A stretch of DNA of 64,000 nucleotides from Neovahlkampfia damariscottae (lineage: Eukaryota; Heterolobosea; Selenaionea; Neovahlkampfiida; Neovahlkampfiidae), in contig JABLTG010000045.1 of the NCBI GenBank assembly GCA_016618085.1, positions 49,105 to 113,104 on the forward strand, in the 5' to 3' direction. The notes beneath the pieces are model-generated. The model saw only the letters and a program-made list of their open reading frames with translations, had not been told where the DNA came from and did no database searches. Below are positions 1-64,000 of the stretch, one piece after another. Every line of letters starts with the position of its first letter. The stretch's first letter is position 1. A program made the translations under genes and the position numbers.

Positions 1-546
1 TTCTTCTAATCCTTTTTCGCATATTCTATTTCTGTATTTTCCTTCAAATTCGAATGGTTTAGTTACAACACCAACTGTTAGAATTCCTTTTGATTTACAT
101 GCTTTTGCAATAACTGATGAAGCTCCTGTTCCAGTGCCTCCTCCAAGACCTGCTGTAATGAATAACATATTACAATCTTGAAGTGAATTTATGACTTCTT
201 CTAATGATTCTTCTGCTGCTTCCTTTCCTTTATCAGGAACAGATCCTGCACCCATTCCTTTTGATGAAACTTTACCCAGTTGAATTAATTTATTCGCGCC
301 AGAATAATTTAAAGATTGAATGTCCGTATTGCAAGCAATAAATTCCATTCCACCTAATTTTGATTTGGCCATATTATGTATAGCATTACAACCAGCTCCT
401 CCAATTCCTAATTTTAAAACGTAAATTTTTTTTTTTTTTTTTGAACCTAAAACTTTTATTTTTGGTCTTAAGAGATCAAAGTTTATATCAGAATATAATT
501 TTTTTCCGATGAATTTCTTTAATTTTAGATTTTTCCTCAAGAACAT
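1..546 (-). CDS. ftsZ: Mitochondrial-type FtsZ, 5' part only
   Basis: The gene runs off the left edge, so only about the first 169 residues are present. Exons are 447-546 and 1-407, with a 39-nt intron at 408-446 whose removal restores VLGIGGAGCNAI, the FtsZ nucleotide-binding start. The tubulin/FtsZ signature GGGTGTGAS is visible further on. The N-terminus MFLRKNLKLKKFIGKK is basic and lacks acidic residues, as in a mitochondrial targeting peptide, so this FtsZ probably builds the division ring inside mitochondria. That role is inferred from the family. An ATTGG box lies at 587-591. Plastid FtsZ is the alternative, but nothing else here suggests a plastid. Confidence 0.93.
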   Translation of the reverse strand, partial: MFLRKNLKLKKFIGKKLYSDINFDLLRPKIKVLGSKKKKKIYVLKLGIGGAGCNAIHNMAKSKLGGMEFIACNTDIQSLNYSGANKLIQLGKVSSKGMGAGSVPDKGKEAAEESLEEVINSLQDCNMLFITAGLGGGTGTGASSVIAKACKSKGILTVGVVTKPFEFEGKYRNRICEKGLEE

Positions 547-611
547 TTTCCCGTTGTTTTTTCGTTGCTCTAAATAAAAGAAATTGATTGGATGTATAAA
601 AATAGATGTTT

Positions 612-1057
612 TTATGATTTTTTTTCTTTTAAAATAACTCTATGAGGAGCAATAAAATGTGCCAAACCAAACATTATTTTCTCATTTGAACATTCACCAG
701 GTTCTATTTTTTCTCCTGATTCTAATCTTGCAAGCATCTCTTTTACGTCGGAAATTACAATTATCGCGGAACTTACCGAAACTACAGTCGCAACTAACCC
801 GATTAATGGTACAAAAAGTAACATTCTTAAGCATATATTTAAAAACATTAAAGCTTTTCCTTTTTGTTTTTGTCCGATCAAGTAATGTCCAGTACCTTTT
901 GACGAAAAAATTAATTCTTGATTTTTTGGATATTACCTGGAAGCATGAAACTTAAAACGCTCAATAATATTCTATTTGTGGTTATAACATTCTCAATACT
1001 TATCCATTCATCAGCTTGATTTTTTACGTTTTGTTCTGTTTTTTGGACTTCAAGCAT
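612..1057 (-). CDS. Small TM2-like membrane protein
   Basis: Exons are 937-1057 and 612-895, with a 41-nt intron, giving 134 residues. The motif LPGTGHYLIGQKQKGKA resembles the PGxGxxYxGxxxxG turn of TM2-type small membrane proteins. It is followed by one clear hydrophobic stretch (LLFVPLIGLVATVVSVSSA) and a charged, probably cytosolic tail. No enzyme residues are evident. Function is unknown. The start codon is only 21 bp from that of the divergent ABHD11 gene. Confidence 0.7.
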
Positions 1058-1078
1058 TGTTGTCTTATTATTGGTTGA
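1058..1078. promoter_or_regulatory. 21-bp bidirectional promoter gap with one ATTGG box
   Basis: This is the whole space between two divergent start codons. It contains a single ATTGG (CCAAT on the other strand) at 1070-1074, the same pentamer found upstream of almost every gene in the window. The promoter role is inferred from that recurrence. Confidence 0.5.
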
Positions 1079-2054
1079 ATGTCGTCTTTAAAGAAAATAA
1101 TCAAAAGAAGTTACACTAAACAAGTTAGACCAATTCCTCTTTTTTATAAAAAAGTTGAATCTGTTAAAGAAGTAAAATATCCTCCTTTAGTTATTGTAAG
1201 TTTTTAAAAAAAATTAAAAAACAAGATTCATGGGTTAATGGGTAACTTTAGAAATTTTTCTACTTTTTATACAAACAAAATTGTGAAAGAAAATCGTAAT
1301 ATATTTGAATTGAATTTAAAAATAAGGTGATATTTATGCTATTGATGTTAGAAATCATGGTTCAAGTCCATGGGATCCAAGAATGGATTATGAAGCGATG
1401 AAAGAAGATTTAAAGTAATTTTTGAATATTATTTACAATAAAAGAGTATTTTTAAGTGAAAGAAATTTAGAAGAAATTGATTTACTGGGTTTTTCAATGG
1501 GCGGAAAATTAGCTATGAATTTTGCTTTAGATGATGAGAATTCAAACAAAATAAGAAAGTTAATTATAGGAGATGTAGCTCCTGTTCATTATGAATTGAA
1601 TGAATCAACAATTCCAAAGACCATTTACGCTTTAGATAAATTAGTAACGAAAAAAAAAAAAGCAATTAATTCTGTTTAGAATTTGAATGAGTTGAAAACA
1701 AGACAAGCAATAGATCAGGAATTATCGAAAGATATCACTTCAAAAGATGAAAGAGCATTTTTATTGACTAATTTAGTCTTCAAAGATGATAAAGTCGGTT
1801 GGAGAGTGAATTTAAGAACAATTATTGATAACTTAAAGACTTTAATGAGTTTTCCATCTGATTTTCATCAATTTGAAAAACCTACTCTTTTTTTGAAAGG
1901 AACAAGAAGTCCTTTGGTTGCGGAAAAATTTTATCCTGAAATTGAAAAGAAATTTTCAAATTATAAAATAGTAGAGTTTGAAACTGGACATTGGTTACAT
2001 GCAGAACAACCTCAAAAATTCTTGAATGAAGTCACTCAATTCATAAACCAATAA
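1079..2054 (+). CDS. ABHD11: ABHD11-like alpha/beta hydrolase
   Basis: Five exons (1079-1195, 1226-1295, 1327-1414, 1445-1643, 1680-2054) give 282 residues; the four introns are 30-36 nt. The order HGLMGNFRNF, then DVRNHGSSPW, then the nucleophile elbow LGFSMGGKLAM, then TGHWLHAEQP follows mitochondrial ABHD11. The likely triad is Ser of GFSMGG, an acidic residue near the GTRSPLVAEK segment, and His of GHW. The N-terminus MSSLKKIIKRSYTKQV could be a targeting peptide. In animals ABHD11 protects 2-oxoglutarate dehydrogenase; the substrate here is not known. Confidence 0.85.
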
Positions 2055-2117
2055 ATTTTCAAATTCAGAATTGATCCTTTCACCAATAAAAACGTGGTTC
2101 TTAACAAAACACTATAA

Positions 2118-3350
2118 ATGGGAAAGAAAGAAATGAATACAAAGAGTTTAGCTGTTCCATTTGGTATTCAAAACCCATCAAAAACAATACCTGATTCTCT
2201 GCCACCTGATGAAATTTATGAAAATTGTCTTTCTGAAAAATATCAACATCAACTGAAAAAATACATTTTTAGTGAAGAACAATACATTAAATTTTATGAA
2301 AAATATGATAAAGAATATAAAACAGCATTCAAAAGAGCAATGAGAATTATGTAAGAATGAAAAATGTGTTAACTCAATAGGATTCAAATTGGAACAATTG
2401 AAGCATGTTTGAGAGGAAAATACTATCTACCAAATGGAGAAAATGTTCATTTAAATTTGAAAAACATGTTAAAAAGTGTAAAATCAACAAAAATGTATAA
2501 TTACAAGACGACCAAATTCAAGTCTCATTCTGGAAGTCATAAGACTAAAATAATGGTTATAGAAGGAGATTGCCTTGAATCCGGAATCTGGTTGAAAGAA
2601 AAGAAAAAATTAAATCCAATTGTATTGATAATGGCATCAAGTAATCATCCAGGAGTATCAAAAAATGCAATCAAATTTTGACTATTTTTCAAAGGGTGGT
2701 TATCTCAAAGGTGCAGGAGCTCAAGAAGAAAATTTATTCAGAAGAACGAATTTATTTCAGTGTACGGAAGATCCATATCAATTATTTCAAAAAAAATCAT
2801 GGGATTATCCACTACCAGAGTATGGAGGTCTTTACATTCAAAATGCCACAGCATTTCGACACAGTGAAAAAAAAGGATATAAATTCATGAAAACACCACA
2901 AGAAATATCATTTGTTGCTTCTTATTCATATAAATTACCGCCAATTGAAATCTCAAAAGATAATGAAGAAAGAATTTCATCTTCAATCATTCCATCTTTC
3001 TTGAAGAAAATGGAATCAATTTTTGAAATTGCTTTGGAGAATGGACATGATTCAATAGTACTTTCAGCATTTGGGGTAAGTCTAAAAATAATTAAAAACA
3101 TCAGTGTGGTGCTTATTGTTGCCCACCAAAACACATTGCTGAATTATTCAAACAGTAAGTGTCTGAAATTATTCAATTTTCACTATTTTTTAAAAGAACA
3201 ATCAAGAAATATGATGGTTGTTTTGACACAATTTTATTTTCAATTTTTGATGATTCAAATTCAGGTAAAGATCATAATCCAGAAGGAAATGTTTTGCCAT
3301 TTTCAAAAGTATTCAAATGTGACATTATTAAAGAAAATGATTTATTTTGA
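2118..3350 (+). CDS. PARG-like (TIGR02452/DUF2263 type) ADP-ribose glycohydrolase
   Basis: Exons 2118-2350, 2381-2654, 2695-3075, 3105-3154 and 3197-3350 give 363 residues. Splicing out 2655-2694 creates NHPGGGYLKGAGAQEENL, the GGG-x-QEE catalytic signature of microbial-type poly(ADP-ribose) glycohydrolases in the macrodomain superfamily. Splicing out 3076-3104 creates AFGCGAYCCPP, matching the conserved G(A/C)WGCGAFxNPP block. The two Glu of QEE are the expected catalytic residues. Probable role: removal of ADP-ribose from proteins or nucleic acids. The last 9 bp overlap the convergent PH gene. CCAAT lies at 2083-2087. Confidence 0.8.
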
Positions 3351-4779
3351 ACTTGAAATACTTTTCCTTTTATTTATTGAAATACTTTTTCTTTTATTGT
3401 GCATTAATTTATTTCCAATTTCAATTCCAACATCAATTGAAACTGATCTTCTTTTTGATCGTTTTTCTTCCATTGTCAATTTTCGATCATCATCATCCAA
3501 TGTTTCATTCATTATATTCTTTTCAAATTGAAAGTTCACTGTTTCATGGATATTAGCAATTTTTGATCCTGCTACTTCTAATTGATTCATCCAATTCGTT
3601 ACATCATTGTAATCAGATCCTTGAAGGTAAAAAATTCTTGATTTTGTAAAAATTTTAAAACAATCTTCCAACTCTTTTTCTTTATTTTCGCATCTTTGAA
3701 CAATTGATGATTGTAAATCAATAAAACCTTTTTGAGTTTCGTTTTTATAATATTTCATGATGCCATTACCATACAAAATGAAAAATCTTGTTTGAAATAT
3801 ACCAGTTGATGGTGATTCTTTGTTCAAATTTCCTTCTTTTAGAATTCCTTTTTTTATTAGAATTTTATTTTTGGCGCCAAACCTGATTTTTTATCTTTCT
3901 TTAAAATAGCTCCTCCTTTTGATACTAATAAATCAATCCATTCTCCAACTTCTTCATTATCTGATTTTGGAAAATACAAACAATAAGTTCTCCAAATCAA
4001 TTCAATGAATATTTTTTTATCTTCTCTCCAAACATAACTATTTTCAACAGAAAGAAAACCTTTGATATTTGGATTTGAATCATCTAAAAAATATCTTAAT
4101 TCTTTGTTGTCATTTAAAATGAAGTATCTTTCATTCCAAGAAGTTTGATGATTATCTTTCAATAAATTCCCCTGTTTTATAATACGATACCCACCACTGA
4201 ATTTTAAATGATTTTCTTTTGTTGTTAATTTATTGGATAAATGATTTCCAATAGCAATTAGATTTAAAATTCCATTCGACGAAGCAGTCTCTTTTTTTGT
4301 ACAAAATGATTTTATCTTTTCTTTCTCTGTCAAGTGTTTCAAAGGATCTGGACTCATAGCTTTTGACCATTTTTTAAATTCTTCAACACTTTTGAATTCA
4401 AACCATATCTCTTTTCCTTTTTCGTTTTTTTGTAAATATTAAGCAGTTTTTACCTTCAGATTTTATATTTATAACTGAATTTTTTGGATCAGTTGTTATC
4501 ATTGAATATTCAAGTATTATATTTTCTTTCACATGAGATTCAAATGTTACATCTTCAAAAATGAAAATTTCGAATTTTCTTAAAAGAACAAATTTTTCAG
4601 TTAGTTTTTCTTTGGAAAAAAATTCTGAAATGTTTTCTGAGTTTTTGAAAGCTATTCCTAATTCTCTCAGAGATCCTAAAAAGAATAAATTTGTTTTATG
4701 AAATACGTGTAGTGTTTTCAGTTGTTTCAATTCCTACTTTGACAATAGAACTACAGATAACATCATTCATTCCAGACAT
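3342..4779 (-). CDS. Multi-PH-domain protein
   Basis: Exons 4707-4779, 4454-4675, 3883-4416 and 3342-3847 give 444 residues. Three PH-like units can be read. The N-terminal one ends in WFEFKSVEEFKKWSKAM, which is restored only by removing the 37-nt intron 4417-4453. The second contains KQGNLLKDNHQTSWNERYFI and ends VGEWIDLLVSKG. The third begins ILKEGNL and contains TRFFILYGNG and ends VTNWMNQLEV. The tail is basic and Ser-rich with repeated KRKSIS. It is likely a phosphoinositide-binding adaptor; no catalytic domain is seen. Confidence 0.78.
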
Positions 4780-4936
4780 GTTTGAAAAGTAATCGGAAAA
4801 TCAACCAATGAAAAAAAAAAGGTAAAAAAAAAATTTAACAAAAAACAAATGCTCGAGTTTTTGGTAATTTGGAGAAAATAAAAACATCTTTTTAGTCAAA
4901 ATTATATTCAGATTTTTTCAAAATTTTTTTATTATT

Positions 4937-5353
4937 TTAAACGATTGAACCAGCGTTTGAAGCAATTCTTGGCCATAAATCTGCACATTCTTTTGCGATT
5001 GGTCCTGAAACAGCTGAACCTTTCATTTCACCTTTTGGATTAACAATAACACCAGCATTATCTTCGAAATAGATAAATCTACCATCTTTTCTTCTCCATG
5101 CTTTTTTTTGACGAATTACAACAGCTGTTAAAACTTTTTTTCTGAGTTCAGGTTTTCCTTTTTTGACTGAAGCCATAATCATGTCACCTACACCAGCAGC
5201 AGGAAGTCTATTCAAACGACCTTGAATATTTTTAACTGCGATAATGTAAAGGTTTTTAGCTCCTGTATTATCTGCACAATTTAATACTGCACTCATTGGT
5301 AAACCAAGTGTTACTCTAAATTTACCTCCAGCTGAACCTCCTCTTTGTGACAT
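4937..5353 (-). CDS. RPL23: 60S ribosomal protein uL14 (RPL23)
   Basis: This is an uninterrupted frame of 138 residues, about the usual eukaryotic length of 140. [39 protein letters not shown] and the C-terminal [19 protein letters not shown] are typical of cytosolic uL14. The protein sits at the subunit interface of the large subunit. It is one of the few intronless genes in the window. CCAAT lies about 34 bp upstream of the start. Confidence 0.98.
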
Positions 5354-5572
5354 TTATTCTTTGTGTTTGTTTCTTGAGAAAATGGAACCGACCAATGAAT
5401 TGCAAACAAAAAGATTTTTATACTTGCACCAATCATGAAACAAAAAAGTTCAACCAAAATCGAAATTGGAAAGAAGGAAAAGAATGAGTAAAAAATGAAA
5501 ACCAATATATCCACAACAATATTTAATGGTATAAATTCATATGAAAATTAAAAAATTATTTTTAAATTTTCT

Positions 5573-6187
5573 TTAATTCAATCTTGTTTGATCATCCAAA
5601 CATGTTCTTGCCAGTTTTTCGGAATCTTCAAAATTTAATTCTTTTTTATAATTATTTTTCCAACATATATTAAAAATTTCATTTGAATGACCAGAATTCT
5701 TCAGCATACAACTCACTAATCTCCTTTGTTGTTCATTACAAAGTTGTGTTAATTTTTTATCTTTTGACCTGCAAAATAATAAGAATTAAAAAATAAAAAA
5801 ACGAAACCATGATTTTCTATGACATGAATTTAACAAATAATCTGATGAATAACATGATTTCCTTTGAAATACGAGTGTGTTTGGGTTTTTCAAATCTACA
5901 TCCTCGTCTACCCAAATTTTCTTGAAATTTTGTTTTATTTTTTCTTTTAAATTTTTATATTCTTTGTAATCTAAATATTTTGGTTCTTCTGTTCCTTCTC
6001 CAAAGTCTGTTTGGATTGATAAATTTAAAGCAAAATTGAATGCGCAAGTTAAGAATGGGTTTGATTCTGATTCACATTCTTCATATGAACCCTTTTTTTG
6101 TACGCAATTCATCAAGTAAATTTTTTCATGAAGACAGCTTCTTTCTATTTGTTTGCCAATTTCTTCAGGTTTATTATTATTGGTCAT
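5573..6187 (-). CDS. Quadruple CX9C protein, NDUFA8-like
   Basis: Exons 5808-6187 and 5573-5768 give 191 residues. Four CX9C motifs can be read: CLHEKIYLMNC, CESESNPFLTC, CYSSDYLLNSC and CNEQQRRLVSC; the last lies in exon 2. Two CX9C pairs arranged like this are typical of complex I subunit NDUFA8, an intermembrane-space protein oxidised by MIA40. The spacer between the two pairs is longer and more charged than usual (about 55 residues). Other multi-CX9C assembly factors are possible. Confidence 0.6.
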
Positions 6188-6204
6188 TAATTTTCCGATC
6201 CAAT
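6188..6204. promoter_or_regulatory. 15-bp divergent gap, CCAAT overlapping the ATG
   Basis: Only 15 bp separate the start of the CX9C gene (6187) from that of the OGFr-domain gene (6203). CCAAT at 6200-6204 runs directly into the plus-strand start codon (CCAATG). A transcript from this box must have an extremely short leader, or transcription starts upstream in the neighbour. Confidence 0.45.
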
Positions 6205-6780
6205 GAACGGTGAGACTAAAAACAACGACAAAAGTTTCGTTGGATATGAAGGTTTAATTAAAGCTCAAAAACAAACATTAATAAAATTTGAAAAATGGGC
6301 AGAAGAAAGAAACTGGAAAGAATTTGGACCAAAAAATCAGTAAAAACTTTCAACTAAAACAAAACAGCTTTGATTGGTAAATAGACCAACAAAAAATTAA
6401 ATAATAGGTGGATGTTTCCAATAAAAGAAGATTCGGGATATGGTTTTAAATATTCAATTTTTGAAGATGACGTTAAAGAGTTAAAGAAAACTGAGTTTTT
6501 AAAAAATTATTTGTCTGGTGTGAAATTGATAACCATGTCTTGGGGTTGGGATATTGAAAAATCAAAAATGATTGAAAATCGAGATAAATCACAAAAATAT
6601 AATAATTATGATATTCGTTTGAGAAAAATAGGTCAATCTTTGAAATTATTTGAACAAAATGATTATTTCAATTCATTGGATAAATTTGTAAAATATTTAG
6701 ATTCTCAAAATGTTCAATTTACAACAGCAACGATGAAAAGATATTCATTCCTTTCTGTTTGGCCATTTTCCACAAAATAA
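6203..6780 (+). CDS. Opioid growth factor receptor (OGFr) conserved-region protein
   Basis: Exons 6203-6339 and 6408-6780 give 169 residues. The 68-nt intron is the longest in this part of the window. Joining recreates NQWMFPIKEDSGYGFKYS, matching the NxxWLFP block of the OGFr conserved region. MSWGWDI and NYDIRLRKIGQSLKLF match the later FYG and HNxLRITRILKSLG blocks. The molecular role of this domain is poorly known outside vertebrates. An ATTGG inside the intron could also mark an independent promoter, but the domain spans the junction. Confidence 0.75.
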
Positions 6781-6840
6781 ACAATTTTCCTCAAGAAGGG
6801 AATATTAATCCAATCATTTCACAACAATTTGAAATTTTAT

Positions 6841-8671
6841 TTAAATTCTCAAAACTTCAACTTTTGGATTTAATTTTCCTGATTGTATTTTAATTTTTGA
6901 ATAACTACCATAATCATGACCACTAATTCTCTTTGGATTAATTACTATTACACCATTAACTTCTTTGATGAACTGTTGTAAATCTGATGGTAATATTAAA
7001 ATTGAAGGTAATTCTTTGTTTTCAAAAGTCAATTTTTCAATGAAATCAAAATCTATTGGTGCATTTGGTGTTGTTGAAAATGATGGAATAAAAGAATTTT
7101 GTAAAAATAAATGTTGAATCAAACGATCCATTCTTGAGTCACTTAAACCAATTTGATTTGATTTTGTAATTGTAGATTCAATTAAATGACCTCCTAAATG
7201 TTTCAAAATATCAAATGAACAAACACCAATAGAAACTTCATTTGCTTCAAAAACAGAAGGATTTGAATAACTTTGAATCTGAAGAAATTACAGGTTAGAT
7301 ATTGAATATTATATCCTTACATTCTTTTCCTTTTTGATTTCTAAAGATGGTTGTGGAAGTACATAGTGATGTTCAATATCATCCAAAGATGGAATCATAA
7401 CAATTTGAATGGAATTTGAAATTTGTAAAACTTTTTCATGAACAAAATTGTAAATATCATCATATGATTGATCAATTTTATCACTTGATATTACTTCATT
7501 CTTTGAAGAAACAAAAGGACCAATCTAAAGAATTTTCATGTTAAAAAAGTTGATCTTTACCAAAATGACTAAATTAGGTTTTTCTTTTTCAATTTGAGTG
7601 ATCAATTCAAGTAAAGGATCATAATTTAAATCTTGATGATGTGTAAAAGGACCAGTAGCAACAAAAATTTCAATTGATGTTTTGATTGTTGGAGTTTTGA
7701 CTGATTTTGATTTTCCAATGAATAATTCAGTAACATGAATAGTACTTCCATTACTATTACCTTTAACAGCAATCATCTAAGAATTTCATTTTAGAAAAAA
7801 CAAATTTTATACTTGTCCAGGGAAGAGAGAAAAAGTTGAAGTTTTTTCAAGATCTAATTTGACAACTGTTGGATTTGAATCTTGACCCATTCCTTCAAAC
7901 ATAACACTCTAAAACATAATTGATTAATATATTAAAAGAATTTACATTTTTGTTTAATCTATCAACTCCTGTAACACTTTCACATAAAATTCGACCAAAA
8001 AAAAAAGAATCTGCACTGACTGAATCAATTGGAGTATAATCACCTAATTTAAAATCTTGTGAAAGTTTCTTTCCAAATTTTGTAAAATAATCAAAAAGTT
8101 CTTGATTGTTTAGTTTTAATTTTTTTTTTACCTTCAGAATTTCTTGACAACTTATTGTTCATATATTTAAATTGATTGTCAATTCCTTGAGTTAATTTGA
8201 GATTAATTTTGGTTGTTGATGGTTTGAATTTAATTGATTCATTAAATTTTACAAGGATTTCACCTGGTTTGTTTCTTTCTTTGAATTGACTATGTGAAGT
8301 TGGTGTTTGAACTGGTTCTTTTTTTAGTGATATTGCTTTCTTTTCATTGCTTAAACTTTGTTTTCAGTTTTATTTGTGGCTAACCTTTTTATATTTTCTT
8401 TGTTGTAGACTTTACGTTTTTTTGCAGATTTTTGGCCTTGACCATTGAATTTATTTTTTTTTATTAAACTTTCTTTGATTGTTTTCAAGTTATCTGAGGT
8501 AAGTTTTGAGATATCTTTTTTGTTATTGACTGAAAAGGTTTCAATATGAATTGACAATTCTTCTGGTGTGATTTCACATAAATTACATATTTCTGAACAG
8601 ATTTGTAAGAGTTCATCTCGAAGTGGAATGTTATTCTTTTTAAAAGAAGCCTTCAGTTGTGTTGTGCTCAT
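6841..8671 (-). CDS. POLA2: DNA polymerase alpha B subunit
   Basis: Seven exons (8385-8671, 8132-8355, 7946-8100, 7813-7908, 7561-7776, 7321-7524, 6841-7278) give 539 residues. The motif order is diagnostic: LFPGQMIAVKGNSNGS, NYDPLLELITQIEKEKPNLV, IGPFVSS, VMIPSLDDIEHHYVLPQP and LPSDLQQFIKEVNGVIVINP. It is the regulatory subunit of primase-polymerase alpha that starts DNA synthesis in the nucleus; its phosphoesterase-like domain is inactive in the family. The six introns are 29-42 nt. ATTGG lies about 27 bp upstream. Confidence 0.93.
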
Positions 8672-8790
8672 TTACGCGAAAAAACAATTGATGTTTCTAA
8701 TTGGTTCAAAAACACCAATAAAAATCAAACCGTTAAGACTAAATTTTTTAAAACATGAAAACTAATTTTTTATTTAAAAACTTTTTGAAT

Positions 8791-11700
8791 TTATTCGTTA
8801 GGAGATTTTTGACCACTAATACAACTTTTACCAACATTTTCAAAAAGTTTTTCAATTTCAGGAGCACATTTAATGAATTCTTTGTTCCAGAAATTGTAAC
8901 GTGGGTTTTTGACAAGCTCTATAAATGTGATGAGAAGCCCCCAAGGATGAGGGCGGTTTACGATGAGTCTTTCTAATAATACCCTGGTGATTTGTTCTTG
9001 AACAATTTCAGCATCTTTTGGATGCTTAACTTCAGCAAATAAGTAAAGTAAAATGCATGAGAAATAATGTGTGTGATTATTTGGATATCTCAATTGATTA
9101 GCAAGTGCATTTACAAGTAAATATCTACCTTCTGTATCAAAATCTCTTATTAAAATTGAAAAGATATCCATTGCTGAACTATTAAAAATGGATGCATTTC
9201 TTTGTTGTAATTGTGAAATTCCTTTAACACCAACATATAAAACCAATGAATTAATCAATGGAACATCATATTTTGTACTTTTATCTTGTGAAAGAAGTCC
9301 ATTTTTTAATTCTTGTAACCATTGTGAATTTGATCTATTTTTCAAGTAATCATCCAAACCATCTTTTAATTTTGATTTTTCAACTGCTTCTGAAAAGTTT
9401 GATGAAATATTTGGTGATTGACTAATTTCTGGAAGTCTATCAACTTTTAAGTTTGGTATAAATGGATCAGGTAATTTCATGTGTCTTGGAAATGCTGATA
9501 AAATTAAATTTCTCATTTGAACACATGAAGATGGAATTACATTACATAAACTAAAATGATATTTGCATAAAAATTCTGAAAAGTCATGTAATAAAACCAA
9601 TAAGATTTTGAGAGTTCCTCTGTATAATAAACTAACAGCATCATTTAATTCTGCTTTTGAAAGGTGTGGTTCTAAGAAAATGAATAATGATTGTAATAAT
9701 TTGTGGAATAATGCTTCGCCTTTTGTATTTTTGGAAAATAATAATTTTGGCATAAACATTCTGTGTGATACTAATTCAATCCATGAAAAACTGAAACCAG
9801 GGAGTTGTTGTGGAGATAATTGTTGCAACATTGATCCAAATCCCAATAATAATGGAAATCTTCCATCTGATGTTTCAAATTCATTAATATCAATGAGAAG
9901 ATTTGATAAAAATCTGAAATAAGGTCTTTGATTGAATTCTTCTTTTTGATGATCAGATTGAATTAATTTTGCTGAAATTGCAAGAATTTTACCAAACAAA
10001 TTGATTTTGTTCTTTGAATCAGCAAATTTAAGAATTAATGTGACAAGTTCTGAGAATGAATCAATTCTTTTGAATAAAACTTCTCTTGATTGTCTTTGTT
10101 CTGTATTATTTTTTACAATAGTCTTCGGTGTTTGTAAGAAACTTTCAATGCTGAATTCTAATAAAACTTGACACAAAATTTCAAAATCTGCGTCTGTTCT
10201 TAAAACTGATTGTTGTAATTGTTGAATAAATTTAATTCTTTTTTCTTCAGCATTTGGAAGTAAAGGTTGAATATTGCACCATTCAACAAATTGACTTTTG
10301 ATCATCATTGTAATTTGGTCATCTTGTTTATTTTTGATATTTTCAACATTTGGGAATAATTTGACAATATTTGGATCAATTTTAACAAGTGATTCAATTG
10401 TTCTTCTGATACTTGACATTGGAAGAAATCCTTGATCAATACAACAAATTTTGAAAATGGTATAAGCAAAAGGAAGTGCAATTTGATTTCCACTTTCAAG
10501 AATTAATTTTGATAAATGGGCATCAAATTCAAGAACATTGAATAAGTCTGTTCTTAACATTTCAACAACAATTTCTTTGTTGAATTTCTTTTCAGTTTCC
10601 ATTGTTTCCCAAATTTGAGTGAGTTTATCAAGAACTTGTTTTGTGTGAATACTTTTAGCACATTTTAAAATTAAAAGTGAAACTTCAGCACTTAAACGAC
10701 TCTTATAATCAAATAATTGTTGAATATATTTTTGACCAACAAAGAGAGCATTTTCAACATTATTAATTAATGGTTGTAAATTTCCAATAATGATCATCAA
10801 TTTCTTTTTAAGATTATCTGAATGTAATAATGATGAAACTTGTTGAAGTTGTGCTTCTGCTTGTAATTCATCAATTGCAGCAAAAACTCTTTCAACTTCA
10901 AATTTATCTAAGTTGGATTTTGGAGGTGAAATCAATTTTGAAAAATCTTCATAAATTTGAATATGAGTTGGATTTAATCCTTGAACAGGAATTAATTCAA
11001 TTGGAATATTGTAATTTCTAATATAGTGAGGTGCTTGCATACGATGATTTTTCTTTTTGTTTTCAATTTCTGCACTAAATGTTTCATTGATATCAACTAA
11101 CGCTCTTTCTGATGCTGTTTTTTCAACAAATCCACATGCCATATCTAAATTTTCTGTACTGATTTGATCAACAATTTTTTCAAGATCAGAATTGAGAGCA
11201 TCATCTGCACCAATAATTACGTTTTGTAACAATGATAATAATCTTGATTCAATACTGAATCTTAAAGGATCTTTGCAAGTCACCATTGCCAAATTTGATG
11301 ATAAATTTTTAACCATATTGTTGATCACTCTTTTCATATTGCTGTCATCACTTTCAAGTGAAAAATCTTTTGATATTAATTCAACAGTTGTTCTACATGC
11401 AATTGTAACTGATCTTTTAACAACAGGTGCAATAATTTCTCTAACAGCTCTATCAATAGCAACAGCAACAAGTATTTTTAGTTGTGGATGAGCTTTAAAA
11501 AGTGAAATTGTTTCATTGATAACAATCATATTCATAAGATCTGGAATCGCAAGTTGTGGTGTTGGAATTTCTTTAATTTGAATATTATGATGTTGTTGTT
11601 GTTGTGATTGATTGAATGACTTACTTTGAGATTGAATTGGTTTTTCAACAAAATCTGGACTCGGTACAAGTTTAATAACTTTATCTTTCAATTGATTTTT

Positions 11701-14700
11701 TGTTTCAACTTCATTGATTTCTAATTTTAATTTTTTGCAAAGCATTTCAACTTCAAATTTTAAATTTAATTTTAATTTTTGAATATGATGAATTTCAACT
11801 AAAAGACTAACGATACCCATAATCCATGGATTGGGTGGTTTAATTACTTTTGAAATAGCACAACTGTTAAGAATTTTAACAATAAATGGAATAACAGCAA
11901 TCATTTTTCCACTTTCATAAGCATCAAAAACTAATTCTTTTAAATCTAAATCTTTTTTTAAAATTGGTTTGCTCATTGCAATTGTTAATGATCCTAACCA
12001 ACTTCCCAAATTTTTGAGTAAAGATCTTTCTGAATCTGATGTTCCTGATGTAATTCTATCACTGCCTAATAACTTTTTGATATTTCCATAAGTTTCTTTA
12101 AAGACTAACTTTTCCAATGTTTGATTTTTTAATTGTTCCAAAAATTGTTTATAAACATGATGGAAATTTGGTTCTAAACTAACTCTGTTGACAACAATAT
12201 ATGATGCTAAATATCCATAATAGTCAGGTGATAAATATTTTTGAAGTTCTGCACATTTGTCATTAATATTATTTGTTGACAAATTATTAACAATAAAATG
12301 TAATTTGTCTGCTGTCTTTTCATCTGGGACAATAACTGTATCTTGCTTTTCACTGGATTGTAATGTACTGATATCCATTGTGAAACTGAAACTATTAGAA
12401 TCACCCCATTCAGATTCAAATTGATTTCCTAAATTTGATCCAGATTTCTTTTTTGTTGGAGTTTTGACATTTGCTGCATTAATGTTTCTCACATTTGATT
12501 CCAATTGCACTCCTTTTTCAAGTTGTTGTTTCTTGATATTTGCTTCAGAAGGAGCTTCTGATCCTGAGCCAAGTTTTTCAGGTGTTTTTGGCATGAAAGG
12601 GTCATTAGATGTTGAAACTTGAGAGTTATTTCCGGCCTCGATATAGTAACTGAGATCAGGAATATCATTGAAAATATGTGGTAATTTTTCTAAGTGAGCA
12701 CAAAATTGAGGCCATTCTTGGAGTTTTGTTTTAAATTCATTCAATGACAATAAACCAAATTGATACATTCTTGCATTTGATGGATTTGTTAAAGCTTGAA
12801 GAACATAAATTAATCCAAACCTTAAAGTTTTTGCAACAATAAGTCCATTTTTAATGATACTACCAAATAGTTTTGCGACAATTTGAAGTTCTGTTGGTGG
12901 ATATTGTTCAAAAAATCTATACTCATCAAATAAATTGTGAATCATGCAACTATACAATTGTCTATCTCTTGGTTTTTTGGAATTCTTTAAATTTGTCATG
13001 TCATAAATTGCTTTGTCAATTGAAATGACTTTGTTGAAAACATTTTCAAAGAAATTACTCGCTTCTTTTTCAATATCTTCGGGAATTTGATAATCAGGTG
13101 TTGAAATATCACTTGTGATTTTTGGATCAGCATTTTTTAAAATTCTTTGAATTTCAGCTCCTAATTCTGGATTGATGTTCTTTTTTGAAGTAGCATATTG
13201 TTGGAGACATTTTAAAAATGTAATTGTAACATCTTGTGATAATGAAAATTGGTCTTGTTGTCCTCTTCTTTCTGATAAAAAGATAACCATTTCTTGAACG
13301 AAAACATCTTGATGTTTTGCCATAACTGATTTAAGCCAGTGATATAAATTGATGTGGTCTCTTTTTGATGCTAAAATGGCCAAGTTGATGGCAAATTTGA
13401 ATTGTTTTGTTTCAAGTATTGCTGCAATACATTTTAAGTTTTGTCCAATGTCCAAAATTGTTGTAATAGTTTGTGGGTTTTTAAGATAAGTTTCAGCTAA
13501 TAAAGCAACAAAAAGTTGTTGGTTTACTGTCATCAATTGTTCTAAAACCATATATGATGTTTTATGTGATTTGATAAATGATGGAAAAATGGACCATAAT
13601 AATTCTGTTTGAAGTGGTTGATTTTGTGTTTGTGATTGAGCAATAACAATTAACATTTGTTCTGGATTTTGTTTCATTGGAAGATCAAATATTTTTTTAA
13701 CTTTTTTAACATTATCTGTATCTCCTAAATTTAAAAGTGTTTCAACTAAATCTAATGAATTCCAAGTTGGATTTGGTTTTTTTGTAAAAAAGTCAGTATT
13801 GATCTTTCTTGTGGTTAAACTAAAGTTTACAACATCTGGTGGTGCATCTACAGCCATTGAAATAATTGAAAGTTGTCCTTTTTTATTCTTCCAGATTGGT
13901 CCAACAATACAATCAACAGGAAATGACTTTTCTTCAAGTTTTTTGTAAAAAATGTTCAACAATGCGAATCCTTTTTGGTCTTTGAGCTTAAAATCAGGAT
14001 AATCCAATTGAACAATAACGTTTCTCCAAACTACATTAAAAAACTAAAAATGAATAAATAAAAAAAGAAACTTACTTTCTTTTTTAAGTAGGAAATCATG
14101 TTTTCAAGATTCCAAGTGGTCATTTTAGAATCTTTTTTATGATGATCCATGATTGAAGAAGCAATAACATTTTTTGAGTTTGAACTTGAGTCTAGTCCTG
14201 AATGTGTTGTGATAATCATACCAATTGTTTGAGCAAGATCTGATTCTGTGATGTTATCAAACTTTGAAAAAATTTCTGTGATTATTTCTACTGAAGAAGT
14301 TGCGGTATATCCAATTTCTCTAAATACACCGCTTAAATTGCTTGGAGTGAAATTTTTTTCATAGTTTCTGTTGAAAATGAATTAAAAAAAAAAAAAAAAC
14401 GTTGAGTCATCATTGAATTCTGGGAAAAGTTGAGAATTAACAACATTTGATCTGTTTTTAAAAGCTTTAACAATGTCTCCTTTTTCACTTGAAAACTCTG
14501 AAACTGAGGAAACAAATAAAAGGAAATGATGAACCACGTTATCAGCAAGTGTAGTAGGCCCTTGTTCTAAGATTTCTGGCAGCTTTGTTTTGAGGAATAT
14601 AACACCTTGATTTAAAGTTAGAGACACATTTTTAGAACTTACCTTCTTCTTGACTTTTTTGATTCATACTTTGACTTAAACCAAGTCCAATTAAAACTTG

Positions 14701-15088
14701 TTGAGAAAGTGGTAAGCCTAACACCTTTGAAATTTGAGAAACAAATTCTCCTTTTGCCTTGTTTATGCCTTCTAAAACTTCTATGATAAAAGAAACAAAA
14801 TTGCTGCTTGTTGATAATTGAATGAAGTTCTGAGTTAGAAGTTGAACTTTAAGGTCTTTGTTTGAAATATTTTGAAAATTAATATCTGTTAATAATGTTT
14901 TGAATAAAAATCTTCGTGCTTCGTAGCCATAAGCAGTTAATAACTAAAAGAATTAGATTAGACAAAAAAAAAAGAGGTTGTACTTTTTCAATTTCAGCGC
15001 AACTGGAACGAAAGTTCTTTTTGGTTAAGTTTTGAGTAAGAGCTTTAATTTGATTTGAAACATTGGACGATAAATCTGTGTCCGACAT
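8791..15088 (-). CDS. CNOT1: CCR4-NOT complex scaffold
   Basis: Exons 14984-15088, 14643-14943, 14401-14605, 14076-14367 and 8791-14043 give 2051 residues, somewhat shorter than the human protein (about 2370). The CNOT9-binding block is clear around residues 1150-1290 (AVAIDRAVREIIAPVVKRSV and NLAMVTCKDPL). The C-terminal Not1 domain includes NALANQLRYPNNHTHYFSCI and [20 protein letters not shown]. The scaffold assembles the deadenylases that shorten mRNA tails. I chose the ATG at 15088 (MSDTDLSS). The frame stays open further upstream to a TTG at 15154, but that lies inside the ATTGG box at 15151-15155. Confidence 0.96.
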
Positions 15089-15208
15089 TTTTTGTAACGA
15101 CTTGTCTTTCTGTTTGAATCTCTTTGAAAATTTGATTCGTTCCTGAGTATCCAATCAGATAACTCACGGAATTATAAAGACAAAAATAAAATTTAAAAAT
15201 AACGATTT

Positions 15209-15806
15209 TTATTTTTTAACTTTTTTCTTTTTAAAAGCAAATCTGATTGTTGTTTTATCACCTTTTTTTTTTTAAAAAAATTAAAAACAAACCGTTTGTA
15301 AAAATTTCTGGAGTTTCTCCATTTCTGTATTTTTGAACCCAATGTAATATCCATTTTCTTTGTTTAACTGGTATTTCTTTATATTTCATTGTTTTTGACT
15401 TCATTGTAAATAAATCCTCCCTAATTTATGATAACTTTTTTAAAAAAAATTAATTTTACCATGATTGAAAATGTTCCAAATGACTTTAATTTATTTAAAA
15501 AAAATAAAACTTCTTACTCTACACAACTTTTTCCAATTTTCTCAAGAAAACTTTCAACCTTTCAAATTTAAATAAATAACGAATTCATACCGTCAAACCA
15601 CCTATAATTTTAATTTTTTTTTTTTTTGAATAATTACGTCTTCTTCTTGGTACAACAGAAGGATGATAAAATGGTCTTTGAACTTTTGGTTTTTCGACTT
15701 CCTCGTCACTGTCTAATTTTATTTTATTCAATGAAAATTGTCTAATTCCAGAATGTGTTTTGAAATTTTTCAACAAATTGATGGATTTTTTTTGAACAAA
15801 ATTCAT
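15209..15806 (-). CDS. Mitoribosomal small-subunit protein mS41 (IGR motif)
   Basis: Six exons (15638-15806, 15591-15601, 15518-15558, 15460-15483, 15293-15420, 15209-15261) give 141 residues. Exons of 11, 41 and 24 nt sit in the middle; only this splicing yields GLTVESFLEKIGKSC, HLEHFQSWEDLFTMKSKTMK and PVKQRKWILHWVQKYRNGE, the IGR-motif domain of Fyv4/mS41. The canonical IGR tripeptide reads IGK here. The N-terminus is rich in basic and hydroxylated residues, which fits mitochondrial import. The five introns are 31-39 nt. Confidence 0.85.
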
Positions 15807-15942
15807 TGTTGTTGAGATTCAAGCAAAAAACAATTTTACTGGTTGAAAATTTTTGACCAATGAACTGCTCAACTTAACCAGTTTAGAAAAAATCACCATA
15901 AAATGTCAACCGAATAACCAACTTTTTGACAAACCAAAAAAT

Positions 15943-17070
15943 ATGAAGGCTATTAAATCTATGAAGAGTACATCTTACCTTTTATTTAAATTTCAAAAGG
16001 ACTCTTTTCAAAAACTACATTAGATACTTTTGGAATTGATTTACAACAAAGAATGTACTATGAAAAAAAAAATTTACAGAATGAGTATGACGTGCCTATA
16101 ATCGTAGAGTCAATTATTGAAAATATCAAAAAAAAAAGTTTTTATTTTTTTTTTAATGTTAAAATTTTTTTATTAGCAATTAAGGAAGAAGGGATGTTCA
16201 GAATTTCAATTGAACAAAAAATTTTAGCAGAACATATTCAAAATATCAATACAGAAAAGGATTTTGATTACTCAACACTTTCAATTCATACTTTATGTTG
16301 TTTATTAAAAGAGTACTTTAGAAGTTTACCAGAACCTTTAACAACCAGGGATGGTTGTGAAATATTATCCAAAATATCAAGTAAAACTAAAATTAAAATT
16401 AAAAAAAATCAAAGAAAAATCCATTTCAGAAAACCAAAAAATTGAAGAAATTAGACTTTGGTTAACATCCCTTCCAAAATTCAATTTCTCAGTTCTAAAG
16501 AAATTATTCAATTTTTTGAATTTAATTAGTACTGGAGAAGAATATAAGAAATGTAAAATGTCCTCCAAAAATTTAGCTATTGTTTTTATGTCAACTATAA
16601 ATTTGACATCTTCATCTGAAGGACAACTTGTTTTAATCTTAGCTGAAAATTCAAATAATTTAATTGAATGTGTTGAATTAATGATCAATTCTGTTGATTA
16701 TTTATTCTTTGAAGATCATTTTGAACCAGAAGAAGATGAATTTTCAGTAGTTTTTTCATCATCACCTTTTGAAGATTTTCTTGTAAAAAAGTTAAATACC
16801 ATTGAACAAGAAATAAAAGACTTGAAAGAAGAATTGAAGAAACATTCAAAAAAAATTGAAAAAATTGAATCAAAATTTGATAAATTCGAATTAAATTTTG
16901 ACAATTATTCAAAAAATGAAAGTAAAGAAATTTCTCGTTTAAAGAAACTTTTATTTGATCAAACAATGAAAGTTGATGAATTGTCAGCAATTGTCAAAAA
17001 GAAAAATGATAAACCAAAGTTCACTTATAATCATAGAGGTGAGATTATGTCAAAAATGCCTTTCCATTGA
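15943..17070 (+). CDS. RhoGAP domain protein with C-terminal coiled coil
   Basis: Exons 15943-15967, 16000-16137, 16177-16380 and 16415-17070 give 340 residues. The RhoGAP core contains FGIDLQQR, VPIIVESIIENI, EEGMFRIS with the candidate arginine finger, LLKEYFRSLPEPL, and SSKNLAIVFM. Residues from about 240 on are Lys/Glu-rich heptads (EQEIKDLKEELKKHSKKIEK and following), a likely coiled coil. It should turn off a Rho-family GTPase. The nearest CCAAT is about 85 bp upstream and may be shared with mS41. Confidence 0.87.
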
Positions 17071-17166
17071 TTGATTTTGTTCAATAAAAAAAAATAAAAA
17101 AAATAATCCAATTAAAACGCTTCTTTTTTTTTTTAAAGAGGTTACGACACGCAAAAGGAAAAAAAA

Positions 17167-18206
17167 ATGAATATCGATATTTGTATCGCTAAACTGGAAA
17201 AAGGTCGTCTATTAAGTGAATATGAAGTCAAATTTATTTCAGAAAAAGTTCCTGAACTTTTAATTGAAGAAGCCAATGTACAACAGATACAAAGTCCAGT
17301 CACGATTGTTGGAGACCTTCATGGTCAATTTGAAGATGTATTAGAACTGTTCAGAATAGGTGGTAAAGTACCAGACACAAATTATTTATTCCTTGGAAAT
17401 TATGTCGACAGGTAACATTTTTAAAAAAATTTTTTTTAAACAACTCTAAAACAGAGGTTACGATAGTGTTGAAACAATTTCCTTAATAACATGTTATAAA
17501 TTAAAATATGGAACAAGAATCACTATGTTAAGAGGAAATCATGAATCATCAAAAGTCACACAAGTAAGAAGAGAATTAAAAAATTAAAAAAAAAAAAGGT
17601 TTATGGATTTTACTCTGAATGTGTCATGAAATATGGTAATCCAAACGTTTGGAAATATTTCACTGCGATGTTTGATTATCTTGCAATTGCGGCGTTAATC
17701 GACAATAAAATATTTTGTGTGCATGGAGGACTATCAAGAAATTGTAAGAAAAAAGAAAAAAGTGAATACTTACTCTTATAGGTTCTACAATTGATCAAAT
17801 TCGTACTTTAGAAAGATTTAAAGATATACCAGCTGTTGGTTTATTGACAGATTTAGTTTGGTCAGATCCAGATACTCAAAGGAAAGGTTTTTCATTTTCT
17901 CAACGTGGTCCTGGTTGTGTATTTGGTGCAGATAAAGTTAAATCATTTATACATGGAAATAAATTAGATCATATTGTAAGAAGTCATCAACTTTGTATGG
18001 ATGGATATCAAACTATTTTTAATGGATCACTTACAACTATTTGGAGTGCTCCAAATTTCGTTAATAAATGTGGTAATGTTGCTTGTATTGTTGAAGTTGA
18101 TCAAAAATTACAAAGATTTCATAATGTATTTACAGAGGCTCCAAAATATGACACAAAAAAAAAGGAAAAGAACAAATCAGAATATTATACTGAATATTTC
18201 TTATAG
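17167..18206 (+). CDS. PP2A/4/6-like Ser/Thr phosphatase with a substituted metal ligand
   Basis: Exons 17167-17411, 17455-17563, 17599-17743 and 17782-18206 give 307 residues, the size of PP2A catalytic subunits. GDLHGQF, RGNHES, CVHGGLS, SDP, RSHQL and SAPNF all fall where expected. The metal motif normally GDxVDRG reads GNYVDRG: the codon at 17398-17400 is AAT instead of GAT or GAC. In PPP enzymes that Asp bridges both metals. The C-terminus EYFL resembles the methylated DYFL tail of PP2A-type enzymes, so holoenzyme assembly may persist. It could be a weakened or pseudo-phosphatase. Confidence 0.9.
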
Positions 18207-18222
18207 AAAAAATAAATTTTTT

Positions 18223-20652
18223 TTATTCAAATTCAATTAATTTTTGTTGTCCTGAAACAACATCAGCAACTGAAACATTAATTGCTTTTACAACACCTTC
18301 TGATTTTGCTCTGAGAATATTTTGCATTTTCATTGCTTCAATAACACATAATTCTTGATTTGCGAAAACTTTATCACCAACTTTAACGTTGATTGAAATT
18401 AAAGCACCTGGCATTGGAGATAAAAGGAATTTTGAAAAATCTTCTGGTGGTCTATAAGGCATGTGTTTTAAGAGTTTTTTGTTTGTTGGTGTTAAAACTG
18501 TAATTTCAAATCTTGTTCCTTTATATTGAAGAATATATCCTTTTGCAGTTTTTTCAACAATTTGAATAATTAAATTTTCAGAATTATTGAATGAAACTTT
18601 TAAAATCATTTGTCCAACATTCCATTCAACTTTTGCGTTCATTTCTTCACCATTTTCATCTATAATCGAAAATTCTGAATTTGAAAGTGATTTAATTGAA
18701 ATTTCTTCACCAGAATCTTGTTCAACTTTTTCTTCTTGTTTATTGAATTGAACATCATAAACAACTTGTTTCATAACTTTTTCAAATTTTGAAACTGAAT
18801 ATCCTCTAATAGTTGTCATTAATTGAACGATACCAGCAGTACAAAGTAAATAATGTTTTTCTTGTTTTGTCATTTCAATTCCTTTAAAACCTTCTGGGTA
18901 TTTATCTTGAATGAAATTTGTTGTAATATTTCCTTCAATGTAATCTTTATCAATTAAAACAGAACGTAACAATGAAATGTTATTTGTTACTCCATTAATG
19001 ATATATTTATCAAGTGCTTCAATCATTTTTAATCTTGATTCTTCTCTTGTTTTGCCAAATGTAATTAATTTACTAATCATTGGATCATAATAAACTGAAA
19101 TCTCACTTCCTTCTTCAATACCTGAATCAACACGAACACTTCCATCTTTTTCAAATGGTTCAACATATTTATCTAAACTTCCAATGGAAGGTGAAAAATT
19201 ATTCAATGGATCTTCTGCATAAACTCTTGATTCTGTAGCATGTCCAAGAATTGGGACATGTGCTTGGTCAATTTCTAATTTATTTCCAGCTGCAACATTA
19301 ATCATTTGTTCAACAATATCAACTCCTGTGATGTATTCTGTAATTGGATGTTCAACTTGTAAACGTGTACTGTGTTAAATTTTTGTGTTAAAAAAATTTT
19401 TTTTTTTTTTTTTACTTCATTTCAAGGAAATAAAAATTTTTTTTTGCATCAACCAACATTTCAACTGTTTGGTTAATAAAAAAAAGTTTTTTTTTTTACC
19501 TGTTCCTGCGGATACATAATTTACTTGTTTAGCCAATCTGACTGCTTGTTCACCCATTGCTTTTCTTGTTTCTGGATCAAGCACAACAGAAGGAGCTTCT
19601 TCAATAACTTTTTGATTTCTTCTTTGAATTGAACATTCTCTTTCATTTAAATAAACGTGATTTCCATGTCTATCACATAATACTTGAATTTCAATGTGTC
19701 TTGGTTCTTCAATATATTTTTCAACTAACATTGAGTCATCATTGAACTAATTAAGGTTAATTTTGGTTTAATTTTTTACATTTCTCATTGCTTCTCTTTG
19801 ACTTAATCTGAAACCTTCTGTTAATTCTTTATCATCCCAACAGACTCTCATTCCTTTTCCACCACCTCCTTTGGCAGCTTTCACCATAACTAAAAAATTT
19901 TTTGTAAAATTTTTTGTTGTATTTACCTGGGTATCCAATTTTATTTGCTACTTCAACAGCGATTTCTGGTGTTTCAACATTTCCATTTTTTAAATTTGGA
20001 AAAAGTACGAAATCATCACTTCCAGAAATTACATTAACTTTAGCTGCATGTGCAATATGTTTACTTTCAATTTTATCACCCATAGCTATGGTAATAAAAA
20101 TTTGTTAAAAAAAAAAAAAATCAAACCATGAATAGCTTCTGAATCAGGTCCAATAAAAACAATTCCATTTTCTTGTAATGCTTTTTGGAAGTATTCATTT
20201 TCTGAAAGAAAACCAAAACCAGGATGAACAGCTTCAGCACCTGTATCTTTACAAGCTTGAATAACATTTTCAATTTTATTATAACTTTCACTAACAGTTG
20301 ATGGTCCCTTAAATTGAATTAAAAAAAAAACTTTTCAAAATAAATTTACAACATAATAAGATTCATCTATTTGAATGTGTTAAAAAAAAATGCTCTATTT
20401 TTTGTACCTGCATATTTAACATGTTTTGAATTTTCATCAGCATCTGAATAGATAGCAACTGTTTTGATACCCATTTTTTTACATGTTCTCATAATTCTAA
20501 CAGCAATTTCACCTCTATTGGAAACTAAAATTTTGTTAAAACTCTTTCGGATAATTTAAGCTTTTTTTTTTTGTTTTTACTTTCTTTTCTGAAGTTGAAT
20601 AGAATTTTGAAAAGTTCAAAATTAAAACTTTCTTCTTCACTTGTCTCAGCAT
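18223..20652 (-). CDS. PCCA: Propionyl-CoA carboxylase alpha subunit (one-base frame break)
   Basis: Nine exons: 20581-20652, 20408-20543, 20350-20366 (17 nt), 20127-20307, 19927-20085, 19780-19889, 19500-19746, 19417-19464, 18223-19369. The biotin carboxylase domain ([52 protein letters not shown]) is followed by the biotinyl domain with [12 protein letters not shown], where the lysine of MKM takes biotin. The N-terminus [20 protein letters not shown] suggests a mitochondrial matrix protein. The exon at 19417-19464 is one base short: T8 at 19438-19445 must be T9 to keep frame between VEMLVDAKK and FYFLEMNTRLQ. Methylcrotonyl-CoA carboxylase is less likely. Confidence 0.9.
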
Positions 20653-20758
20653 AATTTATTTTTTTGATTGGTCAAAGTAGATGATTGGTTTTTTTCATGT
20701 TTAAAAAAAAAATTGAAGTAAAAAAATTTAGTTTTTTTATTTTTTATTTTTATGATTT

Positions 20759-21500
20759 TTATTTTATCCTGACTTTAATAGCTCCTCTTTTTGCTTTTTT
20801 TAATGGAATCCAACCTTCATAAACGTCTTCTTCAGCTGTTATGGTACATTCACCTATTAATGTATTTTCATTCAGAATTTCATCAAAATCAAACACTTCA
20901 ATTTTAATTTCAGAAGTCTTTGAACTTGGAAAAAACGAAAATTGTTCGTTCCATTGAGGATTGAAAGTTGTTGAACAGATTTTAGTTTTCTTCACTATGT
21001 CCTCTAACGATACAACTACAAAAGCATCCTATTTTCTACAATTAATATTAATATTATTACTGGTTCTCCTTTGAAACCCTTATCGATTTCCATTAACTCT
21101 TTTGCTTCGAAGATTGTGACAAACACATTTTCTACCAAGACTTCATTTTCAATTTCTTCTGGAGTAGGTGTTATCATTTTGTTAAAAACACCTGGAGTTA
21201 TTTTTTAAAACAAAAAAAAGACTTACCTAAAATTGGGTTTGAGCTTCGTTTATCAAATATTGAATGGTTATCTTTTGATGATAAATGTGATGTTCGAGAG
21301 AGAGTTTTTCTTTCTTTGGGTTTTGGTTTTGAGTTCTGGTTTTGTTCGTTTAATTGTTGTACTGTTTGAGGACCTGGATCACCTGCTTCATATCTTATTT
21401 CTTCTTCATAATCATAATCTGATGCATCAGCTAGTTTTTGCTGAGAATCTAACCCAAGCTTGGAGAAAACATTCTTCATTTCGCTATTCTGACTTGACAC
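20759..21500 (-). CDS. C2-domain protein with disordered N-terminus
   Basis: Exons 21227-21500, 21061-21191 and 20759-21028 give 224 residues. The first half is low-complexity and charged. From about residue 115 a C2 domain follows: VFVTIFEAKELMEIDKG, then DAFVVVSLEDI, KICSTTFNPQWNEQFSF, VFDFDEIL and TLIGECTI. Several Asp positions of the calcium-binding loops remain (EID, EPDAF, FDFDE), others are Asn or Glu, so calcium binding is uncertain. Its cellular role is unknown. ATTGG lies at 21514-21518. Confidence 0.75.
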
Positions 21501-21647
21501 TAAAAAGATTCTAATTGGAGGAAAATGGAAGTCTAAAATTAAAATTAAAATTATCCAAAAAAATTATAATTGAATCAAATTATTAAATTTTATTTTTTTG
21601 AATTCAATATTTTAAACCAATCGGAATTGTCATAATTTTAAACCATA

Positions 21648-23892
<2,245 letters not shown>

Positions 23893-23952
23893 AGAATTTT
23901 GTAAAAAAAAATAAACCAATAAAAATTCACTTTTTTTCAATCAACAAACAAG

Positions 23953-25018
23953 ATGAACAAAGAACAATTTCCAAAGAAAAAAAAAAGAAAATACGGTGAT
24001 GAACAAGAATACCCTTACAAAAATAATGAGTTAGATTCACAAAAAATTGATCAAAACATCTATGAAGTTTGATTTTTCTTCTAAAAATGAAAGTATGGAA
24101 ATTATGATGATTATTATAGATTTAGAAATAATATAGACTCATATTACAGAATTAATTTATTTAGAGACAACAAAGATTTTTTTGAAAAAAAACAAATTTT
24201 GGATATTGGATGTAATTCAGGAGAATTATCGTAAGAATTTTTTTTGTCAACTAATATTTTTAGACTTCAAATTGCAAAAAATATTGAAGTTAAAAAATAC
24301 CTTGGAATTGATATTGACGAATATTTGATTCAAAAAGCACATGAAAATAAAGAAAGGATAATTGCTGCACAATTGAGTAATTTTTCTTGAAATTTAATGG
24401 GTTAATAGGAAGATTAATGCATGTAGGTAGAGATTTGACAAATTTTTTTCCAAGAAACGTTTTTATTTTTTAATTTGAAATTTACCATTTTTTAGGTTGA
24501 ATTTAAATCAGGAAATTTCTTGGAATATGATTTTGGTGATGTACAATTTAATACCATTCTTTGGTATATTAACATAATTAATAACTAAATTTCCATTAGT
24601 TTGTCAATTACAAAATGGTAAAGAAATTTAACACAAATTTAACACGAATTCTAATAGGATTCATCTAAATTGGGGTGATGAAGGAATTAAGAATTTTTTT
24701 AAAAAAATGGCAAATTTGTTGACAAAAAATGGTATTTTAATTTTAGAACCTCAAAAATTCTCAACATATGATCGTAAAAAAGACTTAACAAAAGTGATTT
24801 AAAAAATTTCTAATTTTGTTGACAGACAATTTCTGAGAATTTCCAAAATATCAAATTCAAACCTGATGAATTTATAAATTATTTCGAAAATGAATTGAAT
24901 TTCAAATTGATTTTTGAAAAGTAACTTCCCAACCAATTAAATTTTATATTTTTTTAGGAAAGAAGAAGAAGAAAAAGTTGGATTCAAAAGAGTCATTTAT
25001 TTCTTAAGAAAAGTATGA
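23953..25018 (+). CDS. Bin3/MEPCE-type RNA 5'-phosphate methyltransferase
   Basis: Nine exons (23953-24066, 24094-24230, 24264-24376, 24409-24458, 24496-24563, 24600-24617, 24658-24793, 24826-24920, 24958-25018) give 263 residues. YGNYDDYYRFR, ILDIGCNSGELSLQIA, GIDIDEYLIQKA and LCLSITKWIHLNWGDEGI are hallmarks of the Bin3 family, which caps 7SK snRNA or other RNAs with a gamma-methyl group from SAM. One intron is only 27 nt (24067-24093) and one exon only 18 nt. The 3' end overlaps the convergent HEXXH gene by 15 bp. Confidence 0.88.
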
Positions 25019-26292
25019 TAGATTTAAGATTTCCCATCGTTTTTCATTTTTAATTTTTTGTTTAATAAAAATTTGAAATTCACTTTTCGTTTTGAATTTT
25101 GAGAGCAAAATTATTTCTTCATCTGTCAAACGAATCAAAATTTTTGAAATATTTGAATCATTTTTAAAATTTAAAAATTTAATCAAATTCTTTTTTGAAT
25201 TTCTGAGATACATTTTGGTTCTTAAAAATTTCAAAAATAATCTCAAAATTAGAGAAATCAAAAACAATTTTGATGAAAAATTAAAAAATTTGGGTTTGAT
25301 AAAATTAAAATCTGATAAAAATGATATTATTGAAAATAAATAAAACATTAAAAAATGAATTGGTTTTTCTATGAAAGACGAAAAATTTCTTCTGATTAAA
25401 TTTTTGGATAACGAAAATGCGAATTCTTCTTCAAATATTTCAGAATTCAAATTAATTCTTGAAGAATGTATAATTTCATGAATTAAAATTTCCTTCTTAT
25501 TCATCAAATGATAATTAAAAAAAGAATTCCTGTAAGCACTGGAAAAATTTGAATTTTTCTGTTTGAGACCTTCATTCAATTGAATGAAAGTTCCAAAATT
25601 TTCAAGATTATAACTACAACCACCATGAGTTGATTGCAATAAATTCTTATTTGAATAAAATCCAATTAACCATAATATCTCAATATCAAATTCTTTGCTT
25701 GTAATTGGTAGAATTTTTTCAAATTCCTCCAAGGCAATCAAATTCTTTTGTTTGTAATATTTAAAAAATCTTTCAATTTCTAACAATAACTTAAATTGTT
25801 TTAAAATATTATTTTTATATTCAATTTCATCGTAATTCTTTCCTATCAAAAAACCTTTTTGATTTAATTGGATCAAATCAGAATTTAAAAAATTTTGTTT
25901 TTTTAAAATTGAAATCAAGCTTGATTCATATGTAAAAACAGAAACAAATTTAGAATTTGAAACCCTTTTGATATCAATTTTTGTTTTTTTTTTACTCTTC
26001 AATTACTTTTTCTGATTTGACTCCTTTGAAATGAGACAAAATTTTTGAAATTCTTTCTGATTTTTGTTTTATTTTTTTTTCATCTGATAGAATGACATGA
26101 ATACTTTTTTTCCATTTTTTATTTAATTCTTTGAAAAAAAAATCATGTTCAAACATTTCACCTGTTTTTTCAAACAACTTAAAGAATTAGAAATTTGTTT
26201 ATTGCAAATACAATGAGTATTCTTAGTATTTTTAAAAATTGAAACCAATGAGGCAAAATTTTTGCTTCATCTAAAAGTTTGGCACTGTTCAT
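25004..26292 (-). CDS. HEXXH-motif membrane protein, putative metallopeptidase
   Basis: Exons 26212-26292, 25996-26177 and 25004-25964 give 407 residues. HEIIHSSR around residue 255 is an HEXXH zinc motif, followed at about 12 residues by FEEEFAF, a possible third ligand or structural Glu. Two hydrophobic stretches follow (FLMFYLFSIISFL and LFLISLILRLFLKFL). Upstream, THGGCSYNLENFGTFIQL looks conserved-like. I do not recognise a named eukaryotic family; the layout faintly recalls bacterial (including chlamydial) proteins. The peptidase assignment is inference. It is divergent from the FG-GAP gene across 50 bp. Confidence 0.6.
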
Positions 26293-26342
26293 TCATCCGA
26301 GTGGATTAATTTTCCACCAATCATCTTATCCAATCATTTTCA
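26293..26342. promoter_or_regulatory. 50-bp bidirectional promoter with two CCAAT boxes
   Basis: CCAAT occurs at 26317-26321 and 26330-26334 between the divergent starts at 26292 and 26343. Both boxes have the same orientation, so either the element works both ways or each box serves a different gene. Confidence 0.5.
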
Positions 26343-28445
26343 ATGAGAATAAGAGGTAAGAAGAAGTAGGTTTTTTTGAATTTTGAAAAAGATATATTAT
26401 TGATATCCTTTGCTGCAATAGGAATATTATTGACAATTTCTCAAGAAGGATCCATTTCTCTTCAGAGTAACTCTTATTTAAATTTTTTATTTTTTTAAGA
26501 AAGTTTCGTTGAACTTTATCAAACAGAAAAACCAAGAAGTTTAAGTAGTTTAATAGATTCAAATACTGAGAAGGAGGATATTGAAAACAATTTGGATTCC
26601 ATTCCGACTCCTTCAATTCTAAAATTAAAAGACGGAACTAATTTGTTCAGTAGAAACAAAATTATTTAATAGTTATAGTTACTTGTAATGATGGTGGTAG
26701 TTTGATTAAAATATCATCTTTTCAAAATACAAACTCAAAATCATCAGCTACTGATGACGATTTCACCAAATTGACTCCAGTTGTAACTAATCAAAAAATA
26801 TTAATTTTGAAAGGTAAAATTAATTTTAACTGCTAAATTTCTATTTAGAAAATGAAAACATTTGATTTAGGAATTGAAGAAAGAAAAAAATCAAAACAAA
26901 TTTTAAAAACCGAACCAAAGATTATCAGCATAAAATCAGGTAAAATTCTGAACGAAAAAGAAGTAATAGTTGTCGTTTTTTCAAATTGGAACATTATTTG
27001 TTTTGATAAAGAACTAAACTTAATCTGGAGAAATAATTTCATTTTAAAACAAGAACAAGATGAAAATTCATCAATTAAAGAACTTGAAATTCCAAAAGAT
27101 GTATCCATTTTAATACTTCCATTTAGAGTTCATTCAAGTGATACAGGAATGATTATTGTTGGAATTAAAATATCAAATTATTTAAATGAGAAAAATAACA
27201 GAAATTTTGAAAAGAAATTCCATTATTCCTATTTCTGTTTTGATTCAAAAACGGGTAATTTAAGATGGAAACATGAAAAAAATGATTTCAATTTAAAAGA
27301 AGAATCAGATGATAAAAAAGAAGAATCAAAAGATGAGATAAAAAATTTAAAAGTTGAAATGAAAAGTAATATTAAACATGGTGGTGAAGTCAATTGGAGA
27401 GAATTTAAATCTGATTTCTTGAGAAATTTACCACATACCTATAGATTCTCAAAAAATGTTGAATTGAAAATTGATCATTTTGTACCAGAAGTCAAGAAGG
27501 TTTTTAGAAAAATGAAAAAAGAAGTTATTTCACTAATCAATTTAGGACCATATTTTGGTAAAGTTGAAAAAAATAAAATTCCAAATGTATTGATTTCTTA
27601 TTTGGAAAATGAAATTGAAATTTTACATTTATACACTGGAAGAACAATTTCAACTTTAGGTCCTTTACAAAAATATAAAAATTATGTTGACTTAAATGAT
27701 AACAATGTAATTGATTCGATTTCATCACAAAATTGTATTGGTAAAATTGAATCTGGAATTCCAATCAGTATTGAAAAAATATTTGACATTCAAATTTGTA
27801 AAATTGAATCCAAATTATCACAATTTTCATTTAAAGTTTTAGAAGAAGATCATGAAAATTTAGATCATATTAAATCTGTTCCTCCTTGCATTGCCAAAAA
27901 ATTTGAAAGTATTGCTTCGACTAAAATCAAAAAGGATGCGATATTCTTTTCTGGAAATGGTTTAGTTACATCAATTTCACATGATGAAGGTGAAACATTC
28001 AAATTAAATTGGAAGGTTCAAACCCTGTCGACGGTATCTATTTTTTTTACTCAATTCTCCTTAGTTCTCGAACAATGAAAAATTTGCACAAATTTTATCA
28101 TTTCCTTTGAGAAATAATGAAAAGGTGGATAAATTCATTGTTGCTGTAGGAGATGAATATTTAACAGTTTTAGATTTAAATGGGAATCTTCAGTTTGTAA
28201 CAAAAATTCCTTCATCATTGAACGGTAAAATTTTGATTGAAGATTTTAATGGTGATAATATTAATGATATCATCATACAAACACAAATTGGATTTTATGG
28301 ATATGTTGTTCAAATTCATAGAGGATTGAGTTTAATTAGTTTTTTGACTGTCAGTCTAGTGACAATTTTGTCTTTAATGTATTTATCAACATTCATCAAT
28401 TTAAATGATCCATATTTTGAAAAATCAAATATTTATTCGAAATAA
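26343..28445 (+). CDS. FG-GAP/beta-propeller single-pass membrane protein (At3g51050-like)
   Basis: Exons 26343-26355 (13 nt), 26392-26466, 26500-26649, 26679-26813, 26871-28033 and 28065-28445 give 638 residues. An N-terminal signal or anchor follows MRIRDILLISFAAIGILLTI. Propeller-like strands include NWNIICFDKELNLIW, YFCFDSKTGNLRWKHE and ILIEDFNGDNINDIIIQT, and a C-terminal span lies in LISFLTVSLVTILSLMYLS. Start and end resemble plant FG-GAP repeat proteins of the At3g51050 type, secretory-pathway membrane proteins. The third intron can end at 26672 (23 nt) or 26678 (29 nt); both keep frame. Confidence 0.7.
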
Positions 28446-28582
28446 AAGTTAGAAATTTTGTTGTGATCATTGATAAATTCTACTTTTTTGTCGCTTTTTT
28501 CAATTTTAAAAAATCAAAATAAATAATTCTGATTGGTTAAATCATCAAAACATTTTGGTTGGACAAATTTGAGCTAAAAATA

Positions 28583-30098
28583 ATGAGCGACGAAGAATAC
28601 GTTTTGAGTGATGGTGAAGAAATTTACGTTGATGAAGAAGGTGATGTGACATTGATATGGACGAGGAAGGAGGTGATGAAAATATAGATGCAGATGACGA
28701 AGAATTAATGCAAAACACTTATTACGACGCAAAAGGTGCAAAAGAAGATGATGTAGACGAAGCTCTGGAACTTTTTCAAACTGTAATTGACATGGAAGAA
28801 GAAAAGGGAATTTGGTATCCACCCATTTTTTTTTTAATTTTTTTTTTTCAGGGGATTCAAAGCTTTAAAACAATCTATTAAACTTTTAGCCAAACACCAA
28901 AGATTTGATGAAATTTATCCTTTATATAAGTCACTTCTTCAATATACAAAAGCAAAGGATGTAAGTAAAAATGACGCAGATAAAGCAATCAACAATGTTT
29001 TAAATCAAATTTCATATGAAAATAACAATCAAAAAGTTGTTGAAAAAATTTATAAAGTTACTCTTGATAAACTCTTAAGTGAAAATAATGAAGTAAAAAA
29101 AAAAAAAAATGAAAACTAAACTTCTTCTTTACAGAAATTATGGTTTAATACTCAATTAAAATTTGGTGATGTTCAAATGGAAATTAAAGATATGACAAAA
29201 TTAAAAACAATTCTTGATGAGTTATATAAATGGTGTAAAGATGTTGATGGAACTTATGACAAAAAAAAATCCAGTCAATTATTAGATTGTATCGTTTTAG
29301 ATATTCAAATGGAAAATTATTTAGATGTTGAAACAAAAAATCATTTAGAACATAGAAAAAGATTAAAAAAACTTTATCAATTAGCTATGAAAATTATGAG
29401 GTAAGAGAATACAACAATTAAACAATAAAAGTGGTGCTGTTGTTTTAAATCCAAAAAATAATGGTATTATTAGAGAAGCAGGTGGTAAAATGCATATGAG
29501 AATGAAAGCATATAAAGCAGCTTATGGAGATTTTTTTGAAGCTTTTAAAAGTTATGATGAAGCTGGATCACCAAAAAGAATTCGTTGTTTGAAATATTTA
29601 GTTATTTCTTCAATGTTAATGTCAAAAGAAGGTGATATTGATGTAAATCCATTTGAAGCATCTGAAGTCAAACCATACAAAAATCATACAGAGATTGAAG
29701 CATTTCAAAAACTTATTCAACATTTTCAAAAAGTTAATCGTTTTGAATTTGAAAGAGTTCTTAGAAAAAATAAAGATGGAATTGAAAAAGAAGAGTTTAT
29801 TCAAGAATTTATGACAGATTTGATGAACACATTTAGATCAAAACTTCTTTTAGTTTTAATTGTTCCTTACACAAGAATGAATTTAGTTTACCTTTCAAAA
29901 GAATTAAATGTTGAAGAAAATGATATTGAAAAACTTTGTTCTGATTTGATTTTAGATGGTAGGTTATCAGCTGAAATTGATCAATTAAATTCAAGAATTG
30001 TTTTGACATCAAAAGAAGATGAAAAGAGTAAGTCAATGGCTAAATGGGCGAATAAATTAAATGAAATTCATTCCTCTTTATTGACAAAAGTTAATTAA
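28583..30098 (+). CDS. CSN2: COP9 signalosome subunit 2
   Basis: Exons 28583-28640, 28670-28814, 28852-29092, 29135-29400 and 29432-30098 give 458 residues. WGFKALKQSIKLL, EAGGKMHMRMKAYKAAYGDF, FKSYDEAGSPKRIRCLKYLV and KPYKN match CSN2 (alien/Trip15), with a C-terminal PCI region. The signalosome removes NEDD8 from cullins. The N-terminus is acidic as in animals. The first intron (28641-28669) is unusually GC-rich and reads like coding sequence; a one-base deletion is the alternative explanation. Confidence 0.92.
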
Positions 30099-30140
30099 TC
30101 AGTCTCTATAAGAATAAACGTTATTTTAAAGTCCTCTTGA

Positions 30141-31455
30141 TTAATTGGTCATGATGAAATCAATTATTTCATCTAAATCTTCTTTCGAATTCAAATTTTT
30201 ATCTTTACCTTTTTTAATTTCTAAATTGAATTCTGGTGCATACAATTCAAAATATTTTTCATTTTCAGGAATGTCATTTGATATCTTTTCATTCAAAATT
30301 ATTGATGTCAAGGTTGTGAACAATTTCGAAACCTATTTTTATGTTCAATTTTTTTTTTGAACTCAAACATTTTTATTGTTGTATCCACCACCACCTTGAA
30401 GTTATATTGTCAATAATAAAATTTTGATTACCTAGAACTAATAATTTTGATGATAATTCTTGTGTTAAATTTAAAACCAATTTTAAACACTTTGAATATG
30501 ATTCTTGAGTCAAATTGAATTTCCCCAAAGGGTCTCCTGATAATCCATCGGCACCACATACCATAATACATACTTCAGGTTTGAATTTTTCAAACGAATT
30601 CTTGATAATTTTTTCAAAAATGTAAAAGTAATTTTCATCATCAATTCCTTCTTTTAAAGGTACGTTTATGTCTAAAATTTTAGTGAAACTTGTTAATTTT
30701 TACTAAAATTTCTATCAATTAATTCAATAATCAATTTACTTTCCTCGTCCTTTTCCTGTTGATTCCAAAAAACCTGAATTTGGAAAAATACCGGGCCCAT
30801 GCATATGAAAAGAAACCGTGAAAACATTAGGCGATGAATAAAATGCTTCCTCGACACCCTTCAAAAATTAATAAAAATTTAATCAAACATCTCCATGGTG
30901 AACGTCAATATCAATATACATTATTTTTTTATATTTTTTCAACAACTCTAAAATACCCAAAACGATATCATTAACATAACAAAAACCACTTGATTTCGAT
31001 TTCTTAGCATGATGTCTGATAATTTATTTCAAAAAAAACAACAATGTTCATACCTTCCTCCCTTAATAATTTAAGTGTTAAAAAATGTGAACATTTTTTA
31101 CTTCCCAATTAATACAAATATTTGAATCTGTGTTCATTAATGTTCGACATGCTGTTAATGTAGCTCCTGAAATCATTTTAATATACTCAAAAATTCCTTC
31201 AAAAATTTCTTCTTCTTCTTCTTCATCACTTTCTAAATTTTCAAATTTTTCAATATACTCCTTTGAATGATAATTTAATAATTCTTTTTTTTTTGCTGGT
31301 ATTGCTTCTATAATTTCCATTTTTTCAAATAAATCAAATGAAGAAATTAATTCATGAATAAAAGAACTTCTGTTCTTGTGTATTGGAAGTAAATTCGAAA
31401 TATCTACTAAATTTTTTGAATAGATGTAAGAAATATCGTTTTCAATTTTTTCCAT
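30141..31455 (-). CDS. Class I histone deacetylase, HDAC8-like
   Basis: Eight exons (31102-31455, 31054-31061, 30889-31015, 30740-30858, 30704-30711, 30432-30671, 30369-30394, 30141-30332) give 357 residues. Two exons are 8 nt each. Splicing them in yields [20 protein letters not shown] with the catalytic His pair, and [42 protein letters not shown] and [10 protein letters not shown] supply the zinc ligands and catalytic Tyr. Length and the [15 protein letters not shown] block are closest to HDAC8. The acidic insert after [11 protein letters not shown] is unusual. Confidence 0.92.
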
Positions 31456-31554
31456 GAGAAGATCTGATTTTTAATAAATAAAAAATGGTGTTCTTTCATT
31501 GGACAATTTCACCTTTGACATCTCATTGGATCAACAAACAAACACAATTTCTCA
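31456..31554. promoter_or_regulatory. Divergent promoter region with two ATTGG boxes
   Basis: ATTGG occurs at 31498-31502 and 31525-31529, about 43 bp from the HDAC start and 26 bp from the Ras start. No TATA-like block stands out against the AT-rich background. Confidence 0.45.
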
Positions 31555-32212
31555 ATGAGCAAAACAAAAAAAGAAGAAGTAAAACTCGTCGTTTTTGGTA
31601 GTGGAGGTGTTGGAAAAAGTGCTCTAATTGTACAATTTATACAAAATGTTTTCGTTGAGCAATATGATCCGTTCGTCATTTTTTAATTTTTAATTTTAAA
31701 AAAAAAAAAATAGGACTTTGGAAGATTCTTATAGAAAAGACATCACTCTAAATGGAAGACCATGTGTTTTGGATATATTAGATACAGGTAAAAAAAAACT
31801 AGTTTTTTATATTTTTGTAGCTGGTCAAGAAGAGTTTCATAGTCTTAGAGATAATTATGTTAGACAAGGAGAAGGATTTGTAATAGTATACAGTGTTGAT
31901 AATAAGAATTCCTTTGACGAAGTTAGCAAATTCATAGCACAAATTTTATCAGCGAAAGAACTTGAAGAATCCGAAATTGAATTAGCTGCTGAATTACCGA
32001 TTATCATCGTTGGAAATAAATGCGATTTAGTTGACGAGAGAAAAATTTCAACACAAGAAGGACAAGAACTAGCAAAAAAATTTGGAGGAGTAAAATTTAT
32101 CGAAGCTTCAGCAAAAACAAAAGACAACGTTGAAGAAACTTTTATGGATGCTGCTAGACAAGTTGATGAAAAAGTTAAATCAAAAAAAAAGAAAGATTGT
32201 CTTGTAATGTAA
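31555..32212 (+). CDS. Ras/Rap-type small GTPase
   Basis: Exons 31555-31670, 31714-31787 and 31821-32212 give 193 residues. The G motifs are complete: [21 protein letters not shown] (effector loop), LDTAGQEEF with the catalytic Gln, NKCDL and EASAK. The polybasic tail ends in the CAAX box CLVM, so the protein should be prenylated and membrane-bound. The effector loop YDPT-(I/L)-EDSY is Ras/Rap-like; upstream regulators cannot be inferred. Confidence 0.96.
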
Positions 32213-32262
32213 AAGAAGAAATACCTTTTTAAAAAAAAAACAACCAATAAAAAACTTTAAAT

Positions 32263-33486
32263 TTATTTTTTATTTTTTTTTATTTTATGTAATTCAGATT
32301 GATTATAAATTTTTTCTTCTTTTTTTACTTTACCGATGTTCAAAATTTTTGAAAGTACGTCATTTTTTTTTGGATCAATATTGCTCTTTGAATTGATTGG
32401 TATTCCCAATTTTTCTTTAACAATAGGTAAATTTAAAAAGAATGTTTGAAAACAACTAAATTTTTTTTTTATCAAAAAAAATTCAAATTCTTACGTGAAC
32501 AAATTTGTTGTTATCCAATAAACCACTAGAAGTAAAAAAAAATAAATTAAAAAAAAAATTAAAATACTAAATGAAGTTTCAAATCTGCAAATAAATGGAA
32601 ATGACAATAACATTACACCTCTTAAACCCCATTTCATAATATTTGTAAATTTGCTAGGAATTTGCATTTGACTTCCTCCCATCATTCTACTTAATTCCAT
32701 ATTCATAAAAACTAAAAAAGTTGAAATAAAAGGTAATATATAAGTTGGATCAGCTAAAGTCAAATCAGTGAACCATAAAAGACCTCCTTCTTTGAAACTT
32801 TCAACGGAAGTGTTCATTCCTCTTAACGTAATAAAATATGAAATAAAAATTGGAACTTGAAATAAACCACCAAGTAATGATTTAAAAGGACTTGTATTAT
32901 GTTTTTTATAAAGATTCTTTACTTCAGAACGATAATAGAGTTGTTCCTAATTTTCCTTTTAAAAATGGAAATTATTTACTTTTGGGTTTTTCATCGATTC
33001 TTTAATTCTTTGATTTAATAATTGTAATTCGGATTGAATTGTTTGTAAACGTGCTGAATTTTTCATTGTTGTAATTACAACTGGAAGAAGTAAAATTTTA
33101 AAAGTCAAAGCAGTCAATGAAATAGTTGCAAACCAAGGTAAACCTGATTCATGAATAGTAGTAAGAACATATTCAAAACCTTGAACAGGTGAAATATAAC
33201 TCCAAATAGTTGAAAATATTGAATTTGAAACTTCTTCATTTTCATAAATTGGTTCTAATAAATTTTCTATTTTTTCTTTATTTTCATTTGATATATTATT
33301 TAAAAATTGTGATTTTGATGTATCAATATTTATTGGTTGTTCAAATTCTTTTGTTACATCCGTAATTTTATTTTCTTCTGTGTTTAAAGGTTTTCCAGTG
33401 AAGGATTTGTCTTGTGAATAGAATTTTTTGTTGAATATTAAACTTGGTTTTTTTAAATAATTCTTCTTCAAAAAAGTCTTCAACAT
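32263..33486 (-). CDS. OXA1: Mitochondrial inner-membrane insertase OXA1
   Basis: Exons 32980-33486, 32568-32946, 32495-32525 and 32263-32455 give 369 residues. A basic presequence (MLKTFLKKNYLKKPS) precedes the YidC/Oxa core: SGLPWFATISLTALTFKILL, LGGLFQVPIFISYFITLRGM, GGLLWFTDLTLADPTYILPF and YWITTNLFTCFQTFFL. A short basic tail would contact the mitoribosome. It inserts mitochondrially encoded proteins, consistent with the mS41 and AFG3-type genes nearby. The ATG at 33486 was preferred over an upstream TTG. Confidence 0.93.
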
Positions 33487-33564
33487 TTTGTTTTCTAATC
33501 CAACAACCAATCAAAAGAAAAGACAAATCAAATTCGTTGAAAAAAAAAACAGAAGAAAAAAAAA

Positions 33565-34140
33565 ATGACGAAGAAAATAATGTATATCGGATACTATGAT
33601 ATTTCAAATTCAAGTATAAGTGTTTTGAATATTATCAAAAATGAATTACAAAACGAAAAATTGGAAAAAAAAACGGAAAAATTAAAACAAGACCAACTTG
33701 AATACGAAAAAATAATTTTTAAAAATTTTGAATTCATTTTATTTAATAAGAAAATTAAAGATGAATTTGTTGCAGAAACAATCAATGAATTTCTTCAAAA
33801 AGAACTTGATGACGAAAATGTCGAAATTAAAATTTTTTCTTCTCTTTTGAAGACTAAAAATAATAAATCCAAAGTAACAAGCATTAGAGATTTTAATTTT
33901 TAAAAGGACGTATTTTTAAATACAATCACTCTTTTTTTAAAATTAAAAGAAATTAAATATTCAATTTTAAAAATATTTGGATTCAAAAATGAACAAAAAA
34001 TTAATGAATTAATTGAATTATTCAAACAACAATCAGAAGAAGATTTGAAATTTTTGAATTTAAATCAAGAATCTATTCAAAAATTCAAAATTGAAAAAGA
34101 TGAAGAAGAAAAAAAAGAAAACTTTATAATTTATAATTAA
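33565..34140 (+). CDS. Unknown Lys/Glu-rich protein
   Basis: Exons 33565-33873 and 33907-34140 (33-nt intron) give 180 residues. It begins MTKKIMYIGYYDISNSSISV, which could be a beta strand-helix start, and the rest is mainly helical and charged with Lys/Glu runs and a possible coiled coil. I recognise no family. It is divergent from OXA1 across 78 bp with one CCAAT at 33507-33511, which is positional information only. Confidence 0.65.
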
Positions 34141-34188
34141 AATCAATTTACAAAATAAAACCCAAATTCTCTTCTTGTTGGCCCAAAC

Positions 34189-35504
34189 TTAAATGAATTT
34201 TTTTAAAACCCAAGAAATATGATTTGTATCAATTGTATCAATTTTGAGTAATAATTCATCTTTCAAATCTTCATCAATTACATATTTTTGAATATGTCGT
34301 TTTAATTTAAAAAGTTCTTCTTTATCTTTCATTTCCAAACATGTTTTAATAGCAACTCGATAAACACCATGATCAACTGAATAAAATAATCTCATTTGTA
34401 GATCTTTTTCTTGTTTTATTAAAAATTCGAATAATTCCTCGAATGAATTTTGATTGATACTTTTATTCTTCTTTTGAAAATCACTCAAGAAATTAACAAA
34501 GAATTGATAACTAAAAATATTTTTTGATTTTGAAAACCAAGAATTTGAAGATGAGTTTGAATAGATGTATAAATTTTTAAAATCAGAATATTGACCCAAC
34601 ATTAGGAATGTATTCATTTTAGCGAATAAAATCCTTTTTGGAGAAATGAATTCCAAATGATTCATTTTGAATACTTTTTGTTTTTTAAATTGTTTAATAT
34701 GATATTCAATTATTGAATTAGTTGTGTTTAAACTCAAATTTAAGTTATTTTCAACTTTAAAATTTAATAAATTGATTAAACCAATAAAAATGTTTGAATA
34801 AAAAAATAGATTGTGTTTGGTGGAAAATTGAAGACAATTTTCGAATAAATCGAACAAATCATCTTCGTTCAATTTTTTAGTGGAAATCATTTGAAGTAAT
34901 AATTCTTCTTTCATGTTCAATTCTTGATATAATTTCGTCAATTTTTCATTTTCTTTTTCTTGTTTCAAAATTCCGATATAAATCTTCAACGCTTGTTTTC
35001 TTTTTTTTAATTCGATAATGAAAGACTTAAAATTCAATGAATTCTCAATATACTTTAAAATAATATAATGTACATTAAAACTAAAATCTTCAGTTATTGA
35101 GATATCCAACAATTTGAATTGTTTTTTAATTCCAAAAATAGAATGTAATTCTGTATACCCTGAAATATCATTCTCTTCAAGTTTTATCAATAAAGAATAA
35201 AAGGTTGATTTTCTGGTTTGAGTTTTAAAAAAAATTGAATTTACTGTTTCAAAGAGATATTCTCAGTTTCTAAAGTTTTGATTTTTCTTTTTAATTCTTC
35301 TATTTCAACTAATTCTTGATAACTACTTTCTTTTCTTTCAAATTGAGTTCCAACAAATTTTTTTTTTTGGATTTTTGTTGTATTTTTCTTGTCTAAAGAT
35401 GAAACTATATCAAAAAGATCATCATCTTCATCAATTTCACCTTTAAAAGTAATTTGATCTGATAAAAAATTATCAAACGTTTCTTCTTTTTGGTAATTTT
35501 TCAT
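34189..35504 (-). CDS. Helical protein, possibly VIPAS39/SPE-39-like
   Basis: Exons 35245-35504 and 34189-35212 (32-nt intron) give 427 residues. The N-terminus is acidic (DEDDDLFDIVSSL) with a short coiled coil, and the remainder is alpha-helical repeats. The end (MRLFYSVDHGVYRVAIKTCL, MKDKEELFKLKRHIQKYVID) resembles the VPS16 C-terminal helical region found in VPS16 and VIPAS39, which act with VPS33 in endosomal sorting. This assignment is tentative. The start codon is embedded in CCAATG (ATTGG at 35503-35507 on the plus strand). Confidence 0.5.
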
Positions 35505-35569
35505 TGGTTTTTATTTTTTATTCGTCAATTTAGTTTTGCACATTTTTTTTAAATTTTTCTTCATAGTAA

Positions 35570-35998
35570 ATGTTTCCTGCAAAAAGATCCAAAACCTTTC
35601 CTACTAATGTAAATTTAAACAAAAAAAAAACTAAATGTTAAAAGGATGAAACTTTATCAATCATTGATGAAATAAATGATGACATTACAAAAAAACAAAA
35701 AAAATCAGTTTTGAAAATGACAACATTAAAGAATAAAAGACTTGTAAATAAGGTTGAAAAAAAAGACAAAATGAAAAAAAAGAAAATAATAAGAGCAGAA
35801 AGTTTAAAAATTGCGGAAGAAAAACATGAAAAAGAAAAAAAAATAAAAGAGTTGAAAAAGAAAAAATTGGAAGAAAAAAGGAATGGAAAAATGGAAACAA
35901 AACCAGAAAAGGTAGAAAAGGCAGAAAAAATTGAAAAAAAATCAGAAAAAACAAATTTGAAGAAAAAACAAAAAAAAGGAAAAACTGACAAAAAATAA
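35570..35998 (+). CDS. Very Lys-rich small protein, possibly nucleolar
   Basis: Exons 35570-35608 and 35645-35998 give 130 residues, about 40 percent Lys. The first exon reads MFPAKRSKTFPTN; splicing gives an acidic DETLSIIDEINDD stretch and then long KKxK and EKxEK heptads. Composition suggests a nucleolar or RNA-associated protein, but no family signature is secure. The intron, and the acidic patch lacking A-run character, support a real gene. Confidence 0.55.
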
Positions 35999-36077
35999 AT
36001 TTATTAGAAGAGTGGATTTAAACTCAAATTTTGTCAAAGTAATTCTTTTTTTTTGTCCAATAATATTTCTTCATTTC

Positions 36078-37609
36078 ATGAACAATTTAACAAACGAAAA
36101 ACAAGAAGTTGTATCTGAAGAAATTGAACAAATCATCAAAGAGCTTTCATTGAATGAAATCAGAAATCAACCACAAGAAATAAATGAAAAGAAAATTGCC
36201 TTGGAAAAAGAATTTAATTCAACTTGCACAAAAGATTATAAAACTTTCATTCATTCATATCAAGACCATAAAAATATATTAGAATTAAAACAAGAAGAAA
36301 CGGATGATATATTAAATTCTTTGGATTCATTGAAAGAAAATTTAAATCAGTTCTCAACAAAATCCAATGAAATTAAAAAGAACAAAATAAACTCAATTTT
36401 ACAAAAGTATGACAAAATATCAACAATATTAGATGTAAATTCATTAGATTCAATTTTTAATTTTTTAGATTCCAAATGTATCTGAAATCTGTATTCGAAA
36501 CAAAATGTAAAAAAAAAACAACTAAACCAATGGTTTATAGGTACACAGAGTGTTTGGATATGAATGAATTTTTACTATTATATAAAAAGAAATCCCCAAA
36601 TGCTTTGAATTTTGTTGAAAATAAATCAATTGAGATTTTAATTCAACGATTGGTTCAGAATTTATCAGAAAATATTAATGTCCCAGATACATTGAAGATT
36701 ATAACTCATCTAAAAAGAATGTTTTCAAATCAAATCGAATTGGAAATTTTATTTCTCCAACAAAGATTAAAATACTATGATTTAGTTTGTCAACAACAAT
36801 TGAACATGAAAAACAATTATTCATATGTAAGTTGTATCATTTTAGCTTTTAATTTTAAAGTTAATGAATAAGATGGATATCTTAAAATCGGAAATTTTTT
36901 CTATCCAATTACAATTTGAATCTACGTTGATGAAATTGAACGAAATTGAAAAAAAAAGAAATAATTTTATTTTGTCATCTGCCATATTTCATATTATATT
37001 GCCATTTTTATTTGAATTCAAAGAATATTTGAAAGAAATTCAAGATGGGGAAGAAATTTTTAAATTATTGGAGAATTCAAATTTTGTTTGTCAAACTTTA
37101 TCAAAAATTGGAATTGATATCAAAAACTTATTTCATGATATTTTTTTGAATCGTATTTTTAATTTTTTTAAATTCGAAATTTTGGATTTTGCTGTTCAAC
37201 AATATTCTAATTCGTTGAAGTTGAATTGGAAAAAAAAATTATCTTCAAAGTTTGAAAAAGATTGAGTACTGATATTTTTAATTTAGATTCTTGATTATTT
37301 CAGAATTGACAAACAATATTTTAATTGGATTAAATGAATTACGGTTTGATTGGTTTTTAAATTCAATTTTTCATTAGAAAATGTGCTCCTTCCTCATTGG
37401 AAAATAAATTATTGAAAGAATTAAAAGAATTCTTCAAAATTATAGTGAAAGAAACAACAAATATTCAATATTCAAGTCAAAATGAATTCAAAGAATTTTT
37501 AGAAAATTTAAAAGAAACCTTGAATTTTCTTTTTGATTGCTTTAAAAAAATATATCCAAACATTTCAGAAATTGAAAATGATATTGATAATTTAATAAAA
37601 AATTTTTAG
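36078..37609 (+). CDS. COG8: Conserved oligomeric Golgi complex subunit 8
   Basis: Six exons (36078-36434, 36469-36506, 36541-36826, 36861-37249, 37287-37343, 37378-37609) give 452 residues, shorter than the animal protein (about 600). Removing two introns around a 38-nt exon recreates ILDIPNVSEICIRNKMYTEC, matching the IPxLMDTCVRNGYYEEAL block of COG8. INVPDTLKIITHLKRM and LIGLNELRKCAPSSL match later blocks. It tethers vesicles in retrograde Golgi transport. CCAAT lies about 20 bp before the ATG. Confidence 0.82.
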
Positions 37610-37613
37610 TTTT

Positions 37614-37904
37614 TTATTTTTTTTCATTTTTTTTTTCTTCTTGAGGTTCTTGATCATCGTCTGTAGCATCTTCAACGTCGTCGTCTCCAAATCCTATGAC
37701 GTCTCCAAATAAAATAGCTGTATCATCTTCGTCTGTATCTTTATCGTCTTCTTCTGGAAGAGCTTCGTCGTCTTCTTCGTTTTTTGCTTCAGATGATTTT
37801 GTTTCTGGTTTTGTGGTTTCTGTATTTTTGGAATCAGTTTTTTCTGCTGCCATAGCAATATATGCGAGAAGTAATAAGATTACAATAAGTAAAAATTTTT
37901 TCAT
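37614..37904 (-). CDS. Small acidic secretory-pathway protein
   Basis: This is an uninterrupted frame of 96 residues. The first 20 (MKKFLLIVILLLLAYIAMAA) form a classic signal peptide with an AMAA-type cleavage site. The mature part is dominated by Asp, Glu, Lys and Thr, with a central ILFGDVIGFGDDDV. It could bind calcium by charge or be a structural or luminal protein. No homologue is recognised. It ends 4 bp from the convergent COG8 stop. Confidence 0.65.
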   Translation of the reverse strand: MKKFLLIVILLLLAYIAMAAEKTDSKNTETTKPETKSSEAKNEEDDEALPEEDDKDTDEDDTAILFGDVIGFGDDDVEDATDDDQEPQEEKKNEKK

Positions 37905-38007
37905 TTCGTTCTTTTGTGATGATTTACAACTGAAAAAAAAACGTGCTTTGGTTTGATTGGTAAAAAATTTGTTTAGTTTTATTGGTTAATTTTTCAACTG
38001 AATTTTT

Positions 38008-38322
38008 TTATTTATTTAAAACAGATTTGTATTCTCGAATGGTATTTTCATTCAACCTTCTAATAGTTGAAAAAATTTTATAATTGTGATAGTACAAATC
38101 TGTTTTTGGATCTCTATAATTTGCTTCAAATCCTGTAATTGCGCAATAGTGTTTACTTGGATATTTTGATTCTTTCATTAAATCCTTATTCTCCTCTTCT
38201 AGAGTTATTTTTTCTAATTTTATTTTTTGTTTATATTTTTTGTTCTTGAAATTTAATTTATTCAAATCAAATGATTGTACAGATACAGGTACTTCTTCCT
38301 CTGAAGATTCTTCTTTCTTCAT
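38008..38322 (-). CDS. INO80C: INO80 complex subunit C (Ies6), YL1-C domain
   Basis: This intronless frame gives 104 residues from the ATG at 38322 (an upstream TTG is ignored). The C-terminal YL1 domain reads SKHYCAITGFEANYRDPKTD, then YYHNYKIFSTIRRL. Short length with a YL1-C domain and little else is typical of INO80C/Ies6, part of the INO80 chromatin remodeller that binds Arp5. VPS72/YL1 of SWR1 carries the same domain but is much longer. Confidence 0.85.
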   Translation of the reverse strand: MKKEESSEEEVPVSVQSFDLNKLNFKNKKYKQKIKLEKITLEEENKDLMKESKYPSKHYCAITGFEANYRDPKTDLYYHNYKIFSTIRRLNENTIREYKSVLNK

Positions 38323-38362
38323 CTCCAACAACTTTTTTTCAAAACAATTTTTTATTGGTTAA

Positions 38363-41300
38363 TTATTTTCTTCTCTTTTTCTTTGGACGTTCATCTTCTT
38401 CATCAGACAATTCTTTTCTTGAATCATGTTTGATAGCATCTTCTTCTAATTCATCCCAATCTTCACCTAATTCGTCATCAGACAATTCTCTTTCACCTGC
38501 AAATTCATCATCATCCTCGTCCTCTTCATCGGATTCAAAATCATCTTCAGAGTCAATTTTATGATCATCTTCTGATTCATCATCAATTTCTTCATCATCT
38601 GAAATATTAAATTCTTCATCATCTTCATCTTCAATATCATCAACTCCTTCTTCAATTTCAGGATTCAAAATTGAATTCCATCCATCTGTTCCCCAAGGTT
38701 CCCATTCAGTATCTTCTTTAATTGTTTTCATGATATTGTTCCAAACTAAATTTGTAATACCTTCAAAGTATTTCAATTCAGTTTCTGTCAACCAATCTTT
38801 AATCAAATCTAATTGAAAAACTGGAATTGCAGAGATATTAACAACAGGTTTTGAATAATCTTTAAATACTAATACCATATCAAAATTCTTCAAACCAAAT
38901 GAAACTCTTTCTAAATAAACCAATTCAATTTGATCTAAAGGAACAACAAAAAATGGTAATTCATTCAAACTCACTAAACAATTTACAGTTGGTACCAATT
39001 TAATTGCACTTCTGAATGGAGTCCCTGTGAATTCTAAATCTCTATATGGCATATCAAATTCCAAATCAGAAATTTCTTCAATTTTTTTTGAGAACGTATG
39101 AAACTCTAAAAAGTTTAAAAAAAATTAAATTTCAAAAACCTTTGTTTAACTTTTGTTTATATGCATTTTGTCTTTTTTCTTCATCCATTGATTCCCTATC
39201 AGACATATTTTTTCTACCTCTTCCAACTAATTGGTCAATTTCATCCATCACTTCAGAATAAAATTGAACATCAAATGTTTTCTTCTTTCCAATCATAATC
39301 TAAAAAAAAAGTTAATTTTTTTAATTTGGGATACTGGATGATATAAATGAAAATGAATCAATACAAAAGGATCAGTTTGGGTAGCAGGTTGATAAAATGA
39401 ATGTTGAACATTTTTATAAGTAATATCAATCACTTCATTTCTATTGGATATAAATCTCAAACCATTTTTATGAGCTTCAAGTTTTCCTATTGTTTTCTTT
39501 CCTTTCAAATTTGGTCTAACAACAACATCTCTGAGTCTTTGAACATTGACTTTTAATAATTCTAATTTTTCTTGTTGAATAATTCCTTGTTGTTCAATGA
39601 TATCTTTTTCTTTTTGAGTAACTTTCTTTTTCAAAGCGGTGATTAATTTATTCATTAAAATAATATTTTTTGGATCTTTTGATCGAATTGAAATTTCTTT
39701 TAAAAAAATGGAATCTGGAAATATTTTGGTTGGTGCATAAACTTGACCAATATTACCAAAATTTTTGAAATTAATTCTAAAATAAATGTATTCTCCTTCT
39801 TCTGATTTTGATACATTTTTAATGGATGCAATATGAAATGGTACATGATTTCCATTGATTGGTAAAAGAATAGTTTCGTTTTTATCATCAATTTCAATTC
39901 TATTGTTCTTTTTTTGTGGCATTTCACTAATTGAATCATATGAAAAAATTTCATTTTTGCCTAATGATTCGTCCAATGAATACTTATCACCTTTTTTTGC
40001 TTTTACAACTTTTGAATTTTTTGATTCTTCTCTCTTTTTTTTTAATAATTCTTCTTGTTGCTTTTTTCTTCTATTCTCAGCAAGATCTGTTTCTTTCTTT
40101 CTTTTAGATCCTTCTGCAAGGATATCATGTTTATCTAATTGAGTAACTTCTTCATTTAATTGTTCTTCTTCATCATCAATTGAATAAGAAACTTCTGCGT
40201 ATGCATATTCAACTCCTTTTGTCAATAATTCAATTTTTTCTTCTTGATTCATCAAGATTGTATCTGATAATGAAATTTTATATTTTCCAGGTTTTTCAAT
40301 TGAAATTGAAATTACAAAAACATTACCTTTCTGAATTTGATATTCATTGGTTTCATTGATTTCTAAGTTTTTTTCTTTCTTTTCTAAACCAATACCAAAT
40401 CCAATAGATTTTGAAAAAAATTTTAACATATCTTCATTTTCTTTTTTGATAAAATCAATTGTTTTTTCATAAATTTCGTTTAATTTCATGTTAATTTTGA
40501 TTGTTGAAAATATGAATTTATAAATTTTTTCCAACAAATGATAATCATCTTCTTGATCTTTTGATGCATCGATCATAAAAGTTCTTTCAATAATTGAACA
40601 ATATCCTTGATATTTTGTACCAAGTTTACAAATAATAGTATCAAATTTTAATGATTCTTCACTTGGAATTTCACTTGAATATTTTGAACCACTTTGAATT
40701 AAAGGTGGAAAACAAACATCAAAATTTTCATTTTGGATAACTTTTTCTTCAATCAAATCTGATAATTTTTTGTGTGTAATACTTTTGTCATTAACAATAA
40801 GTGATTCTAATTCAGGTTGAACAAAGTTTTTAATTGTCTTTGCAACAAAGTTTGAAGATTTCTTTATAAAATCAATTTCGTCATTTTGTTTGACTGAATA
40901 TAAGTCTTCTAAACTTTTTTGTAATGGTATCTTTTCAATACCATCAAGTTTTTTATACCATTCTGAAATGATTGATCCTTCTTTTTCTTCTTTCTTTTCT
41001 TGAGTCAACATTCCAATTTTTTTATTTTTTATTTCTTCTATCATTTTTTCAAATGTCTTATCATTATTTTCTGTTTTTTCAAAAACTTCAATTTCATAAT
41101 TTTCACACTTCAGTTCAGATAAAACTTTTGCTTTTTTTTTTCCGGTCAAAATGAATAACTTTTTTTTGGTGAAAAAGAAAATGGTATGCGAGAATTCATA
41201 ACCAGTTGACCAGATTTGAAATATTGAAGAATTTGAAATGGTATCCTCTACAGTTCCAACTTTGTGAATTTTTAATTTTTTTTTTTTTTTTTTTTTACCA

Positions 41301-41404
41301 GAGACTTCAAAACAATCAATATTTTTCCAAGCTGGAGAAGTCTCCCAGATTTTTAATAAATTTGGTATTCTTTGTTTAAAAACTTTAACGATACTTTCGT
41401 TCAT
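38363..41404 (-). CDS. SPT16: FACT histone chaperone large subunit
   Basis: Exons 41299-41404, 39335-41259, 39140-39299 and 38363-39105 give 977 residues. Order: inactive aminopeptidase-like N-domain (FGIGLEKKE, GKYKISLSDTIL), dimerisation domain, PH-like middle domain (GLRFISNRNEVIDITYKNV, HFHLYHPIMIGKKKTFDVQF, RDLEFTGTPFRS), then a long Asp/Glu tail that binds H2A-H2B, ending in KKKRRK. The first intron (41260-41298) is 39 nt with no in-frame stop, so its retention would add 13 mostly Lys residues. Only 40 bp separates its stop from the INO80C start. Confidence 0.95.
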
Positions 41405-41507
41405 CTTCAACTGTTTGTGCAATTGACCAATGAGTTGGTTTTTAAGCGGGTGAGTTTTTTATTGGTCAAAAAAAACAAGAAAAGCAAATCTTCCATTTTG
41501 TTCTCAT
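41405..41507. promoter_or_regulatory. Divergent promoter with CCAAT and ATTGG boxes
   Basis: CCAAT at 41427-41431 lies about 23 bp from the SPT16 start, and ATTGG at 41461-41465 about 43 bp from the proposed protease start at 41508. The boxes are in opposite orientation. Confidence 0.45.
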
Positions 41508-43684
41508 ATGGAGTTTTAATGAAGAAACAAAAAATGTTGTTGTGCAAAAAAAATTTGTCCCATCAAGAGATTTCATTGGATCAAACGTTTCAATTGGATT
41601 TGTTGGTAGTATGAATGAGTTTCTGAAGTATCAACAATCCAAACAAGTTGTTACAACACGCATGGGTCGTAGGAACGAAGACCATGGAGATAGAAGAATG
41701 ACAAGAAAATTCAATCGAAGAATCCAAAAATTTGATAAAAGTATCTCTGACGTAAAAAGAGAATATGAATTATTACATCCTTTACAAACAGGAAATACAA
41801 GAAATGATATATTCACAGAAAGAAATAAACACCTAAAAGAAAAAAGAATTCACAAAGATGATCTTGTAAAAGATTCAAGTGACAGTGAAAGTGAACAAGA
41901 AGAAGATGAAGATATCAAAGATGTTGATGAAGTATTAAAATCAACAGCAGAATTATTACCAAGAAGAATAAATTTTGTGAAAAGTAAAAAAGACAAAGAA
42001 AAGGAAAGTCATCAAAGCGATGAACCTTTCATTGAACCAATGCATCAATTATATGATAGGGAAAAGTTAGTAAAATTATTAAATTGGAAACAAGTCAATA
42101 GAATTGGATGTGGTTTGAATAATTTAGGAAACACATGTTTTTTAAATTCAGCATTACAATGTTTGATGTATGTTCCTTTGTTCAATAATTATTTGCAAAC
42201 AAGAACACCAATTCATTGTAAAAATTGAAAAAAAGTTTTTTAACGTTTGATAATAGCAAAAAACTTTTCACCTTTGGATTCTTTATTTGATTTGATTAAA
42301 AAATCAAAATCATCAACACATCCAATATCACCTTCTGAAATTGTTAGAAATCTTAAAAGTAAAAAATATTTGAAAATTGACTTTATTTTTTAGCTATTGG
42401 GAAACATTTTCGACTTGGAAGACAAGAAGATTCACAAGAATTTATTATTAACTTGATTGTAAATTGAAAAAAAAAAAATTGTTGTTAACATTTTACTTTC
42501 AGGATAAAATGGAGAATTCAATTTTATCAAAATTTAAGAATAAATTGGACAACAAAGTAAAAGAAACCAATGCAGTCAGACAAATTTTTGGTGGTTATTT
42601 TTTAAGTCAAGTTGAAACAGCAAGTGGTTATAAATCAAATACCTATGACTCTTTTGTTGATTTAAGTTTAAATATTCAAAATGTAAACTCAATCAAAAAA
42701 GCAATCAACAATTTTTCAAAACCGGATATTTTAAATAAAGAAAATAAGTACAAGAATCCAATAACTGATCAATATGAAAATGCAAAAAAATCAATTACCA
42801 TTTATAGAGCCCCATTAGTTTTAATTGTTAGCTTGAAAAGATTTTCGTATGATGGAAGAAAAATCAACAAATTCATTCAATTTGATGAAATATTGGAAAT
42901 AAAAGATCACTCAAAAGTTCAAAAATATTATTTGACTGGAATAGTTGTTCATTTAGGATCTACAAGAAATTCTGGACATTATATTTCATTTGTTAAGGGT
43001 TCAAATGGTGCTTGGTATGAAATGGATGATGAATGTGTGAATCAAATTTCTTTGAAGAAACTCTTATCTCAACATGCTTACATTTTATTTTATTCAAAAG
43101 TTGTAACTGATGATGAATTGAAACAACAAGAAACTAAAGAAGCTAAGATTAAAAAACAAGAGAAAGAAGATTCAAATAAGAAAATAGAAAATGTTTTATT
43201 TTATAAAAGTGAATCAAAAACGGATCAATCAGCATCACCTCTGAAAAAGGAATCAATAAATGTGACTCCTGCAAAAAAAGAAAAAAAAAAAAAGAGAAAA
43301 AGGAGTCATGAACAAGAAGAGGAAGAAAAATCATCAACACCTGAAAAAGTTCCAATGAATGGTGGAACAAATGGATCAGAAGAAAAATCAAAAAAGAAAA
43401 GAAAAAAAAGTGCTGAAGAATCAAAAATCAAAAGAAGTGAAGAAGATTTTGATGTCAATGATTTGGTGAATGATCGTTCAGAAACATCATGGGACAACGC
43501 AACAGTTATTCCTTCTCCGACCAATCTTTTCAGAAAGAAATCAAAACCAAAAAAAGATACTTGGGATATTGTTTATGATTTAGGAAAAAGAAAAAAAAAG
43601 AAAGAAAAAGTGGACATTGAAGAATGGAAAAAAGGAGGAAAAGAATTTCAAAAAGCATACGAAACAAAAAATAAATCAAAATAA
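41508..43684 (+). CDS. USP36/42-like ubiquitin-specific protease
   Basis: Exons 41508-41512, 41568-42217, 42257-42358, 42394-42458 and 42503-43684 give 667 residues. The 5-nt first exon is tentative; a start at 41611 keeps the same frame. The Cys box GLNNLGNTCFLNSALQCL and the His box RNSGHYISFVKG with WYEMDDE are intact. The Cys pairs of the usual zinc ribbon are not seen after FGGYFLSQVE. The tail has KKEKKKKRKRSHE-type basic clusters and ends WDIVYDLGKRKKKKEK, as in nucleolar USP36. Likely role: deubiquitination in the nucleolus. Confidence 0.85.
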
Positions 43685-43863
43685 AATTTTTAATACCAAA
43701 GAATACTAAATTTATTCAATCTTGTCAGCTTCTGGTTTACATCAGTCAATCTTTTGTTAAGTCTTTGTTTCTCTAATTGTCCAATGGTTTTAGTATTATA
43801 TTCAATTTATTTTATCCAATCAACTCCTTTTTCCGCTTCTTTTGTTTTGTCAGTCGTTCGTTC

Positions 43864-46800
43864 ATGGTGAAGGAGAAAACAAAAAAAACAAAAAATTCCT
43901 ATGAACCATATGAGAAGACGGAAAATAAAAATGGTAGTATCATCAATAGATTTACATCATTTCTTGCTTCTTTCCTTCCTGGATATGAAGAAAAAGATGA
44001 AAAAATTATAAACGAAAATTCAGAAGAAGAAAAAGATATCATAGAACAAGAAGATATTGATAGTCCAATTGTAAAAGACTCATTTACATTTGAAACTCCT
44101 CAAAAAGAAAATTCAAAAAACGAAAAAAAAAATTTGCAGCAAGTCACTCCTATTGATGTTGTAAGGACATTTTTAAGAAGAAAGCCAAATCAAAGAGAAG
44201 AAGATAATCAAACGAATTATGGCTCCGCTTTCAAACCACATACAAAAAAAGTTGTACAACAAAATCAAAAAAGAAGACAATTTTTATCTACACCTTCAAA
44301 TTATAACAGAACAAGAGAAACAAATCTACTTACACCAAAATCAACTTTTAGAAATTATTCAAGTTTGGAAACTTCTTCCTTTTCAGATTTAAAAAGAAAA
44401 AGAGAAGTTGACACAACTCCTTCATTCATTGAAACATCTTCAAAAAAGAAAAAAAAGACATTTTCAAAAGTTCAACAAGTTTCAAGTTCAACAAAACCTT
44501 CAGAAAATCAATTTCATTTTCAAACACCAACTTCTGGTAAAAAGAAATCTTTGGAATATAGTAACACAGCAAAAGAGATTTTAGATAGAATTGATAAATT
44601 ATCAACACCACTTTCAGATATTCATAAATTACCTTCAACACCACTTTCAGTTCGTTTAAGTTCATATGTTTCACGTAGAAAAAAAATTCAAAAAAAAGAA
44701 ACTGAAATTTCATCACCACCACCTCCAAATCAACCAATTCAATTAGATATTTCTGCAAACTTTAAAAAATCAGATTTAGCTACAGATATTAATATTTTCA
44801 GTACAAAAGAAAAAAAACCATATCAAAGAAAGAAAATTGAGAAAGAGGTTAGTGAACCTGTTATGGAAGAAATATTTCAACAAAAAGAAAAGGAATTAGG
44901 TTCTATTCCAAAATTAGATTCAAATACAACTTTTGTTTTTGGTGAAGAAGAAAAAACAGAAACACCAAAATCACCAACAAAACCAATTTCTTCTAATTTT
45001 GGACTTGATTTTAAAGAAACAGAAAAGAAAGAAAAGGATACAGCTCAAATATTGTTTGGAGATGAAGAAGAAGAAGAATCTGTATCAAAATCAAGAAAAC
45101 TTTCTTTTGATGAAGAAAAAGAAACAAAAAAACAAAAATTTGATTCATTTGCCACAAAAGAACCAGAAACATTAGCAGGTTCATTCAGTTTTGGTGAATC
45201 TGATAAAAAAGAAGAGAAACAAGTTCAAAAAAAAATATCTTTTGGAAGTTTTGGAACTAATGAAGAAGAAGAAAAAGAAGATAAAACTGAAGAAAAACCA
45301 AAATCTTTTGGAGGATTTTCATTTGGAGAAGAAAAAGAAAATGAAGAAAAACCATCATCATTTGGAAGTTTTTCATTTGGAACAATTGGCACAGAAGAAA
45401 AAGAAACAAAAGACACAAATGAAAAAGAAGAAGAAGAACCAAAAGTTTCATTTTCTGAAAAAACAGAGGAAAATGAAACTGAAGAAACAAAACCATCATT
45501 TAGTGGATTTTCATTTGATAAAACAACAGAAGATAAAGATAAAAAAATAGATTCTTTCAGTGTTGGTTCATTCTCTGTTAAATCAAAAACAGATGATAAT
45601 AAAGAAGAAGAAACCAAATCATTTACTGGATTTTCATTTGGAACAGAGAATAAAGATGAAGAGAAGAAGGAAGAAGAAGAAACAAAAGAAGAAACAAAAA
45701 CATCATTTGGAGGTTTCTCCTTTTCTACAGTTGATACCACTGAAAAGAAACAAGAAGAAAAAGAAGAGGAAAAAAAAGAAACACAATCATCTTTTGGTGT
45801 ATTTTCATTTGGTTCAGAAGAAAAAAAAGAAGAAAAAGAAGAAAAAAAAGAAACAACTGAAGAAGAGAGTAAACCTTCTTTTAGTGGATTTTCATTTGGA
45901 GGATCAACAACAGAATCAGAGAAAAAAGAAGAAGTTAAATCTTTCTCATTTGGTTCTGATGATAAAACAGAAACAACTGAAGTATTCAAATTTGGTGATA
46001 AAAAAGAAGAAGAAGAAAAACCATCATTTGGTGGATTCTCTTCAGAAGAGAAAAAAGAAGAAAAGAAAGATGAAAGCAAACCATCATTTGGATTTTCATT
46101 TGGAGCAGAAGAAAAAAAAGAAGAAGAAAAGAAAGAAACATTTTCTGGTTTTTCTTTTGGAGGAGCATCAACAACAGAATCAGAGAAAAAAGAGTCAACA
46201 CCATCTTTTGGAAGTATATCAACATCTTTTGATTTTGGTGGTAGTTCAGCTGCAAAAGAAGATGACGGAGTTTTTAAATTTGGATCTTCAACAACTGAAA
46301 ATAAAACTGATACAGCTGCTGCTGTGACATTTGGAGGTACTCCTTCTTTTGGAAGCACAACAGAGCCTACATCAACAACTAGTTTTGGTTTTCAATCAGA
46401 ACAACCTTCTTCTTCTACCACAGGATTTGGTTTTCAATCAGAGCAACCTAGTTCAGCAACTAGTTTTGGATTTCAAAATGAAACTTCATCAGCAACTGGT
46501 TTTGGACAAACAACAACACCAAGCAGTTTTGGAGGATTTGGTTCATCTGAACAAACAACACCAAGTTTTGGAGGTTTTTCTCAATCATCAGAACAACAAC
46601 AACCAAACTCAGTATCAAATTTTGGATTTCAATCTCAACCACAGTCAAATGATACATTCAAAGCTGGTTTTGGTGCATCTTTTGGTGGAGGAAATGATTT
46701 TGGAGGACAAAATTCATTTGCATTCAATCAACAACCTCAACATCAACAACAACCATCATTTCAAGCTGGATTTTCACCAGCAGGTTTTGGTGGTGCTCCA

Positions 46801-46899
46801 ACACCTTCAGGAGATAATCCATTTAATGCACAACCACAACAACAAAAAGCACAACCATCACATAGAAAACCAATGGTTAGAGCAAAAAGAAGAAAATAA
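43864..46899 (+). CDS. FG nucleoporin, NUP153/Nup1-like basket protein
   Basis: This single-exon frame gives 1011 residues from the ATG at 43864. Near residue 20, SIINRFTSFLASFLPGYEE looks like the amphipathic membrane-binding helix of Nup1/NUP153. Residues about 380-840 hold repeated FSFG/FGGFSF units spaced by Glu/Lys-rich linkers. Residues 840-980 hold FG repeats in Gln/Ser-rich, uncharged spacers. The C-terminus RKPMVRAKRRK matches the short basic end of Nup1/Nup136-type proteins. It probably lines the nuclear basket and binds karyopherins. Confidence 0.88.
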   Translation: MVKEKTKKTKNSYEPYEKTENKNGSIINRFTSFLASFLPGYEEKDEKIINENSEEEKDIIEQEDIDSPIVKDSFTFETPQKENSKNEKKNLQQVTPIDVVRTFLRRKPNQREEDNQTNYGSAFKPHTKKVVQQNQKRRQFLSTPSNYNRTRETNLLTPKSTFRNYSSLETSSFSDLKRKREVDTTPSFIETSSKKKKKTFSKVQQVSSSTKPSENQFHFQTPTSGKKKSLEYSNTAKEILDRIDKLSTPLSDIHKLPSTPLSVRLSSYVSRRKKIQKKETEISSPPPPNQPIQLDISANFKKSDLATDINIFSTKEKKPYQRKKIEKEVSEPVMEEIFQQKEKELGSIPKLDSNTTFVFGEEEKTETPKSPTKPISSNFGLDFKETEKKEKDTAQILFGDEEEEESVSKSRKLSFDEEKETKKQKFDSFATKEPETLAGSFSFGESDKKEEKQVQKKISFGSFGTNEEEEKEDKTEEKPKSFGGFSFGEEKENEEKPSSFGSFSFGTIGTEEKETKDTNEKEEEEPKVSFSEKTEENETEETKPSFSGFSFDKTTEDKDKKIDSFSVGSFSVKSKTDDNKEEETKSFTGFSFGTENKDEEKKEEEETKEETKTSFGGFSFSTVDTTEKKQEEKEEEKKETQSSFGVFSFGSEEKKEEKEEKKETTEEESKPSFSGFSFGGSTTESEKKEEVKSFSFGSDDKTETTEVFKFGDKKEEEEKPSFGGFSSEEKKEEKKDESKPSFGFSFGAEEKKEEEKKETFSGFSFGGASTTESEKKESTPSFGSISTSFDFGGSSAAKEDDGVFKFGSSTTENKTDTAAAVTFGGTPSFGSTTEPTSTTSFGFQSEQPSSSTTGFGFQSEQPSSATSFGFQNETSSATGFGQTTTPSSFGGFGSSEQTTPSFGGFSQSSEQQQPNSVSNFGFQSQPQSNDTFKAGFGASFGGGNDFGGQNSFAFNQQPQHQQQPSFQAGFSPAGFGGAPTPSGDNPFNAQPQQQKAQPSHRKPMVRAKRRK

Positions 46900-46921
46900 A
46901 ATTTTTAAATAAAACAAAGGT

Positions 46922-48063
46922 TTAACTTTTTTTGTTTTTAATTTGTGTATAAATGAATGTTGAAATACCAAATAATAAAGCCAAAATTAAACATAATCCA
47001 CCAATTACTAAATAACATACAGCCAAAAATATATTTTTTCCTCCAATCCATGATGTAGTCGTGATGATAAATCTTTTTTTACCATTAAAAGATGAAACAG
47101 GATAATCTTTGAAAAAATTTAAAAAAAAATGAAAATAATTACTTTGAACGATATCCATAACATAAGTACCAGCATTTAAAGGTTCACTTACAATTCTATA
47201 TAATTTTCTAAAATTTGGTAAAGCAGCTGTTCTCATCCAAACCATTAAATCAGTATCATTTGTTTGTGGAATAATATGTCCACTTTCATTATAGTATGAA
47301 TTTGGATAAGACATATAACCTGCAGCAGCTGGTTTAAATTTATATTGTCTATCAGAAAGCCAAGCAATTTCGTCTTTTGAGCATTTACTTGGTGATAAAG
47401 TTGGATTTGGTCCATTACAAATAACGGTTTCTGTAACTCCTGATTTCTTTTTTAAAACAAATGTATCTTTTCAAAATCAATTTTTTTTTTTTTTTACCGT
47501 TAAACATTGACCAAGCAATTAAACCACAAGGATTATAAAGTAAACTATCATTTGAAGCGACACCTGGATATCCTAAAATAGGTGTACAATCAGTTTGTAC
47601 ATTACTATATCCTCTACTAAGACCTTGAAGTTGATAATCATTTCTTGAGTTTGCATAACGACGATGATTTTGATAAAAATTATCCAAGTGATAATAAATA
47701 TAAATAGGTGGTTCCATTCTTGTCTCAACATTAAAACTGAATGAATATTTGCATTGTTTGCCTAAAGTCTTGATTGGATTTCCAAAAGTATCATTTTGGA
47801 AAGTCATAGCGCATGTATCTGTATAATCATGTGATATTTCTTGAACCTTTTTTTTTAAAAATTTTTTTTAGTTTTTTTTTTTTTAAATTTGTTACTCCTT
47901 GACTTGCCAACAAGATGAAGACTCCAAGTGGTGTAAATACAATAAAAATAATCAAAAATAAAGCGATAACCCAAGGAGGTGATAAAACAGGTTGCCATGC
48001 AGGCATTCTTTGTTGTGTAAACATGTTATCGAATGGTTTCTTTTTTTTAACCTCTGTGCTCAT
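46922..48063 (-). CDS. CDC50/TMEM30 flippase subunit
   Basis: Exons 47896-48063, 47498-47846, 47143-47466 and 46922-47106 give 341 residues. Two membrane spans flank a large lumenal domain: WVIALFLIIFIVFTPLGVFI near residue 31 and VCYLVIGGLCLILALLFGI near the end. LIAWSMFNDTFVLKK is restored by removing a 31-nt intron; NYPVSSFNGKK and TTTSWIGGKNIFL are family hallmarks. It is the beta subunit of P4-ATPase lipid flippases. N-glycosylation sequons (FNDT, YNES) occur in the lumenal part. Confidence 0.94.
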
Positions 48064-48309
48064 GTTTGTCTGGAGTTGGTTTTTTCTTTGACAAAACGAA
48101 TGATGATTGGTTAAAAATTTCAACGATAAAATAATAATTGACTTGACTGATTTTTTCATAGTTTTTGAAGTGTATGTGCATTTGTCAAAAAATGTTTGAT
48201 AACAGCCAATCAAAACCCGGTTTAACATAAGACGTAAAAAAAATGATCGGATAATTATTTAATTGATCACCTAGTTTTTAAACGAAATTTAATGAACAAA
48301 ATCAAATAT
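48064..48309. other. Intergenic stretch, two ATTGG/CCAAT boxes
   Basis: No frame with coding character is seen. ATTGG near 48105 fits the CDC50 promoter. CCAAT near 48204 has no obvious start codon nearby and could belong to an unannotated short transcript or be chance. Confidence 0.4.
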
Positions 48310-48952
48310 TTATTTGTTTACTGATGAGAAATATTCTAAAGAGTCTTTTGGATCTGTTTTGATTGTTGGATCACCTTTTTTCTTCCAGTTAGCTGGACAA
48401 ACTTCACCGTTTTCATCTGTAAATTGGAAAGCTTTGACTAATCTTAATTGTTCTTCAACTGATCTTCCAACTGGTAAATCGTTGATTGTGATTTGTCTAA
48501 CGTTTCCTTTTGGATCGATAAGGAATGATCCACGATATGTAACACCTGCATCATCACCATCTGGAACTAATACACCATAATCTTTTGCCATGGATTTATC
48601 AAAATCTGAGATGAGTGGAATTGTAAGACCTCCAAGACCTCCATCTTTTCTTGATGCTTTTGTCCATGCAAGATGTGAGAATTTACTATCACAACTTGCT
48701 CCGACAAGGTGACATCCGATTTTTTCAAATTCTGAAGCAGCAGCATCAAAAGCAAGAATTTCAGTTGGACATACAAAACTTATAAAATTAGTAAAAAATG
48801 AAGTATTACGTGAAATCTAAAGGATAAAAGAAGAGAACTACCCATTTTCCTTTGAAGTCTGATAATTTGATTGTAGTGAATTTTCCATCTTGAACACCAT
48901 CTTTTGTAAAATCAGGAGCTGGTTTGTTGAGTTGTACGTTTCCACAAGACAT
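48310..48952 (-). CDS. Typical 2-Cys peroxiredoxin
   Basis: Exons 48810-48952 and 48310-48778 (31-nt intron) give 203 residues. The peroxidatic Cys lies in DFTFVCPTEI, split by the intron, and the resolving Cys in [14 protein letters not shown] and a C-terminal YF are both present, the features linked to sensitivity to over-oxidation by peroxide. No targeting peptide is evident, so the protein is probably cytosolic. ATTGG boxes lie about 45 and 75 bp upstream. Confidence 0.96.
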
Positions 48953-49171
48953 GTTTGTTGTTTGTTAAAAATTTTTTGTGAAGGAACAGAATGCGAACTG
49001 ATTGGTTTAAAAAACTGCAAACTCCGAGATTGGACAATTTTTTTTTCCGAAAAATTCCGTTTCGAATTTAGAAATAAACTCCTTTTTTTCCTACAGCCTA
49101 AAAAACTCCTAGCACTATTTTCCTATTCAAGAGCTCATTGTTGAATAGAAACAATTTTCTGATCAACTCCT

Positions 49172-52100
49172 TTATTCAAAATTTAAAAAGTCTTCAAAAA
49201 CAATCATTCCTTCAACAGTGATATAATCAATACTGGACTCTTGTTTACTTTCAGAAATAAACTCAGTAATTGGATCTACTTCAATTTCAAAACCATATAA
49301 CTTCAACTTTTCTTGTACTTTTGATACATACTGATCTCTTTTACCACATATAAAAAGTTTCTCTTTTATCTTGTCTTTATTCAGATGATTTGCAATCCAA
49401 TTTTGGTTAAATGACAATTTTTCTTGATTATCCAACAAAACTGAAAGATATTGAAAAATTGATGATGGAAAATTCAAATCTAAAATAGAATACTCATCAA
49501 TTGAATTCCGGATGATAAAATCATTCCATGGTTCACCACAAACTAAATCAATACATTTTTCATTAAAATTCATTAACTTGATCATTGTTTGAACAGAACA
49601 TTTTGATAAAATTTCATCACCCTAATTGGTTAAATTGATTTTTTCTCACCATGTGAATATTGTTGAAGTAGTCATAAATCAAATCCTTTTGATTCACTTT
49701 TTGAAAATCATTTTGTTCCACAAGTAGTAAATTGGAAAATATTTTGATCAGCGGAAAATTTGAATACAACAATTCATAAGCATCAAATTTGAACTCAATT
49801 TTCATTTTTGATAATTGATACAATGCTTGAAGAGAAGAAATGGTAAATTCATTCCTTTTTACTAATTTAATGATGATATCTACAGTTTCTTTTGAAATCA
49901 TCTCCGAATCTGATCAGAAATTAGTGGGGATGAATTTAGAACTACATTTTTTAATTCCCAATTCTCCATTGTTTAATATTTTGTGGCAAATTAAATTGGT
50001 CAAGTTTAATACTTCAATATTTTGATGAGTCGAGAAAATTAAATTTGAGATTTGAATAATTAGGGAAAAATCAATTAGATATTCATTTATGTCAACTTTT
50101 AAAAGAATTTGAAAAAATAAATCACAAATCAATTGACAAATATTTTGGTTTTCCAAATGATTTTGAATAGATCTTTTCAAGTTTTGAACTGATTTACTTT
50201 CAATAAAATCAAGAGTTAATTTGCAACTCAATTTCATTCCATTTTTCAATGTGGCAAGAGTAATCTCTAAATCATTTTCATTTCTCAAATTTTGAATCAA
50301 TAAATCACGAAATAATACATTTTCTATCATATTTTCTAGATTGTTCAAATTATCCAAATCGAGATAATGAAAACAAATGGAATGCAAATCTTTCATTGCT
50401 TCTGAACAATAAACAAAATTCCAGAAATAAAATGAACATTTAGAAATATTCAATCCATCTTTAATCAATTTTTCGATTTGTATTTGAATTTCAATTGAGG
50501 GAAAATAATTTCCATCGTGAACCACAAACCAACTTATCATTTCAAATAGAAATCTTTTTGATTGCTCTGATAAAAAATTGATTGAACTTTGGTAGTTAAA
50601 AAGGTTTTCTATATAAAATTTGATATTTTCTGTGTTCATTTGAAAACTACATCTATTGATTTGAATAAAAAGTAAAGTGATGATTATTTCTTCGTCATTG
50701 ATTTCAAATTTTTGAGGAGACAAATAATAAAGAGTTGAAAAAATAAAATTAGGATTTGTTGTTTCTAAATATTTGAATTTATCTTCCTCAGAAATCAAAT
50801 TCAAAACAATCAATAAATTTACAATGAACTGCATAGAAATTCTTTCCAACTTGAAATCTTTGTATTTTTGATTATATTCAATTAAATTTGATAAGATTTG
50901 ATCTTTCAGTAATATATCTACAATTAATTTTGGATTTTTAATTTTTGGTAGAATCTGAGAACATGAAGAAAAATAAAATGAAATTGCAGGTAAATCATTT
51001 TCAGTTTTGATTAATTTTTGTATTTTTTCAAAGCAATACTGTAAAACATCTTGATGTTCGTTATCAAAAGATTCATGGAATGTAATTGATGTCATATGAT
51101 TCAAAAATTTGAAATGTTCTTCTGTACTTGGTTGGTGAATATCCTTTAAACAGTTGAACATATTTAAAAAAACATTTGATTGCTCTTGATTAATTTCTTT
51201 GCTACCATTTAATTCATAAAATACATCAAAGAATTGTTGAAAATATTTTCCATTGTTGTTTGTGACTTCGAACAACTGATTGATTTCCTTCCAAAGATGA
51301 TTGTTTTGATCATTGTTTTTTAGATGACACAAATATCTTTGAACCAAAAGAAATCCAATTTCAGTTGATTTAGTAGATCCATTTTTTATGATATCTTGTA
51401 ACTTGTTGATTATCTTTTTCATTCCTTGATTTTTCAAACAGAAAAATAATACTTCAGTATTAGGAAAAACCAAAAAACATTCAAATATGGATTCTATTAA
51501 AATTTGATTTGATGTGTTTAATGCTTCTATTAGAAAATCAGGTAAATCTGAATTGGAAAAGTTAACACCAAGTTTCTTTGATTTTGAAGTCAATTGAAAC
51601 AATAGTTGAACAGCAGATATCTAATTATTGAGTATTTCAATTACACATTTACTTGAATATCCGGATTTGATGATAGAATAATGGAAATTATTGATAATTT
51701 GATATCATACAAATCAAATAAAACAGCTAATTCATGTTGTGATAATAAATTGAACCAAGCCAAAGAATTGATCACAAAAGGATCATTTTTTGTTTTTGTG
51801 AGATGTTTTAATATCGCTTTGAAAGCAAATTCTACATGATTGTATCTTTGAGTCACTATTAAAAGTCATTTGAAATTCAATTCAAACATAAATTTTGATC
51901 ATTTGTATTTTGAAAACATCTCAATAAAATCTAACAGTTAAATCAAATTGTAATTTACATAAGAAATGTAAGAGTAATAGTCTTTAAAAGTAAGTCTCTT
52001 TTTGAAAGGTAATACCTTCATTTGGTTGAGAAAATCCTTCAATGATGTAATTCAAAGCATTTGAAGAAATTATTATATAATTTACAATATTTGGGTACGA

Positions 52101-52557
52101 AAATAAAACGCAAAAAAATTTGAGAAAAGTAACTGAATTCTTCCATGAAGATTTTTGAAATATCTGAACAACTTGTGGGTGATACGAAAAATAAAAACTT
52201 TCAGGATATAAATGGAGTATATAGAGTAATATATCCAGAGCACATTCAGTAATTTCATCTTGAACTTAAAGAAATTAATGAAAAAAATAAAAACTGTTTT
52301 CCGAGAGCAATTGGATCAAAGGTACAAATAATCGATTATAAATCTCTTTTGGTGGGTTTAATTTATCTAAACCATCTAAATTCTAAATTATTTAGCAATT
52401 CAAAAAAAAATACTTCGCGAAGTTTTAAAATTTTTCGTAATTTTTTGATGTTCAGCAATCGTTTGTCTTTGAAATACTCCAAATTACAATCTAAACACTC
52501 ATTTATTTGAAATTTAAAATGTTGAGGATTTGAACAATTGGTCTTTTCTTCCAACAT
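49172..52557 (-). CDS. Large ARM/HEAT-like helical protein, possibly PRD1/MEI1-related
   Basis: Nine exons (52414-52557, 52295-52382, 52016-52264, 51959-51981, 51888-51930, 51653-51855, 49946-51620, 49650-49909, 49172-49621) give 1044 residues. The N-terminus has a Cys/His pattern (NCSNPQHF then ECLDCNLEYF). The rest reads as helical repeats without catalytic motifs, e.g. FVPLIQLLSENIQDEITEC and NPDIQISAVQLLFQLTSK. A Cys/His start followed by ARM-like repeats is reminiscent of PRD1/MEI1 meiotic recombination factors, but I cannot verify this. The reading frame opens at ATG 52608; I prefer 52557, downstream of the promoter boxes. Confidence 0.6.
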
Positions 52558-52606
52558 AAAATTGATCCACTTTCCAATCAACAAAAAACTGTCCAATAAA
52601 ATTCTC
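52558..52606. promoter_or_regulatory. 49-bp bidirectional promoter with two CCAAT boxes
   Basis: CCAAT occurs at 52574-52578 and 52593-52597 between the starts of the ARM-like gene and the TPR-MYND gene. If the ARM-like gene instead starts at 52608, the two ATGs would overlap in a CATG palindrome and the boxes would be coding. Confidence 0.45.
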
Positions 52607-54112
52607 ATGAGTTCAGTTGATAAAAAAAATGAAGGAAATGAATTCTTTAAAGCAAAAAATTACAAAAAAGCAATTGAAGCTTATACAAAAGGATTGATTT
52701 CAGAAGATAAAAATGATATTGACCATATTTTACTGACAAACCGAAGTTCTTGTTACTTTGCAGAAAAACATTTTTTACTTGCAATATTTGATGCAAAAGA
52801 AGCTCTGAAAATTAATGAAAAATGGAAAAAGGGATATATTAGATTAGGAGAAGCACAAATTCAATTTGGTGCAAAAAAATCAGCAAAAGAAACGTTTCAA
52901 AAAGGATTAGAATTATTTCCAAAAGATGAAGCTTTGACTAAATATTATGAATCATTGAAATATTCAAATGTTGAAAATTCAATACTTAAATTAAACGATT
53001 ATGAAGTGAAAGAATTTTTTTTCATGATTTTTGCTCTTCAAAAACACATATTGGAAAATACAAATGTTCTTCCAAATGTGTCTTTTAAAGATTTACCACA
53101 ATTGGATAATACAGTTAAAGTTATGTTAAATGAGTACATATGGAGTCACAGAAACGATGTATTGGAACCAATAATTGAGAATGAACAACCAAAAGCAATT
53201 TGGAATGAAATTCTTCCTTTGTGGAATCAAAAAATTGTTCAAGGTGAATTTTGGGTGTTATCAGTATCTTATTATGGTGCTTTATTGTATGATGAAAAAA
53301 CAAAAAAAGTTTATTTAATACAATCATTGCATGACCCAATAAGAAAAGTTATTCCACAAATTCCAATGCATTTAACAGCAACTTTACTTCCTTGGAAGTA
53401 CAATGGAAAAAATATAATTTTATATGATGGACTGTTCAAGTTTACAGGACAACAACCAAAAATGAAATTTGATCCTCAAGTTGTCATTTCAGAAGCAATT
53501 CGAAAGAATGAAATTATCTATCAATTTGATTTTAAAAAATGTTGGAATTGTGGAAATGTTGAAAAGGATATTAAATTTAAGCTCTGTGGATCATGTAAAA
53601 TTGCAAGATATTGCTCTGAAAATTGTCAAAAAAGTCATTGGAAATCCGATCATAAATTTACTTGCAAAACATCTTCAAGTGAACCAAAACCACAAAAAAA
53701 ACCGTCTTATAAAGCATCCGATTTTTATTTTGGGTATTTTTCTAATCAATTTCAAATTGCTTTGAAGACAGATTTTGATAAATTCAAAAAATTAGATGAA
53801 GATTTGTTATCAAAAAAAATCATGGAATCTCTTGGATTTGAAAGAGTAAGTCTCACATATTCCTATTGGAATGGTACACCAGAAGAAGGAAAAACAAAAT
53901 TACTGAAAGCTGGAATGGAAATGCATCCCGAATTATCATATCAAAATGGTAAAGAAGAGGATAATCGAACTACATTTGAGAAATTAGAGGATATTGGAAA
54001 TATCCCAGAAGATCAAGTTCAATATATTGTTCAAGATATGTTGAGTAGAGGAGACGTTTCAGAAACTGAAGTTCAACAATTCTTAAAATTTTATCAATCT
54101 GTCAAAAAATAA
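52607..54112 (+). CDS. TPR and MYND zinc-finger protein
   Basis: This single-exon frame gives 501 residues. Three N-terminal TPRs (GNEFFKAKNYKKAIEAYTKG onward, residues 8-115) are of the type that binds HSP90/HSP70 tails. A central domain (about 120-300) has no recognised family. A MYND finger starts CWNCGNVEKD and continues CGSCKIARYCSENCQKSHW to DHKFTC, with all Cys/His ligands present (residues about 308-350). There is no SET domain, so it is probably a protein-interaction adaptor. Confidence 0.85.
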   Translation: MSSVDKKNEGNEFFKAKNYKKAIEAYTKGLISEDKNDIDHILLTNRSSCYFAEKHFLLAIFDAKEALKINEKWKKGYIRLGEAQIQFGAKKSAKETFQKGLELFPKDEALTKYYESLKYSNVENSILKLNDYEVKEFFFMIFALQKHILENTNVLPNVSFKDLPQLDNTVKVMLNEYIWSHRNDVLEPIIENEQPKAIWNEILPLWNQKIVQGEFWVLSVSYYGALLYDEKTKKVYLIQSLHDPIRKVIPQIPMHLTATLLPWKYNGKNIILYDGLFKFTGQQPKMKFDPQVVISEAIRKNEIIYQFDFKKCWNCGNVEKDIKFKLCGSCKIARYCSENCQKSHWKSDHKFTCKTSSSEPKPQKKPSYKASDFYFGYFSNQFQIALKTDFDKFKKLDEDLLSKKIMESLGFERVSLTYSYWNGTPEEGKTKLLKAGMEMHPELSYQNGKEEDNRTTFEKLEDIGNIPEDQVQYIVQDMLSRGDVSETEVQQFLKFYQSVKK

Positions 54113-54139
54113 ATGATTTTCTTCGTCCAATCAACATTG

Positions 54140-54148
54140 ATGTTGTGA
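54140..54148 (+). promoter_or_regulatory. Minimal uORF (ATG TTG TGA) overlapping the main start
   Basis: A two-codon upstream frame ends in TGA whose last base is the A of the main ATG (TGATG). CCAAT lies at about 54127. If the leader includes this ATG, the main frame would depend on reinitiation or leaky scanning. Confidence 0.35.
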
Positions 54149-55100
54149 TGAATTATGAAGATTTACCAAATGATTGTATTCTGGAGATTTTGAGTTTTTT
54201 AAATGAAAATGAGTTATGTCTTATGAATATGACATCAAAAAAATTAAAATTTTCATGTTTCTCAAATAAAAATATTTTTTGGAAAAACATATTTGAAAAG
54301 AAGTACAATTTTGAAATTTTTTCAATAAAAATAAATCAAGAAAATGAATTTTGTTATAAAAAGGCTGTAAAAAATGTATATAATGAAGTTGAAAAATATT
54401 TTTCTTCTCGAGATTTACAACAAAAAAACTTGAAAGAATTTCAATATGTTAATAGTAACTTATTGATTTGTTTGTACAATTTAATTGAAGAACCGATATA
54501 TTCTTATTTAAGAATAACAGTGATAGGAGACAGGTATTTAAAAATAATTAAAAATTATCTTTAAAAGTGGTGTTGGAAAATCCACAATTTTTTCGGAGTC
54601 AGAAAAAACGTTTTATTTGAAAAAATCAATGATTAATATTTCATTTGCAGATACATCTGGATCATGTAAGTTTATTTTTTCAATTTAATTTTCAGATGAT
54701 TATGACAGAATTCGGACTTTGTCCTATACCAATACAAATTGTTTTGTTCTGTGCTTTAGTTTAGTCAATAGACAGTCATTTGAAAATATAACAACAAGAT
54801 GGGTCCCTGAGATCGATCACTACAATCAAATTGCTCCTATTTTTATCATTGGAACTAAATCTGATTTATCAAGAGATCAAGAATATTTGAGAAAAAAAGG
54901 AAATGGAATTCCCATTCACCCAAATGAAGTGAGAAAAAAATATTTCTAAATATTAGATTATACAATGTGTAAAGGAAGTGGGTGCAATAACATATCTTGA
55001 AACTTCTTCAGTGGAGAATTTCAACATTATTGAATGTTACAAAATTATTATTGCAATTTGCACTTACAAAAAGAATAAGAAAAAATGTAAAATTCAGTAA
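54148..55100 (+). CDS. F-box domain fused to a Rho-type GTPase with CAAX tail
   Basis: Exons 54148-54533, 54568-54665, 54696-54928 and 54957-55100 give 286 residues. Exon 1 holds both the F-box (LPNDCILEILSFLNENEL and FWKNIFEKKY) and the first GTPase strand LRITVIGD, so the fusion does not depend on splicing. GDSGVGKST, DTSGSYDYDRIRTLSY, CFVLCFSLVNRQSFENI, GTKSDL and YLETSS follow, with a Rho-like insert. The Gln-61 position is Ser, and the stretch between P-loop and DTSG is about 17 residues short. The end is KKNKKKCKIQ, a polybasic CAAX box. I infer a membrane-anchored SCF adaptor with a weak or non-cycling switch. Confidence 0.82.
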
Positions 55101-55107
55101 AGTTTTT

Positions 55108-56117
55108 TTAATTTGTCAAATTTGGATATTCAATTCCTGTTTCTTTGATACTGACTTCAAATAATTTTTTCAATGCTTCTTCATTATTCACATAAGGAAT
55201 TGGGGATGCAACATTGCAATCACTGAAATACAAGCCACTTTTTCCATTGATTTCAGGTGAAACCGCACAATAAATAGTAGTTGCAGCTCCTTGTGGAATA
55301 GATTTCATGAATCCTTTTCCAAGAGTCCACATCAAAGATGAAGTTGTATCTAAATCTCTTGATAATTCAGTAGCTATAACACCAGGATGTAATGAATTAA
55401 CAATAATATTAACTTTATCTGAAGATAATCTCTTGGTCAATTCATTTGAAAACATGATATTTGATAATTTACTTTGTCCATAAACTGGCCATGGTTTATA
55501 AGCACCTTTTTTTTCATGATGAATATCATCAAAATTGATTTTTTTAGTTCCCATAGTATGAGCAGATGATGATAAATTGACAATTCTACATTCGCAATTT
55601 TCATCTTTTGATGTCTTTGCCATGATTGTTAATAATTTAAGTGTCAATCTAAAATGTCCAAGATGATTGATTCCAAATTGATATTCAAAACCATCTTTTG
55701 TTGTTCTTCGATCTTTTGGAGCCATTACACCTGCGTTATTTATTAAAATATGTAAAGGAATATTTAATTTTTCGAATGTTTCAACAAAAGAATCAATGGT
55801 TGAAACATCACCCAAGTCTAAAGGTATTCCAGTTATTTTTGCATCTTTGTTGGTTTCTTTGATGTCTTTGATTGCTTGATCCATCTTTTCTTGACTTCTA
55901 CAACCGATAAAAACATTTGCCCCTCTCAATGCGAGTACTCTGGCTGTTTCTAAATTTTCGGAGTTTTAATTATTTTTTTTTTTGAACCTTTTCCAATTCC
56001 TGTGTTTGCTCCCGTGATTATGATGTTTTTTTTGGAAATGTCCATGCCTTTGGTAACTTCTTCACCAGTGGTTGACGCTCCAAAACCGTTTTCTGACACT
56101 TTTTTTTTTCCAAACAT
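55108..56117 (-). CDS. Short-chain dehydrogenase, retinol-dehydrogenase-like
   Basis: Exons 55988-56117 and 55108-55949 give 323 residues. The Rossmann motif TGANTGIGKETA spans the intron. LINNAGVMAP, VNLSSSAH with the catalytic Ser, and YGQSKLSN with Tyr and Lys complete the classical SDR active site; SLHPGV follows. The sequence type matches the RDH11-14/WWOX-like NADP(H) group; the substrate is unknown. No membrane anchor is evident. It is tail-to-tail with the F-box-Rho gene 7 bp away. Confidence 0.92.
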
Positions 56118-56134
56118 TTTTTCTTCCAATTAAA
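56118..56134. promoter_or_regulatory. 17-bp gap with CCAAT
   Basis: CCAAT at 56126-56130 lies between the SDR start (56117) and the possible divergent start at 56135. It certainly fits the SDR promoter; the second gene is doubtful. Confidence 0.4.
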
Positions 56135-56466
56135 ATGGAATATGAAAAGTTTTTCTTGATGTTTCATCATCAAGAATTAAAAGGCTCACAATCACAAAAT
56201 ATGAAAGTGAAATACTTCCAGTTGAACAACCTATGTCAGTACATTGTACAGGTCTTTTGGTTTTTTTGAAAAATAACCACTTACATGCACTTGCTTCAGC
56301 TGTGTGTGAAAAAATTAAATCATTCAAATATAATTCTCTCTTCTTTGGACATCGAAAGAAAAACAAAAATTTGAACTCCGATGCCGGGAATCGAACCCGG
56401 GTCGCCTGGGTGAAAGCCAGATATCCTGCCACTAGACTACATCGGATATTGTTATGTGTTTGTTAA
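56135..56466 (+). CDS. Doubtful short gene running into tRNA-Glu
   Basis: A model with exon 56135-56148, a 26-nt intron (56149-56174) and an open frame from 56175 encodes protein-like sequence such as EILPVEQPMSVHCTGLLVFL and ASAVCEKIKSFKYNSLFFGH. The frame then reads through the antisense strand of the tRNA gene, giving the well-known tRNA artefact AGNRTRV, and stops at 56466. The part before the tRNA may be the remnant of a gene truncated at the tRNA. Homology is not recognised. Confidence 0.3.
56365..56369 (-). terminator. Pol III T-tract for tRNA-Glu
   Basis: Five A on the plus strand read as T5 seven nt beyond the tRNA 3' end, with a second T5 at 56359-56363. This is a normal RNA polymerase III terminator. 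Confidence 0.6.
56376..56446 (-). tRNA. tRNA-Glu (UUC)
   Basis: On the minus strand the acceptor arm TCCGATG pairs with CATCGGA. The A box (TAGTCTAGTGG) and B box (GGTTCGAATCC) are both present. The anticodon loop CTTTCAC gives anticodon TTC. There is no intron. The 3' CCA is not encoded, as usual in eukaryotes. Confidence 0.96.
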
Positions 56467-56731
56467 ATTTCGAATTCGGAAGAGGAATTTTGTGCAGTTT
56501 AGAGAATTTCCAACTTTGATGAATTCAATTGTGATCGAGTATCCTTCCATTACCTATAGTGGTTGTTGACGGATTTACCAAAATTTATGAAGAAAACAGG
56601 GACCTAATATATTGACAATTTAAAGAAAAATTTTTGGCAGAAGACAACAACAAACCAGTTCTCTAAATTATACTAAGTACCTTGAACTATCAAATTATGA
56701 ATCATTAAAAAACTTTTCTTTCTAAAATCAA
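56467..56731. other. Non-coding stretch without recognised features
   Basis: There is no long frame here, and base composition is less A/T-homopolymeric than in other gaps, for example around 56530-56600. I compared it by eye with spliceosomal RNA, SRP RNA and snoRNA box motifs and saw no convincing match. Confidence 0.4.
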
Positions 56732-57680
56732 ATGAACCACATTTCTATTTTGATTGGTTGATTCCTCCGACACAAAAATGTTGGCAAGATTTAGAAGTAA
56801 ACAAAAAGAAACTAACGTTTGAAGATAAACTGAAACCTATTCATAAATATGCTTCAAAAGAAATTAGAGCTTTAACAATAATACAATTGGTTTACAGAAC
56901 AATAATGGTTCTATTTATTCTTTCAGGTTTGACTGAATTCATAATCACAAAATGGGAAAAACTATCAATTTACTTCATCTTCCTAACTAACCAAACATTT
57001 GTAATGACTGGAATTTACTTTTTACTTGGAATTTTTTCGTGTATCCAACAGATAAGGTTGAATAAAAAAAAACAAATTTTTTAACACAACTTTTCCAAAG
57101 GGGTAAAAAATCAAATTACTTTAGATTTGTTCAAACGTATTCATATTTATTATTAACAATGAATAATATTTTCATTCCACCTTTATATTGGATTTTAGTA
57201 TACAAACCTGGTGTCAGTCCTCTTGATTATTATAATTTTGCTGCTCATGCAATTTCAGCTTTGGTTTTAATTATTGATGTCACTTTTGAAAATTTTCCAA
57301 TTGTTTATATTGATTTTTTTATCGTTATTGTTTATGGATATGGTTATTTAGCTTGGATTTATGTTTATTTTGGAATTTCAGGAAGATGGATTTATCCAAA
57401 TTTTAACCCTAAAAATGTTTCAATTCCAAGAATTATAATGACAAATATTGCCATTTGTGTTGCATTTTTTGTTGGTTACTTCATTGTGAAATTTTTGATG
57501 TGGTCAAAATTACTGTTATTTGGGTTATTGAAGAAACAATTCAGAAATGTATTGTGGAAAACAAAAGATGAGGAGGAAGATGATTCTGAAGATGAAGAAG
57601 AAGATGGAAATTCAATTCAAGATGGAAAAAATTCAAAGATTTCAGAAATCAATGAAAATGAAGTTCTTCCATTAATTTAG
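56732..57680 (+). CDS. Multi-pass membrane protein, rolling-stone/AIG1-like
   Basis: Exons 56732-56756, 56789-57056 and 57101-57680 give 290 residues. Hydrophobic segments include LTIIQLVYRTIMVLFILSG, YFIFLTNQTFVMTGIYFLL, FAAHAISALVLIIDVTF and the MTNIAICVAFFVGYFIVKF region. FLTNxTF, HAISALVLIIDV and the RWIYPNF end resemble rolling-stone/AIG1-like proteins. A Glu/Asp-rich cytosolic tail follows. The start is uncertain: ATTGG at 56754-56758 would be inside this model, and an ATG at 56779 with a different first intron is possible. Confidence 0.6.
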
Positions 57681-57743
57681 GAGTAAAAATTTATTTTTAA
57701 ATTATTTCGTGGCGAAAGTGATATCATTGGTCAAATAAAGTTG

Positions 57744-59798
57744 ATGTTTGTTGAAGAAAAAATAATGGTTGAAGAAGAAAAAATAACAGAAATAGAAACC
57801 ATGAGTTTTGATGATTTACCAGATGAAATTATACTCCAAATTATTTCTTATGAAACTATTGATACACTTTCAATTCTTTTAGGAATTTCAAAAAGATTTC
57901 TAATTTTAACCAGTTCTTCTTTGCTACCAATTTTAGATGATTATAGTTCAAATGATATTTCAAATAATGATATTTTAACTATTTTATCAAATTCTGAATA
58001 TTTTGTTAATTTGTCTTTACTCAAATATCATTTGTCAAAAGAAATATTAACAATCATTGAAAAAAAAAATTCAAAATATTGTACTTTGAAGAAATTATTT
58101 ATAAATTGTTCAAAATTAACAGATAAATCAATCACAAATCATTTTGGATCTAAAACACTTCCAAATTTGAAAGAATTAGGTTTAAAATTTGATTCTTGGG
58201 GTGATCATCAAAAATTTGATTTAAAGAATGTTTTACAGCTCACAAAATTAGAAAATCTATACATAGAGTATCATAGTAGCGGAGATGAAGCTAATACAAC
58301 TGAAAAAATGTCAAAGTTTTTTGCTGAAAATACCAAAAACTTGAAAGGGATTACTTTGATACACGGAAACCCATTCTTGTACAAATATTTGAATTTCAAC
58401 AATTTAACAAAATGTACCTTTGATGTTTCTATAAAGTTGGATTTGACAATGTTCAAGAATTCAGAACACCTAAAATATCTGAATCTATCTTGTATTGACG
58501 TGAAAGAAACTTCACTATGTTTTGAATCAGTAGAGACATTAATTATCTCTTTAAGAAGTAATGTGTCGAAAGAATTCAAGAATTCATTCTTTATTGATTC
58601 ATTTCCAAAGTTAAAAACGTTATCTCTTGATTCATTGATATGTTCCGGTTTTTGGAAAGTTTTGGATAAATTGAAATTGGAAAATTTATCATTTAAAAGA
58701 TGTGATATTAAATTTTCAGATTTAAAAGATGATTTAAACACAATCAATCAGTCATTACACTTAAAGACAGTCAAAATTCATGATTTTTCAGATGAAAATG
58801 GATTATTTATAAATGACAAAGATTTAATTAATTTGGTTCATTTGTCACCATTCTTAGAAGAATTAATTATTGATAAATGTCACTTTACAGAATACGCTAC
58901 TTCATTCAATTTTTTTGAAAAGAGAAAATTGAAATATTTAACAATAGCAAACTCAAAGAATGTTTTTATTGAAAATGTTCTTGATTTGATTTTTCATAAT
59001 AGTTTAACATTAAAATCTGTCAATTTATCAAAAACTGAATTTTTAAATGTCGATAGTTATAATGATTATTCCAATAGTTCAGTGGAAGAATTAACATATT
59101 TGAACTTGGAGAATTCAGAATCAGCAGATAAAATATTAAATTTCTTGATTGATTCAGGTTTAAAAACATTGAAATACTTGAATATTAATGATTGTCAAGT
59201 TGAATGTCTTGAAAAATTATTGGGAATGAACTCTATCATTTCTCAATTTTTTGCAGAGAGTTCTCAAATCAAAAATGATTATTTGAAGTTCTTTTCAACG
59301 GTTGAATTGACTTCTTTGAACTTGTCTTACACTAATCTTACTGAAGAAGGATTAGAATTATTGTCAGATACGCAATTATCTCATCTTGAAGATTTACGAT
59401 TCTTTGGAAATAAAATCAAAAATAAATCAAAACTTTACAAGATTTTAAGTAAATGTACAAGTTTAAGATGTTTATCGATTAATGTTCAAGATTTTGGTTT
59501 GGAGGATGATATATTTGAATCATTATCCAAGTGCTATTTCATTGAAGATATTTTGATTTGTGGAAAGGGTAATTGTTCAAAAAAAGAAATACAAAAATTT
59601 GTGTTAGAACATCAATTCTTAAAGTATATGATTCTGGATGACTCACCTTTTCTACCTGATGAAATTGATGTGATTTTGCAAAAATGTCGAAAAAAAGGTA
59701 GAAGAGCTCCAAAATTGATTTTGAGTTCTTACAATGCAAAATTAAAGAAAAATATGAAGTATGAATTTGATCAACGTAAAACATGCATTATTTCATAA
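57744..59798 (+). CDS. F-box and leucine-rich repeat protein
   Basis: This single-exon frame gives 684 residues. An F-box-like start (FDDLPDEIILQIISYETI) is followed by many irregular LRRs, such as LKKLFINCSKLTDKSITNHF, TLKSVNLSKTEFLNV, LTYLNLENSES and LTSLNLSYTNLTEEGLELLS. This architecture belongs to SCF ubiquitin-ligase adaptors in which the LRR binds substrate. The substrate cannot be inferred. ATTGG lies about 18 bp upstream. Such genes are often expanded families in protists. Confidence 0.8.
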   Translation: MFVEEKIMVEEEKITEIETMSFDDLPDEIILQIISYETIDTLSILLGISKRFLILTSSSLLPILDDYSSNDISNNDILTILSNSEYFVNLSLLKYHLSKEILTIIEKKNSKYCTLKKLFINCSKLTDKSITNHFGSKTLPNLKELGLKFDSWGDHQKFDLKNVLQLTKLENLYIEYHSSGDEANTTEKMSKFFAENTKNLKGITLIHGNPFLYKYLNFNNLTKCTFDVSIKLDLTMFKNSEHLKYLNLSCIDVKETSLCFESVETLIISLRSNVSKEFKNSFFIDSFPKLKTLSLDSLICSGFWKVLDKLKLENLSFKRCDIKFSDLKDDLNTINQSLHLKTVKIHDFSDENGLFINDKDLINLVHLSPFLEELIIDKCHFTEYATSFNFFEKRKLKYLTIANSKNVFIENVLDLIFHNSLTLKSVNLSKTEFLNVDSYNDYSNSSVEELTYLNLENSESADKILNFLIDSGLKTLKYLNINDCQVECLEKLLGMNSIISQFFAESSQIKNDYLKFFSTVELTSLNLSYTNLTEEGLELLSDTQLSHLEDLRFFGNKIKNKSKLYKILSKCTSLRCLSINVQDFGLEDDIFESLSKCYFIEDILICGKGNCSKKEIQKFVLEHQFLKYMILDDSPFLPDEIDVILQKCRKKGRRAPKLILSSYNAKLKKNMKYEFDQRKTCIIS

Positions 59799-59862
59799 AT
59801 CACCAGGGATCTATAAATAAATCTCTATTTAGACCAATCATTTTCATTTTTCAAACTCAAAT

Positions 59863-60306
59863 ATGAATCAAGGAAACTTTAACAATCAGTTGAAAGAAGA
59901 ATTGAAATTACTATTCGTTGCTTATCAGAAACGATATGAACAATTAAAACATGTAGAATTGCTATTTATTCCTTACAATAAGTCTTTCAACTATGAAGGA
60001 AGAAGCCAAATTGATATTGTTGGTTCATTTAAGATATCAGGAAAAAACAGATACAAAAGCATTAAACCTCTTTCAATTGAATTGATTGAAGGTTATTCAA
60101 ACATCAAGTATACTTTACTTCATGAAATTTCTCATTGTATTGGGAAATATCGTGAGAGAAAAGTGAAAGATGAATGGATCAGTTTGGATCATGCTGATGA
60201 TTTCTATTCAAAATATCATGAAGTTTTGAATTTTGCCTTTGAAAAAAAATTCATTAACAAAAAATTTCAATTTCACGAAATAAAAAAATTTGACATTACT
60301 TGCTAA
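59863..60306 (+). CDS. Compact WLM/Wss1-like metalloprotease
   Basis: This intronless frame gives 147 residues. TLLHEISHCIG is an HExxH zinc motif and DHADDFYSKYHEVL supplies a possible third His, in the arrangement of WLM proteases (Wss1/SPRTN-like, which cut DNA-protein crosslinks). No SUMO- or Cdc48-binding extension follows, so the protein is catalytic domain only. SprT-like relatives are an alternative. CCAAT lies about 31 bp upstream. Confidence 0.65.
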   Translation: MNQGNFNNQLKEELKLLFVAYQKRYEQLKHVELLFIPYNKSFNYEGRSQIDIVGSFKISGKNRYKSIKPLSIELIEGYSNIKYTLLHEISHCIGKYRERKVKDEWISLDHADDFYSKYHEVLNFAFEKKFINKKFQFHEIKKFDITC

Positions 60307-60383
60307 AACGAATTGGTGTAAATTTTATTAGGATTAATTTAATCATCAACATTTCTTTTTTTTGTGAATCGACATTGATTATT

Positions 60384-61679
60384 CTATCGTGATCGAAATT
60401 TGAATTTCAAATCCAGATTTTTTTTCCAAGAGTTTTGAATATGAAAATTTCTTGCAATACTTTTTACAACTTTGTTTCTATTTTCGTATTCTATTCTTTT
60501 TGAATGATAAAATTTATGAAGTCTTTTGTTCTCACTCACCCAATCATCAATATCCAATTGTGTGTGAATCAAACTGTAATTATACATTAAAGCATCAAAA
60601 CAATTGATGTATACTTCATCATCAAATTCACCTGATCCAATAATCATCACTTCTATAACATTATTTTTCCTCATTAAATTTGAAAGATGCTCCATTCCTG
60701 CTTTTCTGATTAAATTTGAATCAACATCTAGCAAATTCAATGAAGAATGATTTTCTAATGAATCACATAAATTATAGAAACCTTCATCATCTATATAATT
60801 ACCCCTTAGAATTAACTCTGTTAATGTTGAATTTTCCTTCAATGCTGGTGCAAAATATTTTTCTATTCTTGAATCATTGATATTATTATATGACAAATTA
60901 ATTGATTCCAGTGTTTTATTGGTTTTTAATACTTCAGATATCATTCTGCAACCTGTTTCTTGAAAGCAATTCAACTCTAAATTCAATTTTTTCAATGAAT
61001 AATTTTTCATCAATCCCAAACATATATCCTTAATGAAATTGTCAGATAAAGCATTTTCTTTCAAATCAATAAATTCTAACGTTTGATTGAATTCAAAAAA
61101 TCTTTCAAAACAAATCAATTGAAGACTTCCAATTTCAGTATTTCCAAGATTCAAATTTTTCAATCCTATATTGTCTTCCAAAAAAGAAAGTAAAAGTAAT
61201 TCAACTTTAGTAGGAGAACTATAATACGAAATAGTTGTTAAGGTTTCATTTTTTGTTAATCCTTCACCTAATTCATTGATACAAGCAGCATTTGAGTGTT
61301 CAAGTTCTAAAAACTTCAAAGATTTGTTTTCTTCAAGCATTGATCCAATTGCTTCAGACCCAAGTTTTCCAAATTCATTATTTGATAAATTGAGTTGAGT
61401 AATAACTCTATTTTTTTTTAATGCATTAGAAATACATTTAACACCAAAATCATCAATTTTATTTGATGGTAAATTTAGTTTTTGTATTGTTTTGTTGGTC
61501 TCTAACAATTTGGAAAATAATTCTATTCCAATTTGAGAAAAATTTGTCTTAGAAATTGACAATTCAGTGATATTGTATTTTTCAATTCTATCAAAGATGA
61601 AATAGTAATTTTTTTTTGTTAGTTTTTGGAAATTCGATAATCTGAGTTGATTTTTTGATTTGTCCACAACCAGAAACAT
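60384..61679 (-). CDS. RNI-like leucine-rich repeat protein
   Basis: This single-exon frame gives 431 residues from ATG 61679. It has about twelve ribonuclease-inhibitor-type repeats of about 28 residues, e.g. IQKLNLPSNKIDDFGVKCIS, ITQLNLSNNEFGKLGSEAIG and LESINLSYNNIND, ending in a basic tail. There are no signal peptide, membrane span or other domains. Similar NLRC3/RNI-like proteins are abundant in amoeboid protists; function is unknown, probably protein binding. Confidence 0.75.
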   Translation of the reverse strand: MFLVVDKSKNQLRLSNFQKLTKKNYYFIFDRIEKYNITELSISKTNFSQIGIELFSKLLETNKTIQKLNLPSNKIDDFGVKCISNALKKNRVITQLNLSNNEFGKLGSEAIGSMLEENKSLKFLELEHSNAACINELGEGLTKNETLTTISYYSSPTKVELLLLSFLEDNIGLKNLNLGNTEIGSLQLICFERFFEFNQTLEFIDLKENALSDNFIKDICLGLMKNYSLKKLNLELNCFQETGCRMISEVLKTNKTLESINLSYNNINDSRIEKYFAPALKENSTLTELILRGNYIDDEGFYNLCDSLENHSSLNLLDVDSNLIRKAGMEHLSNLMRKNNVIEVMIIGSGEFDDEVYINCFDALMYNYSLIHTQLDIDDWVSENKRLHKFYHSKRIEYENRNKVVKSIARNFHIQNSWKKNLDLKFKFRSR

Positions 61680-61875
61680 CCAAATCAAGTTCTGCACAAA
61701 AAAAACTCAAACTAAAATTTTTCTTTTTTTGATTGGTCCAGCAAATTATCAGCAATTTATACAAAACAAGATTTGATGCTGCTTCGAATATCTCCTTCTT
61801 GTTGATATTCTTCTTCATCTTCATTGTTTTTGGTTTGCATGTTTCTTAATTTTTTTTCATTGGTCAAAGTCGCTC
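61680..61875. promoter_or_regulatory. Divergent region with two ATTGG boxes
   Basis: ATTGG at 61732-61736 lies about 53 bp from the LRR gene start and ATTGG at 61859-61863 about 13 bp from the Sel1 gene start. An open frame here on the minus strand (from 61824) is interrupted and not convincing. Confidence 0.4.
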
Positions 61876-63724
61876 ATGTCTTCGGTGTTCAAAAGACTCT
61901 CGTTGGGCAGAACAAAAGAAAAGAAAGTTGACAACAAGAAGAAAAAAAGAAAATCCTTTTTTTCAGCACCACTCTTGGGCATGGAAAACCCAGAAGTCGA
62001 AATCTCACAACCAACAAGTTCCAAAATTAAATTTAACAATTTTAAGCGTTCACAAGAACAGTTCATGGTGAAATCTACAATGGAGAGATTAGTGGACAAG
62101 AAGATTTGATAAAAGCAATGGAATTGGCCTTGGAAAACAAAACTATCACTTATGAAGATTTGTTACGAGTAAAACAAACTACCACAGGAACAACAGGTAA
62201 AATTTTCATTTTGTTTTTTACTCCTAGAACCAATTTCCAAAGAAGAAATTGAAAAAAGAAGAAAAATAATTTTTGACAAAATTGCCTCAGAAAAGAATTA
62301 CCAACATTGGGAAAATGTCATCAAATTATGTGACGAATACTTGAAATCTAACAAAGAAGATTTTTTTATTCTTGGATATAAAGGAGAGGCATTATTGAAA
62401 TTAAATAAAGAAAAAGAAGGAAAAGAAATATTGCATTTTGTAACTGATCACAATAGATCAATAGACTCAAATGATATGTTTGGAAAAGCAAGAACATTTC
62501 AAATCTTAGGAAGTTTTCTTTTTTTTTTTTTTACTTTTTTTAGATCATCAGGAAGCCATCAAAATGTATACAGCTGCAGCTTTACAAGACAATGTATTGG
62601 CCATGTATAACTTGGCAAATTGTTATCAAAATGGTTTTGGTGTGGAAAAAGATGAAAAAGAAGCAATAAGTTGGTTTGAAAGAGGATCTGAATTAGGACA
62701 CGCTGATTCAATGTGTGCACTTGCAGTGTGTTATAACGAAGGAATTGGTACAGATATTAATCAACTTAAAGCTGTTTCATTGTTTAAAAAGTCAAGTGAA
62801 AATGGTTCTTTGATGGGAATGTTTCAACATGGATTATTGGTTGACAAAGGTGCTGAAGGAGTAAACCCAGATCGAGAATTAGCTTTCAAACTATTTAAAC
62901 AAAGTGCTTCATCAGGGTTAGCCCAAGCACAATACCATTTAGGTATCGCTTACATGACTGGAAAGGGAACTGATAAAAATATAGAAGAAGGCTTCAAATA
63001 TTTATTTATGGCATCACAACAACATTTCCCGGAAGCAATTTATAGAATTGGGGTATGTTATGAATCAGGTATTGGTGTAAAAACTGATGAAAAAAAAGGT
63101 TTTGAATATTTCAAACAATCATCAGAATTAAATGTCCCTGCTGCATGTTATCGTTTAGGTCTCTGTTACGAAGAGAACATAGGCGTTGATCAAAATGATG
63201 AGAATTTTAAGAATGCTTTTGAAAGTTATTTAAAAGGTGCAATCCTTGGACATTCTGGTTGTCAATATAACGTTGGTGTTTGTTATGAACAAGGTCTTGG
63301 TGTTGAAAAAAATGAAGAAAAATCATTTGAATTTTATAAAAAGGCATATGATAAAAATGAATTTCAAGCTATTTATGCTCTTGCTGGATTTTACTACAAT
63401 GGAATAACAGTGAAAGAAAACAGAAATGAAGCTTTCAAGTTATGGAAAATTGGAGCGACAAAAGGAGATCCTAATAGTATGTTTGAGCTTTATAATTGTT
63501 TTTTTCTTGGAGACGGAACAGGTAAAGACATAAATGAAGCTGCTGTTTGGTTGCAAAAAAGTGCGTTTGAAGGATCTACTCGAGGGCAAATAAAACTTGC
63601 TGAATGCTATAAAAAAGGATTGAAAGGATTCAATAAAGATGAAAAAGATGCTCAAAAATGGTATGATACAGCAATTGAAGAAAATCAAGAAGGTATTACA
63701 ATACCTTCATACAAAAATTTGTGA
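61876..63724 (+). CDS. Sel1-repeat protein
   Basis: Exons 61876-62060, 62093-62196, 62228-62512 and 62544-63724 give 584 residues. A basic N-terminus (FKRLSLGRTKEKKVDNKKKK) and a helical linker lead to about ten Sel1 repeats from residue 190, each like AMYNLANCYQNGFGVEKDEK followed by AISWFERGSELGH. Sel1 solenoids are adaptor scaffolds, as in ERAD SEL1L or kinase signalling. There is no signal peptide, so a cytosolic role is likelier than ERAD. Confidence 0.88.
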
Positions 63725-63877
63725 AATAAATAAACAGATTATTCAATTAAAATAGTTCATTCATTTTGAAAACTAAATTGGATTTGATTTTGTTTTGTTT
63801 GCTGTTATTTTTCTTTATAGTTTGAGCCAATCAATTTCAATCATTTTTAGTTGTTCTGTTTTTAGAAAAAACGAAAA

Positions 63878-64000
63878 ATGGAAAACACAAATTCAAATGA
63901 AGATATTTCTTGTGATAATGTTCAAAATGTTTCTTTTGATGAATCTAAGAAACTTGATTCAAAAGAAAACTCAACTGATACCTTAAATTGGACAGAAGAA
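63878..64000 (+). CDS. 5' end of an unknown gene
   Basis: From ATG 63878 the frame is open to the window edge (41 codons), starting MENTNSNEDISCDNVQNVSF and remaining polar. CCAAT at about 63826 is at a distance typical for this window. Nothing more can be said. Confidence 0.5.
   Translation, partial: MENTNSNEDISCDNVQNVSFDESKKLDSKENSTDTLNWTEE

Follow-up and report, generated by a model that had tools for sequence, protein, structure and literature searches.

A spliced gene of Neovahlkampfia damariscottae joins an F-box to a reduced Rho-like domain and a predicted prenylation signal

The window, by which we mean the whole 64,000-nucleotide stretch of DNA analyzed here, carries on its forward strand at 54148-55100 a single spliced gene for a protein of 286 amino acids, with four exons separated by introns of 34, 30 and 28 nt (Table 1). 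Once these three GT-AG introns are removed the frame runs uninterrupted from the ATG at 54148 to the TAA at 55098-55100 and encodes, in this order, an F-box, a linker, a Rho-like domain and the tail KKNKKKCKIQ. A spliced aligner returned the identical model with the window protein serving as its own query. A stop-free run of 286 codons at 27% GC has a probability of about 1e-11 in random sequence, a value that is indicative only because the exons were chosen, and homology is the stronger proof of the gene. GC content at first codon positions is 0.282 vs 0.393 and 0.381 in the two neighboring genes, a low value that is mild evidence either of relaxed constraint or of a composition rich in Lys, Asn and Ile. 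The open spliced frame, together with six paralogous loci of equal domain order, bears out the first-pass annotation of this DNA in placing an F-box, a Rho domain and a CAAX box in one polypeptide, and the tail that it read is encoded in exon 4, where CKIQ follows KKNKKK. Its further description of one continuous exon passing from the F-box into the GTPase holds as far as the P-loop, at Ser129 (Rac1 position 12), but most of the GTPase is encoded by exons 2-4. Structure prediction was applied to exon 1 by itself, and the resulting model was of low quality (pLDDT 41.5).

Table 1. Parts of the F-box–Rho gene in the window, followed by paralogous loci elsewhere in the genome
Feature	Position	Strand	CAAX box	Content or basis
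Exon 1	54148..54533	+		ATG, F-box, linker, beta-1, and P-loop as far as the split codon of Ser129
F-box (residues 4-50)	54157..54297	+		Pfam PF12937/PF00646 at cut-off; paralog matches
Linker (residues 51-120)	54298..54507	+		Homologous to linkers of C9 and C274 (shuffle tests)
Intron 1, 34 nt, inside P-loop	54534..54567	+		GT-AG, required for frame
Exon 2	54568..54665	+		Remaining P-loop GDSGVGKS, Thr35 equivalent, beta-2, beta-3, DTSGS
Junction lacking 17 residues (Rac1 18-34)	54583..54584	+		DNA and alignment to Rac1/paralogs
DTSGS, Ser at Rac1 positions 59 and 61	54650..54664	+		Alignment
Intron 2, 30 nt	54666..54695	+		Splicing model
Exon 3	54696..54928	+		Switch II to GTKSD (G4 from 54851), Rho insert
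Intron 3, 28 nt	54929..54956	+		Splicing model
Exon 4	54957..55100	+	CKIQ	G5 (ETSS), alpha-5, KKNKKK from 55068, CKIQ 55086-55097, stop 55098-55100
C274, Kelch-F-box-Rho-CAAX	243500-248000		CILS	Position 61 Pro; near-complete GTPase motifs
C9, Kelch-F-box-Rho-CAAX	43000-47000		CVIQ	Position 61 Pro; near-complete GTPase motifs
C114, F-box-Rho-CAAX			CNLQ	Position 61 Ala
C267, F-box-Rho-CAAX	84785-85757		CSIQ	Frame break at A run; DxxG unrecognizable
C298, F-box-Rho-CAAX			CKFM	One 529-codon frame; position 61 Ala
C66, F-box-Rho-CAAX			CIIN	Position 61 Asp

The gene is closely flanked on both sides. The upstream neighbor, a TPR-MYND gene, has its stop at 54112, 35 nt before the ATG, and the downstream neighbor, a short-chain dehydrogenase gene on the opposite strand, stops 7 nt away. 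Fusion to the TPR-MYND gene was considered and rejected, as the two donors checked by eye gave no in-frame join with the nearest acceptor. Elsewhere in the window a 684-codon frame at 57744-59798 (+) has F-box and F-box-type LRR hits, both below cut-off, and is perhaps another F-box gene nearby. A further Ras-family GTPase match lies at 31673-32164 (+) (C247:80777-81268), and a tRNA-Glu(ttc) at 56376-56446 (-).

At its N terminus the window protein reaches the curated Pfam cut-offs for an F-box marginally, with 24.3 bits against a cut-off of 24.3 for PF12937 (F-box-like) and 20.7 against 20.5 for PF00646 (F-box). In a PF12937 profile search of the genome contigs the same F-box scores 27.5 bits. 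Comparison with the F-boxes of the six paralogs gives shuffle z values of 11.6-20 for four of them and 5.7 for C298; the value for C66, 1.4, is not significant. The linker that follows matches those of C9 (z 7.6) and C274 (z 6.1), with none of 300 shuffles scoring as high, and more weakly that of C267 (z 4.2, 1/300 as high), while shuffle tests found no significant match to the linkers of C114 (z 1.1), C298 (z 2.8, 4/300) or C66 (z 0.7). The linkers of C9, C274, C114 and C267 are themselves mutually similar (z 5.9 to 32.7).

The C-terminal half matches the Ras family (PF00071, E 5.6e-23), and the nearest PDB sequences to it are those of Rac1 (E 4e-27), a Rho/Rac affinity accompanied by a Rho insert that is present, as the first-pass annotation had listed, but slightly shortened. 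The other conserved motifs on that list, GDSGVGKS and GTKSD, also stand, and ETSS is present as well. Residue numbers refer to Rac1, and an equal alignment was seen against Rac1 PDB chains. The loss behind the P-loop, put at about 17 residues by the first-pass annotation, is exactly 17 by alignment and by the adjoining codons: the DNA has no codons for Rac1 residues 18-34, which make up helix alpha-1 and the first half of switch I. GKS runs directly into TIF, aligned to Thr35-Val36-Phe37 of Rac1 with Thr35 kept, and from Thr35 to Gly60 there are 26 residues in the window protein and in Rac1 alike. A hidden exon for the missing segment is ruled out, because the GKS and TIF codons are adjacent in the DNA and leave no intron that could conceal it. 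Residues 17 and 35 of the Rho fold both coordinate the magnesium ion, and a direct joining of these two positions is geometrically conceivable. Identity to C9 is distributed unevenly, with 7/14 residues over beta-1 and the P-loop, 3/22 over Rac1 35-56, and 36/66 from 57 to G4.

Serine occupies the position of the catalytic glutamine, in agreement with the first-pass annotation, and is found at positions 12 and 59 as well; serines at 12, 59 and 61 are the Rnd substitutions. The domain lacks the complete G1-G5 set with switch I and Gln61, and it ends in a CAAX box after a polybasic stretch, for which prenylation is predicted. The proposal that the GTPase may be nucleotide-locked survives in part. 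The three serines and the family-wide loss of Gln61 fit dead hydrolysis, but this member also has neither alpha-1 nor the first half of switch I, and to judge from its sequence the domain seems more likely to be a pseudoGTPase that has lost normal nucleotide binding than a locked GTPase.

The 20.4-Mb genome (307 contigs) was searched with the window protein, PF12937, PF00071 and PF00651 as queries, and spliced models were then built. At least six further loci encode an F-box, then a Rho domain, then a CAAX box; as best candidates only are scored in the genome search, all numbers of loci given here are minima. One exact 18S pattern gave no match, and the adenosylhomocysteinase sequence is nearest to PDB 6uk3 and 5v96, which come from Acanthamoeba and Naegleria fowleri. 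The F-box of C298 reaches 49.1 bits in the Pfam scan. Kelch repeats precede the F-box in C274 (PF24681, E 2.4e-35) and C9 (E 1.6e-18); inspection by eye of the sequence ahead of C114 and C267 showed none. The segment missing from the window gene is held by C9, C114 and C274, and C267 is likewise without a normal switch I; the frame break in C267 may be a sequence error or the mark of a pseudogene. C274 and C9 are good members for functional study. Other combinations were encountered in the same searches. In C98 and C252 an F-box above the PF12937 cut-off lies before Ras-like, non-Rho GTPase domains, and in C69 an F-box was seen by eye before a Ras-like domain, with no Pfam F-box in the scanned piece. 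C88:5777-6342 encodes a Rho-like domain without most of switch I and II, a possible further pseudoGTPase with no Pfam F-box in the scanned piece, and C215:746-2137 holds two adjacent, similar Rho-like genes in which DDPGSEEF replaces DTAGQEDY.

Gln61 is absent from all seven F-box–Rho loci and present in 22 of the 24 modeled Rho-type genes that have no F-box, a difference for which Fisher's test, taking genes as independent though they are related, gives 1.4e-5 (4.7e-5 without C267). The two exceptions among the 24 are C167 with Arg and C148 with Thr, and if four non-fused rows of low score are counted among those without Gln61, the comparison becomes 22/28 with p 2.6e-4. The association rests on about three lineages, and supported branches offer 2 independent pairs, too few for significance in a sign test (p 0.5). 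Rho-type genes without an F-box were taken at a spliced score of at least 300, with fused rows kept at any score (C114, 266). A Met lies within or just before the start of the domain in 23 of these 24 rows; C36 is without one and may hold an N-terminal part. Spliced modeling covered 43 places out of 58 genome-search rows. The rows left out were the three that fall in the window gene, four on F-box exons of genes already included, that of C267 (modeled separately), three merged with a neighbor, and C278, C296, C130 and C51. The row at C284:15042 re-found its neighbor, and its own gene lies outside the modeled set.

A parallel difference is seen at the C terminus. Each of the seven F-box–Rho loci has a CAAX box, and none of these boxes ends in Leu (final residues Q, S, Q, Q, Q, M, N). 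Among the other Rho-type genes a CAAX box was read in 18, of which 15 end in Leu (p 2.5e-4 for the difference). Tails were read for at most 150 nt, and C272 and C135 are counted as without CAAX because reading stopped there. A last residue other than Leu directs a protein to farnesyl rather than geranylgeranyl addition, and on this rule the sequences of the F-box–Rho tails point to the farnesyl type; a final Asn, as in C66, is unusual for either. C135 (18471 onward) is a separate Rho-BTB-BTB gene in this genome, with a Rho domain followed by two BTB hits. This RhoBTB-like gene retains Gln61, so fusion to a cullin adaptor does not as such force loss of the glutamine.

In a tree of 32 GTPase domains five of the seven loci (the window gene, C274, C9, C114 and C267) form a clade (95/96), C298 and C66 are placed outside it, and the branch of the window gene is long (2.17). 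The clade was not recovered in a wider tree of 46 rows, which includes long Ras/Rab-like branches and is poorly resolved. Common descent of the five, as judged from these sequences, is fairly well supported. A single clade of all seven is not on the best tree, which needs three changes; the AU test does not reject such a clade (p 0.246), and one to three F-box–Rho fusions in all are possible. Kelch repeats occur in two members of the five-gene clade, so the ancestor of the five was probably a Kelch-F-box-Rho protein, and Kelch would then have been lost in three members.

The initial view that this pairing, with a lipid anchor, was unfamiliar proved too strong. TbFRP and F-box-bearing ARF proteins are in print, and RhoBTB3, which has a CAAX box, and Rab40 are precedents for joining a GTPase to a cullin ligase. 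Unlike the window gene, Rab40 combines a Rab domain with a SOCS box (Cul5) rather than an F-box, and Rnd1-3, unlike the window protein, keep switch I, are GTP-loaded and are not known to carry an F-box. Rab40 resembles the proposed window protein as a small GTPase within a cullin or ubiquitin ligase (PMC13236570, PMC6088270), and Rnd1-3 share with it the absence of Gly at position 12, forming a constitutively active class (passages of PMC13236570). RhoBTB1-3 and Dictyostelium RacA likewise join an atypical Rho domain to a cullin adaptor, and RhoBTB3 is described as having a CAAX box and missing most of its GTPase domain (PMC4931677, PMC8305917). The adaptor of RhoBTB is a C-terminal BTB domain (Cul3), whereas that of the window gene is an N-terminal F-box (Cul1 expected); the Pfam scan of the window protein contains no BTB, and so not the two BTB domains after Rho that define RhoBTB. 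TbFRP, from Euglenozoa, has an F-box ahead of a Ras-superfamily GTPase like the window gene but differs, in the passages of PMC3593210 that describe it, in having a Rab18/Ypt6-like GTPase, an N-terminal FYVE domain for membrane binding, and no CAAX box. The Pfam scan of the window protein contains no FYVE domain, and its GTPase is nearest Rac1. F-box-bearing ARF-family proteins also combine a small GTPase with an F-box, and a passage of PMC8358228 presents them as recurrent recruitment into ubiquitin circuits; their GTPase is ARF rather than Rho, and a CAAX box is not mentioned in that passage. In the Naegleria fowleri genome paper (PMC8296547), the references for the small-GTPase supplement include F-box, BTB and RhoBTB reviews, and the supplement may list such fusions. 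Among the matches listed from open-licence papers, titles and the starts of abstracts do not name an F-box–Rho fusion with a CAAX box. These comparisons suggest that F-box-Rho-CAAX proteins are a membrane-bound variant of a known coupling between GTPases and ubiquitin ligases.

The genome also contains one SKP1 match (C288), several cullin loci, and three loci with prenyltransferase-beta domains, partner genes with which roles of the window protein as SCF adaptor and prenylated anchor would be consistent. We consider it reasonably probable that the window gene is real and encodes an SCF adaptor that is anchored at a membrane and carries a pseudoGTPase of Rho type, in effect a RhoBTB-like protein working through Cul1. 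The F-box would bind SKP1, which would link it to a cullin of the Cul1 type. The C-terminal domain presumably descended from a Rac-like GTPase, and the window branch, in which no Kelch is seen, has lost Gln61, Gly12, alpha-1 and half of switch I, changes that would abolish switching and probably the normal holding of nucleotide. The polybasic CKIQ tail, probably farnesylated, would hold the protein at a membrane and place an SCF ligase beside partners of the Rho-like surface, with ubiquitination of those partners or of the protein itself. In the Kelch members the propeller may bind substrate, with the hydrolysis-dead Rho domain providing location or partner choice. In the window protein nothing but the linker and an eroded Rho domain is left for binding, so the conserved half of that domain, from switch II onward, is the likely docking surface.

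The same parts could instead serve self-turnover, the F-box rapidly destroying the Rho-like protein itself and recruiting no other substrates. In passages of the papers concerned, those who described TbFRP raise the possibility that its F-box is coupled to rapid proteolysis (PMC3593210), auto-ubiquitination is thought to remove RhoBTB proteins (PMC4931677), and the constitutively active Rnd GTPases are short-lived (PMC13236570). The Kelch repeats of C274 and C9 resemble substrate receptors, however, and a domain unable to bind GTP scarcely needs rapid shut-off, which makes this alternative unlikely, if the strongest of those considered. Less probable still is an incipient pseudogene with no present function and a frame open by chance. 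The disappearance of Kelch, alpha-1 and half of switch I, the long branch, the low first-position GC and the frame of C267, broken at an A run, are all in keeping with decay, yet the 286 codons lack a stop or frameshift despite 34-37% identity to the nearest full-length paralogs, the splice sites are intact, and the residues past 57 and the CAAX tail are conserved. That 51 nt present in C9, C114 and C274 are missing from the assembly only is very improbable, as the gap is exactly in frame, the stretch right after it has also drifted (3/22 identical to C9), and C267 too lacks a normal switch I.

Returning to the membrane-anchored adaptor, we tentatively propose a broader account, plausible though short of probable, in which these loci form a family of SCF receptors, anchored at a membrane and based on Rho domains that no longer hydrolyze GTP. 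At most three captures of an F-box would each have been accompanied by loss of Gln61 and a farnesyl-type CAAX box, and one branch would have joined the Ser17 position to Thr35, shedding alpha-1 and half of switch I to leave a minimal pseudoGTPase docking module. Among the seven loci the GTPase ranges from almost intact to a stripped pseudoGTPase; the catalytic Gln is missing throughout, and the lipid signal is shifted. This suggests a rule in which fusion to a ubiquitin-ligase adaptor is accompanied by loss of GTP hydrolysis; the one RhoBTB-like gene of this genome, with Gln61 in place, is an exception. The window gene, as a naturally occurring deletion, also offers a way to ask what portion of the Rho fold is needed for docking. 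Across the whole 20.4-Mb genome PF12937 gives 150 rows when E values as high as 1 are admitted, many of them short of the family cut-off, and BTB gives 147, several per gene, together a large set of candidate cullin adaptors.
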